53,819 bases of DNA from an uncultured Acidobacteriota bacterium (GTDB lineage: Bacteria > Acidobacteriota > Thermoanaerobaculia > UBA5066): assembly GCA_903845115.1 (NCBI GenBank), contig CAIMWE010000015.1, positions 1-53,819 on the forward strand, in the 5' to 3' direction. The position numbers and the translations under genes were made by a program. Shown here piece by piece: positions 1-53,819 of this stretch. Every line of letters starts with the position of its first letter. Within the stretch, counting starts at the first letter, position 1. The notes below the pieces were generated by a model that was not told the origin of the DNA, searched no databases, and was given only the letters and a program-made list of their open reading frames with translations.

Positions 1-69
1 CGGTCCCGGTTCGACATCGCCGGCGTCCTGGCTTTATCGTCGGCACGTTTCACGGGGAGGAGAACCATC

Positions 70-849
70 ATGGTCCAGTTCGTCGGCGCCGCGCTCTTCG
101 TCGTCCTTCTCTTCGGGGCGATCCTCGCCTGCCTGGACGCTGGTTGGCGGGCCGGCCGGCGTCGGATCAGCCGAGATCCCGACAGGGCCTTTGCCGGCCA
201 GGGGGCGGTCGAGGGCGCCGTCTTCGCCCTGATGGGGCTCCTGATGGCGTTCACCTTCTCGGGCGCCGCCTCGCGGTTCGACTCCCGGCGCGACCTGATC
301 GTCCAGGAGGCCAACGCGGTCGGAACGGCCTACCTGCGGCTCGACCTCCTTCCCCCGGCCACCCAGCCCGCCCTGCGCGACCTCTTCCGGCGCTACCTCG
401 ACGCCCGCCTCGCCTACTACCGGATCGGCACCTCCGACCTCCAGGCGTTCAAGAAGGAGGAGGCCCGCTGGATGGCGCTGCAGGGGGAGATCTGGTCGGG
501 CGCCGTCGCGGCCAGCGGCGAGGGAGCCGTCCCTTCGGCGCGGATGCTCCTCGTCCCCGCCCTGAACGAGATGATCGACATCACGACGACCCGCGCGGCG
601 GCCCTCCGGATGCACCCGAGCCCGGCCATCTTCGGGATGCTCGGGGTGGCCGTCCTCGCCGGCGCGCTCCTGGCGGGCTGGGGGATGGCGGCCAGTCCCG
701 CGCGAAGCCTCCTCCACGTCGTCGGCTTCGCGGTGCTGATGACCGTGGCGGTCTACGTGATCCTCGACCTCGAGTTCCCGCGGATCGGCTTCCTGAGGGT
801 CGACGCCTTCGACAGCCTCCTGGCCGACGTCCGCGCGTCGATGAGGTAG
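70..849 (+). CDS. DUF4239 (bestrophin-like) integral membrane protein
   Basis: A 259-residue membrane protein with four hydrophobic segments (about residues 4-23, 48-66, 186-206 and 213-233) and a soluble loop of about 120 residues between the second and third. The stretch after segment 2, with FTFSGAASRFDSRRDLIVQE followed by AN-VGTAYLRLDLL, is the typical DUF4239 core; the family is distantly bestrophin-like and its function is unknown. The ATG follows a strong GGGGAGGAG ribosome site about 8 bases upstream. It converges on gnd with only 34 bases between the stops and shares no obvious operon. The family assignment is from motif memory; a transport role would be a guess. Confidence 0.85.
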   Translation: MVQFVGAALFVVLLFGAILACLDAGWRAGRRRISRDPDRAFAGQGAVEGAVFALMGLLMAFTFSGAASRFDSRRDLIVQEANAVGTAYLRLDLLPPATQPALRDLFRRYLDARLAYYRIGTSDLQAFKKEEARWMALQGEIWSGAVAASGEGAVPSARMLLVPALNEMIDITTTRAAALRMHPSPAIFGMLGVAVLAGALLAGWGMAASPARSLLHVVGFAVLMTVAVYVILDLEFPRIGFLRVDAFDSLLADVRASMR

Positions 850-883
850 GCGCGGTCGGGGAATGGCCCGCTCCTCGAGCTCC

Positions 884-1900
884 TCACTTCCCGGGCTTCT
901 CGTGATGCCCGCCGAACTGGAAGCGCAGCGCGGAGAGCAGCCTGTCCTGGAAATCCGACTCGCCGCGCGAGGAGAACCTCGCATAGAGGGCCGTGGTCAG
1001 GACGGGCGCCGGAACCGCCTCGTCGACGGCGGCCTTGATGGTCCAGCGGCCCTCGCCGGAGTCCGAGACGCGGCCCGAGAACTGCGAGAGCCCGGCGTCT
1101 CCCGCCAGCGAGGAAGCCGTGAGGTCGAGCAGCCACGAGGCGACCACGCTGCCGCGGCGCCACACCTCTGCGATGTCCCGCAGGTCGAGCTCGTACCGGT
1201 AGTGCTCCGGGTCCCTCAGGGGGGCGGTTTCGGCGTCCGCGGCCCGCTCGGCCCTGCCGGCGTTCGCCGACTTCAGGATGCTGAAGCCCTCGGCGTAGGC
1301 CGCCATCAGGCCGTACTCGATCCCGTTGTGGACCATCTTGACGAAGTGGCCGGCCCCGTTCGGGCCGCAGTGCAGGTAGCCCTCTTCCGCCGTCCCCCCG
1401 AGCTTCTCGCGTCCGGGCGTGCGCGGGACGTCCCCGCGCCCCGGCGCGAGGCACCGGAAGACCGGGTCGAGGCGGGAGACGACGTCCTGCTCGCCGCCGA
1501 TCATCATGCAGTAGCCGCGCTCGAGCCCCCAGACGCCGCCGCTCGTGCCGACGTCGACGTAGCGGATCCCCTTCCGGGCCAGCTCCCCGGCCCGCCGGAG
1601 GTCGTCGACGTAGTAGGAATTGCCGCCGTCGACGACGGTGTCGCCCGCCTCGAGGAGCGGCAGGAGGTCCGCGAGGCTCCTGTCCACGACGGCCGCCGGG
1701 ACCATCAGCCAGAGGACGCGGGGTTTCGCGAGCTTGCCGACCAGGTCCGCGAACGAGCTCGCCCCCACGGCCTTCTCCTTCTCGAGCGCCGCGATCGCCT
1801 CCGGAGACAGGTCGAAGACGACGCAGTCGTGGCCGCCGCCGATCAGCCGGCGGACCATGTTCGCCCCCATCCGGCCGAGTCCGATCATCCCGAGCTGCAT
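884..1900 (-). CDS. gnd: 6-phosphogluconate dehydrogenase (decarboxylating), short type
   Basis: Oxidises and decarboxylates 6-phosphogluconate to ribulose 5-phosphate in the pentose phosphate pathway. The 338-residue length fits the short GntZ/YqeC-type enzymes rather than the 470-residue enterobacterial form. The Rossmann loop GLGRMGANM lies at residues 7-15, DGGNSYY at 91-97, the substrate signature [20 protein letters not shown] at about 116-135, and the catalytic set K188, H191-N192 and E195 in [10 protein letters not shown]. The ATG was chosen because the protein must begin just before the Rossmann fold and GGGAGGGAGAA precedes it; the frame stays open further upstream but overlaps pgi. 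It lies 44 bases downstream of pgi on the same strand, so the two sugar-phosphate genes are probably co-transcribed. Short forms often use NAD, but cofactor choice cannot be read here. Confidence 0.93.
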
Positions 1901-1944
1901 GACGTTCTCCCTCCCGTCTTCGGGGCCTCGCACGCCTTCCGGGC

Positions 1945-3591
1945 TCAGCGAGCCGGTCCCCTGAGCCTCCGGTAGCGGCGAATGAGCGAGTTCGTGGAGC
2001 TGTCGTGCGCGAGCGGGGGCTCGGCGGCCCCTTCCAGCTCCGGCACGATCCGCTGGGCGAGCACCTTCCCGAGCTCGACGCCCCACTGGTCGAACGGGCC
2101 GATGCCCCAGATCGCCCCCTGCGTGAAGACGGAGTGCTCGTAGAGGGCCACGAGCCGGCCGAGCGCCTCGGGCGTGAGCCGGGGCGCGAGGATCGTGTTC
2201 GACGGGCGGTTCCCCTCGAAGACCCGGTGCGGGACGAGTCCCTCCGGCGTCCCTTCCGCCCTCACCTCGTCCGCGGTCTTGCCGAACGCCAGCGCCTCGC
2301 TCTGGGCCAGGGCATTCGCGATGAGGATGTCGTGGTGCCGTCCGAGAGAGTTCAGCGGCTCGACGAAGGCGAGGAAGTCGCACGGGATCAGCCGCGTCCC
2401 CTGGTGGATCAGCTGGTAGAAGGAGTGCTGGCCGTTCGTGCCCGGCTCTCCCCAGTAGACGGGGCTGGTGTCGTAGTCCACCTCGGCGCCCTCGAGGGTG
2501 ACGTGCTTGCCGTTGCTCTCCATCGTCAGCTGCTGGAGGTACGCCGGGAAGCGCTTCAGGTACTGCTCGTAGGGGAGGACCGCGACGGTCTGGGCGCCGA
2601 AGAAGTTCGCGTACCAGACGGTCAGGAGACCCATCAGGACGGGCAGGTTCTTCTCGAACGGGGCCGTCCGGAAGTGCTCGTCCATCTCGTGGAAGCCGGC
2701 CAGCAGCGCGCGGAACCCCTCGGGTCCGACGGCCAGCATCGTGGAGAGTCCGATCGCCGAGTCCATCGAGTAGCGCCCGCCGACCCAGTCCCAGAACCCG
2801 AACATGTTCGTGGTGTCGATACCGAACTCCCCGACCTTCCCGGCGTTCGTCGAGACCGCGACGAAGTGCCGGGCGACGGCCGCAGGATCGCCCCCCAGGC
2901 CCGCGAGACACCATTCACGGGCGGTGGCGGCGTTCGTCATCGTCTCGAGGGTCGTGAAGGTCTTCGAGGAGACGATGACGAGGGTCTCGGCCGGATCGAG
3001 GCCCTGGACGGCCTCGGCGAAGTCGGTCCCGTCGACGTTCGAGACGAACCGGAACGTCATCGACCGCTCGCTGTAGTGGCGAAGGGCCTCGTAGGCCATG
3101 ACCGGCCCCAGGTCGGAGCCGCCGATGCCGATGTTGACGACGTTGCGGATCCTCTTGCCGGTGTGCCCCTTCCACTCGCCGCTCCGGACCCGGTCGGAGA
3201 ATGCCCCCATCCGGTCGAGGACGGCGTGGACCCCGGGCACGACATCCTGGCCGTCGACGAGGAGGGAAGCCCCGCGCGGCGCTCGCAGGGCGACGTGGAG
3301 GACCGCCCGGTTCTCGGTGACGTTGATCCTCTCTCCCCGGAACATCGCTTCGATCCGCTCCCCGAGTCCGCGTTCCTCCGCGAGCCGGACGAGGAGACGG
3401 AGCGTCTCGTCGGTGACCCGATTCTTCGAATAGTCGAGGAAGAGGCCCGCCGCCTCGGCGGTCAGGCGCTCGCCGCGGCCGGGATCGCCGGCGAAGAGCG
3501 TGCGCAGGTGGACGCCGCGGATCTCGCGGTGATGGGCCTCGAGGGCCTTCCAGGCGGGATGCTCCTTCAGGGGCCGGTCGGTGTATGTCAT
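1945..3591 (-). CDS. pgi: Glucose-6-phosphate isomerase
   Basis: Interconverts glucose 6-phosphate and fructose 6-phosphate in the cytoplasm. At 548 residues it matches the long bacterial type (E. coli 549). GIGGSDLGP at 155-163, [10 protein letters not shown] at 208-217, family signature 1 (DWVGGRYS, 268-275) and the signature 2 region [18 protein letters not shown] at 381-398 are all present. Probable catalytic residues are E358 (in MESNGKH) and H389. The ATG has a clear GGAGAAG site; the frame runs open upstream because of high GC but that part has no homology. It sits 74 bases after the response-regulator phosphatase gene and 44 bases before gnd, giving a compact hexose-phosphate unit. 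Confidence 0.96.
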
Positions 3592-3665
3592 CGTCTTCTC
3601 CTCAGGCGCTGCGGGCGAGGTGGAAAGGCCGCGCCCTCCCCTCCCGCCAGGCGCACGGCGCACGG

Positions 3666-4823
3666 TCATCGGGACGCGTCCTCCCTGCGGACGGCGAGGA
3701 TGGTGATGTCGTCGGCCTGGGGCGTCCCCGCCTCGAAGGCGCGGACCCCTCCCAGGAGCCGGGAGACGGTCTCCTCGGCGGTGCGGCCGGCCCCCCCTGA
3801 GAAGAACTCCAGGAGCCGCGGGCCCCCGAACTGCTCCTCCTCCCGGTTCTCGGCTTCCGTGACGCCGTCCGTGTAGAGGACGAGGGTGTCGCCGGGAGAG
3901 AGATCCAGCGTCTCGCTCCTGTAGACGTTGCCCGGCTCGAGGCCCAGGGGGATCTCCGAGGCGGGGAAGACGTAGCGGGGGCTCTCGCCCGCGGGGACGA
4001 GGAGGAGCGGGTTGTGGCCGGCGCTGGCCCCCGTCACCTTCCCCGAGGCGGGGTCGACGACGACGCAGGCCATCGTGACGAACATCATCCTGGGGTTCTG
4101 CGCGGCCAGCTCGTCGTTCAGGCTTGCCAGGATCTCTCCGGGCTGCTGGCACTGCCGGGCCATCATCCGGAGGAGGGTCACCGTGACCGCCATGAAGAGG
4201 GACGCCGGGACCCCTTTCCCCATGACGTCCCCGATGACCACCACGACCTGGCCGTCGCCGGCCCTGAGCACCTCGAAGAGGTCGCCCCCGACGCGCTTGG
4301 CCGGCTCGATGACGGCGTGGATGTCGAGACCCGTGCCTTTCGTGCAGGGGGTGAGGTCGGAGGGGAGGATTCCCATCTGGATCTCGCGGGCGATGCTCAG
4401 GTCGCGCTCCATCGCCTCCCGGACCGCGTCGGCGTAGGCCTTCGCCTTGAGGAGCGACCGGACCCTCGCCTTCACCTCCAGGATCTCGAAGGGCTTGGTC
4501 AGGTAGTCGTTCCCGCCCAGCTCGAACCCCTTCGCCTTGTCCCGGACGTCCTCGAGAGAGCTGAGGAACATGATCGGGAGCTCCCGCGTCGCCTCGGCGG
4601 CCCTGAGCCTGCGGCACACCTCGTAGCCGTCGATGCCCGGCATCACGATGTCGAGGAGGACGAGGTCGGGCGGGTTCTTCAGGGCGGCCCTGAGGGCGCT
4701 CTCTCCGTCGAGCGCGACGCTCAGCTTGTGCTCGCCGCGGAGCGCCTCCACGAGGGCGTCCACGTTGGCCTTGACGTCGTCCACGATCAGGATCCGGCAC
4801 TCCGACAGCTCTTTCATCGCCAC
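3666..4823 (-). CDS. Response regulator with C-terminal PP2C/SpoIIE-type phosphatase
   Basis: A 385-residue RsbU-like output protein. Residues 10-125 form a receiver domain with acidic D15-D16, phospho-acceptor D58 ([10 protein letters not shown]), S89 and K110. After a helical linker carrying [17 protein letters not shown] (about 141-157), a PP2C-type serine phosphatase follows with [23 protein letters not shown] and [11 protein letters not shown] metal-binding motifs. Such proteins usually dephosphorylate an anti-sigma-factor antagonist when the receiver is phosphorylated; no partner-switch genes are in this window. The start is GTG, three bases after the stop of the hybrid kinase, with GGGAG about 9 bases upstream; an ATG two codons later is possible. 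The tight spacing makes it the likely phosphorelay output of that kinase. Confidence 0.9.
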
Positions 4824-4826
4824 GGA

Positions 4827-7800
4827 TCAGACTCCCTTCTCCGCCGCGGCGCGGCGGAGCTCTTCGAGGGCCGCGTCGAAGGAATAGGACGTCACGAGCC
4901 GCTCGAAGGCCCGGAAGGCGTCCGGTGCGAAGAGGGACCGGAGGGCCGGCCCTTCCGATTCCAGGAGGTCGATGGCCGCGGCGTCCGACTCGCCGAGCAG
5001 GGCGGCCAGCCTACCCACGGCGGATTTCACGGCTCCGGGGTCGGCGGGAGGCCCTTCGACGGAGGCGGAGGGAGCCTTCTCGCGGCTCTGCAGGAAGGGC
5101 TGCAGGGAGGCGGCGAAGCTTGCCAGCGCCGTCCCGAGCTTGCCGCGGAGGACCTCGACGGCCGCGCCGTCCAGCCGCTCCCGGATGGCCTTCTCCAGCT
5201 CGGCGGCCGCGGCCTGGACGGCGCCCGCACCGATCGTGCCGGCCACGCCCTTCACGGTGTGCGCCAGGCGTTCGGCGACGGCGGCCTCGCCCCGGTCGAG
5301 GCTCTCCCGGATCCTCTCCGCCGCTCCGGCCTGCCCCTCCACGAACTGCGCCAGGAGGCTCCCGTAGAGCTTCACGTTGCCGGCGACGCGCCTCAGGCCG
5401 CCGGCGGTATCCAGGCCGTCGACGACCGGCACGGCCGGCGACCTCTCGGCGGCCGCGGGGCCGGGCGGAGGCGCGGCCGGCTCCTGCAGGGGAGGAGGCT
5501 CGGGCCGGGGCGAGGCGGCCGCCTTGCAGTACCGCGCGAGGGTGCCGTAGAGGACGGCGGGGTCGATCGGCTTGGCGACGTGGTCGTTCATGCCGGCCGC
5601 CAGGCACCGGTTCCGCTCCTCGACGGTGGCGTGGGCGGTCATGGCGATGATCGGAAGGCCGGCGAAACGCGGATCGGAACGGATCTTCGCGGTCGCCTGG
5701 TAGCCGTCCATCTCGGGCATCTGGACGTCCATCAGGACGACGTCGTAGGGGTGGGCCGCGTCCGCCCGCGCGAGCATCTCCACGGCCTCGCGCCCGTTGC
5801 CCGCCACGCCGACCACGGCACCGACTCCTTCCAGCAGCTCGACCGCGACCTGCTGGTTGATCTCGTTGTCCTCGGCGAGGAGCATCCTCACTCCCGACAG
5901 CCGGAACTGCGAGTCGTCGCCCTGGGCCGCTGCCCGGACCGTCTCGTGCGAGGCGGGCAAGAAGATGGTCACGAGCGCGTCGACGAGCGTCGACTTCGTG
6001 ACCGGCTTGACGAGGAAGCTGTCGATGGCCAGCCGTTCGGCCTCCTCGCGCACCTCCTCCCGCCCGAAGGCGGTGACCATGACGACCGCGGGCTGGTGGT
6101 GGAGCGCCGCGTCCTGCTTGATCCGCTTCGTGGCCTCGAGGCCGTCCATCCCCGGCATCTTCCAGTCCATGAAGACGACGTCGTAGGGCTCGGAGGCATC
6201 GTGCTGGTGGACGGCGGCGACGGCCTCCGCCCCCGAGCTGACGGCGTCGACGTGCGTCGCCACGTCCTTGAGCAGGTCCATCAGGACCTCGCGGGCGGCG
6301 GCGTTGTCGTCCACCACGAGCGCCCGGACGGATGCCAGCCCCTCCGGGACCACCCGGCCCGTGGCCGACCCGAGGCCGAGCCAGACGGTGAAGAGGAAGG
6401 TGCTGCCCACGCCCGGTTCGCTCTCCAGCCAGATCTGTCCGCCCATCAGCTCCACCAGGCGGCGGGAGATGGTGAGGCCGAGGCCGGTGCCACCGTGCTT
6501 CCGGGTGGTGGACATGTCGGCCTGGATGAAGGGCTGGAACAGCCTGGCCGACTGCTCCTGGGTCATGCCGATCCCCGTGTCGCGGACCGTGAAGCGGAGC
6601 TCGACCTTCTCTCCCGCCCGGTCGAGGACCTCGGCCTTGAGGAGGACCTCGCCCCGCTCCGTGAACTTCACGGCGTTGTTGACCAGGTTCGTGATGATCT
6701 GCCCCAGGCGGAGAGGGTCCCCCACGAGGTACTGGGGGATGTCCGAGGAGACGTCCACGAGGAATTCCAGCCCCTTGTCGTGGGCCTTCTGGCCCGTCAC
6801 GACAGCGACCGACTGGAAGACCTCGTCGAGCTTGAACTCGGTGGCCTCGATGTCGAGGCGGCCCGCCTCGATCTTCGAGAAGTCCAGGATGTCGTTGATG
6901 ACGGTCAGGAGCGACGTCCCGGCGTTGTGGACCTTGCCGATGTAGTCGCGCTGCTTCGGGGAGAGGCTGGTCTTCAGCGCGAGGTGGGAGAGGCCGATGA
7001 TGGCGTTCATCGGGGTGCGGATCTCGTGGCTCATGTTGGCGAGGAACATCGACTTCATCTGCGTCGCTTCCTCCGCCGCCGCCTTGGCCGCGCGAAGCTC
7101 CTGCTCGCCCGCCTTCCGGGCGGTGATGTCGACGAAGCTGATCACGGCCCCGACCAGCTCCCCGCCCTTCTCGATCGGCGTGGCGCCGTACTCGACGGGG
7201 AACCCGGAGCCGTCCTTCCTCCAGAAGAGCTCGGCGTCGGTCCGGCTTCCCTTGCCGTGCCGGTAGGCCGCGTACATGGGGCACTCCTCCCGCGGGTAGG
7301 CGCTCCCGTCGAGGCGCCGTCCGTGGATCAGGTCGTGAGAGGACCGTCCCCCGAATTCCTCGGCCGTGAAGCCGAGCAGCCGGCAGGCGGCCGGATTGAC
7401 GAAGGTGAACCGTCCCTCCGTGTCGAGGCCGAAGATCCCCTCGTCGGCCGATTCCAGGATCAGCCGGGTCCGCTCCTCGGCCTCCTGCAGAGATTCCTGC
7501 TGGGCTCTCAGCTCCTCGGCCTGGTCCTGGGTCCGCTCCAGGAGCTCGCGCGTTCTCAGGTTGCGCTGGAGGATCTCCAGGTTCAGGGCGGCCGAGGAGC
7601 ACGACTCCTCGAGAAAGGCCAGCCGCTCGCCGGAAAGGGGGGCGAACAGGGCCACCTCCACGACGCCGATCGTGCGGTCGAGCGAGAGGACCGGGACGGC
7701 CACGATGACGCGAGGGACGGCGTCGCCCAGGCCGGAGACCACCCGGAGGTACCTGTCGGGGAGCTCCGTCACGGTGACCGTCTTCCGCTCCATGACGGCC

Positions 7801-8840
7801 TGGCCGGGAATCCCCTCGCCGGGGCGGAAGGAGCGGCCCTCCAGCTCCGCCTCCCGGACGGCCCAGCCTCCCGCGAACCGGTAGCTCCCGGTGCCCTCCT
7901 CCAGGGTGAAGAAGGCGCCGCAGGCACCTTCCACGGCCGGGACGAGCCGCGAGAGGAGCGCCAGTGCGAACTCGCGGGCCGTCTCGGTCCGTTGCAGGAG
8001 GCTGGCTAGCTCGGCCAGGGACGCCTTCCGGAGCCCTTCGCGTTCGGCTTCTCCCGCCCGCCTCGAGTCCTCGAGCCGGGCGGCCTGGAGCCGCTCCGCC
8101 ATGCCGTTGAAGGCGTCCGCGAGCTGCCCGATCTCGTCGCTGCGTTTCAGGTCGATCCGCCGCTCCAGGCGGCCGGCCCCGATCTCCCCGGCCGCCCTGG
8201 CCAGCTGCGCGAGCGGCTCCATCGTCGTCCGCGTCAGGCGCATGGCGAGGAAGACCGCCAGGAGGATGGCGGCGAGGGAGATCCCGACGCGGGTCCAGGC
8301 CGCCCTCGTCGTCTGCCTGGTCGTCTCCAGGTTGGCCTGTCGAATTCCCTCGAGATTGATCCGGGAGAGATCCCGCGCCCGCTGCCGGAGGAGGCTCGCG
8401 AGCGGCTCGATCGACTCGCCGAAGAAGGCGCGCGCCCGCTCATTCTCCATCGGCGGATCGGCGTAGATCAGCTTCTCCAGGCTCGAGCGGTAGTAGACCG
8501 CGTCCCTCGCGATCCCGTCGCACGCCTCGCGCTCCCCGGCCTCGCTCAGGTGCGCCCGCGCCTGGTCCAGAGACTGCTGGAGGGCCGACCGCGCCGCCTC
8601 GTACTGGCGCCGCGCCCGGGGGGTCTGTCCGTCCAGGGCGAAGACCGCGGCCGCCTCGGCCTCGTCGAGCGAGCGCACCATCGCCTCGGCGGCGGCGATG
8701 CTGCTGGTGTTCTCCTCGAGAACGCGGCCGATGACGCCGGAGAGCTGCAGGACTTGGAGGATTCCGGTGGCCATGACGGCGACCATGATCGTCACCAGCA
8801 GGAGGTGGCTCGTCAGGATCTGTTTTCGCAGGTTCTGCAT
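4827..8840 (-). CDS. Hybrid sensor histidine kinase (HAMP-GAF-PAS-HisKA-HATPase-REC-REC-Hpt)
   Basis: A 1337-residue BarA/GacS-like phosphorelay kinase. Order: membrane segment at about 10-30, a periplasmic helical domain, second membrane segment at about 185-205, HAMP, GAF-like domain (about 290-430), PAS (about 465-600), HisKA with [13 protein letters not shown], HATPase with [17 protein letters not shown] and GGTGLGL, two receivers ([11 protein letters not shown] and [11 protein letters not shown]) and a C-terminal Hpt domain with [13 protein letters not shown]. The signal can therefore pass His-Asp-His within one chain and on to the receiver-phosphatase encoded immediately downstream. I chose the ATG of MQNLRKQ because GGAAAGGGGCGGCGGG precedes it; an ATG six codons upstream is possible. 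The ligand is unknown. Confidence 0.93.
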
Positions 8841-8946
8841 CCCGCCGCCCCTTTCCACGCGTGGCGCCCCGGACGACCTTCACGCCGACCTTCGACCGGA
8901 GGACCGCCAGAGAGTGAAGCAGCCCCGGGGAAAACGCAAAACCGCA

Positions 8947-8986
8947 CGTGCGCGGCCGCGGACCACCCCCGGGCCGGCCGCGCACG
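8947..8986 (-). terminator. Hairpin terminator downstream of the beta-barrel gene
   Basis: A perfect 11-bp inverted repeat, CGTGCGCGGCC pairing with GGCCGCGCACG, with an 18-base loop. Read on the minus strand it is followed by a T-containing stretch (GGTTTTGCGTTTTCC), so it probably ends transcription of the outer-membrane protein gene before the hybrid kinase operon. Confidence 0.6.
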
Positions 8987-9012
8987 GCCCGGTCTCTTCT
9001 GAACGGCCTCGC

Positions 9013-9879
9013 CTAGAAAACGAGGGAGAGATACACCATCGGGCCGCTGTACCTGTAGTCCAGCTCGAGGGAGGGGTCGCTCTCCTTCGTCACCTTGATT
9101 TCCATGAAGTCGTAGGCCGCCCCGATTCCGACGTTCTTCCAGGGGTAGTAGTCGAGGCCCGCCCTCCCCTCCAGGACGCTTCCCTTGACGTTGTCGACGG
9201 TGGCCGACATGCCCCGGATCCTCCCGGTGACGAGGAGGCCGGGAATGATCGTGTAACGGAGCTGGGCGCCGATCGCGGGCAGGGGGGCCGTGAGGCTCCG
9301 GGTCTGGCTGGAGTAGGAACCGCTGGCGCTCCCGCCTCCTCCGGTGATCGTGCCGGTCCCCTCGATGTCGATCGCGTTGATGACGGCCGAGACCCCGATC
9401 TGCAGCCCGGCCTCGAACTTCGGCGTGTTCCAGAACGAATAGCCGTAGTACGCCTCGATGAGCGAGACCTTGAGCCGGGAGTCCAGCGTCCCTCCCGCGT
9501 GGTAGGTCGTGTCCCCGACGACGATGTCCTTGTCGAGCGTGTGCGACGAGCTCCGGTTCCAGCCTGTGTAGGCGAAGTCGACCCGGCCGTGCCGGCCGAA
9601 GCGCCAGTACCCGTCGGCCCGGAAGTTGGCCTGGTTGGAGCTGATGCCCAGGTCGTCCTCCAGGTTGATCTCGGTCCCCCTCCCCGTCGTCGGGGAGTCG
9701 ACCCGGATCGTCGTCGTGAATTTCTGGAAGAAGCCCCCCAGGTCGAGGCGGAACCGTTCGTCCATCCCCTTGACGGCGACGAAGTCAGCCTGCTCCTGGG
9801 ATTCCCCCCGGGGCGCGGGGAGCAGGAGAAGAAGGGCGGCGGCCGGTAGGGCGAAGGTGAAGACGCGGTGGGATCTCAT
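9013..9879 (-). CDS. Outer-membrane beta-barrel protein, unknown function
   Basis: A 288-residue exported protein. Residues 1-27 form a signal peptide (basic MRSHR, then ALPAAALLLLLPAP). The mature chain alternates polar and hydrophobic residues with many aromatic strand ends (DGYWRFGRHGRVDFAYTGWN, YYGYSF) and finishes in aromatic VYLSLVF, the usual C-terminal signal for barrel insertion. This resembles the OmpW/OprF-like small-barrel group, but I do not recognise a named family. AAGGAGGGG lies just before the ATG. It stands alone between a terminator hairpin and a divergent lipoprotein gene. A porin, adhesin or lipid-binding role cannot be told apart. Confidence 0.8.
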   Translation of the reverse strand: MRSHRVFTFALPAAALLLLLPAPRGESQEQADFVAVKGMDERFRLDLGGFFQKFTTTIRVDSPTTGRGTEINLEDDLGISSNQANFRADGYWRFGRHGRVDFAYTGWNRSSSHTLDKDIVVGDTTYHAGGTLDSRLKVSLIEAYYGYSFWNTPKFEAGLQIGVSAVINAIDIEGTGTITGGGGSASGSYSSQTRSLTAPLPAIGAQLRYTIIPGLLVTGRIRGMSATVDNVKGSVLEGRAGLDYYPWKNVGIGAAYDFMEIKVTKESDPSLELDYRYSGPMVYLSLVF

Positions 9880-10282
9880 GGACCCCTCCTTTCGATCCGG
9901 GGGAAGAACGGATGGTCTTGCGGAAGCATGCGCGGTCAGGGACGCGATGGCCCGTCCCCATCGACGGAATCACTCCATGTCGAGGTTCATCTTCTGGCCG
10001 ATTCCGGGGTCCGTCAACGGGCCCCCGTAGGTTCTCAGCCGGAAGCCTCGTAGTTTCCCGAGGGGACGGGCGCCCGGGAGACCGGCTACCGTTCCGGCAC
10101 TGGAGCGCGGGAAGGGGGTGCTCCGCCGGCAGCCGGATTTGCCCCTCTGTCCATCTGGGCATGTCCATCTGGGCAGGTGCCCCTCCTCCAAGTATCCTCG
10201 TGGGTGGCACAAGGGCCGCCGAGGCGGGCCAGGACCGCCAGGTCAGTTTCCCGTCATGGTTGAAAGTGAAAGGAGAGGTTCC
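9880..10282. other. 403-bp divergent intergenic region
   Basis: This non-coding gap separates the minus-strand barrel gene from the plus-strand DUF4136 gene and must hold promoters for both. I see no convincing coding sequence, RNA gene or textbook promoter hexamer pair. The one clear structure is a tandem 14-bp repeat, listed separately, about 110 bases before the lipoprotein start. Confidence 0.6.
10148..10175. repeat. Tandem 14-bp direct repeat upstream of DUF4136 gene
   Basis: TGTCCATCTGGGCA occurs twice back to back with no mismatch. It lies about 110 bases upstream of the lipoprotein start in an otherwise unstructured region. Perfect short tandem copies in an upstream region can be regulator-binding sites or simple slippage products; nothing here decides between them. 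Confidence 0.7.
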
Positions 10283-10813
10283 ATGGAGTTCAAGAAGGTC
10301 GCCATCTGCGTTCTCGCCATCGCGGCGATGGGGTGTTCCACGCTGCAGGTCAGCAGCGACTACGCCCCGGGAACGGACTTCTCGAAGTACAAGTCGTTCA
10401 CGATCAAGAGGGGGGAGGCCGGCCAGTACCAGATCGCCGCCGACCGCTTGATGAACGCGCTCGAGAACGCCCTCAAGGCCCGCGGCCTCGCGAGCGTTCC
10501 CGAGGGCGGGGACCTGAACGTCTTCATGCACATCACCCTCGGCAAGGACACGCAGCTGAACACCACCGGGTACGGCTACGGCGGCTGGGGCGGCTGGCGC
10601 TGGGGCGGAGGGATGCAGACCACGACGGTCCAGCAGATCCCGACCGGGACGCTCGTCGTCGACCTCGTCGACGCGAAGTCGAAGACCGCCGTCTGGCGCG
10701 GCATCGCCAAGGACGAGATCAAGACCAGCGCGACCCCTGAGGAGCGGACCCAGCACGCGAACGACGCGGCCGCCCAGCTCTTCGCGAACTTCCCGCCCAA
10801 GGCCGCCAAGTAG
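10283..10813 (+). CDS. DUF4136 family lipoprotein
   Basis: A 176-residue exported lipoprotein. The signal sequence MEFKKVAICVLAIAAMGCST ends in a lipobox-like AAMGC with C18 as the lipid-modified residue. The body, with SDYAPGTDFSKYKSFTI near the start, a Gly/Trp-rich loop (GYGYGGWGGWRWGGG, about 95-110) and QQIPTGTLVVDLVDAKSKTAVWRG after it, fits DUF4136, a family of envelope proteins of unknown function. AGGAGAGG is about 6 bases before the chosen ATG; an ATG nine codons earlier lacks such a site and would bury the signal peptide. The gene is alone and converges on the next one across a hairpin. Confidence 0.88.
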   Translation: MEFKKVAICVLAIAAMGCSTLQVSSDYAPGTDFSKYKSFTIKRGEAGQYQIAADRLMNALENALKARGLASVPEGGDLNVFMHITLGKDTQLNTTGYGYGGWGGWRWGGGMQTTTVQQIPTGTLVVDLVDAKSKTAVWRGIAKDEIKTSATPEERTQHANDAAAQLFANFPPKAAK

Positions 10814-10893
10814 AACGGCCCTGGCAACGGCCGCGGTAGGCTGGAGGGGACCGGGACGGTCGGCCTCCTCTGGAAGCTCTTCTGAAGAAGGAA

Positions 10894-10923
10894 CGGCCCC
10901 GGGGATCCAGGTCCTCGGGGCCG
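10894..10923. terminator. Bidirectional hairpin between convergent genes
   Basis: CGGCCCCG and CGGGGCCG form a perfect 8-bp stem around a 14-base loop between two convergent genes. There is no T-tract on either side, as is common in very GC-rich genomes, so termination is inferred from position and stem strength. Confidence 0.5.
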
Positions 10924-10948
10924 ATCGGTTCAGGTCGCTCCGGGGGAG

Positions 10949-11563
10949 CTACTTGGCAGCCGGAACCGCGACGGGCTTCTCGACCGAGATCGCGATCGCT
11001 TCCGTGTAGGTGAGGTCGACCAGGTCGCCCACCTTCACCCCGACGAGCTTCGCCGGGTCCTTCACCTTGATCGTCTTCGAGTTGCCGCCCGGCCCCTTGA
11101 AGGTGACCGACGGGACCTTCGGGTCGATCGCCGTGATCGCGACGGTCAGGGTCGTCTGCTGCTTCAGGATACCCGCGGGCTTGTCGCCGACCTTGGCCGT
11201 CTCCAGCTTGGTCGTGGACGAAGCCCCCGGCCCCGCCTGGCCGCTCTTCCTCACCTCGTAGGCGAGCGCCTCCGCGTAGGCCGCGACGACGATGTCGCCC
11301 TTCTTGACCTGGTCGAGGTTCTTGGCGGCCTGGTCCACCACGACGGTGGTCTCCTTGCCGTCCTCGCCCTTGAGCGTCACTTCACGCGTCTTCAGGTCGA
11401 TGGCCATGACGGTCGCCTTGACCTTCACGACCTCGGCCACGACCTCGCCCTTGTTGGCGGCCGCCGGCTTCGCCGGGGCGGCCGTCTGGGCCAGGGCCAG
11501 GGGAGCCAGGCAGAGGCCGGTCGCGACACCGGCGGCTATCATCAGGATGCTGGTCTTCTTCAT
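10949..11563 (-). CDS. Exported protein with two repeated beta-rich halves, function unknown
   Basis: A 204-residue protein with a signal peptide cut after LAPLALAQ (residue 26). The mature part holds two copies of one unit of about 58 residues: VKATVMAIDLKTREVTLKG to AEALAYEVRK, and LTVAITAIDPKVPSVTFKG to TEAIAISVEK. Each unit carries a turn with G-[DN] and a KKGDIV/KVGDLV motif, suggesting a small beta-barrel (OB- or SH3-like) fold. I do not recognise a named family. AGGAG lies before the ATG. The gene is flanked by hairpins on both sides, so it is probably expressed alone. A periplasmic binding role is possible but unproven. Confidence 0.8.
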   Translation of the reverse strand: MKKTSILMIAAGVATGLCLAPLALAQTAAPAKPAAANKGEVVAEVVKVKATVMAIDLKTREVTLKGEDGKETTVVVDQAAKNLDQVKKGDIVVAAYAEALAYEVRKSGQAGPGASSTTKLETAKVGDKPAGILKQQTTLTVAITAIDPKVPSVTFKGPGGNSKTIKVKDPAKLVGVKVGDLVDLTYTEAIAISVEKPVAVPAAK

Positions 11564-11669
11564 CTTTCGTACTCCTCGTTTCCGTGTTGTCTACCGGGTG
11601 GAACAGCTCCACCCGAACTCGCTTTCCTCGTCTTCCGGGAAGATCCAACCTGGACGGGACACCACGAAA

Positions 11670-11689
11670 CGGGCGCCCGGAGGCGCCCG
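11670..11689 (-). terminator. Hairpin terminator after the OmpA-like gene
   Basis: CGGGCGCC-CGGA-GGCGCCCG is a perfect 8-bp stem with a 4-base loop. On the minus strand it is followed by TTTCG, 24 bases after the OmpA-like stop codon. Confidence 0.65.
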
Positions 11690-11713
11690 CTCTTCCGGAA
11701 TGAAGGGACAGTC

Positions 11714-13117
11714 CTAGTTCTGGGGAACGATCGCGATGATCTCGACCCGGCGGTTCTGCGCCCGGCCGTCCGGGGTGTCGTTCGACGCGACCGGAGCCTC
11801 CGGTCCGCGCCCCTTGAACGAGAGACGGGATTCCGGGACGTTCTGGGCCTTCAGGAGGTCGTAGACCGACTTCGCCCGGGCTTCGGAGAGCTTCACGTTC
11901 GTCTCGGCCTTGCCGGTGGAATCGGTGAACCCTTCCACGCGGATGTTGACCTTCGGGAAGACCAGGAGGACGCCCGCCAGCTGGGCGACGGTCAGCTCCG
12001 CCTTCCGGACGAGGGCAGCCTTGTTGGTCTGGAAGGAGATTCCGGGGAGGTTCACGACGGCCCCGATGGCGTTCGCCTGCGTGGAGGCGACCTTCCCGAG
12101 GGCGCCGACGAGCATCCCGGCCAGCTCGTCCCGCTCGGCCTTCACCCTCGCCCGGTCGACCTCGACGGCCGCCTTCTCGGCCTTGACCTGAACGAGCAGC
12201 GCCTCGATCTCGGCCTTCTGCTTCGTCGTGGCATCGAGCTCGGCCGAGGTCTGGGCGAGGCCAGCCTGCAGGGCGGCCTTCTCGGCGGCCTTCTTGGCTT
12301 CCGCCTCCGAGAGCTTCTTCTCGTAGTCCTTCCGGATGGTCAGACGGATCGCGTCGCTCGCGAGCGAGGTGGCCCGCGCCGAGTAGTCGGTGACGACCCT
12401 GGAGCTGCCGCCGGCGTTCGCGGTGTTGGTCGCCTGGGCGAGCGTCTGCTTGGCGTCGGCCAGGTTCTTCGCGACCTCCGGGGCGAGCTTCATCCCCTCG
12501 GCCATCTCGACCACCTTCCGGGCCTTCATCAGCTCGACCGGTTCCTTGAATTCCTTGAACGGCGGGAAGTCGGCGACCGACCGGTTCCCCGGGTTCACGA
12601 GGTTCTGGTAGTAGGCGTTCCCGAACCCGGCGAACTTGATCGACTCGCTCTTGGCCTCCGGCTTCTTGGCCGGCCCCGATTTGAAGATGACGAGGGTGGA
12701 CGGAACGGAGACACCCGCGATCGGCTCGGCCGTGACGATCAGGCCGAAGGCCTTCTGCCCGGTCGCGAACTTCCCGTCCCCCTTCGCCTCGGTGACGTTC
12801 AGCTCGCCGAGGTTCTCGACGGCGCCACCCTTCGTGACGGCGAAGACCGAGTAGCAGGTGATGTTCCCGGCGAACATCACGGCCGGCTGCATGTTCTTGT
12901 AGCTGATCTCGATCTGAGCCTGGCCTTCCTTGTACTTGATGGAGGCTTCCGCGGTCGCCGCCTTCGGGCCGATGGCGGTCACGGCGAGGGGGACGTCGAT
13001 GGTCGTCTTCTCGGGGAAGAGCGACGAGCTGAGCTCGATCTCCGCGGCGAAGCTCGCCGCGGCGAATCCGAGGCAGCAGACGACGGCCAGGATCGCGAGC
13101 GATGTGAGACGTTTCAT
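11714..13117 (-). CDS. OmpA-like peptidoglycan-binding outer-membrane-associated protein
   Basis: A 467-residue exported protein. The signal peptide ends near FAAASFAA (24), followed by a beta-rich region (about 25-165), a Pro/Lys linker, an Ala-rich helical or coiled-coil stretch (about 220-340, with AEAKKAAEKAALQAGLAQ) and a C-terminal OmpA domain (about 355-467). In the OmpA domain FTDSTGKAETN, NVKLSEARAKSVYDLL and AQNRRVEI supply the Asp and Arg that bind diaminopimelate in peptidoglycan. The protein thus probably tethers the cell wall to a beta-rich envelope partner through a long rod. I chose the ATG that begins the signal peptide; the frame is open upstream without signal features. GGAGAGTGCCC precedes it. 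A hairpin follows the gene. Confidence 0.88.
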   Translation of the reverse strand: MKRLTSLAILAVVCCLGFAAASFAAEIELSSSLFPEKTTIDVPLAVTAIGPKAATAEASIKYKEGQAQIEISYKNMQPAVMFAGNITCYSVFAVTKGGAVENLGELNVTEAKGDGKFATGQKAFGLIVTAEPIAGVSVPSTLVIFKSGPAKKPEAKSESIKFAGFGNAYYQNLVNPGNRSVADFPPFKEFKEPVELMKARKVVEMAEGMKLAPEVAKNLADAKQTLAQATNTANAGGSSRVVTDYSARATSLASDAIRLTIRKDYEKKLSEAEAKKAAEKAALQAGLAQTSAELDATTKQKAEIEALLVQVKAEKAAVEVDRARVKAERDELAGMLVGALGKVASTQANAIGAVVNLPGISFQTNKAALVRKAELTVAQLAGVLLVFPKVNIRVEGFTDSTGKAETNVKLSEARAKSVYDLLKAQNVPESRLSFKGRGPEAPVASNDTPDGRAQNRRVEIIAIVPQN

Positions 13118-13368
13118 GGGCACTCTCCTTACTTGGATGGAATCAGATGCCTCAGGGACGAACGGCCCTGCCGGCGTTCGGGTTGTGGGTTGATTCAAGA
13201 ACTCCCGAGAGGTTCGCCTGGATGGGATCACCCTTCAACTGGGCAGCTTCTCTTGCCCCGGTCGGACAATATATCTCAGCCCGAGGGGATTGGGCACGGT
13301 CCGGGAAGGCAAGACGAGCGATTGTCGGCCTCGTATCGAAACCCTCCAAAACGAACGGTCTTGCGGTC

Positions 13369-15900
13369 TCAGAAGGCGTGGCCGAGGGCGAGATGGAAGA
13401 CCACCCGGCTCTCGCCCTCTCGCCTGTCGAGCAGGTACCCGGTATCGACCCTGAGGGGACCGACCGGCGTCCGGAGCCGCAGACCGACGCCCGTGGCCCA
13501 GCGGAGGTCCGTGACGTCGATCCTCCCCTCGTAAGCGTTCCCGACGTCGAGGAAGACCCCGCCCTCCAAGGGCCCGAGGATCGGGGCGCGGACCTCGGCG
13601 TTCGCCAGGAGGTACGACTCGCCCCCCAGGCTCGAGCCGTCCGACCCCTTCGGGCCGAGTTGCATCTCGCGGAACCCCCGGTGAGTGCTGGCGCCGCCGA
13701 CGTAGAACCGCTCGCCGATCGGCAGGGGGACGCTGCCGTGCGCCCGGGCGTAGCCGACCCGGAGCGCCGCCGCGAGGGTGACCGCCTGTCCCAGGCTCCG
13801 GAACTTCCGGCCGTCGATTTCCAGCCGGTCGAAGTCGCTGTCGCCGCCGAGGACCTTGCGGGAGACCTTGTCGCGGACGAGGAAATACCATCCCGTGGTC
13901 GTGAGGAAGGGGTCGTCGCGCCCGTCGAGCGAGATGGTCGGGGTGAGAGAGCCGATCCTCGTCTTGGTCGGCTGGTCCGCCTCCTGGACGTCCGGCTCGA
14001 CGTCGAGGGGCGTCTGCTCCTCGATCTTGTAGACCAGAGCGACGATCCGCTTCGGGTCGAACTCCCACGAGAAGCCGGTCTCGGCCCCGATCGTCTGGAG
14101 CGAGAACCCGTCGTAGGTCTTGTCGTAGAGGTAGGTCCCCTTGACGGCGTTGAAGAGGCGGGTCCCGAAGAGGGCGGGCTGGCCGATCTCGAGGACGTAG
14201 CTCTGGCGCTCCTTCCCGACGAGCGCCGAGAAGCTCCCGTTGGTGGCGTAGCCGAAGAGGTTCCTCTCGCCGACGGTCCCCGCCACCTCGAGACCGCGCT
14301 GCGTGTTCAGGTCGAGACCGTACTCCACGTAACGGGTCGACCGCTCGACGACGTCCACGAGGACCGACTTCTCGGGCGGGTTCGAGCCGGGCACCTTGGC
14401 GCTCGTGACGGAGACCGTGTCGAAGACGCCCAGGCGGGCGAGGCGGGTCTGGTGTTCGGCCAGCATCCCGCTGTCGAGCGGCTTTCCGGGCCGCTCGTCG
14501 CCGATGGAGAGGATCCGCCGGGATCTCGTTTTGTAGTTCCCTCGGACGGCGACTTCTTTCAGCCGGTAGAGGCTCCCCTCGACCACCTCGAAGGTGAGCG
14601 GCACCCGTCCTTCCCCGTCGGGAGCGCCGGGGCGCGGCGTCACGGCCGCCTCGTCGTAGCCGCGCCGGGCGTACGCCTTCCGGATCGCCTCGACGATTTC
14701 CACGCTCCGTCCGGGCCAGTACGGCTGCCCCACGGCCAGCTTCGCCACCTTCCGCAGCTCGGCCTCGCCGATGGCCACCGCTCCCGGGAAGCCGAGGCTC
14801 CCGATCGTTCTCCTCCGGCCCTCGATCACCCGAAAGACGACCGTGCGGCGGGGCTCGCTCCCCTCCAGGGCCGCCTCGACGCGCGCGTCGGGAAACCCCG
14901 CCCGGACGTAGAGGTCGACGAGGGCGGCGCGGCTCTCCTCGAGGAGCTCCGGCCCCGGGTGCGACCGGAACAGGCCGAGGAGCTGCGGCTCGCGGAGGGG
15001 AATCGCTCCCCGCAGGGTCTTCCCGGGGAGCGAGGTCGCCCCCTCGAACCGGATCAGCTCGACCGACAGACGCGGCCCGTGGCTCGCCGTCAGGAGCGCC
15101 GTCTTCCGGCCCTCCTCGCTTTTCTCGGAGGCGTCGACCTTCACGTCGAGGTACCCGCGCTCCGTCATTCCCTTCGCCGCGGCACGCGCGAGGCGGTTCA
15201 CGACCCCTTCGGAAAGTGGGACGTTGCGCTTCTTCCAGGAGGCGGCGACCTCCTGCATCACCGGCCGGTCGATTCCCTTTTCCTCGAGCTTCTCGCGAGG
15301 CCCGAGGTCGAGGGTCACCGACACGGCCCTCGCGCCGTCCCCCGCCGGCTCCTCGGCGACACGGAACGCCGCTCCCTTCCACCCCAGCGCGCGAAGGCGG
15401 CGCTGCTCCTTGCGCAGGGCGTCGTCGAGGACCTTGCGGTTGAAGCGCGTGAGCTTTCCGTCGAGCTTCAGGTAGAGGAGCTTCGCGCGCGTCGGGAGGG
15501 CGGTCGCCCACGGGAGACCGCCGAGGTCGGACCGGAAGGCGTCGAGGCGCGGGAGGGGCGTCTCGACGAGGTCGATCGTCACGTGGGTCGCTCCCTTGCC
15601 GTCCGGCACGCCGACCGTGACCTGGACCCCGGGGGGAGGGAGCCCGGACCGGGCGTAGGCCTCCACGACCTGACCCGGGACCTTCACCGCGGCCTCCTCC
15701 GGAAGCGGGCGCCAGGCCTTGAGGTCGATCCGGCCGAGCAGCGCGCTCCGCGAGAGCTGGTGGGCCCCGTTCAGGATGATCTTCCTCACCCACGGCATCG
15801 AGGGGGGCTCCGCGGCGGCAGCCCGGAGCCCGAGCGCGAGGACGGTGAGCGCCGCGGCGGCGCGGACCCTAGTCCAGCTCACGCTTGATCCGGAAGCCAC
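13369..15900 (-). CDS. tamA: TamA/BamA-type POTRA outer-membrane assembly protein (Omp85 family)
   Basis: An 843-residue Omp85-family protein. After a signal peptide (LTVLALGLRAAAA) come repeated POTRA-type units through about residue 430, for example WVRKIILNGAHQLSRSALLG, SVELIRFEGATSLPGKTLRG and LKEVAVRGNYKTRSRRILSI. The C-terminal half is a 16-strand-type barrel with the GERFYVGGASTHRGF lid-lock segment and a final aromatic residue (ALGHAF). It inserts or exports envelope components together with the TamB-like protein encoded directly upstream. The annotated GTG overlaps tamB by 32 bases; a GTG six codons later gives a cleaner signal peptide and a 14-base overlap. Translational coupling is likely. 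BamA itself cannot be excluded, but the TamB neighbour favours TamA. Confidence 0.9.
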   Translation of the reverse strand: MASGSSVSWTRVRAAAALTVLALGLRAAAAEPPSMPWVRKIILNGAHQLSRSALLGRIDLKAWRPLPEEAAVKVPGQVVEAYARSGLPPPGVQVTVGVPDGKGATHVTIDLVETPLPRLDAFRSDLGGLPWATALPTRAKLLYLKLDGKLTRFNRKVLDDALRKEQRRLRALGWKGAAFRVAEEPAGDGARAVSVTLDLGPREKLEEKGIDRPVMQEVAASWKKRNVPLSEGVVNRLARAAAKGMTERGYLDVKVDASEKSEEGRKTALLTASHGPRLSVELIRFEGATSLPGKTLRGAIPLREPQLLGLFRSHPGPELLEESRAALVDLYVRAGFPDARVEAALEGSEPRRTVVFRVIEGRRRTIGSLGFPGAVAIGEAELRKVAKLAVGQPYWPGRSVEIVEAIRKAYARRGYDEAAVTPRPGAPDGEGRVPLTFEVVEGSLYRLKEVAVRGNYKTRSRRILSIGDERPGKPLDSGMLAEHQTRLARLGVFDTVSVTSAKVPGSNPPEKSVLVDVVERSTRYVEYGLDLNTQRGLEVAGTVGERNLFGYATNGSFSALVGKERQSYVLEIGQPALFGTRLFNAVKGTYLYDKTYDGFSLQTIGAETGFSWEFDPKRIVALVYKIEEQTPLDVEPDVQEADQPTKTRIGSLTPTISLDGRDDPFLTTTGWYFLVRDKVSRKVLGGDSDFDRLEIDGRKFRSLGQAVTLAAALRVGYARAHGSVPLPIGERFYVGGASTHRGFREMQLGPKGSDGSSLGGESYLLANAEVRAPILGPLEGGVFLDVGNAYEGRIDVTDLRWATGVGLRLRTPVGPLRVDTGYLLDRREGESRVVFHLALGHAF

Positions 15901-18900
15901 CCGAGAGCGAGCCGTCCTGGTTCTGCCGGAGGCGCCCGCCGACGAGGGGGCTGATCTTCCACTTCAGCTCGAAGGCGTCGGTCGTCTCTCCGCTCGCGCC
16001 CTTGAAGTACGTCGCGGAGAGCCCACCCCCGAGCTCCTTGCCGATGGAGAAGAGGAACGACTCGCCCTCGGGCGTCGTCGGGAGGGGAACGATGTGCACG
16101 TCGGCCTGGGCGCCGAGCGCTCCCAGGAAGGGGGTGGCGGCCCCGCGCAGGGCCATCTTCGTCGCGGCGGCGGTGAGGGCCGAGCCGCTCCCCCCCGGGC
16201 CGCCGAAGAGGGTCTGGACGATCTCGGCCTGGCTCTTCCCCTTCGACGAGGAGAGGAGGAGCTGGGCCTTGGAGGCCTTGCCGCGGATCCGGAGGGTGAT
16301 CTCCTCGTCGTTCTTCGTCGTCGTGGCGACGACGTCCAGGTCGGGGTCGATCGCGAGAGGGTCCGAGAAGTCGACCTGGCACCGGGAGAGGTCGAAGATC
16401 GAACCGAAGAGGTTCAGGGTCCCCCGGGTCGACGAGATCGACCCGAGGAGGACGGGCTCCTGAAGGGTTCCCTTCAGCCGGAGGCTCCCTCCCAGCTCGG
16501 CGTCTCCCATCCCCCCCTCGAGGTGGATCGCGTCCCTCGCGAGGACCGCCACGTCGAACGAGACGCCCGGGACGAAGGGGGACGGTCCGGGCCGGGAGGC
16601 GGTCTCTCCCTTCCTGGAGGGGGCCGTCCGCCGGAGGCGCGCCCCGAACTCCTTCAGGAACCCGGCCGTGTCGAAGACCGGGACGTAAACGACATCTTCG
16701 AGCCGGACCTCGCCGGCCACGCCGAGGGAGCGCCAGTCCCCCTTCGCCGTCAGGTCGGCGCCGGCCCGGACCTCGACGTCCTTCATCGGCTCGATCTCGA
16801 GGTCGCGGACCCGCAGGGAAGCGTCGAGGTGCGCCGGCCTGCCGTGGGCGAGGGCGAGGGCCCCCGTCAGGGCCACCGAGCCGCCTCCGATCTGGGCCGA
16901 GAGGGACTCCGTCCGGATCTCTCCGGGCTTCAGCGCGACCGTCCCGGTCAGCTTCTCGATCGGCGCCGGGAAGGAGGGGCCGTCGAGGAGCGCCCCCTCC
17001 ACGCGGAGGGAGCCGGCGGGAACGGGCCGCGACAGGCTCCCCCCGACCTCGAGCCGCGCCTCGACCCGCCCGGAGGCCCGGTCGAGCGCGTCCACGAACG
17101 GGAGGAGGAGAGCGAGATCGAGCGACGAGGCGACCGAGATCCTGTCGTTCCCCCCGTCCTCGAAGGGAAGGCGCCCCGACGCCTCGAGGGAGAGTCCGGT
17201 CCCCGAGAGGCGGAGCGAGCGGACCTCGAGCATCCCGCGCCCGATCGCGACCTTCACCGGCTCGGCCGCGTGGACGTTCCACTTCGGGTGCGTCGCCTCG
17301 ACCGCGTCGAGGTCGGCGTCGACCGAGACGCCGCGGAGGTCGGCCAGCGCGCCGCGCGCCCGGACCCGTCCGGTCACTCTCAGGGCGAGGTCCCGGACCT
17401 TCGCGGCGTCCCGAACCCGGAGGAAGGGGGCGACGTCGAGCGCGGCCAGCGCCGCGGTGGCGTCGAACGGCCGGGCGCCCGCGAGCGACCCGGTCCCCTT
17501 CACGCGGAGCCGGCCGCCGAGAGCCTCCCCCTCCGCGCTCAGCTCGTCTCCCTCCAGGTTGACGTCGAGGTGCGCCTCCTCGAGCCGATGGTCGCCGTAT
17601 CCGAGCCCGGCGAGGGCGACGCTGCCGGCGAGCCGGCCCTCTCCGGCCGGCTTCAGGGTCGCGTCCAGGCTGGCGAGCGTGGCCCCGAAGGCGGAGACGT
17701 TTCGCGCGCGGACCGACCCGGCCGCCTCGGGCCGCCCGCGGCTCCCGCCGATCCGCAGGTCGGCCGAGACGCTTCCCCCGACGAGGGGCGGGGGACCGGT
17801 CTCCGGCGCGTCCCGGAGGAGCGGCGCGAAGATCGAGAGGTCGGGCAGCTCGACCCGGACCAGGGCGCTGATGGCGCTCCCGTCCAGGCTGGCGTGGCCG
17901 GAGACCTTCAGGAAGCTTCCGTCGTCCCCCTTCAGCTCGATCCCTCGGAGGTCGAAGGTCTCCCCGCGGACCTGCGCCTCGGCTCCCGCCGCCCGGAACC
18001 GGAGACCGGCCGCCGCGACGGCGAGGTCCCCGACCCTGACGCTCGCCTCGAGCGGCCCGGAGCCGGACCTCGATGCGTCGAGGCGGCCCGTCACCTCGCC
18101 GCGGAAGTCGGCGAGGCGCTCGGGGAGGAAGGCGCCCAGGGCCGTCAGGTCGAACCGATCGAACACCGCCTCCGCACGAAAGCCCCCTCCGGGGGGGAGC
18201 GTGGCGTGGGCCGAGAAGCCCCCGTCGGAGCTCTCGGCCCGGACGTCGACGGGGGCTCCGGAGGGCGTTCCGAGCGTCGCGTGCGCCGTGACGTCGGAGA
18301 GGGACCGGCCGCGGAACTTCACGCCGACGAGACGGAGGTCGAGAGTGGGAGCCTTGACGCCGGGAAGGGGGAGGCTCCCGCCGGCGTCCGCTCCGCCCGA
18401 GAGGCCGTACGCCGAGAAGGCCCCGTTCGACAGGGAGAATCGCTCCCCCTCCGCCCTCGCGTCGAGCTCGAGGCAATCGGCGCGCACGCCGCCCACCGCG
18501 AGGGCGCGGGCCCGGAGCCTGCCCTCCAGGACGGGCCGCGTCACGGGTCCGCCCCCTCGGACGTGGGCGCTCAGCTCTCCCTTCCCTTCGAGACCGAAGA
18601 GCGCGAGATAGGGGCCGATGTTCGCGGACTCGGCGTCCAGGCTCCCCTCGAAGGCGCGGCGGAGATGGTCGTACTCCCCCCGGACGCTGGCCGTCGTGCT
18701 CCGCTCCGCGAGGTCCGCGCTCTCGACCGTCACGACGCCTTTCGCGAGGCGGAGCCGGGCGCGGACCTCCGGGGCCACCGTCCGCAAATCGGGCCTCCCG
18801 CCGCTCACCGTCAGCTCCGCGGCGGCCGAGAGCCCCGAGAGCGAGGGCGTCGAGAGCGTCCCCTGGACGGTGCCGTCGAGCGTCCCCGCGACCTTCGTCC

Positions 18901-20053
18901 CTCCGGACGGGAGGGTGAGGAGGCGCGCGACGTCGACCCGCTCGGCCCGCAGCGAGAAGCGGAGGTCCTTCAGCGCCGGGTGAACCGTGCCCGACGCCTC
19001 CATCCGGAGACGGCCGCTCCCGACGGCGACCTCCGCGGTCGCCCGGCGGAGGAGCCCTCCGGCGAGGTCCGCGGAGACCTCGACCCGGTCGAACGTGCGG
19101 CCGAGGAGGGTCAGCGCTTCCGCCTTGAAGGTCCCTTTCGCCGACGCGAGGTGCGCGCCCTCTCCCGAGGCCTCGATCCTCCCCTCGACCTTCCCTTCGA
19201 GGCCGAGGTCGCTCGCGAGACGGGCGGCGAGCGGGCCAAGCGCCCCCGAGACCGTGATTGCCGCCTCGTACCGGGGCGTCCCGGTCAGCTCCCGGACCTC
19301 GGCATCGAGTCCCGCCGCCAGGCCGGCCTCCGTCGCGACGAGCCGGGCCTTCATGGAGCCTGACTCTCCGCGCGTCTCCCAGCCGGCGGTGAGGGACGAG
19401 CCCCGGAGCGGCTCGCGCCCCGACCCGGAGAGGTCGATCCGCCCTAGCGTGAGGGTGCCGGTCGAGGCGAGATCGCGGAGGCGGACGCTCCCTTCGAGGG
19501 CCACCTCCGCCACGTCGAGGCGCCGGGCGGCCTTCCCCCGGTCGGCCAGCTCGAACAGGCCCCCGGTCAGGCGCAGCTCCCGGACCTCGACGGCGGGCCT
19601 CTCCCTGTCGCGATCGCGCTTCGACGGGGGGAGCCGGAAAGGAAGGAGGAGGTCGCCCCCGGGAGTGACGGCGAGCCGGACCGTCGGCCGCTCCACGAGG
19701 GCTCGCTCGACGACGACGCGGCCTTGTAGGAGCGCCGTCACGGAGAATCCCGCGGACAGACGCCCGACGGAGATCTCGGTCCCGGCCCGCTCGCCCTCTC
19801 CCCGGATCGCCAGATCGCGCACCTCGAGGGTTCCCGGGAAGAAGCTCCACCGGATCGACCCTGCCTCCACCGAGGCTCCGAGGGCCCGGCCCGCCGCGCG
19901 GATACCGGCTCCTGCCGCGACCTTCTGGAGCGGCGGCAGGTGGAGGAGCCCGACGAGGAGGACCGCGAGCGCCGCGAGGACGAGGGCGACGGCCGCGGAC
20001 GCCTTCCAGCCGAGGCGCCTCCTCGAGCGTCGGGGTCGGGACGTTTCGTTCAT
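15869..20053 (-). CDS. tamB: TamB-like translocation/lipid-bridge protein (DUF490, AsmA-like)
   Basis: A 1394-residue envelope protein with one N-terminal membrane anchor (about 17-40, AVALVLAALAVLLVGLLHL) and a very long stretch of repeated AsmA/TamB-like beta elements that should form a periplasm-spanning groove. The last 300 residues are the DUF490 domain: GTLNLFGSIFDLSRCQVDF, ATTTKNDEEITLRIRGKASK, then SQAEIVQTLFGGP and FELKWKISPLVGGR. TamB works with TamA in outer-membrane protein assembly, and relatives move phospholipid between membranes. The ATG lies after GGAAGCGAAC. The 3' end overlaps tamA, the order tamB-tamA being the reverse of E. coli. A divergent promoter region of about 210 bases lies upstream. 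Confidence 0.9.
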   Translation of the reverse strand: MNETSRPRRSRRRLGWKASAAVALVLAALAVLLVGLLHLPPLQKVAAGAGIRAAGRALGASVEAGSIRWSFFPGTLEVRDLAIRGEGERAGTEISVGRLSAGFSVTALLQGRVVVERALVERPTVRLAVTPGGDLLLPFRLPPSKRDRDRERPAVEVRELRLTGGLFELADRGKAARRLDVAEVALEGSVRLRDLASTGTLTLGRIDLSGSGREPLRGSSLTAGWETRGESGSMKARLVATEAGLAAGLDAEVRELTGTPRYEAAITVSGALGPLAARLASDLGLEGKVEGRIEASGEGAHLASAKGTFKAEALTLLGRTFDRVEVSADLAGGLLRRATAEVAVGSGRLRMEASGTVHPALKDLRFSLRAERVDVARLLTLPSGGTKVAGTLDGTVQGTLSTPSLSGLSAAAELTVSGGRPDLRTVAPEVRARLRLAKGVVTVESADLAERSTTASVRGEYDHLRRAFEGSLDAESANIGPYLALFGLEGKGELSAHVRGGGPVTRPVLEGRLRARALAVGGVRADCLELDARAEGERFSLSNGAFSAYGLSGGADAGGSLPLPGVKAPTLDLRLVGVKFRGRSLSDVTAHATLGTPSGAPVDVRAESSDGGFSAHATLPPGGGFRAEAVFDRFDLTALGAFLPERLADFRGEVTGRLDASRSGSGPLEASVRVGDLAVAAAGLRFRAAGAEAQVRGETFDLRGIELKGDDGSFLKVSGHASLDGSAISALVRVELPDLSIFAPLLRDAPETGPPPLVGGSVSADLRIGGSRGRPEAAGSVRARNVSAFGATLASLDATLKPAGEGRLAGSVALAGLGYGDHRLEEAHLDVNLEGDELSAEGEALGGRLRVKGTGSLAGARPFDATAALAALDVAPFLRVRDAAKVRDLALRVTGRVRARGALADLRGVSVDADLDAVEATHPKWNVHAAEPVKVAIGRGMLEVRSLRLSGTGLSLEASGRLPFEDGGNDRISVASSLDLALLLPFVDALDRASGRVEARLEVGGSLSRPVPAGSLRVEGALLDGPSFPAPIEKLTGTVALKPGEIRTESLSAQIGGGSVALTGALALAHGRPAHLDASLRVRDLEIEPMKDVEVRAGADLTAKGDWRSLGVAGEVRLEDVVYVPVFDTAGFLKEFGARLRRTAPSRKGETASRPGPSPFVPGVSFDVAVLARDAIHLEGGMGDAELGGSLRLKGTLQEPVLLGSISSTRGTLNLFGSIFDLSRCQVDFSDPLAIDPDLDVVATTTKNDEEITLRIRGKASKAQLLLSSSKGKSQAEIVQTLFGGPGGSGSALTAAATKMALRGAATPFLGALGAQADVHIVPLPTTPEGESFLFSIGKELGGGLSATYFKGASGETTDAFELKWKISPLVGGRLRQNQDGSLSGGFRIKRELD

Positions 20054-20264
20054 GTTCGCTTCCGCTCCGCGGCGGATACGGGTAGCTTACTGTCCAGACC
20101 CTGGCCCGGGGGCCGTTCCTTCCGGTTTCGGCGCCGGTCCGCCGGCGTCGGCCTGGATCATCTCGAGAGACGATTGTCCCGCTTTCCCGGGTCGGCCCCT
20201 AGAATCCCCTTCTCATGAGCCAGCGGCCGGCATCGCCTTGCGGACGGGACCGGAGCATCGGCCG

Positions 20265-22007
20265 GTGAGCGGGAAGAGGTCCGGCGCGTGGCTCGTCCGG
20301 TACGCCCTCGAGCAGCTTCCGGTCTCGTTCACGTTCGGGATTCCCGGCGTCCACAACACGGAGATCTACGACGAGCTGAGCCGGTCGGAACGGATCCACC
20401 CGGTCCTGGTGACGCACGAGGCGGGTGCCGCGTTCATGGCCGACGCGGTCAGCCGGACCTCCGGGGGAGGGATCGGCGTCCTCGTGATCGTCCCCGCCGC
20501 CGGGCTGACCCACGCGATGAGCGGGATCGGGGAGGCCTTCCTCGACGGGATCCCGATGCTCGTCATCTCCGGCGGGACCCGGACCGACCTGCCGTACTCC
20601 TACCAGCTCCACGAGCTGGACCAGCACCGGATCGTGGCCGGCCTGACGAAGAGGTCGTGGAAGGTGGCGGAGCACTCGGGGATCGTGCCGACGATCTTCG
20701 AGGCCTACCGGACGGCGGTCACCGGGTGCCCGGGGCCCGTCTTCGTCGAGATTCCGGCGAACGTCCAGCTCTTCCGCGGGGAGTGCGGCGAGCTCCCGCG
20801 GTTCGAGCCCCCGCCGGCCCCTCCCGCCCCGCCGGCCGAGGCCATCGGCCGGGCGGTGGAGCTCCTCGCCGCCGCCTCCTCTCCGGGCCTCTTCGTCGGG
20901 TGGGGCGCCGTCGACGCCCTCCCGCTGACGGTCCACCTCGCGGAACGGCTCGGGGCCCCGGTCTCGACGACGCTCCAGGGCTTCAGCTCGTTTCCAGGAA
21001 ATCACCCCCTCTTCGCCGGGATGGGGTTCTCCCGGGCCGCCGTCGCCGCCGCCGAGAACGCCTTCCGTTCCTGCGACTGTCTCCTCGCGGTCGGGACGCG
21101 CTTCGGCGAGATCCCCACCGGCAGCTTCGGGGCGAACGTCCCCGCGAACCTGATCCACGTCGACATCGACCCGGCCGTCTTCGGACGGAACTACCCGGCG
21201 AGGGAGGCGATCGAGGGAGATGCCCGGGCCGTCCTCTCCGCCCTCCTCTCGGGCCTCGAGGCGAGGGGCGTGACCCGGCCCGATCGCGCTTCCGCCGTCG
21301 CCGCTCGCATCGCCGCCGACCGAGCCGCCTACCGCGCCGAGTGGCGGGCGCACCGGACCTCCCGCGTGAACCCGGCGGCCTTCTTCGACGAGCTGCGCGC
21401 CCAGCTCGCGGACGACGCGGTCCTCGTGGTGGACGACGGGAACCACACCTTCCTCGCCGCCGAGCTGTGGGAGACCCGCGGCCCGCGGACGTTCGTCTCG
21501 CCGACCGACTTCAACTGCATGGGGTACTGCGTCCCGGCCGCGATCGGGGCGAAACTGGCGAGCCCCGGCCGGCAGGTGGCCGGGATCGCCGGCGACGGGG
21601 CCTTCCTGATGACCGGCCTCGAGCTCCTGACCGCCTCGGTCGAGGGCGCCGGCGTGCCGGTCTTCGTGTTTCACGACGGCGAGCTGTCGCAGATCTCGCA
21701 GGGCCAGGAGATCCCCTACAACAGGAAGACCTGCACCGTCCTCGGGGAGATCCGCCTCGAAGGGATCGCACTGGCCACCGGGGCCCGGTTCCTGTCGATT
21801 GCGTCGGACGCCGGGATCTCGTCCGGCATTCGCGAGGCGCTGGCCCTCGCGGCGGCGGGGGGGCCCGTCGTGGTCGACGTGGCGATCGACTACTCGAAGC
21901 GGACGCGGTTCACCGCGGGCGTCGTGGAGACGGTCCTCAAGAGGTTTCCGCTGGGGGACAAGGTCCGGTTCGTAGGAAGGGCGCTCGTCCGGAAGCTGAC
22001 CGGGTAG
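20265..22007 (+). CDS. ThDP-dependent acetolactate-synthase-like enzyme
   Basis: A 580-residue enzyme of the pyruvate-decarboxylase/acetolactate-synthase superfamily with the three usual domains. E52 in THEAGAAFMAD should activate the thiamine diphosphate, the central domain is Rossmann-like, and the cofactor-binding GDG is at residues 443-445 (IAGDGAFLMTGLELL). The usual Asn that closes this motif is replaced in VFHDGELSQ, which suggests a substrate specialised branch rather than IlvB itself; RKTCTVLG follows. No small regulatory subunit is adjacent, so a role in branched amino-acid synthesis is doubtful. Start GTG is preceded by GGAG at 7-8 bases; the frame is open far upstream only as GC shadow. 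Substrate unknown. Confidence 0.88.
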   Translation: MSGKRSGAWLVRYALEQLPVSFTFGIPGVHNTEIYDELSRSERIHPVLVTHEAGAAFMADAVSRTSGGGIGVLVIVPAAGLTHAMSGIGEAFLDGIPMLVISGGTRTDLPYSYQLHELDQHRIVAGLTKRSWKVAEHSGIVPTIFEAYRTAVTGCPGPVFVEIPANVQLFRGECGELPRFEPPPAPPAPPAEAIGRAVELLAAASSPGLFVGWGAVDALPLTVHLAERLGAPVSTTLQGFSSFPGNHPLFAGMGFSRAAVAAAENAFRSCDCLLAVGTRFGEIPTGSFGANVPANLIHVDIDPAVFGRNYPAREAIEGDARAVLSALLSGLEARGVTRPDRASAVAARIAADRAAYRAEWRAHRTSRVNPAAFFDELRAQLADDAVLVVDDGNHTFLAAELWETRGPRTFVSPTDFNCMGYCVPAAIGAKLASPGRQVAGIAGDGAFLMTGLELLTASVEGAGVPVFVFHDGELSQISQGQEIPYNRKTCTVLGEIRLEGIALATGARFLSIASDAGISSGIREALALAAAGGPVVVDVAIDYSKRTRFTAGVVETVLKRFPLGDKVRFVGRALVRKLTG

Positions 22008-22013
22008 ACGCGG

Positions 22014-23450
22014 TCAGGCGTCCCCGGGCGCGGCCGTCTCGGTCCCTGCCAGCTGGCGCCGCGGGCGGACGACGGTGACGGTACAGGGGGCCCTGGCCGC
22101 CACCTCGGCCGAGACGCTTCCCAGGATCGTCCGGAGCATCGAGTTCGTGCGGGCTCCGAGGACGATCTGGTCCACGTCGTTCGTCTCGGCGTAGTCGAGG
22201 ATCGCCGCCGCCGGGTCCGGCGACTCGAGGACGTGGAAGCTGATCCGGTGGGCCGCCACGTCCAGCTTCTGGGCCCAGTGGCGCAGCTCCACCAGCCGCA
22301 TCAGGTGCTTGTTCTGGCCGTCCTCGTCCAGCTTCTGGTCCAGCGCGATCCGGTGCTGCTTCAGGACGTTCACGATGGCGAACCGGGCATCGGGGAGCCG
22401 CTCCAGGCCCCTCTGGACCGTCTCCCGGAGGGCCTCCGCCAGCGCCTCCGACCCCCCGGACAGGTCGACGGCGACGGCCACGATCGGCGCGGTCGAGACC
22501 TGCATCGCCGACGCCGCGTTCCTGACGACCGGCTCCTCGGTGTGAGGGTTGAACCGCCGCTTGATGGCGGTGGTCCACGGGTCGCGCCGGAGCCGTTCGG
22601 AGCGCGCGGTCAGCTTCACCTGATCCGGGTGCGACAGGTCGAACGACAGCTGCCCGCCGGAAGGGTGGCGCCGGGACGGGTCGACCTCCAGGCAGCGCAG
22701 GACGATCTCCTGGAGCCAGGGGGGGTAGTCGGCGCGGAGCTTCCGGGGCGGCACGGGGTCGCGCCAGAGCCGCTTGTGGAGCTGCCCTTTTCCCTTCGGG
22801 TCGCCGAACGGACGGATGCCGGTCGAGAAGAAGTAGAGGAGGACACCGAGCGCGAAGAGGTCGCTCCTCGGGTCCTTCCTCACGCCCAGGATCTGCTCGG
22901 GCGCCAGGTACGGCCCCGTTCCGTACGGGATCCGGAACTCCTCGGCCATCAGGTCCGGGAGCTGGTCGTGCCGCGAGAGGCCGAAGTCGATGAGGACCGC
23001 CTCGCCCGTGGGACGGAACATGATGTTCGACGGCTTCACGTCGAAGTGGATGACGTGCTGCCGGTGGAGGTCGCGGATCGCGGTCGCCACCTTCGCGCCG
23101 ATCGCCGCGACCTCCTCGTACGGGAGCGGGAGCTGGTCCAGCTTGTGGAGCAGCGTATTCCCGCCGATGCTCTCCATCACGATGTAGGGCTGGACGCTGA
23201 AGTCGCCCGCCGCGAAGAATTTCGGGACGTGGACCCCGGTCACACGCGGGAGGATCATCTGCTCCATCTCGAAGCTGACGATGGCCGCCGCGTCCATCCC
23301 CTCCTGGATCTTCGGCACCTTCATCAGGATGGGGCGGTCGATGTCGGGACGCGTCACCTTCCGGAGCGTGGACATCCCCCCCTGGTGGATCAGCTCCCCG
23401 ATCAGGAACCCGTCGACCGTCTGGCCCGCCTGGACCCGTCCGTGCATCAT
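22014..23450 (-). CDS. Ser/Thr protein kinase fused to a universal stress (UspA) domain
   Basis: A 478-residue cytoplasmic protein. Residues 12-280 are a eukaryotic-like kinase: glycine loop IHQGGMSTLRKV, Lys44, catalytic HFDVKPSN (D137, with Phe where most kinases have Arg, so a non-RD kinase), DFG at 155-157 and APEQ at 183-186. From about 325 to 470 is a UspA-type domain (PIVAVAVDLSGGSEAL) ending in an ATP-binding motif GARTNSMLRTILGSVSAEVA. No membrane segment is seen. The ATG begins two bases after the stop of the phosphoesterase gene, with GGAAGGGG before it, so the two are translationally linked and may act as a kinase/phosphatase pair. Targets unknown. Confidence 0.92.
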   Translation of the reverse strand: MMHGRVQAGQTVDGFLIGELIHQGGMSTLRKVTRPDIDRPILMKVPKIQEGMDAAAIVSFEMEQMILPRVTGVHVPKFFAAGDFSVQPYIVMESIGGNTLLHKLDQLPLPYEEVAAIGAKVATAIRDLHRQHVIHFDVKPSNIMFRPTGEAVLIDFGLSRHDQLPDLMAEEFRIPYGTGPYLAPEQILGVRKDPRSDLFALGVLLYFFSTGIRPFGDPKGKGQLHKRLWRDPVPPRKLRADYPPWLQEIVLRCLEVDPSRRHPSGGQLSFDLSHPDQVKLTARSERLRRDPWTTAIKRRFNPHTEEPVVRNAASAMQVSTAPIVAVAVDLSGGSEALAEALRETVQRGLERLPDARFAIVNVLKQHRIALDQKLDEDGQNKHLMRLVELRHWAQKLDVAAHRISFHVLESPDPAAAILDYAETNDVDQIVLGARTNSMLRTILGSVSAEVAARAPCTVTVVRPRRQLAGTETAAPGDA

Positions 23451-23452
23451 GG

Positions 23453-24214
23453 TCACAGCCCCTTCCGGAGGCGTTCCGCGAGCATCCACGGAAGGCCGGC
23501 CGCGCGAATCTTCTCCCCGGTGACGTCGAAGTCGTACGGAACGCGGTGATGAGTCAGCTCGTTCCGGGTCGAATCGAGGATCGCGTACGACGCCGATGGG
23601 TCTCCGTCCCGAGGCTGACCGACCGAGCCGATCACCGCGAGCCAGCGCCGCTGCGGCATGAGGGGCACGGGGATGCCGGCCACCGGACGGAAGACGGTCG
23701 TCTTCCACATCTCGGAGACGCTGCCCCACATCTCGGTCATGCTGTAGAGGGCCGGCTTATGGACGTGGCCGCAGAACGTGACCCGGCAGCTGGTCGACCG
23801 GATGCTCCTTCCGGCAGCCTGCCCGTCGGCGACGTAGCTCCACTTCCGCGGCGCCACCGCCTCGGCGTGCAGGAAGAGGCGCCCTTCCTCTTCCCAGGTG
23901 AGCGGGAGGGCCGCCAGGAAGGCCCGTTGTTCGGCGCCCAGCTGGCCCCGGGTCCACTCGATGACGGTCCTGGCCGGCGACTCCATCGCGTCGCCGCCGG
24001 TCTTCACCGCCGCGTCGTGGTTCCCGAGGATGGCGACCGCGCCGTTTCCGACCATCTCCATCAGGGTCTCGACGACCCACTCCGGGTCGGCTCCGTACCC
24101 GACGTAGTCCCCCAGGAAGAGGAACCGATCGGACCCGCGTTCACGCGCGTGCCCCAGGACCGCCTCCAGCGCCTCGCGGTTCGCGTGGACGTCGGCCAGG
24201 AGCGCGAGCTTCAC
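23453..24214 (-). CDS. Calcineurin-like metallophosphoesterase
   Basis: A 253-residue protein with the metallophosphatase motifs in order: DVHAN near the N-terminus, GDYVGYG, GNHD, and CGHVHKP. The spacing resembles YfcE/MJ0936-type phosphodiesterases and the bacterial Ser/Thr phosphatase-like group. The GTG start was chosen because GAAGG lies 7 bases upstream and the conserved fold begins at VKLALLADVHAN; a TTG eight codons earlier is also open. The gene is directly followed by the kinase-Usp gene, which argues for dephosphorylation of the same protein targets, or for hydrolysis of a small cyclic nucleotide sensed by the Usp domain. Either is inference. Confidence 0.9.
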   Translation of the reverse strand: MKLALLADVHANREALEAVLGHARERGSDRFLFLGDYVGYGADPEWVVETLMEMVGNGAVAILGNHDAAVKTGGDAMESPARTVIEWTRGQLGAEQRAFLAALPLTWEEEGRLFLHAEAVAPRKWSYVADGQAAGRSIRSTSCRVTFCGHVHKPALYSMTEMWGSVSEMWKTTVFRPVAGIPVPLMPQRRWLAVIGSVGQPRDGDPSASYAILDSTRNELTHHRVPYDFDVTGEKIRAAGLPWMLAERLRKGL

Positions 24215-24310
24215 GTGGGGACCTTCATTCGGCTCCAATGCTAGCCTGGATCATTCCGGGGGGGGTCCGGCCGTCCCCCGAACCGGGCCCGGTCGCGGGG
24301 GGGAAAGGAA

Positions 24311-24343
24311 ACCGCCCGGCCCCCACGAGGAGAGTCGGGCGGT
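24311..24343 (-). terminator. Hairpin terminator after the Nfn-ferritin fusion gene
   Basis: ACCGCCCG and CGGGCGGT form a perfect 8-bp stem. On the minus strand it is followed by TTCCTTTCCCCCC. It lies about 50 bases after the stop codon and just before the phosphoesterase-kinase operon. Confidence 0.6.
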
Positions 24344-24391
24344 CGAGGCGCCCTGGCGGCGCGTGCGTTAACAGTCCCGGCGGCCGCAGGC

Positions 24392-27364
24392 CTACATCAC
24401 GACGGGCTTCTCGGCGACGATCCGAGAGAGGACCGTCGACAGCATGTCGACGTGCTCGCGCTCCTCGGCCTCGAGCTCCCGGTAGAGCTTCCACTCGGGC
24501 GACCCGGTCGGGAAGGACTTGCCGGCGTCGAGGAAGAAGGCCCGGGCCCGCTTCTCGAGGTGGACGGCCAGCCGGAGGAGCGCCGCGCCGGAGAGGTCCT
24601 TCAGCTCGGCTCCTGCGAAGACGGCGACCTGCGACGGGGAGAGGTTGTGCGCGAGGCCCTGGGGCACGTCGATGTGGTAACGCCGAGCCAGGATCTCCAT
24701 GTGGCCCTTCTCCATCCCCGACAGCTCGCGGAAGAGGTGGGCGAGGTCCGGGTCCTTCCCCTCGACCTCCTGTGCCCCCCGCTCGTAGAACGAGAGGCCG
24801 CCCAGCTCGATCTCGAACGCCTGGCGGATCGCCTGGACGGCGGCCTCGGACTCGAGGCTCGTGTCGTGGCCGTGAGTCAGCTCGCCGCCGCACGCCGGAC
24901 AGAGGCCGTAGGGGAACGCGAACCCTTCCGAGACCTTGTGGCACGAGCCGCAGGTCCAGGTGAGCAGCTCGCCGGCGCAGCAGATGTGCTCGTCGTCGCC
25001 CGCCTCGAAGGGGCGGTGGCACTTGGAGCAGGCGGCGGCCGCGGCGACGGGGGCCGGGGCTCCGGCGGCGACCGCCTCGTCCTCGAGGACCACCGGCCAC
25101 TCCTTCGTCTGGAGGTACTTCTCGATGGCGCGCGCCGCACGCCGTCCGGCGCCGAGCGCCAGGATGACGGTCGCCCCGCCCGTGACGATGTCGCCGCCGG
25201 CGAAGATCCCCCTGACGTTCGCGGCCTGCGTCTTCGGGTCTGCGTTGATGTACCCCTCGCCGCGGACGGAGAGGTGGGGCGCCGAGCGGGAGATGACCGG
25301 GTTGGCGCGCGTGCCGAGCGCGTAGATCACGGTCTCGCACTCGAACGTCTCGAAGGCGTCCTTGATCGGGACGGGGCGCCGGCGGCCCGACTTGTCGGGC
25401 TCCCCCAGCTCCATCTTCTGGACGACGATCGCCTGGACGTTCCCCTTGTCGTCGACCTTGATCTCGGTGGGGCTCATCAGCCAGTTGAAGTGGATCCCCT
25501 CCTCCTTGGCGTGGCGGAGCTCCTCGATCCGGCAGGGGGCCTCGGACTCGGTCCGCCGGTAGACGCAGTGGACCTCCTCGGCGCCCAGGCGGCGCGAGAC
25601 GCGGAGGCAGTCCATGGCCGTGTTGCCGGCGCCGAGGACGACGACCTTCTTCCCGAGGGCGACCGGGGTGTCCTCGAACGGGAAGTGGTCGCCCCCCATC
25701 AGGTTGATGCGGGTGAGGAACTCGTTGGCGCTGTAGACCTGCTTGGCCTGCTCGCCCGGGATGCCGAGGAACGACGGGAAGCCGGCTCCGGTCCCGATGA
25801 AGACCGCGTCGTAGCCCATCTCCCCCTGGAGCTGCTGGATCGTGAAGGTCTTGCCGATCACCTTGTTCGTCTCGAATTTCACGCCGAGCTTCACGAGGGC
25901 GCTCACCTCGCGGTCGATCGTGGTCCTGGGGAGGCGGAACGACGGGATCCCGTACTTGAGGACCCCTCCGATGACGTGGAGCGCCTCGTAGACGGTGACG
26001 TCCGCCCCCTTCCGGGCCAGGTCTCCCGCGCAGGCGAGCCCGGCCGGGCCGCCGCCGACGACCGCCACCTTCCCGAGCTGGCCGGCGTTGGCCGGCGGGT
26101 GGACGTCCGGGAGCGGGGCGTGGTCGCCCACGTAGCGCTCGAGCCGCCCGATGGCGACCGGCTCCATCTTCTTCTCCAGGATGCACTGGATCTCGCACTG
26201 CGACTCCTGCGGGCAGACGCGGCCGCAGATCGACGGGAAGAGGTTCGACTCCTGGATGACGGAGAGGGCGCCCGGGAGGTCGCGGACGAGGAGGTGCCGG
26301 ATGAAGCGAGGGATGTCGATGGCGACCGGGCAGCCGGCGATGCAGGTGGGCCGGGCGCACTGGATGCACCGCTCGGCCTCCACGAGGGCGTCGGCCATCG
26401 TGTAGCCGAGGTTGACCTCCTCGAAGTTCCTCGAGCGCTCCTTCGCGTCGCGCTCGGGCATCTTCATGGCGTGCTCCGGCAGCTCCTTGAACTTCTTGTA
26501 GTTCCGCTTGTTCAGCTCGAACAGCTGCTCCTCGATGGTGCAGACCTTGTTGAAGTCGTCCTTGGCCGTGGCCTCCTGGGACTTGAACCGCTCCTGCCGG
26601 AGCTGCAGCTCGGGGAAGTCGACGAGGTGGCCGTCGAAGTCGGGCCCGTCGACGCAGGCGAACTTCGTCTCCTTGCCGACCGTCACGCGGCAGGAGCCGC
26701 ACATCCCGGTCCCGTCGACCATGATCGCGTTGAGCGAGACCATCGTCTTCACGCCGAAGGGGCGCGACGTCTCGGCCGAGGCCCGCATCATCGGGAGGGG
26801 ACCGATCGCGATGACGAGGTCGGGCTTGTCGTTCTCGAGGACTTCCTTGAGCGCGCCCGTCACGAAGCCCGGCTTGCCGTAGCTCCCGTCGTCGGTGCAG
26901 ACGATCAGGTCGTCGCAGTAGCGCTTGAAGCGGTCTTCCCAGAAGACCAGGTCCTTGTTTCTGAAGCCGATGATTCCGGTGACCCGGTTCCCGGCTTCCT
27001 TGAAGGCGCGGAGCTGGGGGAAGACCGGCGCGACGCCGAGGCCGCCGCCGACGAGGACGACGTGCCCCACTTTCCCGATGTGGCTCTCGAGGCCCAGAGG
27101 CCCCACGAAGTCGGGGAAGGAGTCTCCCTCCTTGAAGTCCCGCATCATCTCCTGCGTCGTCTTTCCGAGGGCCTGGACGACGATGGTGATGGTGCCCCAG
27201 TCGGGATCGTAGTCCGCGACGGTCAGGGGAATCCGCTCGCCCCCTTCCTTGAGCCGGACCATGACGAAGTGGCCCGGCTTGGCCGCCTTCGCCACGTCGG
27301 GCGCGTGGACGTCCCAGAGGAAGGTGACATCGGAAAACTGCTCGCGCTTGACGATCTGGTACAT
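24392..27364 (-). CDS. Fused NfnA-NfnB (SudBA/GltA-type) flavoprotein with zinc ribbon and ferritin-like C-terminus
   Basis: A 990-residue multidomain redox enzyme. Residues 1-280 are an NfnA/ferredoxin-NADP-reductase-like unit with FAD and NAD sites (VVLVGGGLGVAPVFPQLRAF) and a [2Fe-2S] site in GTGMCGSC, about 220. Residues 290-760 are NfnB/glutamate-synthase-small-subunit-like: two Cys groups for [4Fe-4S] clusters (RCIQCARPTCIAGCPV; CGRVCPQESQCEIQC), FAD motif VVGGGPAGLACAGDLARKG and NADP motif VLGAGNTAMD. About 778-826 is a Cys-rich rubredoxin/zinc-ribbon segment (CSKC, TCGSCHK, LCPACGG), followed by a four-helix rubrerythrin-like domain with EKGHMEIL and EAEEREHVDML. Nfn enzymes balance NADPH, NADH and ferredoxin by electron bifurcation; the tail suggests peroxide or oxygen reduction. 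GGGGGAAAG precedes the ATG. Confidence 0.93.
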   Translation of the reverse strand: MYQIVKREQFSDVTFLWDVHAPDVAKAAKPGHFVMVRLKEGGERIPLTVADYDPDWGTITIVVQALGKTTQEMMRDFKEGDSFPDFVGPLGLESHIGKVGHVVLVGGGLGVAPVFPQLRAFKEAGNRVTGIIGFRNKDLVFWEDRFKRYCDDLIVCTDDGSYGKPGFVTGALKEVLENDKPDLVIAIGPLPMMRASAETSRPFGVKTMVSLNAIMVDGTGMCGSCRVTVGKETKFACVDGPDFDGHLVDFPELQLRQERFKSQEATAKDDFNKVCTIEEQLFELNKRNYKKFKELPEHAMKMPERDAKERSRNFEEVNLGYTMADALVEAERCIQCARPTCIAGCPVAIDIPRFIRHLLVRDLPGALSVIQESNLFPSICGRVCPQESQCEIQCILEKKMEPVAIGRLERYVGDHAPLPDVHPPANAGQLGKVAVVGGGPAGLACAGDLARKGADVTVYEALHVIGGVLKYGIPSFRLPRTTIDREVSALVKLGVKFETNKVIGKTFTIQQLQGEMGYDAVFIGTGAGFPSFLGIPGEQAKQVYSANEFLTRINLMGGDHFPFEDTPVALGKKVVVLGAGNTAMDCLRVSRRLGAEEVHCVYRRTESEAPCRIEELRHAKEEGIHFNWLMSPTEIKVDDKGNVQAIVVQKMELGEPDKSGRRRPVPIKDAFETFECETVIYALGTRANPVISRSAPHLSVRGEGYINADPKTQAANVRGIFAGGDIVTGGATVILALGAGRRAARAIEKYLQTKEWPVVLEDEAVAAGAPAPVAAAAACSKCHRPFEAGDDEHICCAGELLTWTCGSCHKVSEGFAFPYGLCPACGGELTHGHDTSLESEAAVQAIRQAFEIELGGLSFYERGAQEVEGKDPDLAHLFRELSGMEKGHMEILARRYHIDVPQGLAHNLSPSQVAVFAGAELKDLSGAALLRLAVHLEKRARAFFLDAGKSFPTGSPEWKLYRELEAEEREHVDMLSTVLSRIVAEKPVVM

Positions 27365-27392
27365 GCTTTCCCCCGTTACTTTTGGAGGCGGG

Positions 27393-27421
27393 ACTATACC
27401 GGGGAACGGCCCCGGCAGGAA
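27393..27421 (-). promoter_or_regulatory. Candidate promoter with palindromic spacer
   Basis: On the minus strand a TATAGT hexamer (27393-27398) lies 29 bases before the Nfn-fusion start codon. The 17 bases upstream of it are an exact inverted repeat, CCGGGG-CCGTT-CCCCGG, ending at a weak TTCCTG -35 candidate. A dimeric regulator could sit in the spacer; this is a pattern-based inference. Confidence 0.45.
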
Positions 27422-27563
27422 TGGCCCGGCTCTCCTCGCGTGCCGGAGAACCCATATCCGGAACCCTTCTCAGGATCGGGACGGACCCGCCCCTCCGGGG
27501 GCTTCCCTCGCGCCGAGGCCCCCGGCGCCCCGCTCCTCCAGAGGATCCGACCGATCGACCGAT

Positions 27564-28025
27564 TCAGGGCCTGATGATGATGAGGGGGTCGAGGACGAAG
27601 TCCTTGCCCTGCCCGTCGGCCCGGACCGTGACCGTGTACTTGTGCTTCGAGCCGTCCGCGCCGAGTTCCGCCGGGTCGGAGTAGACGTGGTCCCTCTTCC
27701 CTCGGCTGGCCGGGTTCTTCTTGAACGGCTTCCCGCCCTTGTCCTCCATCGTGATCTTCAGGGTGCCCGAGTCCGCGGGCGAAAGGACCCAGTGGGCGAC
27801 GTTCTTCTTGCTGCGGCTCAGCTCGACCGGGTCGGGAGTGACCGACTCGATCCCGACCGCCAGGCCCGGCTTTTCCGCGCTGAGCTTGAGCTTCACCGTC
27901 ACCACCTTCTCGACGGACGGGTCGGCGGCCTGGGCGGGAGCGGGAGCGGGATCCGCTCCCCGGGCGGACATGGCCAGGACCGCCAGGGCGACGGCGGCGG
28001 AAACGAACAGATACGGCTTCTTCAT
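27564..28025 (-). CDS. Small exported protein coupled to a Ser/Thr kinase
   Basis: A 153-residue protein with a signal peptide (MKKPYLFVSAAVALAVLAMSARG). The mature part begins with a Pro/Ala-rich linker and then a beta-rich region containing VKLKLSAEKPGLAVGIESVT and, near the end, HKYTVTVRADGQGKDFVLDP with a hydrophobic LIIIRP tail. No cysteines, metal sites or known motifs. Its ATG overlaps the stop of the upstream kinase gene as ATGA, so translation is coupled. It could be a periplasmic partner, sensor or target of that kinase. Family unknown; the compact beta content suggests an immunoglobulin-like domain. Confidence 0.82.
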   Translation of the reverse strand: MKKPYLFVSAAVALAVLAMSARGADPAPAPAQAADPSVEKVVTVKLKLSAEKPGLAVGIESVTPDPVELSRSKKNVAHWVLSPADSGTLKITMEDKGGKPFKKNPASRGKRDHVYSDPAELGADGSKHKYTVTVRADGQGKDFVLDPLIIIRP

Positions 28026-30610
28026 CTCTTCTCCTTGCTGGACCGGTGAGCGTCCAGGATGGCTCGAAACCGGGGGTCCTTCGTCAGGCCCGAGAAGTCG
28101 GGCTCGGTCTCGACCTCGGCCACGCCGAGGCCGTGCCGGAGCCCCAGCTCCAGCCGGGAAGCGGCCTCGTCGGTTCGCCCGCCGAGCACCGAGACGACCG
28201 CGGCGAGGAAGAGGACGTCGGGATTCGCCGGCTCGAGCGCCAGCGCGCGCGCCGCCTCGGCCCGGGCCTCCCGGGCCTGGCCGGTCCGGGCGAGGCCGGC
28301 CGCGACGACTGCCCTCCCCCCGGCCGAGCGCGGGTTGACCGCGAGCCCCTGCCGGGCCGTCCGGATCGCCGCCTCGTAGGCTCTCCTCGCCTCGGAGGAG
28401 CGGCCGGAGACGCGGGAGAGGCCGTCCCCGAGGTTCAGCCAGAAGAGCGCGTCGTCCGGCGACATTCCGGTCGCCTTCTGGAAGGCCTCCACGGCATCCG
28501 GGTACCGGGCGGCGTAATAGAGGACGGTCCCGAGGTTCGACCAGGCGGCCGCCGTGGGCCGGATCGCCAGGGAGGCCCGGATCGCCGTTTCGGCCTCGGC
28601 GAACCGGCCCAGCCGGAAGAGGACGCCGCCGAGGTTGAGCTGGACGATCGGCGCGTCGGGGTTGAGTGCCGCGGCTTTGCGGAACGCCTCGGCGGCCTCG
28701 GCGTTCCGGTCGTGGGCCGAGAGGAACGCCGCCAGGTTGTCCAGGACGACCCAGGAGGTCGGCCGCGCCACCGTCGCCTGCCGGAAGGCCTTCTCGGCGC
28801 CGGCGGCGTCCCCGGAGGCGTCGAGCGCCCAGCCGAGAGCGAGAAGCGCCTCGGCGTCGTCGGGCCGCCGGTCGAGCGCCTTGCGCACCGGGACGAGAGC
28901 GTCGGCCGGCTTTCCGACCGCCGTGAGGAGCCTTCCGAGCGTGACGAGCGCCTCCGGAAGGTCCGGGTCGAGAGCGATCGCCCGCTCGGCCGCCGCACGC
29001 GCCTCGGCGGCCCGGGCCGTCTTCTTGGACAGCTCGTAGGCGCGGAGCGAAGCCCGCCCGAGCGCCGCCTGGACGAGCGCCGACCGGTCCGCCCCCGGGA
29101 TCGCCGCCAGGAGGTCGATCGCCTTCGCGATCGACAGGGGATCGTCCCACCGCTCGAGATACCCGAGGGCGAGGACGTAGTCGACCTGCGACCTCCCCGC
29201 GGGGATCGGCTCCGTCTTCGGCCCGCCGCCCGCCGGCGCCTGGACCGCGAGCGAGGCGAGGAGCTTCCCGGTCAGCTCCTCCTCGAGGCCGAATGGTTCC
29301 GACGCCTGGCCCGTCACCTCGCCGGCCGCGACCTGGACCGGCGACCCGGCCAGGGTGACGAAGAACGCCATCTGCATCCGCTCGCCGTTCTGACGGACGA
29401 GGGGCTGGACGAGGAGGTTCGCCCCCGTGTCGCGCGCCCACTTCGCCGGGTCGGCCTCCGCCGCCAACGAGGGGCTCGAAGGGGCCATGATCTGGAGCCC
29501 CGGCATCCGCTGGAGCTTCACCCTGAGGCTGGCGGAGAGGCCGTCGCAGAACGCCCGGCCGTCCGGGCGGCCCGTGAAGTCCGCCGCGGGGAGGATGGCG
29601 AGGAGCTTCGTCTGGGGGAGGCTCCGGCCGTCCCGCCCGGCCAGCGACACCCAGACGAGGACGACGGCCGCGACGGCCAGGACCCCTCCGGCCGCCAGCC
29701 CCGCGGGCCGCCCGAGCCGCCGCCGGGGAACCGGCCGGGTCAGGGCCTGCGTTTCCGCCTCCGGCTCGCGGTCGAGCCACGCCCGGACCGCCGCGATGTC
29801 CGCCACCCTCCCCGCGGCCGACTTGACGAGGCAGGCCTTCACGAGGGCGACGAGGGACGGGGGGAGCGTCCCGGGAAGCGCCGAGAAATCAGGTTCCCGG
29901 TCGAGGACCGCCACGAGGGTGTCCGACACGGTCTCCCCCGCGAAGGCCTTTTGCTCTGCCAGCATCTCGTAGAGGAGGCAGCCGAACGACCAGATGTCGC
30001 TCCGCGGGTCGAGGGTCTGGCCGCGAGCCTGCTCGGGGCTCATGTACGACGCCGTCCCGACGACGACCCCGTCCCGGGTCTCCCCGCTGTCGATCGTCGG
30101 GCGGTCGCCGTCGGGCCCGGCGGTGCCGACCGCGTACGCCTTCGCCAGCCCGAAATCGAGGAGCTTGACCGTCCCCTCGGGAGTCACCTTCACGTTGGCC
30201 GGCTTCAGGTCGCGGTGCAGGATCCCCTTGCCGTGCGCGGCGCCGAGGGCGTCGGCCACGCGGCGCGCGATGTCGAGGACCCGGGGGAGGGGGATCGGTC
30301 CGGCCGCCTGGAGCTCCGCGACGGTCTTCCCCGGCACCATCTCCATGGCGAGGACCGGAATGGAGTCGATCGAGTCGAAGCTGTAGATCGACGCGATGTT
30401 CGGGTGGTTGAAGGCGGCGAGAAGCTGCGCCTCCCGGCGGAACTGCTGGACGCGCGCCGCGCTCTCTGCGAACGCGCCGGGGAGCACCTTGATCGCAACC
30501 TGCCGCCCGAGCCGGGTGTCGCGGGCGAGCCACACCTCCCCCATCCCTCCTGTTCCGACGAGCGACAGGACGACGTACGGGCCGAGCTTGAGGCCGGGCT
30601 CGAGAGCCAT
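28022..30610 (-). CDS. Membrane Ser/Thr protein kinase with TPR repeats
   Basis: An 862-residue kinase. The N-terminal domain (about 10-275) has GTGGMGEVWLAR, K41, E60, HRDLKPANV (D134), DFG at 152-154 and SPEQARGQ. A single membrane helix at about 305-328 separates it from an extracytoplasmic part: first a region like the FlgO/TolB-type peptide-binding domains next to many acidobacterial kinases (TKLLAILPAADFTGRP, GLSASLRVKLQRMPG), then seven or more tetratricopeptide units from about 530 onward (for example LPEALVTLGRLLTAVGKPAD). TPRs bind proteins, so the outer part may recruit envelope partners. It is divergent from the ChaN-like gene, only 43 bases between starts, and translationally coupled to a small secreted protein. 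Confidence 0.93.
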   Translation of the reverse strand: MALEPGLKLGPYVVLSLVGTGGMGEVWLARDTRLGRQVAIKVLPGAFAESAARVQQFRREAQLLAAFNHPNIASIYSFDSIDSIPVLAMEMVPGKTVAELQAAGPIPLPRVLDIARRVADALGAAHGKGILHRDLKPANVKVTPEGTVKLLDFGLAKAYAVGTAGPDGDRPTIDSGETRDGVVVGTASYMSPEQARGQTLDPRSDIWSFGCLLYEMLAEQKAFAGETVSDTLVAVLDREPDFSALPGTLPPSLVALVKACLVKSAAGRVADIAAVRAWLDREPEAETQALTRPVPRRRLGRPAGLAAGGVLAVAAVVLVWVSLAGRDGRSLPQTKLLAILPAADFTGRPDGRAFCDGLSASLRVKLQRMPGLQIMAPSSPSLAAEADPAKWARDTGANLLVQPLVRQNGERMQMAFFVTLAGSPVQVAAGEVTGQASEPFGLEEELTGKLLASLAVQAPAGGGPKTEPIPAGRSQVDYVLALGYLERWDDPLSIAKAIDLLAAIPGADRSALVQAALGRASLRAYELSKKTARAAEARAAAERAIALDPDLPEALVTLGRLLTAVGKPADALVPVRKALDRRPDDAEALLALGWALDASGDAAGAEKAFRQATVARPTSWVVLDNLAAFLSAHDRNAEAAEAFRKAAALNPDAPIVQLNLGGVLFRLGRFAEAETAIRASLAIRPTAAAWSNLGTVLYYAARYPDAVEAFQKATGMSPDDALFWLNLGDGLSRVSGRSSEARRAYEAAIRTARQGLAVNPRSAGGRAVVAAGLARTGQAREARAEAARALALEPANPDVLFLAAVVSVLGGRTDEAASRLELGLRHGLGVAEVETEPDFSGLTKDPRFRAILDAHRSSKEKR

Positions 30611-30653
30611 GCGAGGGGCCGATTATGGCCTCCGGCGCGGATATCATCGACCC

Positions 30654-31937
30654 ATGCAGCGTCTCGCGCGGTCCTCCGGCCTGTTCGCCTTCGCCGCCGT
30701 CCTCTCCGTGGCCTCCTCGCGTCCGGCGTGGACAGCCGACGGGACCTGGAATCTCGCGATCGGCGACCCGGCCCGGAAGGAGCGGAGCCTTCCTCCGCTC
30801 CTCGACACCGTCCTCGACCTCCGGGCCGGCGACTCGCTGACGCCGGCCGGCCTGGCCGACCGGCTCAAGGGAGTCCGCCTGCTGTTCGTCGGGGAGAGCC
30901 ACACCGAGATGGAGATCCACCGGCTGCAGCTCCGCCTCCTCCAGGAGCTGAAGAGGGCGGGACGCCGGGTCCACGTCGGCCTCGAGATGTACCCCTATAC
31001 CGACCAGGGGTTCCTCGACGAGTGGACCGCGGGCGGCCTCTCGGAAGAGGCGTTCGTGAAGAAGTCCCGCTGGTACAAGAGCTGGGGCTATCACTGGGAC
31101 TACTACCGGGAGATCTTCCTGTTCGCGAAGGCGAACGGCGTCCCGCTCCACGGCGTCAACACGCCGCGGGAGATCGTGGCGGCGGTCCGCAAGAAGGGCT
31201 TCAAGGACCTGTCTCCGGAGGAGGCCGCCCACATCCCGGCCCGGATCGACACCGAGAGCGCCGAGGGGAAGAAGCTCTTCGCCGCCAACTTCGGCCCCGA
31301 GGATTCGATGCACGGGTCGATGACCGCGGAGCAGCTCGAGGGGATGTACCGCGCCCAGTGCACCTGGGACGCCACGATGGCCTTCAACGCCGTGCAGGCG
31401 CTCGAGGCCGACCCCGACCCGGCAGCGATCATGGTGGTCCTGATCGGGTCCGGGCACGTCGTCTACGGGCTCGGGGCGGAACGGCAGGCGAAGAGCTGGT
31501 TCGGCGGAAAGACCGCGACGCTGGTTCCGGTGCCGGTCCAGGACGAGAAGGGAAAGCCCGTCGCGGTGCGCGCCTCCATCGCCGACTTCGTCTGGGGGGT
31601 CCCGAGGCCGACCGACCCGGTCTACCCGGTCCTCGGAATCTCCACCCGGGAGGCGAAGGACCCCGAGAGGCTCGTGATCATCGCCGTCGAGAAGGAAGGG
31701 GTCGGCTCCGGGGCCGGCCTCCGGACCGGGGACGAGATCGTGACGATGGACGGCGGCGCCGTCCCGACGAAGGAGGCGATGGCGCTCCGGATGTCGGAGA
31801 AGCGCTGGGCCGACGCCGCGCTCTTCAAGGTCCGGCGTGGGGAAGAGACGATCTCCTTGACCGCCTATTTCCGCCGGACCCTCGACCCGGACCCGAAGCC
31901 GGCGCCGAGCCCGGCCGAGGGGAAGCCGAAACCCTGA
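30654..31937 (+). CDS. ChaN-like (Tiki/TraB superfamily) heme-uptake domain protein with PDZ domain
   Basis: A 427-residue exported protein. A signal peptide (SSGLFAFAAVLSVASSRPAWTA) precedes a ChaN-type domain of about 60-290 with LLFVGESHTEMEIHRLQLRL near residue 78 and LIGSGHVVYGLG near 262, the two conserved blocks of this fold. ChaN binds heme in Campylobacter, and related Tiki proteins are metalloproteases. A C-terminal PDZ domain follows (about 310-410, GVGSGAGLRTGDEIVTMDGG), which usually recruits peptide tails. The chosen ATG starts the signal peptide; an ATG 15 codons upstream lacks it. The gene is the first of a plus-strand run of envelope proteins. Heme binding is inferred from the family only. 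Confidence 0.85.
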   Translation: MQRLARSSGLFAFAAVLSVASSRPAWTADGTWNLAIGDPARKERSLPPLLDTVLDLRAGDSLTPAGLADRLKGVRLLFVGESHTEMEIHRLQLRLLQELKRAGRRVHVGLEMYPYTDQGFLDEWTAGGLSEEAFVKKSRWYKSWGYHWDYYREIFLFAKANGVPLHGVNTPREIVAAVRKKGFKDLSPEEAAHIPARIDTESAEGKKLFAANFGPEDSMHGSMTAEQLEGMYRAQCTWDATMAFNAVQALEADPDPAAIMVVLIGSGHVVYGLGAERQAKSWFGGKTATLVPVPVQDEKGKPVAVRASIADFVWGVPRPTDPVYPVLGISTREAKDPERLVIIAVEKEGVGSGAGLRTGDEIVTMDGGAVPTKEAMALRMSEKRWADAALFKVRRGEETISLTAYFRRTLDPDPKPAPSPAEGKPKP

Positions 31938-32021
31938 CGGATTCTCGATCCGGGCTTGCCTGCTAGGATCTCCCACCGCGGCGAGGAGCCCCTCGCCGGA
32001 GACCTCCCCAGACGAGGAAAT

Positions 32022-32855
32022 ATGCCGATGCGCCCAAAGATGACCACCGCCCTCTCGATCCTGGCCCTCTCCGCCTCCCTCGCCGGATGCGCGAAGAGCG
32101 CGCCCAAGGCCGAAGAGACCCCGAAGAGCGGGCCCGCCGCCGCCTCCTCCGCGTCCGCGGCGTCCCCCCACGGAGACCAGAAGCCCCAGGCCGCGGTCGA
32201 CCTGTCGGGGACGATCGTGGAGACGATGGACGCGGGGGGCTACACCTACCTGAAGCTGAAGTCCCCCACCGGCGAGATCTGGGCGGCGGTGAACCAGACC
32301 CCCGTGAAGGTCGGAGACCAGATCACCGTGATCGGGTCGATGCAGATGGACGGCTTCGAGAGCCCGACTCTGAAGCGGAAGTTCGACCGGATCTACTTCG
32401 GCTCGCTCCCCCCCTCCGCCGGGGCCGATCTCTCCGGCAGCGCTCCCGCCAGCGCGCCGGCCGACGACAAGGCCAAGCCGGCCATGCCCCCGGGCCACGG
32501 AGCGATGGCCAAGCCGGTCGACGAAACCCCGATCAAGGTCGACCGGGCCGCCGGCCCCGAGGGGAAGACGGTCGCCGAGCTCTTCTCGAGCAGAGCGGCC
32601 CTCAAGGGGAAGCCGGTCGCGGTGCGCGGCAAGGTCGTGAAGTTCCTCCCCGACATCATGGGGAAGAACTGGGTCCACCTCCGGGACGGCTCGGGGTCCG
32701 CCAAGGCCAAGGACAACGACCTGACGATCACGACGAAGCAGAAGGTCGCGGTGGGAGACGTCGTCCTCGTCCGCGGGAACCTCCAGACGGACAAGGATGT
32801 CGGAGCCGGCTACGAGTTCCCGGCGATCATCGAGGACGGGACCTTCACCAAGTGA
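32022..32855 (+). CDS. Lipoprotein with two OB-like nucleic-acid-binding-type repeats
   Basis: A 277-residue protein with a lipobox at LAGC (C23), then a Ser/Ala-rich tether. Two related beta-rich modules follow: the first has DLSGTIVETMDAGGYTYLKL with VKVGDQITVIGSM (about 65-120), the second has RGKVVKFLPDIMGKNWVHLR with VAVGDVVLVRGNL (about 205-265). This layout matches OB-fold or 'DNA-binding' annotated lipoproteins often seen in sediment and acidobacterial genomes, whose real ligand is unknown. A Pro/Met/His-rich linker (APADDKAKPAMPPGHGAMAK) lies between them. GAGGA precedes the ATG; an alternative ATG is two codons later. An 8-bp hairpin (31979-31998) lies in its leader. Confidence 0.82.
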   Translation: MPMRPKMTTALSILALSASLAGCAKSAPKAEETPKSGPAAASSASAASPHGDQKPQAAVDLSGTIVETMDAGGYTYLKLKSPTGEIWAAVNQTPVKVGDQITVIGSMQMDGFESPTLKRKFDRIYFGSLPPSAGADLSGSAPASAPADDKAKPAMPPGHGAMAKPVDETPIKVDRAAGPEGKTVAELFSSRAALKGKPVAVRGKVVKFLPDIMGKNWVHLRDGSGSAKAKDNDLTITTKQKVAVGDVVLVRGNLQTDKDVGAGYEFPAIIEDGTFTK

Positions 32856-32862
32856 CCCTCCG

Positions 32863-32896
32863 CCGGGAGCCCGATCCGCGAAGGACGGGCTCCCGG
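32863..32896 (+). terminator. Strong hairpin between lipoprotein and peptidase genes
   Basis: CCGGGAGCCCG and CGGGCTCCCGG form a perfect 11-bp stem with a 12-base loop, eight bases after the lipoprotein stop. There is no T-tract, but an A/T-rich TTCAATAATC follows where the next promoter may lie, so I read it as a terminator separating two transcripts. Confidence 0.55.
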
Positions 32897-32961
32897 ACCC
32901 GGGCCGTTCAATAATCGGCGCGTCCTGCCCGGCCGCAAAGGCCCGGCGGAAAGAGGGCTCG

Positions 32962-35900
32962 ATGAGACGGTCCGGTGCGTTCGCTCTTCTGTCGGTACTC
33001 CTCGTCTTCGCCGTTTCCGGATCCGCTGCTTCAGGAAGCGAGGCGGTCCCCCTCCACGCGCTGACGGTGGCCCTCGACCCGGCCACGCACCGCGTCTCCG
33101 TCCGCGACGAGCTCGCGCTCCCCCCGGGTCCGGCCCGCGACGTCGACTTCCTGCTCAATGCCGTCTTCCGCATCACCCGGTCCGTTCCCTCCGTCCGGGA
33201 GGTCCCGGTCGGGGACGTCTCCCCCTTCTTCGGGAACAACGGAGCCGCCGAGCCGGGGAAGAGCGTGACCCTGAAGCGGTACCGGGTCAGCGTCCCGGCC
33301 GGCGCGGCCACGCTCTCCCTCTCGTTCGAGGGGGCCGTCCATGACCCTCTCTCGGACCCGAAGGAGCAGTACACGCGCGGCTTCCGCGAGACCTCGGGCC
33401 TCGTCGGACCGGAAGGGGTCTACCTGGCCGGCAGCACCTTCTGGGTGCCGGTCGTGGACGGCGGGCTCACGGCCTTCAGGCTCGAGGCCGAGGCGCCCCC
33501 GGGCTGGCACCTGATCAGCCAGGGGAACGGGACATCGCGGGGAGAGGACGGCCGCGCGCGCTGGGACTCCGCGGGCCCGGTGGACGAGGTCTACCTGGTC
33601 GGCGGGCCGCTCCACCGCTACCGCGACGCCGCCGGAAAGGTCGAAGCGCTGGCCTTCCTCCGCGAGAAGGACGACGCGCTCGCCGCGAAGTACCTCGCCG
33701 CCACGGCGCAGTACGTCGAGATGTACCGCGGGCTCATCGGCCCCTATCCCTACGGCAAGTTCGCGCTCGTCGAGAACTTCTGGGAGACCGGCTACGGGAT
33801 GGCGTCGTTCACCCTCCTCGGACCCCAGGTGATCCGCTTCCCCTTCATCCTCAATTCGTCCTACCCGCACGAGATCCTCCACAACTGGTGGGGCAACTCC
33901 GTCTTCGTCGACTACGGCCGCGGGAACTGGTGCGAGGGGCTGACCGCTTACCTGGCCGATCACCTGATCCAGGAGCAGCGCGGGAAAGGGGACGAATACC
34001 GCCGGTCGACGCTGCAGCGCTATCGCGACTACGTGAAGGACGGCCGGGACTTCCCCCTGACCGAGTTCAGGTCGCGCCACAGCGCGGCCACCGAGGCGGT
34101 CGGCTACGGAAAGGCGCTGATGGGCTTCCACATGGTCCGGCGGAGCCTCGGCGACGAGACCTTCCGGAAGATCCTCCGCCGCTTCTGCCAGGAGCAGCGC
34201 GGGCAGAGGGCCACGTTCGACGACTTCCGGAAGACCGCGGAGGCGGTCACCGGGAAGGACCTGCGGCCGCTCTTCGACGGGTGGGTGACGCGCCCCGGCG
34301 CCGCCGAGCTGGCGCTCTCTTCCGTGAAGGTCCGGCCGGAGGGCGCGGCGTGGTTCGTGGACGGGGTCCTGAAGCAGACCCAGGCTGGCGGGCCCTTCCG
34401 CCTCTCGGTTCCGATCGCGGTCCAGACCGCGAAGGGGGTCGTCTCCGAGGAGGTCCTCCTCGAGGGACCCGAGGCCCGCTTCAGCGTGAGGTGCCCGGCG
34501 CCGCCGGTGTCGCTCGCGGCCGACCCGCTCTTCGACCTCTTCCGCCGGCTCGACCCGCGCGAGACTCCCCCCTCGCTGGGGCAGATCTTCGGCGAGCCGA
34601 AGGTCCTGGCCCTCCTCCCGTCGGGCGCCTCTCCGGAAGAGCAGGCCGCCTACCGGAAGCTCGTCCTCTCCTGGCAGAGCGACAGCCACGCCGTGGAGGT
34701 GAAGCTCGACCGCGACGTCGCGACGCTGCCGTCCGACCGAGCCGTCTGGCTCCTCGGGACGGGAAACCGGCACGCCCCGGCCCTGCTGGGCAAGAGGGCG
34801 GCCGTCGCGGAAGGCTCCCTGAGCGTCGACGGGGAGACGATGAGCGTGGCGAAGCATTCCGCCGTCGTCGTCGTCCGGAATCCGGCCCGCGCCGACAAGG
34901 CGGTCGGCTGGCTCTTCGCCGAGCCCGAGGCGGCGCTCGCGGGGCTCGGCCGGAAGCTGCCCCACTACGGGAAGTACTCGTATCTCGGCTTCGAGGGAAC
35001 CGAGCCGGTCAACGTCCTGAAGGGATCGTGGAAGGGGTCGGACTCGCCGCTCGTCCTCGACCTCCGTCCCGCGGCGGAGCGTTCCGCCGCTCTCCCCCCG
35101 CTCGCGCTCCCGGCCCCGAGGGCCCTCGCCGAGCTGCCGCCCGTCTTCTCGGCCGAGAAGATGAAGGAGATCGTCGCCTTCCTCGCGGCGGCCGAACGGG
35201 AAGGGCGCGGGCCCGGCAGCGCGGGCCTCTCCGCGGCCGCGGACCGGCTGGAGAAGGAGCTGAAGGCGATCGGGCTGGCGCCGGGCGGCGAGGCCGGCAC
35301 CTACCGGCAGGGCTTCACGGCCGACAGGGGCCCGGAAGGAAAGGCCGTCCAGCTGGTGAACCTGATCGGGGTCCTGCCCGGCACGAAGCCGGAATGGAGA
35401 GACCAGGCCGTCCTCGTCACCGCCCACTACGACCACCTGGGGTTCGGCTGGCCCGACGCGCACGCGGGCGATGCCGGGAAGCTCCACCCCGGCGCCGACG
35501 ACAACGCGAGCGGCGTGGCGGTCCTCCTCGAGCTGGCGAGGGCGATGGCGTCCGGCGAGAAGCCCCAGCGGTCGATCGTCTTCGCCCTCTTCTCGGGCGA
35601 GGAGGCGGGCCGCCTCGGCTCGAAGGCCTACGCGGCCAGGCCGCCGAGGTACCCGCTGGCCGAGACGATCGGCGTGATCAACCTCGACACGGTCGGACGG
35701 CTCGGGGACCGGAAGGTGACCGTCCTCGGAACGACCACGGCCGCCGAATGGCCCCACATCTTCCGCGGCGCCGGCTTCGTCACGGGAGTCGAGGGGCAGT
35801 ACCCTCCGGCCGGCTGGGAGGCCTCGGACCAGGCCACCTTCATCGAGAAGGGACGGCCGGCCGTCCAGATCTTCTCGGGACCGCACGCCGACTACCATCG

Positions 35901-36342
35901 GCCTTCCGACACGGCCGACAGGATCGACGTTCCCGGGATGGTGAAGGTGGCCGCGCTCACCCGCGAGGCGGTGGCCTATCTCGCCGAGAGGAAGGAGCCG
36001 ATGACCGTGACGATCGCCTCGGGTCCCCAGCCCGCCGAAGGGAGCCCGGCGGGGCGTCCGCCCGCCGCCGGCGGCGTCAGGCGGGTCAGCCTCGGGACCG
36101 TCCCCGATTTCTCGTTCGGCGGGCCCGGGGTGAAGCTGGAGGGGACGGTCCCCGGCTCGGCCGCCGAGAAGGCCGGCCTCGTGAAGGGGGACGTCGTCCT
36201 GAAGGTCGGGACCTCTCCGGTCAACGACCTCCGGGGCCTGTCCGAGGCCTTGAAGGCGCTGAAGGCCGGCGAGCTCGTTCCGGTGGTCTATCAGCGGGAC
36301 GGGAAGGAGACCCTCGTGAACGTGACGGTCGGGGAGCGGTGA
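32962..36342 (+). CDS. Exported M1-type and M28-type peptidase fusion with PDZ domain
   Basis: A 1126-residue secreted protein carrying two zinc peptidases. After a signal peptide, residues 30-520 resemble M1 aminopeptidases: H303-E304-x-x-H307 in HEILHNWWGN, with E325 in NWCEGLTAYL as third ligand, 17 rather than the usual 18 residues after the motif. A middle beta region follows. From about 720 to 1015 is an M28 aminopeptidase with all metal ligands in place (HYDHLG, GADDNASGVAVLLE, SGEEAGRLGS, NLDTVGR, HADYHRPSD). A PDZ domain ends the protein (about 1035-1126). The two catalytic parts could trim peptides successively. The ATG starts the signal peptide. Its stop overlaps the next start codon (GTGA). 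Confidence 0.9.
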   Translation: MRRSGAFALLSVLLVFAVSGSAASGSEAVPLHALTVALDPATHRVSVRDELALPPGPARDVDFLLNAVFRITRSVPSVREVPVGDVSPFFGNNGAAEPGKSVTLKRYRVSVPAGAATLSLSFEGAVHDPLSDPKEQYTRGFRETSGLVGPEGVYLAGSTFWVPVVDGGLTAFRLEAEAPPGWHLISQGNGTSRGEDGRARWDSAGPVDEVYLVGGPLHRYRDAAGKVEALAFLREKDDALAAKYLAATAQYVEMYRGLIGPYPYGKFALVENFWETGYGMASFTLLGPQVIRFPFILNSSYPHEILHNWWGNSVFVDYGRGNWCEGLTAYLADHLIQEQRGKGDEYRRSTLQRYRDYVKDGRDFPLTEFRSRHSAATEAVGYGKALMGFHMVRRSLGDETFRKILRRFCQEQRGQRATFDDFRKTAEAVTGKDLRPLFDGWVTRPGAAELALSSVKVRPEGAAWFVDGVLKQTQAGGPFRLSVPIAVQTAKGVVSEEVLLEGPEARFSVRCPAPPVSLAADPLFDLFRRLDPRETPPSLGQIFGEPKVLALLPSGASPEEQAAYRKLVLSWQSDSHAVEVKLDRDVATLPSDRAVWLLGTGNRHAPALLGKRAAVAEGSLSVDGETMSVAKHSAVVVVRNPARADKAVGWLFAEPEAALAGLGRKLPHYGKYSYLGFEGTEPVNVLKGSWKGSDSPLVLDLRPAAERSAALPPLALPAPRALAELPPVFSAEKMKEIVAFLAAAEREGRGPGSAGLSAAADRLEKELKAIGLAPGGEAGTYRQGFTADRGPEGKAVQLVNLIGVLPGTKPEWRDQAVLVTAHYDHLGFGWPDAHAGDAGKLHPGADDNASGVAVLLELARAMASGEKPQRSIVFALFSGEEAGRLGSKAYAARPPRYPLAETIGVINLDTVGRLGDRKVTVLGTTTAAEWPHIFRGAGFVTGVEGQYPPAGWEASDQATFIEKGRPAVQIFSGPHADYHRPSDTADRIDVPGMVKVAALTREAVAYLAERKEPMTVTIASGPQPAEGSPAGRPPAAGGVRRVSLGTVPDFSFGGPGVKLEGTVPGSAAEKAGLVKGDVVLKVGTSPVNDLRGLSEALKALKAGELVPVVYQRDGKETLVNVTVGER

Positions 36343-39300
36343 GAGCCGTCAGCGCCAGGACGTGGCTTTTTCTGCTCGCCGGTGCGGCGACCGCAGTCGG
36401 CCCGGGGCCAGGCCATGCAGCGGCCGTCACCACCTTCGAGCGGATCTCGCTCCAGCACGGGCTCTCCCAGAGCATCATCGAGGGAATTCTCCAGGACCGG
36501 AAGGGGTTCCTCTGGTTCGCCACCGAGGACGGCCTGAATCGGTACGACGGCTACCGGTTCCGCGTGTTCCGTCAGGTCGCCGGCGACACCGGGAGCCTGA
36601 GCCACAACGAGGTGAAGGCGCTCTTCGAGGACCGCGCGGGCTCGATCTGGGCCGGCACCTTCGGCGGGGGCCTCGACCGCTTCGACCCGGCCACCGGGAA
36701 GTTCACCCGGTACCGCCACGACCCACGGGATCCGGCGAGCCTCGGCTCCGACATCGTCCGCTGCATCCGCGAGGACCGGTCGGGGGCGCTCTGGGTCGGG
36801 ACGCAGGGGGGCGGGCTCGACCGGATGGACCCGCGCACGGGCTCCTTCACCCACCTCCGCCCCGAGCCGGGAAACCCGGCGAGCCTGAGCCACGACGACG
36901 TCCGTGCGATCCACGAGGACCGCTCGGGAATCCTCTGGGTGGGGACCCGCGGCGGAGGGCTGAACCGTCTCGATCCCGGGACGCGGACGTTCACCCGCTT
37001 CCGCGCCGATCCCTCCGACCCCCGCAGCCTGAGCCACGACGTCGTGACCTGCATCGACGAGGACCCCTCCGGAACCCTCTGGGTCGGCACCTTCGGCGGG
37101 GGCCTGAACGCCTTCGACCCCTCCACCGGCGGCTTCGTCCGCACCCGGGCGAGCGCCACCCTCCCCGGAGCGCTCCGGAGCGACCGGGTCATGGCCCTCG
37201 CCACGGACCACGCCGGCACGCTCTGGGTCGCGACGGACGGCGGCGGGCTGGCCGCGTTCGACCGGACCGCCGGGACCTTCACGACGTACCGGAACGAGCC
37301 GGTCGATCCGCTCAGCATCAGCGCGGACCGCGTCTGGTCGGTCCTCGAGGACCGCTCCAACGTCCTCTGGGTCGGCACGTACGGCGGCGGACTGAACAAG
37401 CTCGACGTCGGGCGGAAGCGGTTCCGCCTGTTCAGGAACGAGCCGGGGAACCCCGATTCGCTTTCCCAGAACATCGTCTGGGCGATCCGCGAGGACGGAG
37501 ACGGCAACCTCTGGGTCGGGACGGACAGCGGCGGCCTGAACCTCTTCGAACGGCAGACCGGCCGGGTCCGTCATTTCCGTCACGACCCGGCCGACCCCTC
37601 CAGCCTCGCCCACGACGCCGTCCGCGTCGTCTTCGAGGATCGTTCGGGAGGGCTCTGGATCGGGACGAACGGGGGTGGCCTCGACCGGCTCGACCGGATC
37701 GACGGCAAGCCCTGGCGCTTCGCGCATCACCGGCACGATCCGTCGGACCCCGCGTCGCTCGGCCACGACGAGATCCGGACGATCTACGAGGACCGGGCCG
37801 GAGAGCTCTGGATCGGGACCTACGGGGGCGGACTCGACCGGTGGGATCGGCCCACCGGCCGGTTCGTCCACCATCGGCACCGGGAGGGGGATCCCGGAAG
37901 CCTCGGGAGCGACTTCGTGAGGAGCGTCTACGAGGATTCGCAGGGCAACTTCTGGGTCGGGACCCACGGCGGGGGGCTGAACCGCCTCGACCGGGCGACG
38001 GGCCGCTTCACCGCGTACCGGAACGACCCGGCCGACCCGGCCAGCCTCAGCAACGACTACGTCATGGCGGTCGGCGAGGACCGCTCCGGCGCTCTCTGGG
38101 TCGCCACGTTCGGGGGGGGACTGAACCGGTTCGACCGGCAGGCCGGGACGTTCCGCCGGTTCACCGAGACCGACGGGCTCGCCAGCGACTCGCTCTACGG
38201 GTTCCTCGAGGACGAGCGGGGGCTCCTCTGGATCAGCTCCACGCGGGGGCTCTCCTGCTTCGACCCCCGGTCGCTCGGCATCCACAACTACGACGCCCGC
38301 GACGGGCTCCAGAGCAACGAGTTCAACGGCGGCTCGTTCTTCCGCTCCGCGAAGGGGGAGCTCTTCTTCGGCGGCATCGGCGGCTTCAACGCCTTCTTCC
38401 CCGCCGAGATCGGCGCCAACCCGCGCGTCCCGCCCGTCGTCATCACCGACGTCCAGCTCTTCAACAGGTCCGTCCGCGTCGGGGAGGCGAGGCGCCGAGG
38501 GCCGCTCCTGACCCGGCCCATCGAGGCCACCGAGGAGATCGAGCTCTCCTGGAAGGAGAACGTCGTCACGTTCGAGTTCGCGGCGCTCCACTTCGCCGCG
38601 CCCGAGAAGAACCGCTACGCCTACCGCCTGGAGGGCTTCGACGACGCGTGGATCTCCGCGAGGGCCGACCGGCGCTCGGCGACCTTCACGGGCCTGGCCC
38701 CGGGGCGGTACGTCTTCCAGGTGAAGGGGGCGAATCCCGACGGCGTCTGGAACGAGGCGGGCGCCTCCCTCCGGATCACGGTCCTTCCGCCGTTCTGGGC
38801 GACCTGGTGGTTTCGCATCGCCGGGACGCTCGGGGCGGGGGGCCTGGCCTTCCTGGCCGTCCGCCGCCGCGTCGCCAACGTCCGGCTGGCCGCGGAGCTC
38901 GGGGCGGCGCACGACGCGCAGATGGCTCTCCTCCCGCGCTCCGACCCCGTGTTCGAGGGGTTCGAAATCTCCGGGGTCTGCCTGCCGGCGAGCGAGGTCG
39001 GCGGCGACTTCTTCGACGCGTTCCCCGTCGACGGAGACGACGCGGAGCTCCGCCTCGTCGTGGGCGACGTCTCGGGGAAGGGGACGAGGGCCGCGATGGC
39101 CGCCGCCATGTCGAGCGGGATGGTCCACGCCCGCTCGGCCGGCGGCAGCCCTCTCTCCGAGGTGCTGACGAGCGTGAACCGGTCGATCTCCCACAAGATC
39201 GAGCGGCGCATGTTCACCGCGATGTGCCTGGCCTCGATCGACCGCCGGACGCGGACCCTGACGTTCGCGAACGCCGGCCTCTGCGAGCCGGTCCTGCGCT

Positions 39301-39623
39301 CCGGCGGGACCGCTTCCTTCCTTCCCTCGCCGCCGCCCGCCTTCCCCCTCGGGTCGTTCCCGGAGACGGCCTACGCGAGCGCGACGGTTCGGCTCGCGGC
39401 CGGGGACGTCGTCGTCTTCACGACGGACGGCGTGGCCGAGGCGTTCGACCGCGAGGGGGCGCAGTACGGGTACGACGCTCTCCTCTCGTTCGTCCGGGGT
39501 CTCGAGACCGGGCGCCTCTCGGCCGCGGGGATCCGCGACGCCCTCATCGCGGAGGTGAGGCGCTTCTCGGCCGGCTCGCGATTGCGGGACGACGTGACCG
39601 TCCTCGTCGTCAAGGCGCTCTGA
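36339..39623 (+). CDS. Periplasmic two-component-type propeller sensor with SpoIIE/PP2C phosphatase output
   Basis: A 1094-residue membrane protein. A signal peptide is followed by 13 propeller repeats with the pattern LWVGT-x-GGGL-N/D-R-x-D, matching two bladed ligand-binding propellers, then a Y_Y_Y immunoglobulin-like domain (FAAPEKNRYAYRLEGFDDAW). A membrane helix near 825 leads to a PP2C/SpoIIE phosphatase (about 860-1094; ASEVGGDFFDAF, VVGDVSGKGTRAAMAAAM, VVFTTDGVAEAF). Most proteins with this sensor end in a histidine kinase; here the output is a phosphatase, as in some acidobacterial and Bacteroidota-like sensors. The GTG start overlaps the peptidase stop, so translation is coupled. 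The ligand may be a peptide or sugar released nearby; that is inference. Confidence 0.92.
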   Translation: MRAVSARTWLFLLAGAATAVGPGPGHAAAVTTFERISLQHGLSQSIIEGILQDRKGFLWFATEDGLNRYDGYRFRVFRQVAGDTGSLSHNEVKALFEDRAGSIWAGTFGGGLDRFDPATGKFTRYRHDPRDPASLGSDIVRCIREDRSGALWVGTQGGGLDRMDPRTGSFTHLRPEPGNPASLSHDDVRAIHEDRSGILWVGTRGGGLNRLDPGTRTFTRFRADPSDPRSLSHDVVTCIDEDPSGTLWVGTFGGGLNAFDPSTGGFVRTRASATLPGALRSDRVMALATDHAGTLWVATDGGGLAAFDRTAGTFTTYRNEPVDPLSISADRVWSVLEDRSNVLWVGTYGGGLNKLDVGRKRFRLFRNEPGNPDSLSQNIVWAIREDGDGNLWVGTDSGGLNLFERQTGRVRHFRHDPADPSSLAHDAVRVVFEDRSGGLWIGTNGGGLDRLDRIDGKPWRFAHHRHDPSDPASLGHDEIRTIYEDRAGELWIGTYGGGLDRWDRPTGRFVHHRHREGDPGSLGSDFVRSVYEDSQGNFWVGTHGGGLNRLDRATGRFTAYRNDPADPASLSNDYVMAVGEDRSGALWVATFGGGLNRFDRQAGTFRRFTETDGLASDSLYGFLEDERGLLWISSTRGLSCFDPRSLGIHNYDARDGLQSNEFNGGSFFRSAKGELFFGGIGGFNAFFPAEIGANPRVPPVVITDVQLFNRSVRVGEARRRGPLLTRPIEATEEIELSWKENVVTFEFAALHFAAPEKNRYAYRLEGFDDAWISARADRRSATFTGLAPGRYVFQVKGANPDGVWNEAGASLRITVLPPFWATWWFRIAGTLGAGGLAFLAVRRRVANVRLAAELGAAHDAQMALLPRSDPVFEGFEISGVCLPASEVGGDFFDAFPVDGDDAELRLVVGDVSGKGTRAAMAAAMSSGMVHARSAGGSPLSEVLTSVNRSISHKIERRMFTAMCLASIDRRTRTLTFANAGLCEPVLRSGGTASFLPSPPPAFPLGSFPETAYASATVRLAAGDVVVFTTDGVAEAFDREGAQYGYDALLSFVRGLETGRLSAAGIRDALIAEVRRFSAGSRLRDDVTVLVVKAL

Positions 39624-39743
39624 CGGCGCCCTCCCTCCCGGTCACCAGCTGTCGCTCGAGCCGCCTCCGCCGCTGTCGCCGCCCCCTCCCGCCGCTCCGC
39701 TCGAGCACCGGCCGCCACCCGCCGCTCTGGCGGACGGCCGCGA

Positions 39744-40301
39744 TCACCACCCCGCCGAACGACCGGAAGACGAACGAGCAGAGCCCCGCACCGCCGAGAG
39801 GAGCGCGTCGACGCCCGCCTCGATCCCTCCGGCGAAGTCCCCTTTCAGGAAGAAGGGCTTCACGACGTCTCCCTGGATCCGCTTCGCCACCGCGTCGGGC
39901 ACCGCCCCCTCGAGCCCGTAGCCCGTGGCGATCCGCATCTTCCGCTCCGCCGGGAAGACGAAGAAGACGAGGCCGTTGCTCTTCCCCTTCTGCCCCACGC
40001 CCCAGGCCCGGATCGCCGCCGCGCCCAGCTCCTCGAGAGTCGTCCCCTCGGGGACCCTGGGCGCAATGTAGACGAGGAGCTGAGCGGAGGTCTCCCTCTC
40101 GAAGGCGGCCAGCTTCTCGTTGAGGGCCGCGGCCCGATCGCCGGGCAGGACGTTCGCCAGGTCGGTGACGTACCGGTCGGGCTTCGGCGGGACCGGCGGT
40201 CCGGCGAAGACATTCCCGGCGAAGGGTCCGCTGCCCACGAGCGCCAGGAGGGCGAGCGGGAGGACCATCCTCCGCCACGTCGACGGAAAAGACCTGTTCA
40301 T
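39744..40301 (-). CDS. TPM/YgcG-family exported protein, probably interrupted
   Basis: A 185-residue protein with a signal peptide and a TPM domain (about 40-150): YVTDLANVLPGD, LLVYIAPRVPEG, GLVFFVFPAERKMRIATGYG. TPM domains occur in envelope proteins and in photosystem II repair factors. Family members normally go on to a membrane helix and a Gly/Ser-rich tail. Here the reading frame stops at a TGA, yet past it the same frame continues to a Gly-rich end (GGGGDSGGGGSSDSW) with a stop at 39642, and a hydrophobic stretch (SFVFRSFGGVVIAAV) lies in another frame. Either a nonsense change or paired indels broke the gene. AGGAG precedes the ATG. It faces the divergent synthase gene across 75 bases. 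Confidence 0.8.
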   Translation of the reverse strand: MNRSFPSTWRRMVLPLALLALVGSGPFAGNVFAGPPVPPKPDRYVTDLANVLPGDRAAALNEKLAAFERETSAQLLVYIAPRVPEGTTLEELGAAAIRAWGVGQKGKSNGLVFFVFPAERKMRIATGYGLEGAVPDAVAKRIQGDVVKPFFLKGDFAGGIEAGVDALLSAVRGSARSSSGRSAGW

Positions 40302-40376
40302 GAATCGGCTCCTGGCCGGAGTCTAGCCGCGGCCTGGTGCCGGGAAAGCGGTCCGGAGCGATACTCTCGGCTTCCG

Positions 40377-41300
40377 ATGCCCGACCTGGAGCGCCTCCTC
40401 GAGCGGACGAGCCGCACCTTCGCGCTGGCGATCCCGGCGCTGCCGGAGCCGACCCGGCGCGAGGTGACGCTCGCCTACCTCCTCTTCCGCATCGCCGACA
40501 CGTTCGAGGACGCGGCGCACTGGGCCCCGGCCCGGAGGATCGCGGCGCTCTCGGAGCTCGAGGGCCTCCTCGGGTCGCTCTCACCCGTCGAGGCCTCCCG
40601 GAGCGCGGAGGGCTGGACCGCGGCGGGCGCGTCCCCCCATCCCGGCTATGCGGAGCTCGTGGCCTGCACTCCCGCCGTCCTCTCGGAGTTCAGTTGCCTG
40701 CGCGGCCCGGCCGTCGACTCGATCCGCCGCCACGTCGTCGCCTCCGCCCGCGGCATGGCGCGCTTCGTCGCCCGGACCGAGGGGAACCGCCTCTCCCTGA
40801 CGTCGATCGACGAGCTGAAGGACTACTGTTACGTCGTCGCGGGAGTCGTCGGCGAGCTGCTCACCGACCTCTTCCTGATCGACCGGCCGGCCCTCGCCGG
40901 CGTGGCCCCGTTCCTCCGGGAGCGGGCCGCCTCCTTCGGGGAGGCGCTCCAGCTCGTCAACATCCTCAAGGACGCCGCCTCCGACGCCGCCGAGGGGAGG
41001 CGCTACCTCCCCGAGGGAGTTCCCCGGAGCGCCGTCTTCGCGCTCGCCCGCCGGGACCTCGTCGTCGCCGGCGAATACGTCGTCGCTCTCCAGCGCGCCG
41101 GCGCGCCCCGCGGCATCGTCGAGTTCACGGCGCTCCCTGCCGAGCTGGCCTGGGCCGCCCTCGACCGGATCGAGGCGTCGGGCCCCGGGTCGAAGGTGAG
41201 CCGGCCGGAGGTCTACCGGATCGCGCGGCGGGTCCGGCGCGCCCTCGAACGCGCCGAGAGCCCCGTGACGGCGGCCCACGTGGAAGAGGCGAAGCCGTGA
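40377..41300 (+). CDS. Squalene/phytoene synthase family enzyme
   Basis: A 307-residue trans-isoprenyl condensing enzyme. Both metal-binding motifs are present: D41-TFE-D45 in FRIADTFED, and N195-ILKD199-xxx-D203 in VNILKDAASD. The rest of the pattern (LFRIADTFEDAAHW, YCYVVAGVVGELL) fits HpnC/HpnD and CrtB-type synthases that join two C15 or C20 diphosphates head to head. Which product is made cannot be read from these motifs. Downstream, within 60 bases, lie an alpha/beta hydrolase and a two-subunit GMC oxidoreductase, so a tailoring pathway for a hopanoid or carotenoid-like lipid is possible. The start follows a weak site; the next gene is separated by only 52 bases. Confidence 0.9.
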   Translation: MPDLERLLERTSRTFALAIPALPEPTRREVTLAYLLFRIADTFEDAAHWAPARRIAALSELEGLLGSLSPVEASRSAEGWTAAGASPHPGYAELVACTPAVLSEFSCLRGPAVDSIRRHVVASARGMARFVARTEGNRLSLTSIDELKDYCYVVAGVVGELLTDLFLIDRPALAGVAPFLRERAASFGEALQLVNILKDAASDAAEGRRYLPEGVPRSAVFALARRDLVVAGEYVVALQRAGAPRGIVEFTALPAELAWAALDRIEASGPGSKVSRPEVYRIARRVRRALERAESPVTAAHVEEAKP

Positions 41301-41352
41301 CCGATCCTCTCGCCGACCCGCCGGCGGACAGCCTGCGGCCGGGGGCGCCCGA

Positions 41353-42846
41353 GTGAAGCGCTTCCTGCGCTGGCCCCTCCGCGCCGCGGCCGCGGCCGCG
41401 GTCCTCTTCCTGACGATCGTCCTCGTTCGCGGCCTCGACGCCCGGAAACGGGGCGAGATGCGGCCCTGGCATACGGTCGCGCCAAGCGCGGAGGTTCGCG
41501 CGGCGGACCTCGGCGCCCTCTCGACGCTCGCGGACTACCTGCGGCGGGAGGACGCCGTCTTCCGCGAGGTGCAGCAGAGGGTCAGGGACCGCGTCCCCGC
41601 CCTCGACCGGACCGCCGCGAATCGGTACTGGGACGGGAGCCCGCTCGCCGCCGGAAGGCACCCGAGGGACTGGAATCGGACCTTCGAGCTGGCGCCCTCA
41701 GAGATCCGCGGAGGCGCGCTCCTCCTCCACGGCCTCACGGACGCCCCCTACAGCATGCGGCCGCTCGCCGAGATCTACCGTTCCGAGGGGTTCTACGCCC
41801 TCGCGCTGCGGCTCCCCGGCCACGGCACGGTCCCCGGGAGCCTGACGCGGACCTCGTGGCCGGACTGGGTGGCGGCGGTGCGGATGGGGATGCGGCACGT
41901 CCGGGAAAAGGCCGGAGCCGGCCAGCCGGTCCACCTGGTTGGCTACTCGAACGGCGGCGCGCTCGCGGTGAACTACGCCCTGGAGACGCTGGACGACCCG
42001 GCCCTCCCGCGGCCGGACCGGCTGCTCCTCCTCTCGCCGATGATCGGCGTGACCCCGTTCGCGGGGTTTGCCCGGTGGATCGGCCTCCTCGGCGCTTTTC
42101 CCTACTTCGAGCAGACCCGCTGGCTCGACGTCATGCCCGAGTACGTCCCGTTCAAGTACAACTCGTTCCCGGCGAACGCCGCGGCCCAGACGTACGAGCT
42201 GACCAACGTCCTGGACGAGAAGCTCGGGAGCGCCGCCTCGCGCGGGCGGATCCGGGACCTCCCGCCGGCCCTGGCCTTCATTTCCCTCGTCGACGCGACG
42301 GTGATTTCGGGCGCGACCGTCCACGGCCTCTTCGACCGGCTCCAGCCGAACGGCAGCGACCTGGTGGTGTTCGACCTGAACCGGGTCAACGCCCTGGCGG
42401 CGTTCCTGAAGGACGGGGGGAACGCCCTCCTGGAGGACCTCGCCTCCCGCCCGACCCGCCCCTACGATTTCTCCCTCGTCACGAATTCCCGGCCGGACCG
42501 GCTGGACGTCGTGGAGCGGAAGTTCCCGAGCGGTCGCGCCCCGGCCCGCGAGGAGCCCCTCGGCCTCTCCTGGCCGAGGGAGGTCTTCTCCCTGTCCCAT
42601 GTCGCGATCCCCTTCCCGGAGACCGACCCGCTCTTCGGGGGACGTCCCGACGAGAGCGAGAGCTACGGCCTCCGCCTGGGCCTCGTCGGACCGCGCGGCG
42701 AGAAGTCGCTCCTCTCGGTCCCGATCGAGCAGTTCATGCGCCTCACCTGGAACCCCTTCTTCCCGTACATGGAGGCCAGGGTCCGGGCCTGGATCCGCGG
42801 ATCGGCGGGCGCGGAGCCACCCCCCGCGGCGAGGCCGGGGAGCTGA
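41353..42846 (+). CDS. Membrane-anchored alpha/beta hydrolase
   Basis: A 497-residue protein. An N-terminal hydrophobic segment (about 8-26, LRAAAAAAVLFLTIVLV) anchors or exports it. The alpha/beta-hydrolase core begins near ALLLHGLTDAPYSM (oxyanion region) and holds the nucleophile elbow G197-Y-S199-N-G201; the acid and histidine are less certain (a candidate Asp in FISLVDATVISGATV and a His in its neighbourhood). This is the carboxylesterase/lipase-like fold, but no substrate signature is visible. The start is GTG, four bases overlapping a possible 19-codon reading frame that itself overlaps the synthase stop. It sits between the synthase and the GMC oxidoreductase genes, all on one strand, so a shared pathway is likely. 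Confidence 0.85.
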   Translation: MKRFLRWPLRAAAAAAVLFLTIVLVRGLDARKRGEMRPWHTVAPSAEVRAADLGALSTLADYLRREDAVFREVQQRVRDRVPALDRTAANRYWDGSPLAAGRHPRDWNRTFELAPSEIRGGALLLHGLTDAPYSMRPLAEIYRSEGFYALALRLPGHGTVPGSLTRTSWPDWVAAVRMGMRHVREKAGAGQPVHLVGYSNGGALAVNYALETLDDPALPRPDRLLLLSPMIGVTPFAGFARWIGLLGAFPYFEQTRWLDVMPEYVPFKYNSFPANAAAQTYELTNVLDEKLGSAASRGRIRDLPPALAFISLVDATVISGATVHGLFDRLQPNGSDLVVFDLNRVNALAAFLKDGGNALLEDLASRPTRPYDFSLVTNSRPDRLDVVERKFPSGRAPAREEPLGLSWPREVFSLSHVAIPFPETDPLFGGRPDESESYGLRLGLVGPRGEKSLLSVPIEQFMRLTWNPFFPYMEARVRAWIRGSAGAEPPPAARPGS

Positions 42847-42850
42847 CGCG

Positions 42851-43264
42851 ATGACCGAGATGGTCGAGAGTACCTTCGGTCCGGTGCGGGAGAGCTTCCG
42901 GGCCCTCGCGGCGACGATCGTTCCCGAGGCCGTCTCGCTCGACGCGGACGCCTGGGACGAGGTGGAGCGGATCGTCGAGGATGGGCTCGCCGCCCGCCCC
43001 GCAGCCATCCGGAGGCAGCTGCGGCTCTTCGTCCGCCTCCTCGACCTCCTCCCGGTCCTCCGCTTCGGGAAGACGTTCCGCTCGCTCGACCCCTCCCGGC
43101 GGACCGCCTTTCTCCTGGGGGTCCAGGACGCGCCGGTCCTCCTCGTGAGACGGGGCTTCTGGGGGATCAGGACGCTCGTCTACATGGGCTACTACAGCCG
43201 CCAGGAGGCTCGCGACGCGATCGGCTACCGGGCCGACGCGCGGGGCTGGGAGGGACGGCGGTGA
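42851..43264 (+). CDS. Gluconate-2-dehydrogenase subunit-3-like small subunit
   Basis: A 137-residue soluble, mostly helical protein. The pattern TFRSLDPSRRTAFL, then GFWGIRTLVYMGYYSRQEAR with a conserved IGY, fits the Gluconate_2-dh3 family, small partners of GMC or gluconate dehydrogenases. Unlike the classical periplasmic subunit it shows no Tat or Sec signal, so the pair is probably cytoplasmic or membrane associated. It lies four bases after the hydrolase stop and its stop overlaps the large subunit start (GTGA), the usual arrangement for tightly coupled subunits. Confidence 0.82.
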   Translation: MTEMVESTFGPVRESFRALAATIVPEAVSLDADAWDEVERIVEDGLAARPAAIRRQLRLFVRLLDLLPVLRFGKTFRSLDPSRRTAFLLGVQDAPVLLVRRGFWGIRTLVYMGYYSRQEARDAIGYRADARGWEGRR

Positions 43265-44775
43265 ACGAGAAGCGCTACGACGTGGTGGTCGTCGGGTCCG
43301 GCGCCGGGGGCGGCACCGTGGCGGAGGCGCTGGCCCCGCTCGTCCGGCAGGGCAAGAAGGTCCTCGTCGTCGAGCAGGGGCCCCGGCTCCGTCTCGAGGA
43401 GCTCAGCGGGCGCGAGCTGGAAATGGCGCCGGCCCTCTACGAGGACGACGGCGGATTCCTGACCGCCGACGGGACGATGACACTCGCCTTCGGGCGGGCT
43501 TACGGCGGCTCCACCGTCGTCTACACCGGGACCTCGATGCAGCCGCCGGAGCGGGTCGTCCGGGGATGGGGCGTCCCGGGACTGGATCACTCCGACCTCG
43601 ACCGGAGGGCGCGGCGGTTCGCCGGCGACAACAACGTCCACCTCCTCGACGAGGGGCTGCTCAACGAGAACAACCGGCTCTTCGTCGAGGGGTGCCGGAA
43701 GGCGGGCTATCGCGCCGAGCAGTTCCCGATCAACGTGAAGGGGTGCAAGGGGTCGAGCCTCTGCAACCTCGGCTGCCCCAACGGCGCCAAGCAGGGGACC
43801 CATCAGGTCCAGCTGCCGGCCGCCGAGCGGGCCGGCGTCGAGGTCGTCACGCGCGCCGAGGCGCTCCGGCTGGAGGAGCGGGTCGTCGTCCTCCGGGTCT
43901 CGGCCAGGCCGGAGGGGGGGAAAGGCCTCCCGTCGGAGTGGGCTCCGGGGGACTACCGGGTCGCGGCCGGCGTCGTGGTCCTCGCGGGAGGCGCCGTCGG
44001 CAGCCCCGCCCTCCTCCTCCGGTCCCGGCTGCCGGGCCTGTCCGGGCGGGTCGGGGAGGGTCTCACCTGCCATCCCGCCCACATCCTGGTAGGGGAGCAC
44101 CCGCGGGAGATCACGAACGACGTCGGGCACCCGAAGAGCTTCTTCCTCGACCGCGCCGCCCGGGAAGGATTCGTCCTCGAGACCTGCATGTATTTCCCGT
44201 TCACGACGGCGAAGAACCTGGCCGGCTTCGGGGCGCCGCACTCGACGCTCATGCGCGCCTTCCGGCGGCTCCAGATGATCCTGGTCCTCGCCTGCGACAA
44301 GGCCGTTCCGGGGAACAGGGTCTCCGTCGACCGGGCGGGGAAGCCGGTCGTCCACTACCGCTTCACGAGGGAGACCGTGGCGGCGCTGGTCCGGGCGACC
44401 CGCGCGTCGGCCCGGATCTTCTTCGCGGCGGGGGCCATCCGGGTCCACGCCCCGTCGGCCGACCCGCCGCTCGTCGAGCCGGGGGACTCCGCGCGGCTGG
44501 ACGAGCGGATCTCGGAGCGGCACTTCCTGCCGGGGAAGATCTCGGTCTCGGCCGCTCACCTGATGGGCGGCTGCGGGATGGGGCGGGGGCCGGAGGACTC
44601 CGTGACCGACTCGTTCGGCCGCGTCCACGGCCTCCCGTGGCTCCGGGTGGCCGATTCGAGCCTCTTCCCCGACTCGCTCGAGATCAACCCGTACCTGACG
44701 ATCATGGCCCTGGCCGACCGGGTGGCGGAGGGGGTCGTCTCCGACCTGTCGGAGCTCGGGGCCGGCTCCGGCTGA
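43261..44775 (+). CDS. GMC-family flavin oxidoreductase, large subunit
   Basis: A 504-residue FAD enzyme. VVVVGSGAGGGTVAEAL at the N-terminus binds the ADP part of FAD. Catalytic His in SAAHLMGGCGMG and the Asn in INPYLTIMALADR fit the GMC fold. A Cys-rich block KGCKGSSLCNLGCPNGAKQG (about 160-180) is typical of the branch that includes gluconate- and choline-type and sterol oxidases. The acceptor is unknown; a partner small subunit is encoded directly upstream and overlaps by four bases. The context (prenyl synthase, hydrolase) suggests oxidation of a hydroxyl on a lipid or sugar-lipid, but the substrate cannot be deduced. Confidence 0.9.
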   Translation: MNEKRYDVVVVGSGAGGGTVAEALAPLVRQGKKVLVVEQGPRLRLEELSGRELEMAPALYEDDGGFLTADGTMTLAFGRAYGGSTVVYTGTSMQPPERVVRGWGVPGLDHSDLDRRARRFAGDNNVHLLDEGLLNENNRLFVEGCRKAGYRAEQFPINVKGCKGSSLCNLGCPNGAKQGTHQVQLPAAERAGVEVVTRAEALRLEERVVVLRVSARPEGGKGLPSEWAPGDYRVAAGVVVLAGGAVGSPALLLRSRLPGLSGRVGEGLTCHPAHILVGEHPREITNDVGHPKSFFLDRAAREGFVLETCMYFPFTTAKNLAGFGAPHSTLMRAFRRLQMILVLACDKAVPGNRVSVDRAGKPVVHYRFTRETVAALVRATRASARIFFAAGAIRVHAPSADPPLVEPGDSARLDERISERHFLPGKISVSAAHLMGGCGMGRGPEDSVTDSFGRVHGLPWLRVADSSLFPDSLEINPYLTIMALADRVAEGVVSDLSELGAGSG

Positions 44776-44778
44776 TCC

Positions 44779-44806
44779 CGGGGCCGGTCGAGACGGTCCG
44801 GCCCCG
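44779..44806. terminator. Bidirectional hairpin between GMC and phosphate-transporter genes
   Basis: CGGGGCCGG and CCGGCCCCG form a perfect 9-bp stem with a 10-base loop, filling the gap between two convergent stop codons. No T-tract is present. Confidence 0.55.
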
Positions 44807-44812
44807 CCCGCC

Positions 44813-45796
44813 CTACCTGAAGAGCCCGATGAGGGCCCAGGTCCCCCAGGCCATCGCAGCGGACGCCGGGATGGTGACGATCCACGCGACGACGATGTTG
44901 CGGGCCACGCCCCACCGGACGGCGGAGAGGCCGTGCGTCGCACCCACGCCCATGATGGCCCCGGTGATCGTGTGGGTCGTGGAGACCGGGATCCCGGCCC
45001 ACGTCGCCCCGAAGAGGGTGAGGGCTCCGGCGAATTCCGCGCTCGAGCCGCCCACGGGCTTTAGGGGCGTGATCCGCATCGACATCGTCCGGACGATCCG
45101 CCAGCCTCCCGAGAGGGTCCCGAGTCCTATCGCGGCGTGACAGATCAGGATGATCCAGAACGGGATGTGCTCGCCCTTGAGCTGTCCCACCGAGACGAGG
45201 AGGGCGAAGATGATCCCCATCGTCTTCTGGGCGTCGTTCCCTCCGTGGCCGAGCGAGAACGCGGCCGCGGAGACGAGCTGGACCTTCCGGAAGACCCGGT
45301 CGACCTTGTCGGGTCTCCAGCGGTGGCAGAGCCACGAGACCGAGAGATAGAACCCGAACCCCAGCGCCATCCCGAGGAGCGGCGAGACGATGATGAAGAC
45401 GGCCGTCTTGGCGAGGCCCGCGACGACCAGGCTGCCGGCCCCCGCTTTGGCCATCGCGGCGCCCGCGAGTCCCCCGATCAGGGCGTGGGACGAGGACGAG
45501 GGGAGCCCCCACCACCAGGTCAGGAGATTCCAGATCGTGGCGCCCACGAGAGCCGCCAGGATCAGTTTCGGCTCGACGATCCTCGGGTCCACGATCCCCT
45601 TCCCGATGGTCTTCGCGACGTGGGTCCCGAACGCGAACGCCGCCACGAAGTTGAAGAAGGCGGCCCAGACGACCGCGGCCCGGGGCGACAGCACCCGCGT
45701 CCCGACGACCGTGGCGATGGAGTTCGCCGCGTCGTGGAAGCCGTTGATGAAGTCGAACGCGAGGGCCAGGAAGATGATGAAGAAGACGAGGGTCAC
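44813..45796 (-). CDS. pit: PiT-family inorganic phosphate transporter
   Basis: A 327-residue inner-membrane transporter with about nine hydrophobic segments. The duplicated PiT signatures are present: FDFINGFHDAANSIATVVGT near the N-terminus and HGGNDAQKTMG in the second half, plus a C-terminal GIPVSTTHTITGAIMG. PiT carriers take up metal-phosphate complexes with a proton or sodium. The start is GTG with no good ribosome site, 18 bases after the DUF47 gene, consistent with coupled translation. The enzyme class (H+ or Na+ coupled) cannot be decided here. Confidence 0.94.
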   Translation of the reverse strand: MTLVFFIIFLALAFDFINGFHDAANSIATVVGTRVLSPRAAVVWAAFFNFVAAFAFGTHVAKTIGKGIVDPRIVEPKLILAALVGATIWNLLTWWWGLPSSSSHALIGGLAGAAMAKAGAGSLVVAGLAKTAVFIIVSPLLGMALGFGFYLSVSWLCHRWRPDKVDRVFRKVQLVSAAAFSLGHGGNDAQKTMGIIFALLVSVGQLKGEHIPFWIILICHAAIGLGTLSGGWRIVRTMSMRITPLKPVGGSSAEFAGALTLFGATWAGIPVSTTHTITGAIMGVGATHGLSAVRWGVARNIVVAWIVTIPASAAMAWGTWALIGLFR

Positions 45797-45814
45797 GGCA
45801 CGGCCAGCAAGCGG

Positions 45815-46438
45815 CTAGGACGCCTTCATGACGATCGTCTCGATGACGTTCGCGACGTCCTCGCAGCGATCGGTCGCTTCCTCGACGTACTCGTAGATCT
45901 CCTTCCACTTCATGATGTGGATCGGGTCCGTGGAGGTCTCGAAGAGCTTCCCGATGGCGATCCGGTTGACCGTGTCGGCCTCGTTCTCCAGCCGGTTGAT
46001 CTCGACGCAGGCGTCGAGGATCTGCTTGGAGTTCTTCAGGTCGCCGAGGAGGACGATGGCCCGCTGTACGGCCTCGGTCGACTGGACGATCAGGGAGGTG
46101 GCCGCCTTCAGCTCGGAGGTCGGGGCGGCGACCTTGTAGAGCATCAGCCGGGCCGCGGTCGCGTCGATGAAGTCGAGGACGTCGTCGAGCGCCGCCACCA
46201 GCACGTGGATGTCCTCCCGGTCGATGGGGGTGATCCACGTCCGGTTCAGGAGGTCGTAGGTCTGGTGCGCGATCTGGTCTCCCTGGTGCTCGAGCTGCTT
46301 GATCCTCGCGACCTTCAGCTCGATGTCCCGGAAGTCCGTCGCGAGGGCGTCGAGGGCCTTGGCGGCATCCACGATCACCTGCGCGCTCAGGTTGAACTGG
46401 GGCAGGAAATTCTCCTCTTTCGGAAACAATCGGAACAC
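45815..46438 (-). CDS. DUF47/PhoU-like partner of the phosphate transporter
   Basis: A 207-residue, mostly helical protein of the DUF47 (PhoU-like) family, commonly encoded beside pit. Seen here: FPKEENFLPQFNLSAQ near the start, LEHQGDQIAHQTYDLLNRTW and PIDREDIHVLVAALDDVLDF, with Asp/Glu pairs that bind metal in PhoU proteins. It probably moderates PiT activity. GTG start with GGAGGGGATC directly upstream. It forms the first gene of a two-gene minus-strand unit and faces the plus-strand tRNA genes. Confidence 0.92.
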   Translation of the reverse strand: MFRLFPKEENFLPQFNLSAQVIVDAAKALDALATDFRDIELKVARIKQLEHQGDQIAHQTYDLLNRTWITPIDREDIHVLVAALDDVLDFIDATAARLMLYKVAAPTSELKAATSLIVQSTEAVQRAIVLLGDLKNSKQILDACVEINRLENEADTVNRIAIGKLFETSTDPIHIMKWKEIYEYVEEATDRCEDVANVIETIVMKAS

Positions 46439-46532
46439 GATCCCCTCCGTCGAGCCGGCACGATATCAGACCGCCTTCCCGCTGACGTCCTGCGGACCGG
46501 GAGCCTCTTCCTCCCCCGGCGTTCCAGCCGTC

Positions 46533-46563
46533 TTGACTCGGGCGGCCGGGAGTCTGCTATTCT
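46533..46563 (+). promoter_or_regulatory. Likely tRNA promoter
   Basis: TTGACT (46533-46538) and TATTCT (46558-46563), with a 19-bp spacer and a TG element just before the -10. The -10 ends 19 bases before the tRNA-His. Spacing is longer than ideal but both hexamers are good matches in a GC-rich setting. Confidence 0.5.
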
Positions 46564-46582
46564 CCGCGGTCCGATCGGGCAC

Positions 46583-46659
46583 GGTGGGAGTAGCTCAGTC
46601 GGTAGAGCATCGGACTGTGGCTCCGATGGTCGCGGGTTCGAACCCCGTCTCTCACCCCA
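46583..46659 (+). tRNA. tRNA-His (GTG)
   Basis: A complete cloverleaf. The acceptor stem GTGGGAG pairs with CTCTCAC (one G-T), the anticodon arm is TCGGA-CTGTGGC-TCCGA with anticodon GTG, and the T arm is GCGGGTTCGAACCCCGT. The extra G at -1 opposite C73 that marks histidine tRNAs is encoded, and CCA is in the DNA. It is 36 bases from the next tRNA on the same strand. Confidence 0.97.
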
Positions 46660-46695
46660 TTTCACCGGTCGGAACGGCTCTTTGGAAAGTCAGGA

Positions 46696-46773
46696 GCGCC
46701 CGTAGCTCAGCCCGGATAGAGCGTTAGACTCCGGATCTAAAGGTCCCGCGTTCGAATCGCGGCGGGCGCACCA
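46696..46773 (+). tRNA. tRNA-Arg (CCG)
   Basis: A complete cloverleaf with acceptor stem GCGCCCG/CGGGCGC, anticodon arm TTAGA-CTCCGGA-TCTAA (anticodon CCG, reading CGG) and an encoded CCA. Its 3' part is repeated perfectly 1072 bases downstream, so this gene appears to have served as an integration site. Confidence 0.97.
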
Positions 46774-46778
46774 TCTTC
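46729..46778 (+). repeat. Attachment-type direct repeat, copy 1 (tRNA-Arg 3' end)
   Basis: The 50 bases from the anticodon loop of tRNA-Arg through CCA and five bases beyond are identical to 47801-47850. Similarity continues less exactly into the following terminator of both copies. An intact tRNA at one end and its 3' part at the other is the classic scar of site-specific integration into a tRNA gene. Confidence 0.8.
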
Positions 46779-46794
46779 TATCTAAAAGACTTAG

Positions 46795-46818
46795 GACTCG
46801 TTTCGGCGGGTCTTTTTT
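46795..46818 (+). terminator. Intrinsic terminator after the tRNA genes
   Basis: GACTCG and CGGGTC form a 6-bp stem (one G-T) with loop TTTCGG, directly followed by six T. It lies 21 bases after tRNA-Arg and has a similar counterpart beyond the second repeat. Confidence 0.8.
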
Positions 46819-46960
46819 CTTGCCCGAAATCGGCCTCCGTGCCAGTGGTCGTAGCGGGGCCGGTGGGTGGCACTCGGTAAGCGTACCCGTCCCCTTGGGC
46901 GGCGCCAGGGTTTCGGCATTCGAGTGCCGGCTTCCCTGGGACCCGGCCGCCATGGCGTTA

Positions 46961-47461
46961 TTACTGCCTGTCGAACACCATGGTGCCGCTCGTCGCCTTA
47001 CCCTCTGAATCGACCCCCTTGTACGTGATCGTCATGGTCTTCCCGTCCTCAGACACGGTGTTCCTTCCGGCCTGGTACAGGCTTCCGTCTCTCTTGGTCT
47101 CGAATTCCCATCCCCGCGGGCCGCTCGGCTTCAACGCGATTGTCCAGACGCTCTGAGAACCCTTGATGACCCACGGGTAGGGCTTGCCGTCCAACCGCGC
47201 AGCTAGTTCCCGGTAGAAAGGACTGCCCTGCGCATCCACCGCCTCGAAGACGGAATGCAACACGCCGCCGCCCCAATCCTCGTAGATCCGGTTTTCACTC
47301 TTGAAACCGGGGCCTGGTTCGAATTTCGACTTGGCGACGTTCAGCTTCCACTTGCCGACGGCGGGGTTAGGGGAGGCCGCCGGGGGTGCCGCAGAGGCGG
47401 CAAGCGCTGAAAGTACGGTGGCAGCAAATACGGCAACAACGGTACGGCAACTAACGTTCAT
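46961..47461 (-). CDS. Exported beta-rich protein inside the tRNA-bounded segment, function unknown
   Basis: A 166-residue secreted protein with signal peptide VVAVFAATVLSALAASA. The mature part opens with VGKWKLNVAKSKFEPGPGF and repeats a lipocalin-like strand pattern (KTMTITYKGVDSEGKAT near the end). This style of small secreted protein is common in acidobacterial genomes, but I cannot name the family. AAGGAAG precedes the ATG. Base composition is visibly less GC-rich than in the neighbouring core genes. It is the only clear gene between the two 50-bp tRNA-Arg repeats. Confidence 0.75.
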   Translation of the reverse strand: MNVSCRTVVAVFAATVLSALAASAAPPAASPNPAVGKWKLNVAKSKFEPGPGFKSENRIYEDWGGGVLHSVFEAVDAQGSPFYRELAARLDGKPYPWVIKGSQSVWTIALKPSGPRGWEFETKRDGSLYQAGRNTVSEDGKTMTITYKGVDSEGKATSGTMVFDRQ

Positions 47462-47727
47462 CGGTCTTCCTTTCTGTCCGGAAGACTACAGGACCCACTT
47501 CTTGCTGCAAGGAGAATTGGCCTTGGATACGGACGCCCGGGCGTCCCCGCGTAGCTCTTCTGAGAGATCCCTTCGCCAAGGTAACGGCGGGCACCTATGA
47601 CGCCGAACCGCTCACCTACCGGATCACCCGCAGGGGAGATTCCTGATCCTGTCCCGTCGTCAGGAGCAGCTCGGATTGTCCGCCTTCTGTCCGTGCTGAC
47701 GTCCGGTAAGAGCCAGGAAGAAGAAAG

Positions 47728-47750
47728 GGCGGGGGCTGTTAACCCCCGCC
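47728..47750 (-). terminator. Orphan hairpin terminator
   Basis: GGCGGGGG-CTGTTAA-CCCCCGCC is a perfect 8-bp stem. On the minus strand it runs into CTTTCTTCTTCC. No gene to its right reads toward it, so it may be left over from a lost minus-strand gene. Confidence 0.6.
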
Positions 47751-47800
47751 ATCCGAATACCTTTGGGCTTAGAAATTGAAGCCCGAAATGCGAATATCCT

Positions 47801-47850
47801 CTCCGGATCTAAAGGTCCCGCGTTCGAATCGCGGCGGGCGCACCATCTTC
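47801..47850 (+). repeat. Attachment-type direct repeat, copy 2 (tRNA-Arg fragment)
   Basis: Perfect 50-bp copy of the 3' part of tRNA-Arg, including CCA, but with no 5' half, so it cannot be a functional tRNA. The bases before it are unrelated to the tRNA. Confidence 0.8.
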
Positions 47851-47865
47851 CATTCAAACGACTTG

Positions 47866-47890
47866 GGACCCGTTCACGCGGGTCCTTTTT
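47866..47890 (+). terminator. Intrinsic terminator after the second repeat
   Basis: GGACCCG-TTCACG-CGGGTCC followed by five T. The sequence resembles the terminator after the intact tRNA-Arg with several substitutions that keep pairing, showing that the duplicated segment extends beyond the tRNA itself. Confidence 0.78.
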
Positions 47891-48085
47891 CGCGCCTGTT
47901 TTCGGGCCGACTGCCTTTCGGTTGCGTTAGCCGCGGGGGTTCGGGCCGGAGTCCCGACGAATCCTCCGCCCCTCGGAGGCGTCAGGGCTTCCGGGGCAGA
48001 GGGTCCGCGGGCATGGCCTCGGTCTGTCTCCCGCGTATCCTTCGTCGCGGATCAACGGAAACGCCATGTTCGACGGAGGCGGTCG

Positions 48086-50989
48086 CTGAAACCTGAGGAA
48101 TCCGCCCGCAAGAAGATCGACGAGCAGCTCGCCGCCGCCGGCTGGGCGGTGCAGGACGTCGCGGCGATGAACGTCCACGGCGCCCAGGGGGTCGCCGTGC
48201 GCGAGTTCCCGCTCGTCAAGGGGTACGGCACCGCGGACTACGTCCTCTACGTGGATGGCCAGGTCGTCGGCGTCATCGAGGCCAAGAAGGAGGGGACGCC
48301 GCTCGCCGGTGTCGAGCTTCAGGCCGAGCGGTACGCCCACGGCCTCGGAGACTCCGTCCCGGCCCCGCTCCGGCCCCTCGCCTTCCGCTACCTCTCGACG
48401 GGCATCGAGACCCGCTTCGCGAACTACCTCGACCCTGAGCCCCGCAGCCGGAGCCTCTTCCACTTCCACCGCCCGGCCGTCCTCCAGGAGTGGCTGGCCG
48501 CCGACCCCCTGCCAGCCCGGGGAGACCTCTACCCGGTCGGCGAGGACGCCAGCCGCCCCTCCACCTTCCGGGGGCGCGTCCGGACCATGCCTCCGCTCGT
48601 CACCACCGGTCTCTGGCCCGCCCAGATCCAGGCGATCCGGAACCTGGAGGCCTCCTTCGGCCAGGACCGGCCCCGGGCCCTCATCCAGATGGCCACGGGC
48701 TCCGGGAAGACCTTCACCGCCATCTCCTCGGTCTACCGCCTCATCAAGCACGCCGGGGCCCGGCGAGTCCTCTTCCTGGTCGACCGCGCCAACCTGGGGC
48801 GGCAGGCCCACAAGGAGTTCCAGCAGTACACGACCCCGGACGACGGCCGGAAGTTCACGGAGCTGTACAACGTTCAGCTCCTTTCCTGTAACCAGATCGA
48901 CCCGGTCGCCAAGGTCGTCATCACCACCATCCAGCGGCTCTACTCGATGCTGAAGGGGGACGCCGACCTCGACCCGACCCTGGAGGAAGGCTCCCAGTAC
49001 GACACCGGGGGGAGCCTGGTCCGCGAGCCGGTCCCGGTCGCGTACAACGCCGCCCTCCCGATCGAGCTGTTCGACGTCCTTTTCGTCGACGAGTGTCACC
49101 GGTCGATCTATTCCCTCTGGCGGCAGGTCCTGGAGTACTTCGACGCCAGCGTCGTCGGCCTGACCGCCACCCCCTCCAAGCAGACCTTCGGCTTCTTCAA
49201 CCAGAACCTCGTCATGGAGTACGGCCACCCTCAGGCCGTCGCCGACGGCGTCAACGTCGACTACGACGTCTACCGGATCCGGACCCGGATCACCGAGCAG
49301 GGCTCCACCATCGAGGCCGGGAGCGTGGAGGCAGTCGGAAAGCGCGACCGCGAGACGCGGGCCGTCCGGTGGGAGAAGCTCGACGAGGACGTCACCTATG
49401 CCGGGACCGACCTGGACCGGGACGTCGTCGCTCTCGACCAGATCCGGACGGTGGTCCGAACATTCCGGGACCGTCTCTTCACGGAAATCTTCCCCGGCCG
49501 CCGCGAGGTGCCGAAGACCCTGATCTTCGCCAAGGACGACAGCCACGCTGACGACGTCGTCAAGATCCTCCGGGAGGAGTTCGGGAAGGGGAACGACTTC
49601 GCCGAGAAGATCACCTACCGGACCGGAACGGCCCGCGTGGTGACGAAGGGGGTCGGGCCGGACGGGAAGGAGACCGAGCGGGTCGACTACAAGGCGACGG
49701 GGGTGAAGCCCGAGGACCTCCTCTCCTCCTTCCGGAACAGCTACAACCCCCGCGTCGTCGTCACCGTCGACATGATCGCTACCGGGACCGACATCAAGCC
49801 GCTGGAGATCGTCTGGTTCCTCCGGGCCGTCAAGAGCCGGAACTTCTTCGAGCAGATGAAGGGGAGGGGAGTCCGGGTGATCAGCCCGACCGAACTCCAG
49901 GCCGTCACGACCGACGCCACCTCCAAGGACCGCTTCGTCCTGGTCGACTGCGTCGGGATCTGCGAGAGCGACCTGATCGACTCCCCGCCCCTGGAGAAGA
50001 AGAAGAGCATCTCCCTGGAGAAGCTCCTCCAGCTAGTGGCGATGGGGAACACCGAACCCGACGTCCTCTCCTCCCTGGCGTCCCGCCTCGCCAGGATCGA
50101 CCGGAAGATCGGCGAGCCCGACCGGGAAGCCCTGGCGAAGGTGGCCGGAGGGGTGCCGCTCGCCGGGATCGTCTCGGAGGTGGTCGAGGCCCTCGAACCC
50201 GACCGCCAGGTCCAGGAGGCCAGGCGCCGAGAGAACCTTCCGCCGGGGACAGAACCGACCGAGGTCCAGGTGAAGAAGGCGGCCGAGGCCCTCCTGACCG
50301 AGGCCGCGAAGCCGATCGCCAGCAACCCGACGCTCCGCAACGCACTCCTTCTCGTCCAGAAGGCGCTGGACCAGGTCCTCGACGAGGTGAGCAAGGACGA
50401 GATCCTGGAGGCCGGGTACTCGGAGGCGGCCCGCGAGAAGGCGCACAACCTGGTGACCTCGTTCGAGACGTTCCTCAAGGAGAACAAGGACGAGATCACG
50501 GCGCTCCAGGTCCTCTACAGTCGCCCCTATCGGCAGCGGCTGAAGTACGAGGACGTGAAGGCCCTGGTCGACGCCCTGAAGGCCCCGCCCCGGTCGTGGA
50601 CGCCGGACCTCCTCTGGCGGGCCTACGAGACGCTGGAGAAGAGCAGAGTGAAGGGCGCCGCGTCTCGGCGCCTCCTGACCGACGTCGTCTCGCTCGTCCG
50701 GTTCGCCCTGCACGACGAGGGGGAGCTGGTGCCGTTCAGCGAGAAGGTGGCGGCCCGGTTCGAGAAGTGGATCGCGGACCATGAGATGCGGGGGGAGGCG
50801 TTCACGGCGGAGCAGCGGCAGTGGCTGGAGGACATCCGGGACCACATCGCAGCGAACCTGCGGATCGAGGCGGATGACTTCGAGTACGTCCCGTTTGGGC
50901 AGAAGGGGGGCCTGGGGCGGGCGCATCAGCTGTTCGGGGCGCGGTTGGTGACCCTGCTGGATGAGTTGAATGAGGCGCTGGCGGCGTGA
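48086..50989 (+). CDS. hsdR: Type I restriction enzyme, R subunit
   Basis: A 967-residue motor-nuclease. The nuclease core has D and E-x-K in YVDGQVVGVIEAKKEG, followed by SF2 helicase motifs: QMATGSGKTFTA (I), DECHRS (II), LTATPSKQ (III), MIATGTDIKP (V) and QMKGRGVRV (VI), then a helical C-terminus that binds the methylase. I extended the start to a CTG with GGAGG six bases upstream because codons 1-21 (LKPEESARKKIDEQLAAAGW) match the usual N-terminus; the first GTG, at 48149, would remove it. The stop overlaps hsdS by GTGA. Restriction needs HsdM, which is not in this window. No 5' sign of a methylase gene exists between it and the tRNA-Arg repeat. Confidence 0.9.
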   Translation: MKPEESARKKIDEQLAAAGWAVQDVAAMNVHGAQGVAVREFPLVKGYGTADYVLYVDGQVVGVIEAKKEGTPLAGVELQAERYAHGLGDSVPAPLRPLAFRYLSTGIETRFANYLDPEPRSRSLFHFHRPAVLQEWLAADPLPARGDLYPVGEDASRPSTFRGRVRTMPPLVTTGLWPAQIQAIRNLEASFGQDRPRALIQMATGSGKTFTAISSVYRLIKHAGARRVLFLVDRANLGRQAHKEFQQYTTPDDGRKFTELYNVQLLSCNQIDPVAKVVITTIQRLYSMLKGDADLDPTLEEGSQYDTGGSLVREPVPVAYNAALPIELFDVLFVDECHRSIYSLWRQVLEYFDASVVGLTATPSKQTFGFFNQNLVMEYGHPQAVADGVNVDYDVYRIRTRITEQGSTIEAGSVEAVGKRDRETRAVRWEKLDEDVTYAGTDLDRDVVALDQIRTVVRTFRDRLFTEIFPGRREVPKTLIFAKDDSHADDVVKILREEFGKGNDFAEKITYRTGTARVVTKGVGPDGKETERVDYKATGVKPEDLLSSFRNSYNPRVVVTVDMIATGTDIKPLEIVWFLRAVKSRNFFEQMKGRGVRVISPTELQAVTTDATSKDRFVLVDCVGICESDLIDSPPLEKKKSISLEKLLQLVAMGNTEPDVLSSLASRLARIDRKIGEPDREALAKVAGGVPLAGIVSEVVEALEPDRQVQEARRRENLPPGTEPTEVQVKKAAEALLTEAAKPIASNPTLRNALLLVQKALDQVLDEVSKDEILEAGYSEAAREKAHNLVTSFETFLKENKDEITALQVLYSRPYRQRLKYEDVKALVDALKAPPRSWTPDLLWRAYETLEKSRVKGAASRRLLTDVVSLVRFALHDEGELVPFSEKVAARFEKWIADHEMRGEAFTAEQRQWLEDIRDHIAANLRIEADDFEYVPFGQKGGLGRAHQLFGARLVTLLDELNEALAA

Positions 50990-52500
50990 GGAACCGTAGC
51001 CCTGGGAGCGTTCCACCAGAGAACTCAGCCGGCACGTGCAAGGCCAGTCTCCCTCGCTCTTGGAGCTGGGTCGATCTTGCGGACCTGGCGGAGGTTCGCC
51101 TCGGACGGCAGCGGTCGCCGGCCCAACACTCTGGGCCTCACATGCGTCCATATCTGCGAGCCGCTAACGTGACGTGGAAGGGCCTGGATCTTCGGGATGT
51201 CAACGAGATGAACTTCCCGCCGGACCAAGTAGAGCAATACCGGCTACAGCCTGGCGACATCCTGCTCGCCGAGGCATCCGGTAGCGCCAGCGAGGTCGGC
51301 AAGCCTGCCCTCTGGAACGGCGAGATCGACGACTGTTGTTTTCAGAACACCCTCATCCGCATCCGACCGAAAACTGCGCTCTCGAAATACCTCCTTCTCC
51401 ACTTCACCGGGGATGCGTCCCTCGGGCGCTTCTCGCACGCAGCACGGGGCGTCGGGATACATCACCTGGGCGCTGCAGCGATGACTGCATGGCCAGTCGC
51501 CTTGGCGCCGCTCCCCGAGCAGCGCCGCATCGTCGACGAAATCGAAAAGCAGTTCGCGCGGCTGGACGCGGCGGTCGCAGGACTGAAGCGGGTCCAGGCG
51601 AGCCTGAAGAGGTACCGGGCCTCGGTCCTGAAGGCTGCCTGCGAGGGGCGGCTCGTCTCCACTGAGGCCGAGCTGGCCCGCCGGGAGGGGCGTGCTCTCG
51701 GAACCGCCGACCAACTCACGGAACAGACACGAGGAGCAAAGGAATCTTTGCTGAAGGGGACTAATGACGGGTTGGTTCCTGAAGGGTGGCGCTTTAGCCC
51801 GCTGGAGCCCCTCCTCTCAGAGCCCCTAGTAAACGGTCGGTCGGTCCCGGATCGAGAGGGCGGCTTCCCAGTCCTTCGACTTACCTGCCTTGGGGCCGGG
51901 CGAGTGGACCTCTCGGCCTTCAAGGAGGGGGCCTGGACCAGGGCGGAAGCGACACCGTACCTGGTACGCGACGGTGACTTTCTGATCGCCCGCGGGAACG
52001 GATCCCTTCGGCTTGTAGGTCGCGGGGGCCTGGTGGATGGCTCGGATGGCTCGGTCGCCTTTCCGGATACGCTGATCCGGGTCCGACCAGATCTTGAAAG
52101 CGTCGATCCCAGGTTTCTATGCCAGATATGGGCTGCGCCCTTTGTGAGGCGGCAGATCGAGGCATCCGCAAGAACGACCGCGGGGATTTACAAGGTCAAC
52201 CAGGATCATCTCCGGGGCATCCTGTTGCCTCTGCCCCCTCTCGCTGAGCAACACCGCCTCGTCGCCGAGGTCGACCGCCGCCTCTCAGTCATCGACGAAC
52301 TGGAGTCCACCATCGACACCAACCTCGCCCGCTGCGCCCGCCTCCGTCAGTCGATCCTGAAGCGGGCCTTCGAGGGGAAGCTCGTCCCCCAGGACCCGAA
52401 CGACGAGCCGGCCAGCGCGCTCCTCGCCAGGCTGCGCAAGGAACGAGATGAGGAGCCTGGCCGTCCGGCGAAGCGGAAACCGAGGCGCGCTGGCGACTAG
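50986..52500 (+). CDS. hsdS: Type I restriction specificity subunit
   Basis: A 504-residue DNA-recognition protein with two target-recognition domains. The first spans about 25-175 and ends in LAPLPEQRRIVDEIEKQFAR, followed by a coiled-coil spacer; the second begins near VPEGWRFSPLEPL (about 265) and ends in LPPLAEQHRLVAEVDRRL, with another spacer ending in RLRQSILKRAFEGKLVPQDP. The two spacers have the duplicated pattern usual for HsdS. GTG start overlapping hsdR by four bases. The second domain contains A/T-richer stretches (about 51700-51780) than the rest, as expected for a swappable specificity domain. It directs the R and M subunits to a bipartite DNA site. Confidence 0.9.
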   Translation: MRNRSPGSVPPENSAGTCKASLPRSWSWVDLADLAEVRLGRQRSPAQHSGPHMRPYLRAANVTWKGLDLRDVNEMNFPPDQVEQYRLQPGDILLAEASGSASEVGKPALWNGEIDDCCFQNTLIRIRPKTALSKYLLLHFTGDASLGRFSHAARGVGIHHLGAAAMTAWPVALAPLPEQRRIVDEIEKQFARLDAAVAGLKRVQASLKRYRASVLKAACEGRLVSTEAELARREGRALGTADQLTEQTRGAKESLLKGTNDGLVPEGWRFSPLEPLLSEPLVNGRSVPDREGGFPVLRLTCLGAGRVDLSAFKEGAWTRAEATPYLVRDGDFLIARGNGSLRLVGRGGLVDGSDGSVAFPDTLIRVRPDLESVDPRFLCQIWAAPFVRRQIEASARTTAGIYKVNQDHLRGILLPLPPLAEQHRLVAEVDRRLSVIDELESTIDTNLARCARLRQSILKRAFEGKLVPQDPNDEPASALLARLRKERDEEPGRPAKRKPRRAGD

Positions 52501-52631
52501 GAGACCGAGAGGACCTTCGCCACCTGGACGCGGAGGACGGGGAGGTCCCTCGAGGCGATGTCCCACACGACATCCAGGTCGATGGTGAAGTACTCGTGTG
52601 CGATCCGGCTGAAGAGGGCGCCGGAGTGGCG
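52497..52631 (-). pseudogene. Fragment of a HepT/DUF86-type HEPN ribonuclease gene
   Basis: The C-terminal 44 residues of a HEPN toxin of the HepT/DUF86 family are readable: IAHEYFTIDLDVVWDIASRD then LPVLRVQVAKVL. The N-terminal two thirds, including the first Arg of the R-x4-H active motif and any MntA-type nucleotidyltransferase antitoxin, are missing. The stop overlaps the end of hsdS by three bases on the opposite strand. Homology is limited to this short segment; confidence rests on the well-known VVW and DLP pattern. Confidence 0.6.
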
Positions 52632-52687
52632 TTCTTCGCGAACGACGAATGCGAGGCAGAGCTGGCTTGACCCGCTCGAGGGTGTTA

Positions 52688-52697
52688 ACCTGTAGGT
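52688..52697. promoter_or_regulatory. Palindrome before the toxin gene, possible operator
   Basis: ACCT-GT-AGGT sits four bases before the toxin start. Toxin-antitoxin promoters are often repressed by the antitoxin at such inverted repeats. A TTGACC hexamer lies at 52667-52672, but no matching -10 is clear. Confidence 0.35.
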
Positions 52698-52701
52698 AAA
52701 T

Positions 52702-53109
52702 ATGATGCTGCGAGTCGTCATTCAGGCCAGATGGAAGGTCGTGACGACGGTCGGAGAGGATGGACGCTGCGCGCTCGTGGAGTTCCTGGACGGGCTTGAG
52801 GGTGAGCTAAGTGGTGATCGGGTCAAGGTCCTGCGGCGGCTCCGATACCTGGCCGAGCAGGGGATCATCCGGAACGAGGAGCAGTCGCGCCGCATCGAGG
52901 GTGCGGACCGTGTCTTCGAGCTGAAGGGCGGCGCGGTGAGGGTGTTCTACTTTTTCGACCGGGATTGCATTGTCATCTGCTCCCATGGGGTCCTGAAGCC
53001 GAAGAAGAAGCAGGTGCTCGGGGAAGCCCGGAAAGCCGAGCTGCTCCGGGAGGAGGTCGCGAGGGCTCGCCAGGTCGGGGCGCTCGTGATCGAGGAGGAA
53101 GGAAGATGA
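52702..53109 (+). CDS. RelE/HigB-like (DUF891/Gp49-type) toxin
   Basis: A 135-residue basic protein with the RelE-type pattern: an N-terminal helix region LVEFLDGLEGELSGDRVKVL, then IEGADRVFELKGGAVRVFYF and a C-terminal KPKKKQVLGEARKAE helix, matching the phage-derived Gp49/DUF891 branch of HigB-like toxins. These cleave ribosome-bound mRNA or act in related ways. Its stop overlaps the antitoxin start (ATGA); toxin-first order with an HTH antitoxin is typical of higBA loci. Two consecutive ATG codons follow TAGGT; I chose the first. Confidence 0.85.
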   Translation: MMLRVVIQARWKVVTTVGEDGRCALVEFLDGLEGELSGDRVKVLRRLRYLAEQGIIRNEEQSRRIEGADRVFELKGGAVRVFYFFDRDCIVICSHGVLKPKKKQVLGEARKAELLREEVARARQVGALVIEEEGR

Positions 53110-53465
53110 AGGAACGGACTTTCCGGGACCTGTACGCAGAAGCGGAGAAGAGCCTCACCTACCAGGTGGAAGGGGCGATCCTCGAGTTCACCGAGGAGCT
53201 CTGCCGCCTGATGGAATCCCAGGGGGTCTCGAGGGCCGAGCTCGCGCGCCGGCTCGACACCAGTCCGGCCTATGTCACGAAGATCCTCCGCGGAAACTCG
53301 AACTTCACCCTCGAGACGATGGTGCGTATGGCTCAGGCCGTGGGGTGCGAATTGAAGGTTCGGATGACCCCGATCTCCTCGACGACGGTCCTTGTGAACG
53401 AATACGACAGGCTGGCGCCTCAGCAGGTCGCGGAGAACCGGGCGCCCTACGGGGAGAAGAAATAG
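53106..53465 (+). CDS. HigA-like antitoxin with Xre-family HTH
   Basis: A 119-residue DNA-binding protein. An N-terminal helical arm (RTFRDLYAEAEKSL) precedes an Xre-type helix-turn-helix at about 38-75, VSRAELARRLDTSPAYVTKI then NFTLETMVRMAQAVGC. The tail contains ISSTTVLVNEYDRLAP. It should bind the toxin encoded directly upstream and repress the pair, perhaps at the palindrome before the toxin gene. Four-base overlap with the toxin. Confidence 0.87.
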   Translation: MKERTFRDLYAEAEKSLTYQVEGAILEFTEELCRLMESQGVSRAELARRLDTSPAYVTKILRGNSNFTLETMVRMAQAVGCELKVRMTPISSTTVLVNEYDRLAPQQVAENRAPYGEKK

Positions 53466-53479
53466 GTCGTGGCTAACGG

Positions 53480-53534
53480 GGTCTCTACTCTGTGGCTTTC
53501 ATCCGTTCAACCTGAATATCACAGTATAGAGACC
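53480..53534. repeat. Imperfect 15-bp inverted repeat
   Basis: GGTCTCTACTCTGTG and CACAGTATAGAGACC pair at 13 of 15 positions around a 25-base loop, forming a plausible stem. It lies 14 bases after the antitoxin stop and may act as a terminator or as a mobile-element remnant. Confidence 0.6.
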
Positions 53535-53576
53535 TGACCCCTATTTCTGACCCCTATTTCGCCTGACCCCAATTTC
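53535..53576. repeat. Three TGACCCC direct repeats
   Basis: TGACCCCTATTTC occurs twice back to back and a third time, after GCC, as TGACCCCAATTTC. Such TGACCCC/GGGGTCA strings are often seen next to REP-type palindromes or decayed transposition sequences. They directly follow the inverted repeat and precede a TAGAAT hexamer (53584) before the next gene. Confidence 0.7.
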
Positions 53577-53595
53577 GCCAAGCTAGAATCGAGGC

Positions 53596-53814
53596 ATGCG
53601 GCCGGATCTCCTCTCCGAAGTCATGGGCCTCCCTCCGACCGAGCGGCTCGAGCTGATCGAGGCTCTTTGGGACACGCTGTCGCCGGGCGAGTTTCCGGTG
53701 ACAGAGGAGGAGCGCCGAGCCCTGGATCAGCGGATAGCCGAGATGGAGACGTCCCCGGGCGACGAGAGCCCCTGGTCTGAAGTCAAGGCTCGGCTCGCAG
53801 AACGTCGTTCTTGA
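53596..53814 (+). CDS. Addiction-module antitoxin component (RelB-like)
   Basis: A 72-residue protein with the signature of the putative addiction module component family (TIGR02574-like): LPPTERLELIEALWDTL near the start and an Asp/Glu-rich C-terminus (EVKARLAERRS). Such antitoxins pair with a ParE/RelE-type toxin encoded next downstream, which would fall beyond this window. GAGG lies close before the ATG. A TAGAAT hexamer upstream may serve the promoter. Confidence 0.82.
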   Translation: MRPDLLSEVMGLPPTERLELIEALWDTLSPGEFPVTEEERRALDQRIAEMETSPGDESPWSEVKARLAERRS

Positions 53815-53819
53815 CGCTC

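Follow-up and report, generated by a model that had tools for sequence, protein, structure and literature searches.

Genomic islands located at tRNA genes are defined by Islander as a tRNA gene (tDNA) together with the displaced fragment of that gene. In this collection, 2083 islands with anticodon-centred crossovers are reported, and island length is restricted to 2-200 kb (PMC4383910). Decay of an element to a segment of which only the att ends are left, and later stacking of another element at the same site, has been described for CIMEs (PMC5704250). In Dehalococcoides, 15 islands devoid of integrase are reported to lie between copies of the end of an RNA gene, ssrA (PMC3146451).

The window considered here is the whole stretch of 53,819 nucleotides that was analysed, and it corresponds to the entire contig C15 of an Acidobacteriota draft genome (G000; 5.85 Mb in 305 contigs). 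It contains a 1.07-kb segment that shares with the tRNA islands of Islander an intact tRNA gene, a downstream 3' fragment of this gene in direct orientation, a boundary in the anticodon loop and foreign DNA between the two copies, but differs from them in having no integrase and in its size (PMC4383910). With a spacing of 1072 bp, it lies outside the 2-200 kb length range, and a case of this kind is filtered out by Islander because it is below the 2-kb cut-off. Like CIMEs, the segment is bounded by att-like ends, contains no integration or transfer genes (as judged from ORFs and Pfam) and lies beside other foreign DNA at the site; unlike them, it has one gene only, its att ends are known as sequence and its ICE/IME origin is putative (PMC5704250). 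Serial RNA-gene 3' ends that bound segments, many of them without integrase, are also the mark of the Dehalococcoides ssrA islands, which differ by their tmRNA target, serine recombinase, T-loop crossover and longer arrays (PMC3146451).

The locus is a further example of a well-known kind of island remnant, and it leaves the understanding of how such islands arise unchanged. With it, tRNA-Arg(CCG) is documented as a hotspot of recurrent insertion and of defence genes in one family of Acidobacteriota, with type I restriction in one genus and BREX accompanied by a phage-type integrase in another. Integrase-less remnants under the usual size filters are easily found once congeneric empty sites are compared.

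Structure of the tRNA-Arg(CCG) locus

The intact tRNA-Arg(CCG) gene (46696-46773, forward strand; ARAGORN and Rfam tRNA) is the presumed integration target, in the form of a reconstituted gene. It is preceded by tRNA-His(GTG) (46584-46659, forward strand; ARAGORN), the upstream member of a conserved His-Arg tRNA pair that is found across the family. A perfect direct repeat of 50 nt on the forward strand comprises the last 45 bases of tRNA-Arg and 5 more. Copy 1 (attL-like; 46729-46778) extends from the anticodon loop to 5 nt past CCA, and copy 2 (attR-like; 47801-47850) is a 3' fragment of the tRNA located 1072 nt downstream. The repeat starts at nucleotide 34 of tRNA-Arg, with which the 7-nt anticodon loop (CTCCGGA) begins, a position at which tRNA-targeting tyrosine integrases are known to cross over. 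The repeat is not considered as a chance occurrence because no other 25-mer recurs in the 53.8-kb window. Ungapped similarity of the two copies runs to about 105 nt, with 85% identity overall, and the putative 50-nt att core is perfectly preserved at both ends. Each copy is followed on the forward strand by a terminator-like hairpin and a T-run, at 46793-46819 (fold z of -1.4) and 47865-47890 (fold z of -2.9) respectively, and 44 of the 60 nt past CCA are identical between the copies. An earlier sequence-only reading of this DNA had already described the tRNA gene and its 3' fragment as direct repeats 1072 bases apart with related but diverged terminators, and both statements were borne out.

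The insert has a G+C content of 61%, vs 70% for the window. Its only convincing gene is an ORF of 166 aa on the reverse strand (46961-47461), the cargo, which encodes a predicted secreted protein with a signal-like N-terminus and matched no Pfam family. The structural model of this protein (mean pLDDT 86) is a predicted closed up-and-down beta barrel, whose closest solved folds are of the lipocalin/FABP type (Foldseek E-value of 1e-4 for 4i3b; VIA Z of 14.7 over 121 residues for 5xn9), and it points to a predicted lipocalin/FABP-like calycin fold. Sequence identity to these structural matches is 10-13%, and therefore no ligand or function is implied. Relatives of the cargo protein with 30-42% identity were found within the family in genus g2, in further members of the order and in additional records bearing the title Acidobacteria; the relative in genome G008 is identical to a protein in PLZI01000097.1 (Acidobacteria bacterium palsa_351), which assigns the family to Acidobacteriota. 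A scan of contigs with the cargo retrieved only four distant relatives, in records titled Acidobacteria, Bryobacterales or Terriglobia. The gene is single-copy, it is absent from the congener and from 6 of the 7 other genera of the family, and none of its relatives within the family lies on a tRNA-Arg contig. In none of the other genomes searched was it adjacent to a tRNA-Arg fragment.

No integrase was found between tRNA-Arg and its 3' fragment (one plausible ORF, without Pfam hit), and a six-frame search of the right third of the insert (47462-47845) gave no recognisable integrase remnant. One frame of this interval ends in ...RISGFNF at a stop just before an orphan GC-rich hairpin (47729-47749, no strand assigned). 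The hairpin is perhaps the terminator of a gene that would have been truncated at the right junction, and the frame could be the tail of that gene, the match being very short. An insert holding one exported-protein gene and a hairpin, with no integrase, is also what the sequence-only reading had reported.

Restriction and toxin genes past copy 2 had been proposed from the letters, and Pfam confirmed them. All are on the forward strand: hsdR, of type I restriction (48149-50989, the true start of which may be about 60 nt upstream), and hsdS, the specificity subunit (50986-52500), both also recognised by PADLOC; a Gp49/RelE-like putative toxin (52702-53109; PF05973); and an HTH putative antitoxin (53106-53465; HTH_3), for which the listed ORF is 52965-53465 and the ATG at 53106 was chosen by eye. 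Downstream of the HTH gene, positions 53510-53600 contain short words that recur (GACCCCTATTTC-like), before the contig end, which is likely an assembly break.

The RNase G gene of this genome is carried by a separate contig, C236, where it is preceded by an hsdM gene cut at the contig edge. This hsdM, the only canonical one of the genome, is without the first 38 (N-terminal) profile positions only, and it is likely the partner of the hsdR-hsdS genes of the window. Between hsdM and RNase G are a gene of UPF0175, an antitoxin-like family, one for a small predicted lipoprotein and further ORFs. The hsdR and hsdS genes and the toxin-antitoxin-like pair (48149-53465), together with hsdM and the UPF0175 gene (L072 1-2983), probably form one defence module adjoining RNase G. 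The simplest reading is that C15 and C236 are neighbours, a join that we infer. Because RNase G is found on another contig beside the only canonical hsdM, which matches hsdR-hsdS, about 10 kb of island DNA probably lies between tRNA-Arg and RNase G, with the 1.07-kb segment as the left part; hsdR probably belongs to the same island as this segment. Of the 1.07-kb element proposed from the sequence, the repeat bounds were confirmed, but the island is probably larger. The window itself has two att-like copies, and no third one was found beside RNase G (C236 1-6000).

The tRNA-Arg site in related genomes

The congener G001 (genome 77% complete, with the tRNA-Arg locus on one contig) is syntenic with the window and about 85% identical to it along the 3.3 kb that end with the final base of tRNA-Arg. 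Past this base comes a terminator, and the genes for RNase G and RodA, encoded on the opposite strand, follow after about 280 bp. Neither the cargo gene nor a second tRNA copy was found in G001, which provides an empty site in a close relative. In the sister genus g5, the flanks are uninterrupted in G005, which is thus also an empty site, while in G009 and G011 the match to G005 stops at the tRNA end on one contig and is taken up again within tRNA-Arg on a second contig. An integrase with an Arm-DNA-bind_3 domain lies 160 bp from the tRNA-Arg junction in G011.

A tyrosine integrase different from that of G011 ends directly behind tRNA-Arg in G003, which belongs to another genus, and is followed by RecT, a YqaJ recombinase, an S24 repressor, BrxA and BrxC (L035 1-9756). 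The locus is a phage-type integration module followed by BREX genes, and the right end of the element was not found in the 29.8 kb read. This prophage/BREX island resembles the locus of the window by its tRNA-Arg target, its occurrence in the same family, the GACTTAG motif past the tRNA and the presence of defence cargo in the region; unlike the window segment, it encodes an integrase, RecT, YqaJ and a repressor. G015, a genome of the same order, has another tRNA-Arg 3' end 7.5 kb further downstream (L048 10315-17945). This interval is devoid of integrase and contains ordinary-looking genes (SOUL-domain, NAD-binding oxidoreductase-like, MerR/B12-binding). Fragments of the tRNA-Arg 3' end were found in six other genomes.

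The integrases and the split and repeated tRNA-Arg ends of these relatives indicate that elements use the site repeatedly, with defence genes there in two genera, as had been suggested for the restriction and toxin genes of the window. The structure of the locus had been interpreted as that expected after integration into a tRNA gene, with an empty site in close relatives and a tyrosine integrase at tRNA-Arg(CCG) as the evidence to look for. The congener supplies the former; the latter was found in two other genera of the family, with a clean comparison of empty and occupied sites in one of them. The outcomes that had been named as contrary to integration were not encountered: the second copy is not present at every tRNA-Arg locus, and the cargo never occurs at this tRNA elsewhere. 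An intact parent element (ICE/IME) was not found in the genus of the window. G000 carries other tyrosine recombinases, and the search for a close relative of the G011 integrase in this genome gave none (best E-value of 2e-7, partial).

Cargo-free units of about 145-163 bp were detected behind tRNA-Arg(CCG) in G004, G005, G006, G009 and G011, which belong to genera g4, g5 and g6 (L036 9221-9451, L037 1195-1419, L038 5086-5318, L040 54-258 and L042 3322-3520). Each unit consists of the 3' half of the tRNA, in which the anticodon loop is changed (e.g. CGCAGGTA for CTCCGGAT), a terminator like that of the local tRNA and a shared spacer. In each genome the T-arm and the terminator match those of the local tRNA (concerted change), but the loop stays different. 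There are one or more units per tRNA-Arg, and copy number varies within genus g5. In some of these genomes the units probably adjoined tRNA-Arg before an insertion. The presence of cargo-free units in three genera means that local duplication does occur at tRNA-Arg(CCG), and the tRNA-end copies considered here therefore need not stem directly from an integrase.

Origin of the segment and alternative explanations

The likely explanation is that tRNA-Arg(CCG) is an attachment site for tyrosine recombinases and that the 1.07-kb segment is a decayed, CIME-like remnant left after integration. In this Acidobacteriota family, the gene would serve as attachment site for elements with such recombinases, and the attP of an incoming element would have contained the part of the tRNA that runs from the anticodon loop to the 3' end. 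When the two recombined within this loop, in the lineage of the window, the 3' half supplied by the element would have completed an intact tRNA on the left (46696-46778), and the original 3' half would have ended up on the right (47801-47850). A later deletion would have removed the integrase of the element, or of one among several elements stacked there. The leftover would be the 1.07-kb segment, whose single secreted-protein gene is enclosed by att-like ends, and next to it a type I restriction and toxin-antitoxin module that would extend to RNase G. Such a remnant could presumably not move alone, and at most might be movable in trans by an integrase of matching specificity. The sequence-only reading had left the choice between a minimal and a decayed element; decay is favoured over a functional minimal element in view of the divergence of the flanking terminators and the absence of an integrase. 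Counterpoints to integration are that neither an integrase nor a remnant of one was recognised in the insert, and that the assembly is a draft of 305 contigs. The present repeat pair may be the direct product of an integrase, or it may have arisen when a site that integrases use was later duplicated.

The main rival is a tandem duplication in situ of the tRNA-Arg 3' half and its terminator, with the cargo entering later by an unrelated route; the att-like look would then be incidental. The cargo-free units of genera g4, g5 and g6 also begin near the anticodon arm, which favours this explanation, as does the fact that the two terminators of the window are more alike than either is to that of the congener. 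However, the units of the relatives have mutated anticodon loops and share whole spacers, whereas copy 2 of the window has an unmutated loop, its homology to copy 1 is limited to about 105 nt and a kilobase of foreign DNA separates the two. Moreover, the congener has a single copy, and integrase-bearing elements demonstrably split the tRNA at this point in g5. Duplication in situ is considered unlikely on these grounds. A better candidate, although it falls short of an even chance, is tandem accretion, which refines the remnant explanation and is not its opposite: the restriction/toxin region would be an older element with copy 2 as its left end, and the 1.07-kb segment would have entered later. 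The GACTT(A/G)G motif and related terminators at both copies, and an island that runs on through hsdR-hsdS to hsdM and RNase G, agree with accretion, and a stepwise route in which an element decays to a CIME and another one then enters has been described (PMC5704250). Accretion of this kind would be marked by three or more serial att copies between the elements. Set against it are a search of C236 (1-6000) that found no third tRNA copy and the flank of copy 2, which also resembles the native flank of the congener and fits a simple right end.

Two further explanations are given very little weight. The segment might be a still mobile single-gene unit, i.e. a minimal tRNA-targeted cassette moved in trans by the integrases of resident elements that share its target. 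The ends intact as sequence, the small size and the other tyrosine recombinases of the genome are compatible with such a unit, which, if real, would belong to a broader class that escapes island finders with an integrase requirement and a 2-kb minimum. It is highly improbable given that the cargo was found with a tRNA-Arg fragment in no other genome searched, that the terminators have diverged by a quarter, suggesting age, and that G000 is without a close relative of the G011 integrase. A misjoin at the repeated tRNA end is conceivable in a 305-contig draft, the more so as the contigs of two relatives break at this tRNA. It is nevertheless scarcely credible, as the region is internal to one contig, the gene order that limits it on the right is accounted for by the RNase G contig, and the two copies are distinguishable because their flanking terminators differ.

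The GACTTAG motif beside the tRNA end

The GACTTAG motif located just past tRNA-Arg (46788-46794, forward strand) is common to element-side flanks in relatives and to phage contigs; its counterpart after copy 2 is GACTTGG (47860-47866, forward strand). GACTTAG occurs within about 30 nt after the tRNA in G000, G001, G003 and G009, and GACTTA was found at the corresponding position after a tRNA of this type in only 7 of the 148 genomes of the class. The motif was rejected as proof of an element-derived flank, since the apparently empty G001 carries it too; in the genus of the window it may be the trace of an older element or simply native. Because the terminators are related (44/60) and the empty G001 has GACTTAG, the flank of copy 1 is not demonstrable as element DNA. 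As to which copy has the native flank, comparison with the flank of G001 gave a weak answer: the local score was 28 for copy 2, a value reached by 1 of 500 shuffles, and 20.5 for copy 1, reached by 17 of 500, but the scores of the two copies were equal over the first 60 nt.

A literature search on the GACTTA motif returned nothing useful. Among viral contigs, 38 have GACTTA next to a tRNA 3' end, vs 11 and 6 for two permuted motifs, and many of the contigs with GACTTA contain a partial tRNA starting at the anticodon loop, with an integrase-like reading frame adjacent. This arrangement would fit an att-associated sequence. The order observed in viral contigs L089-L126 is the tRNA 3' half from the anticodon loop, CCA, ATCAA(N)GACTTA and then the integrase frame; this may be a motif that generally flanks the att sites of a large group of integrases.
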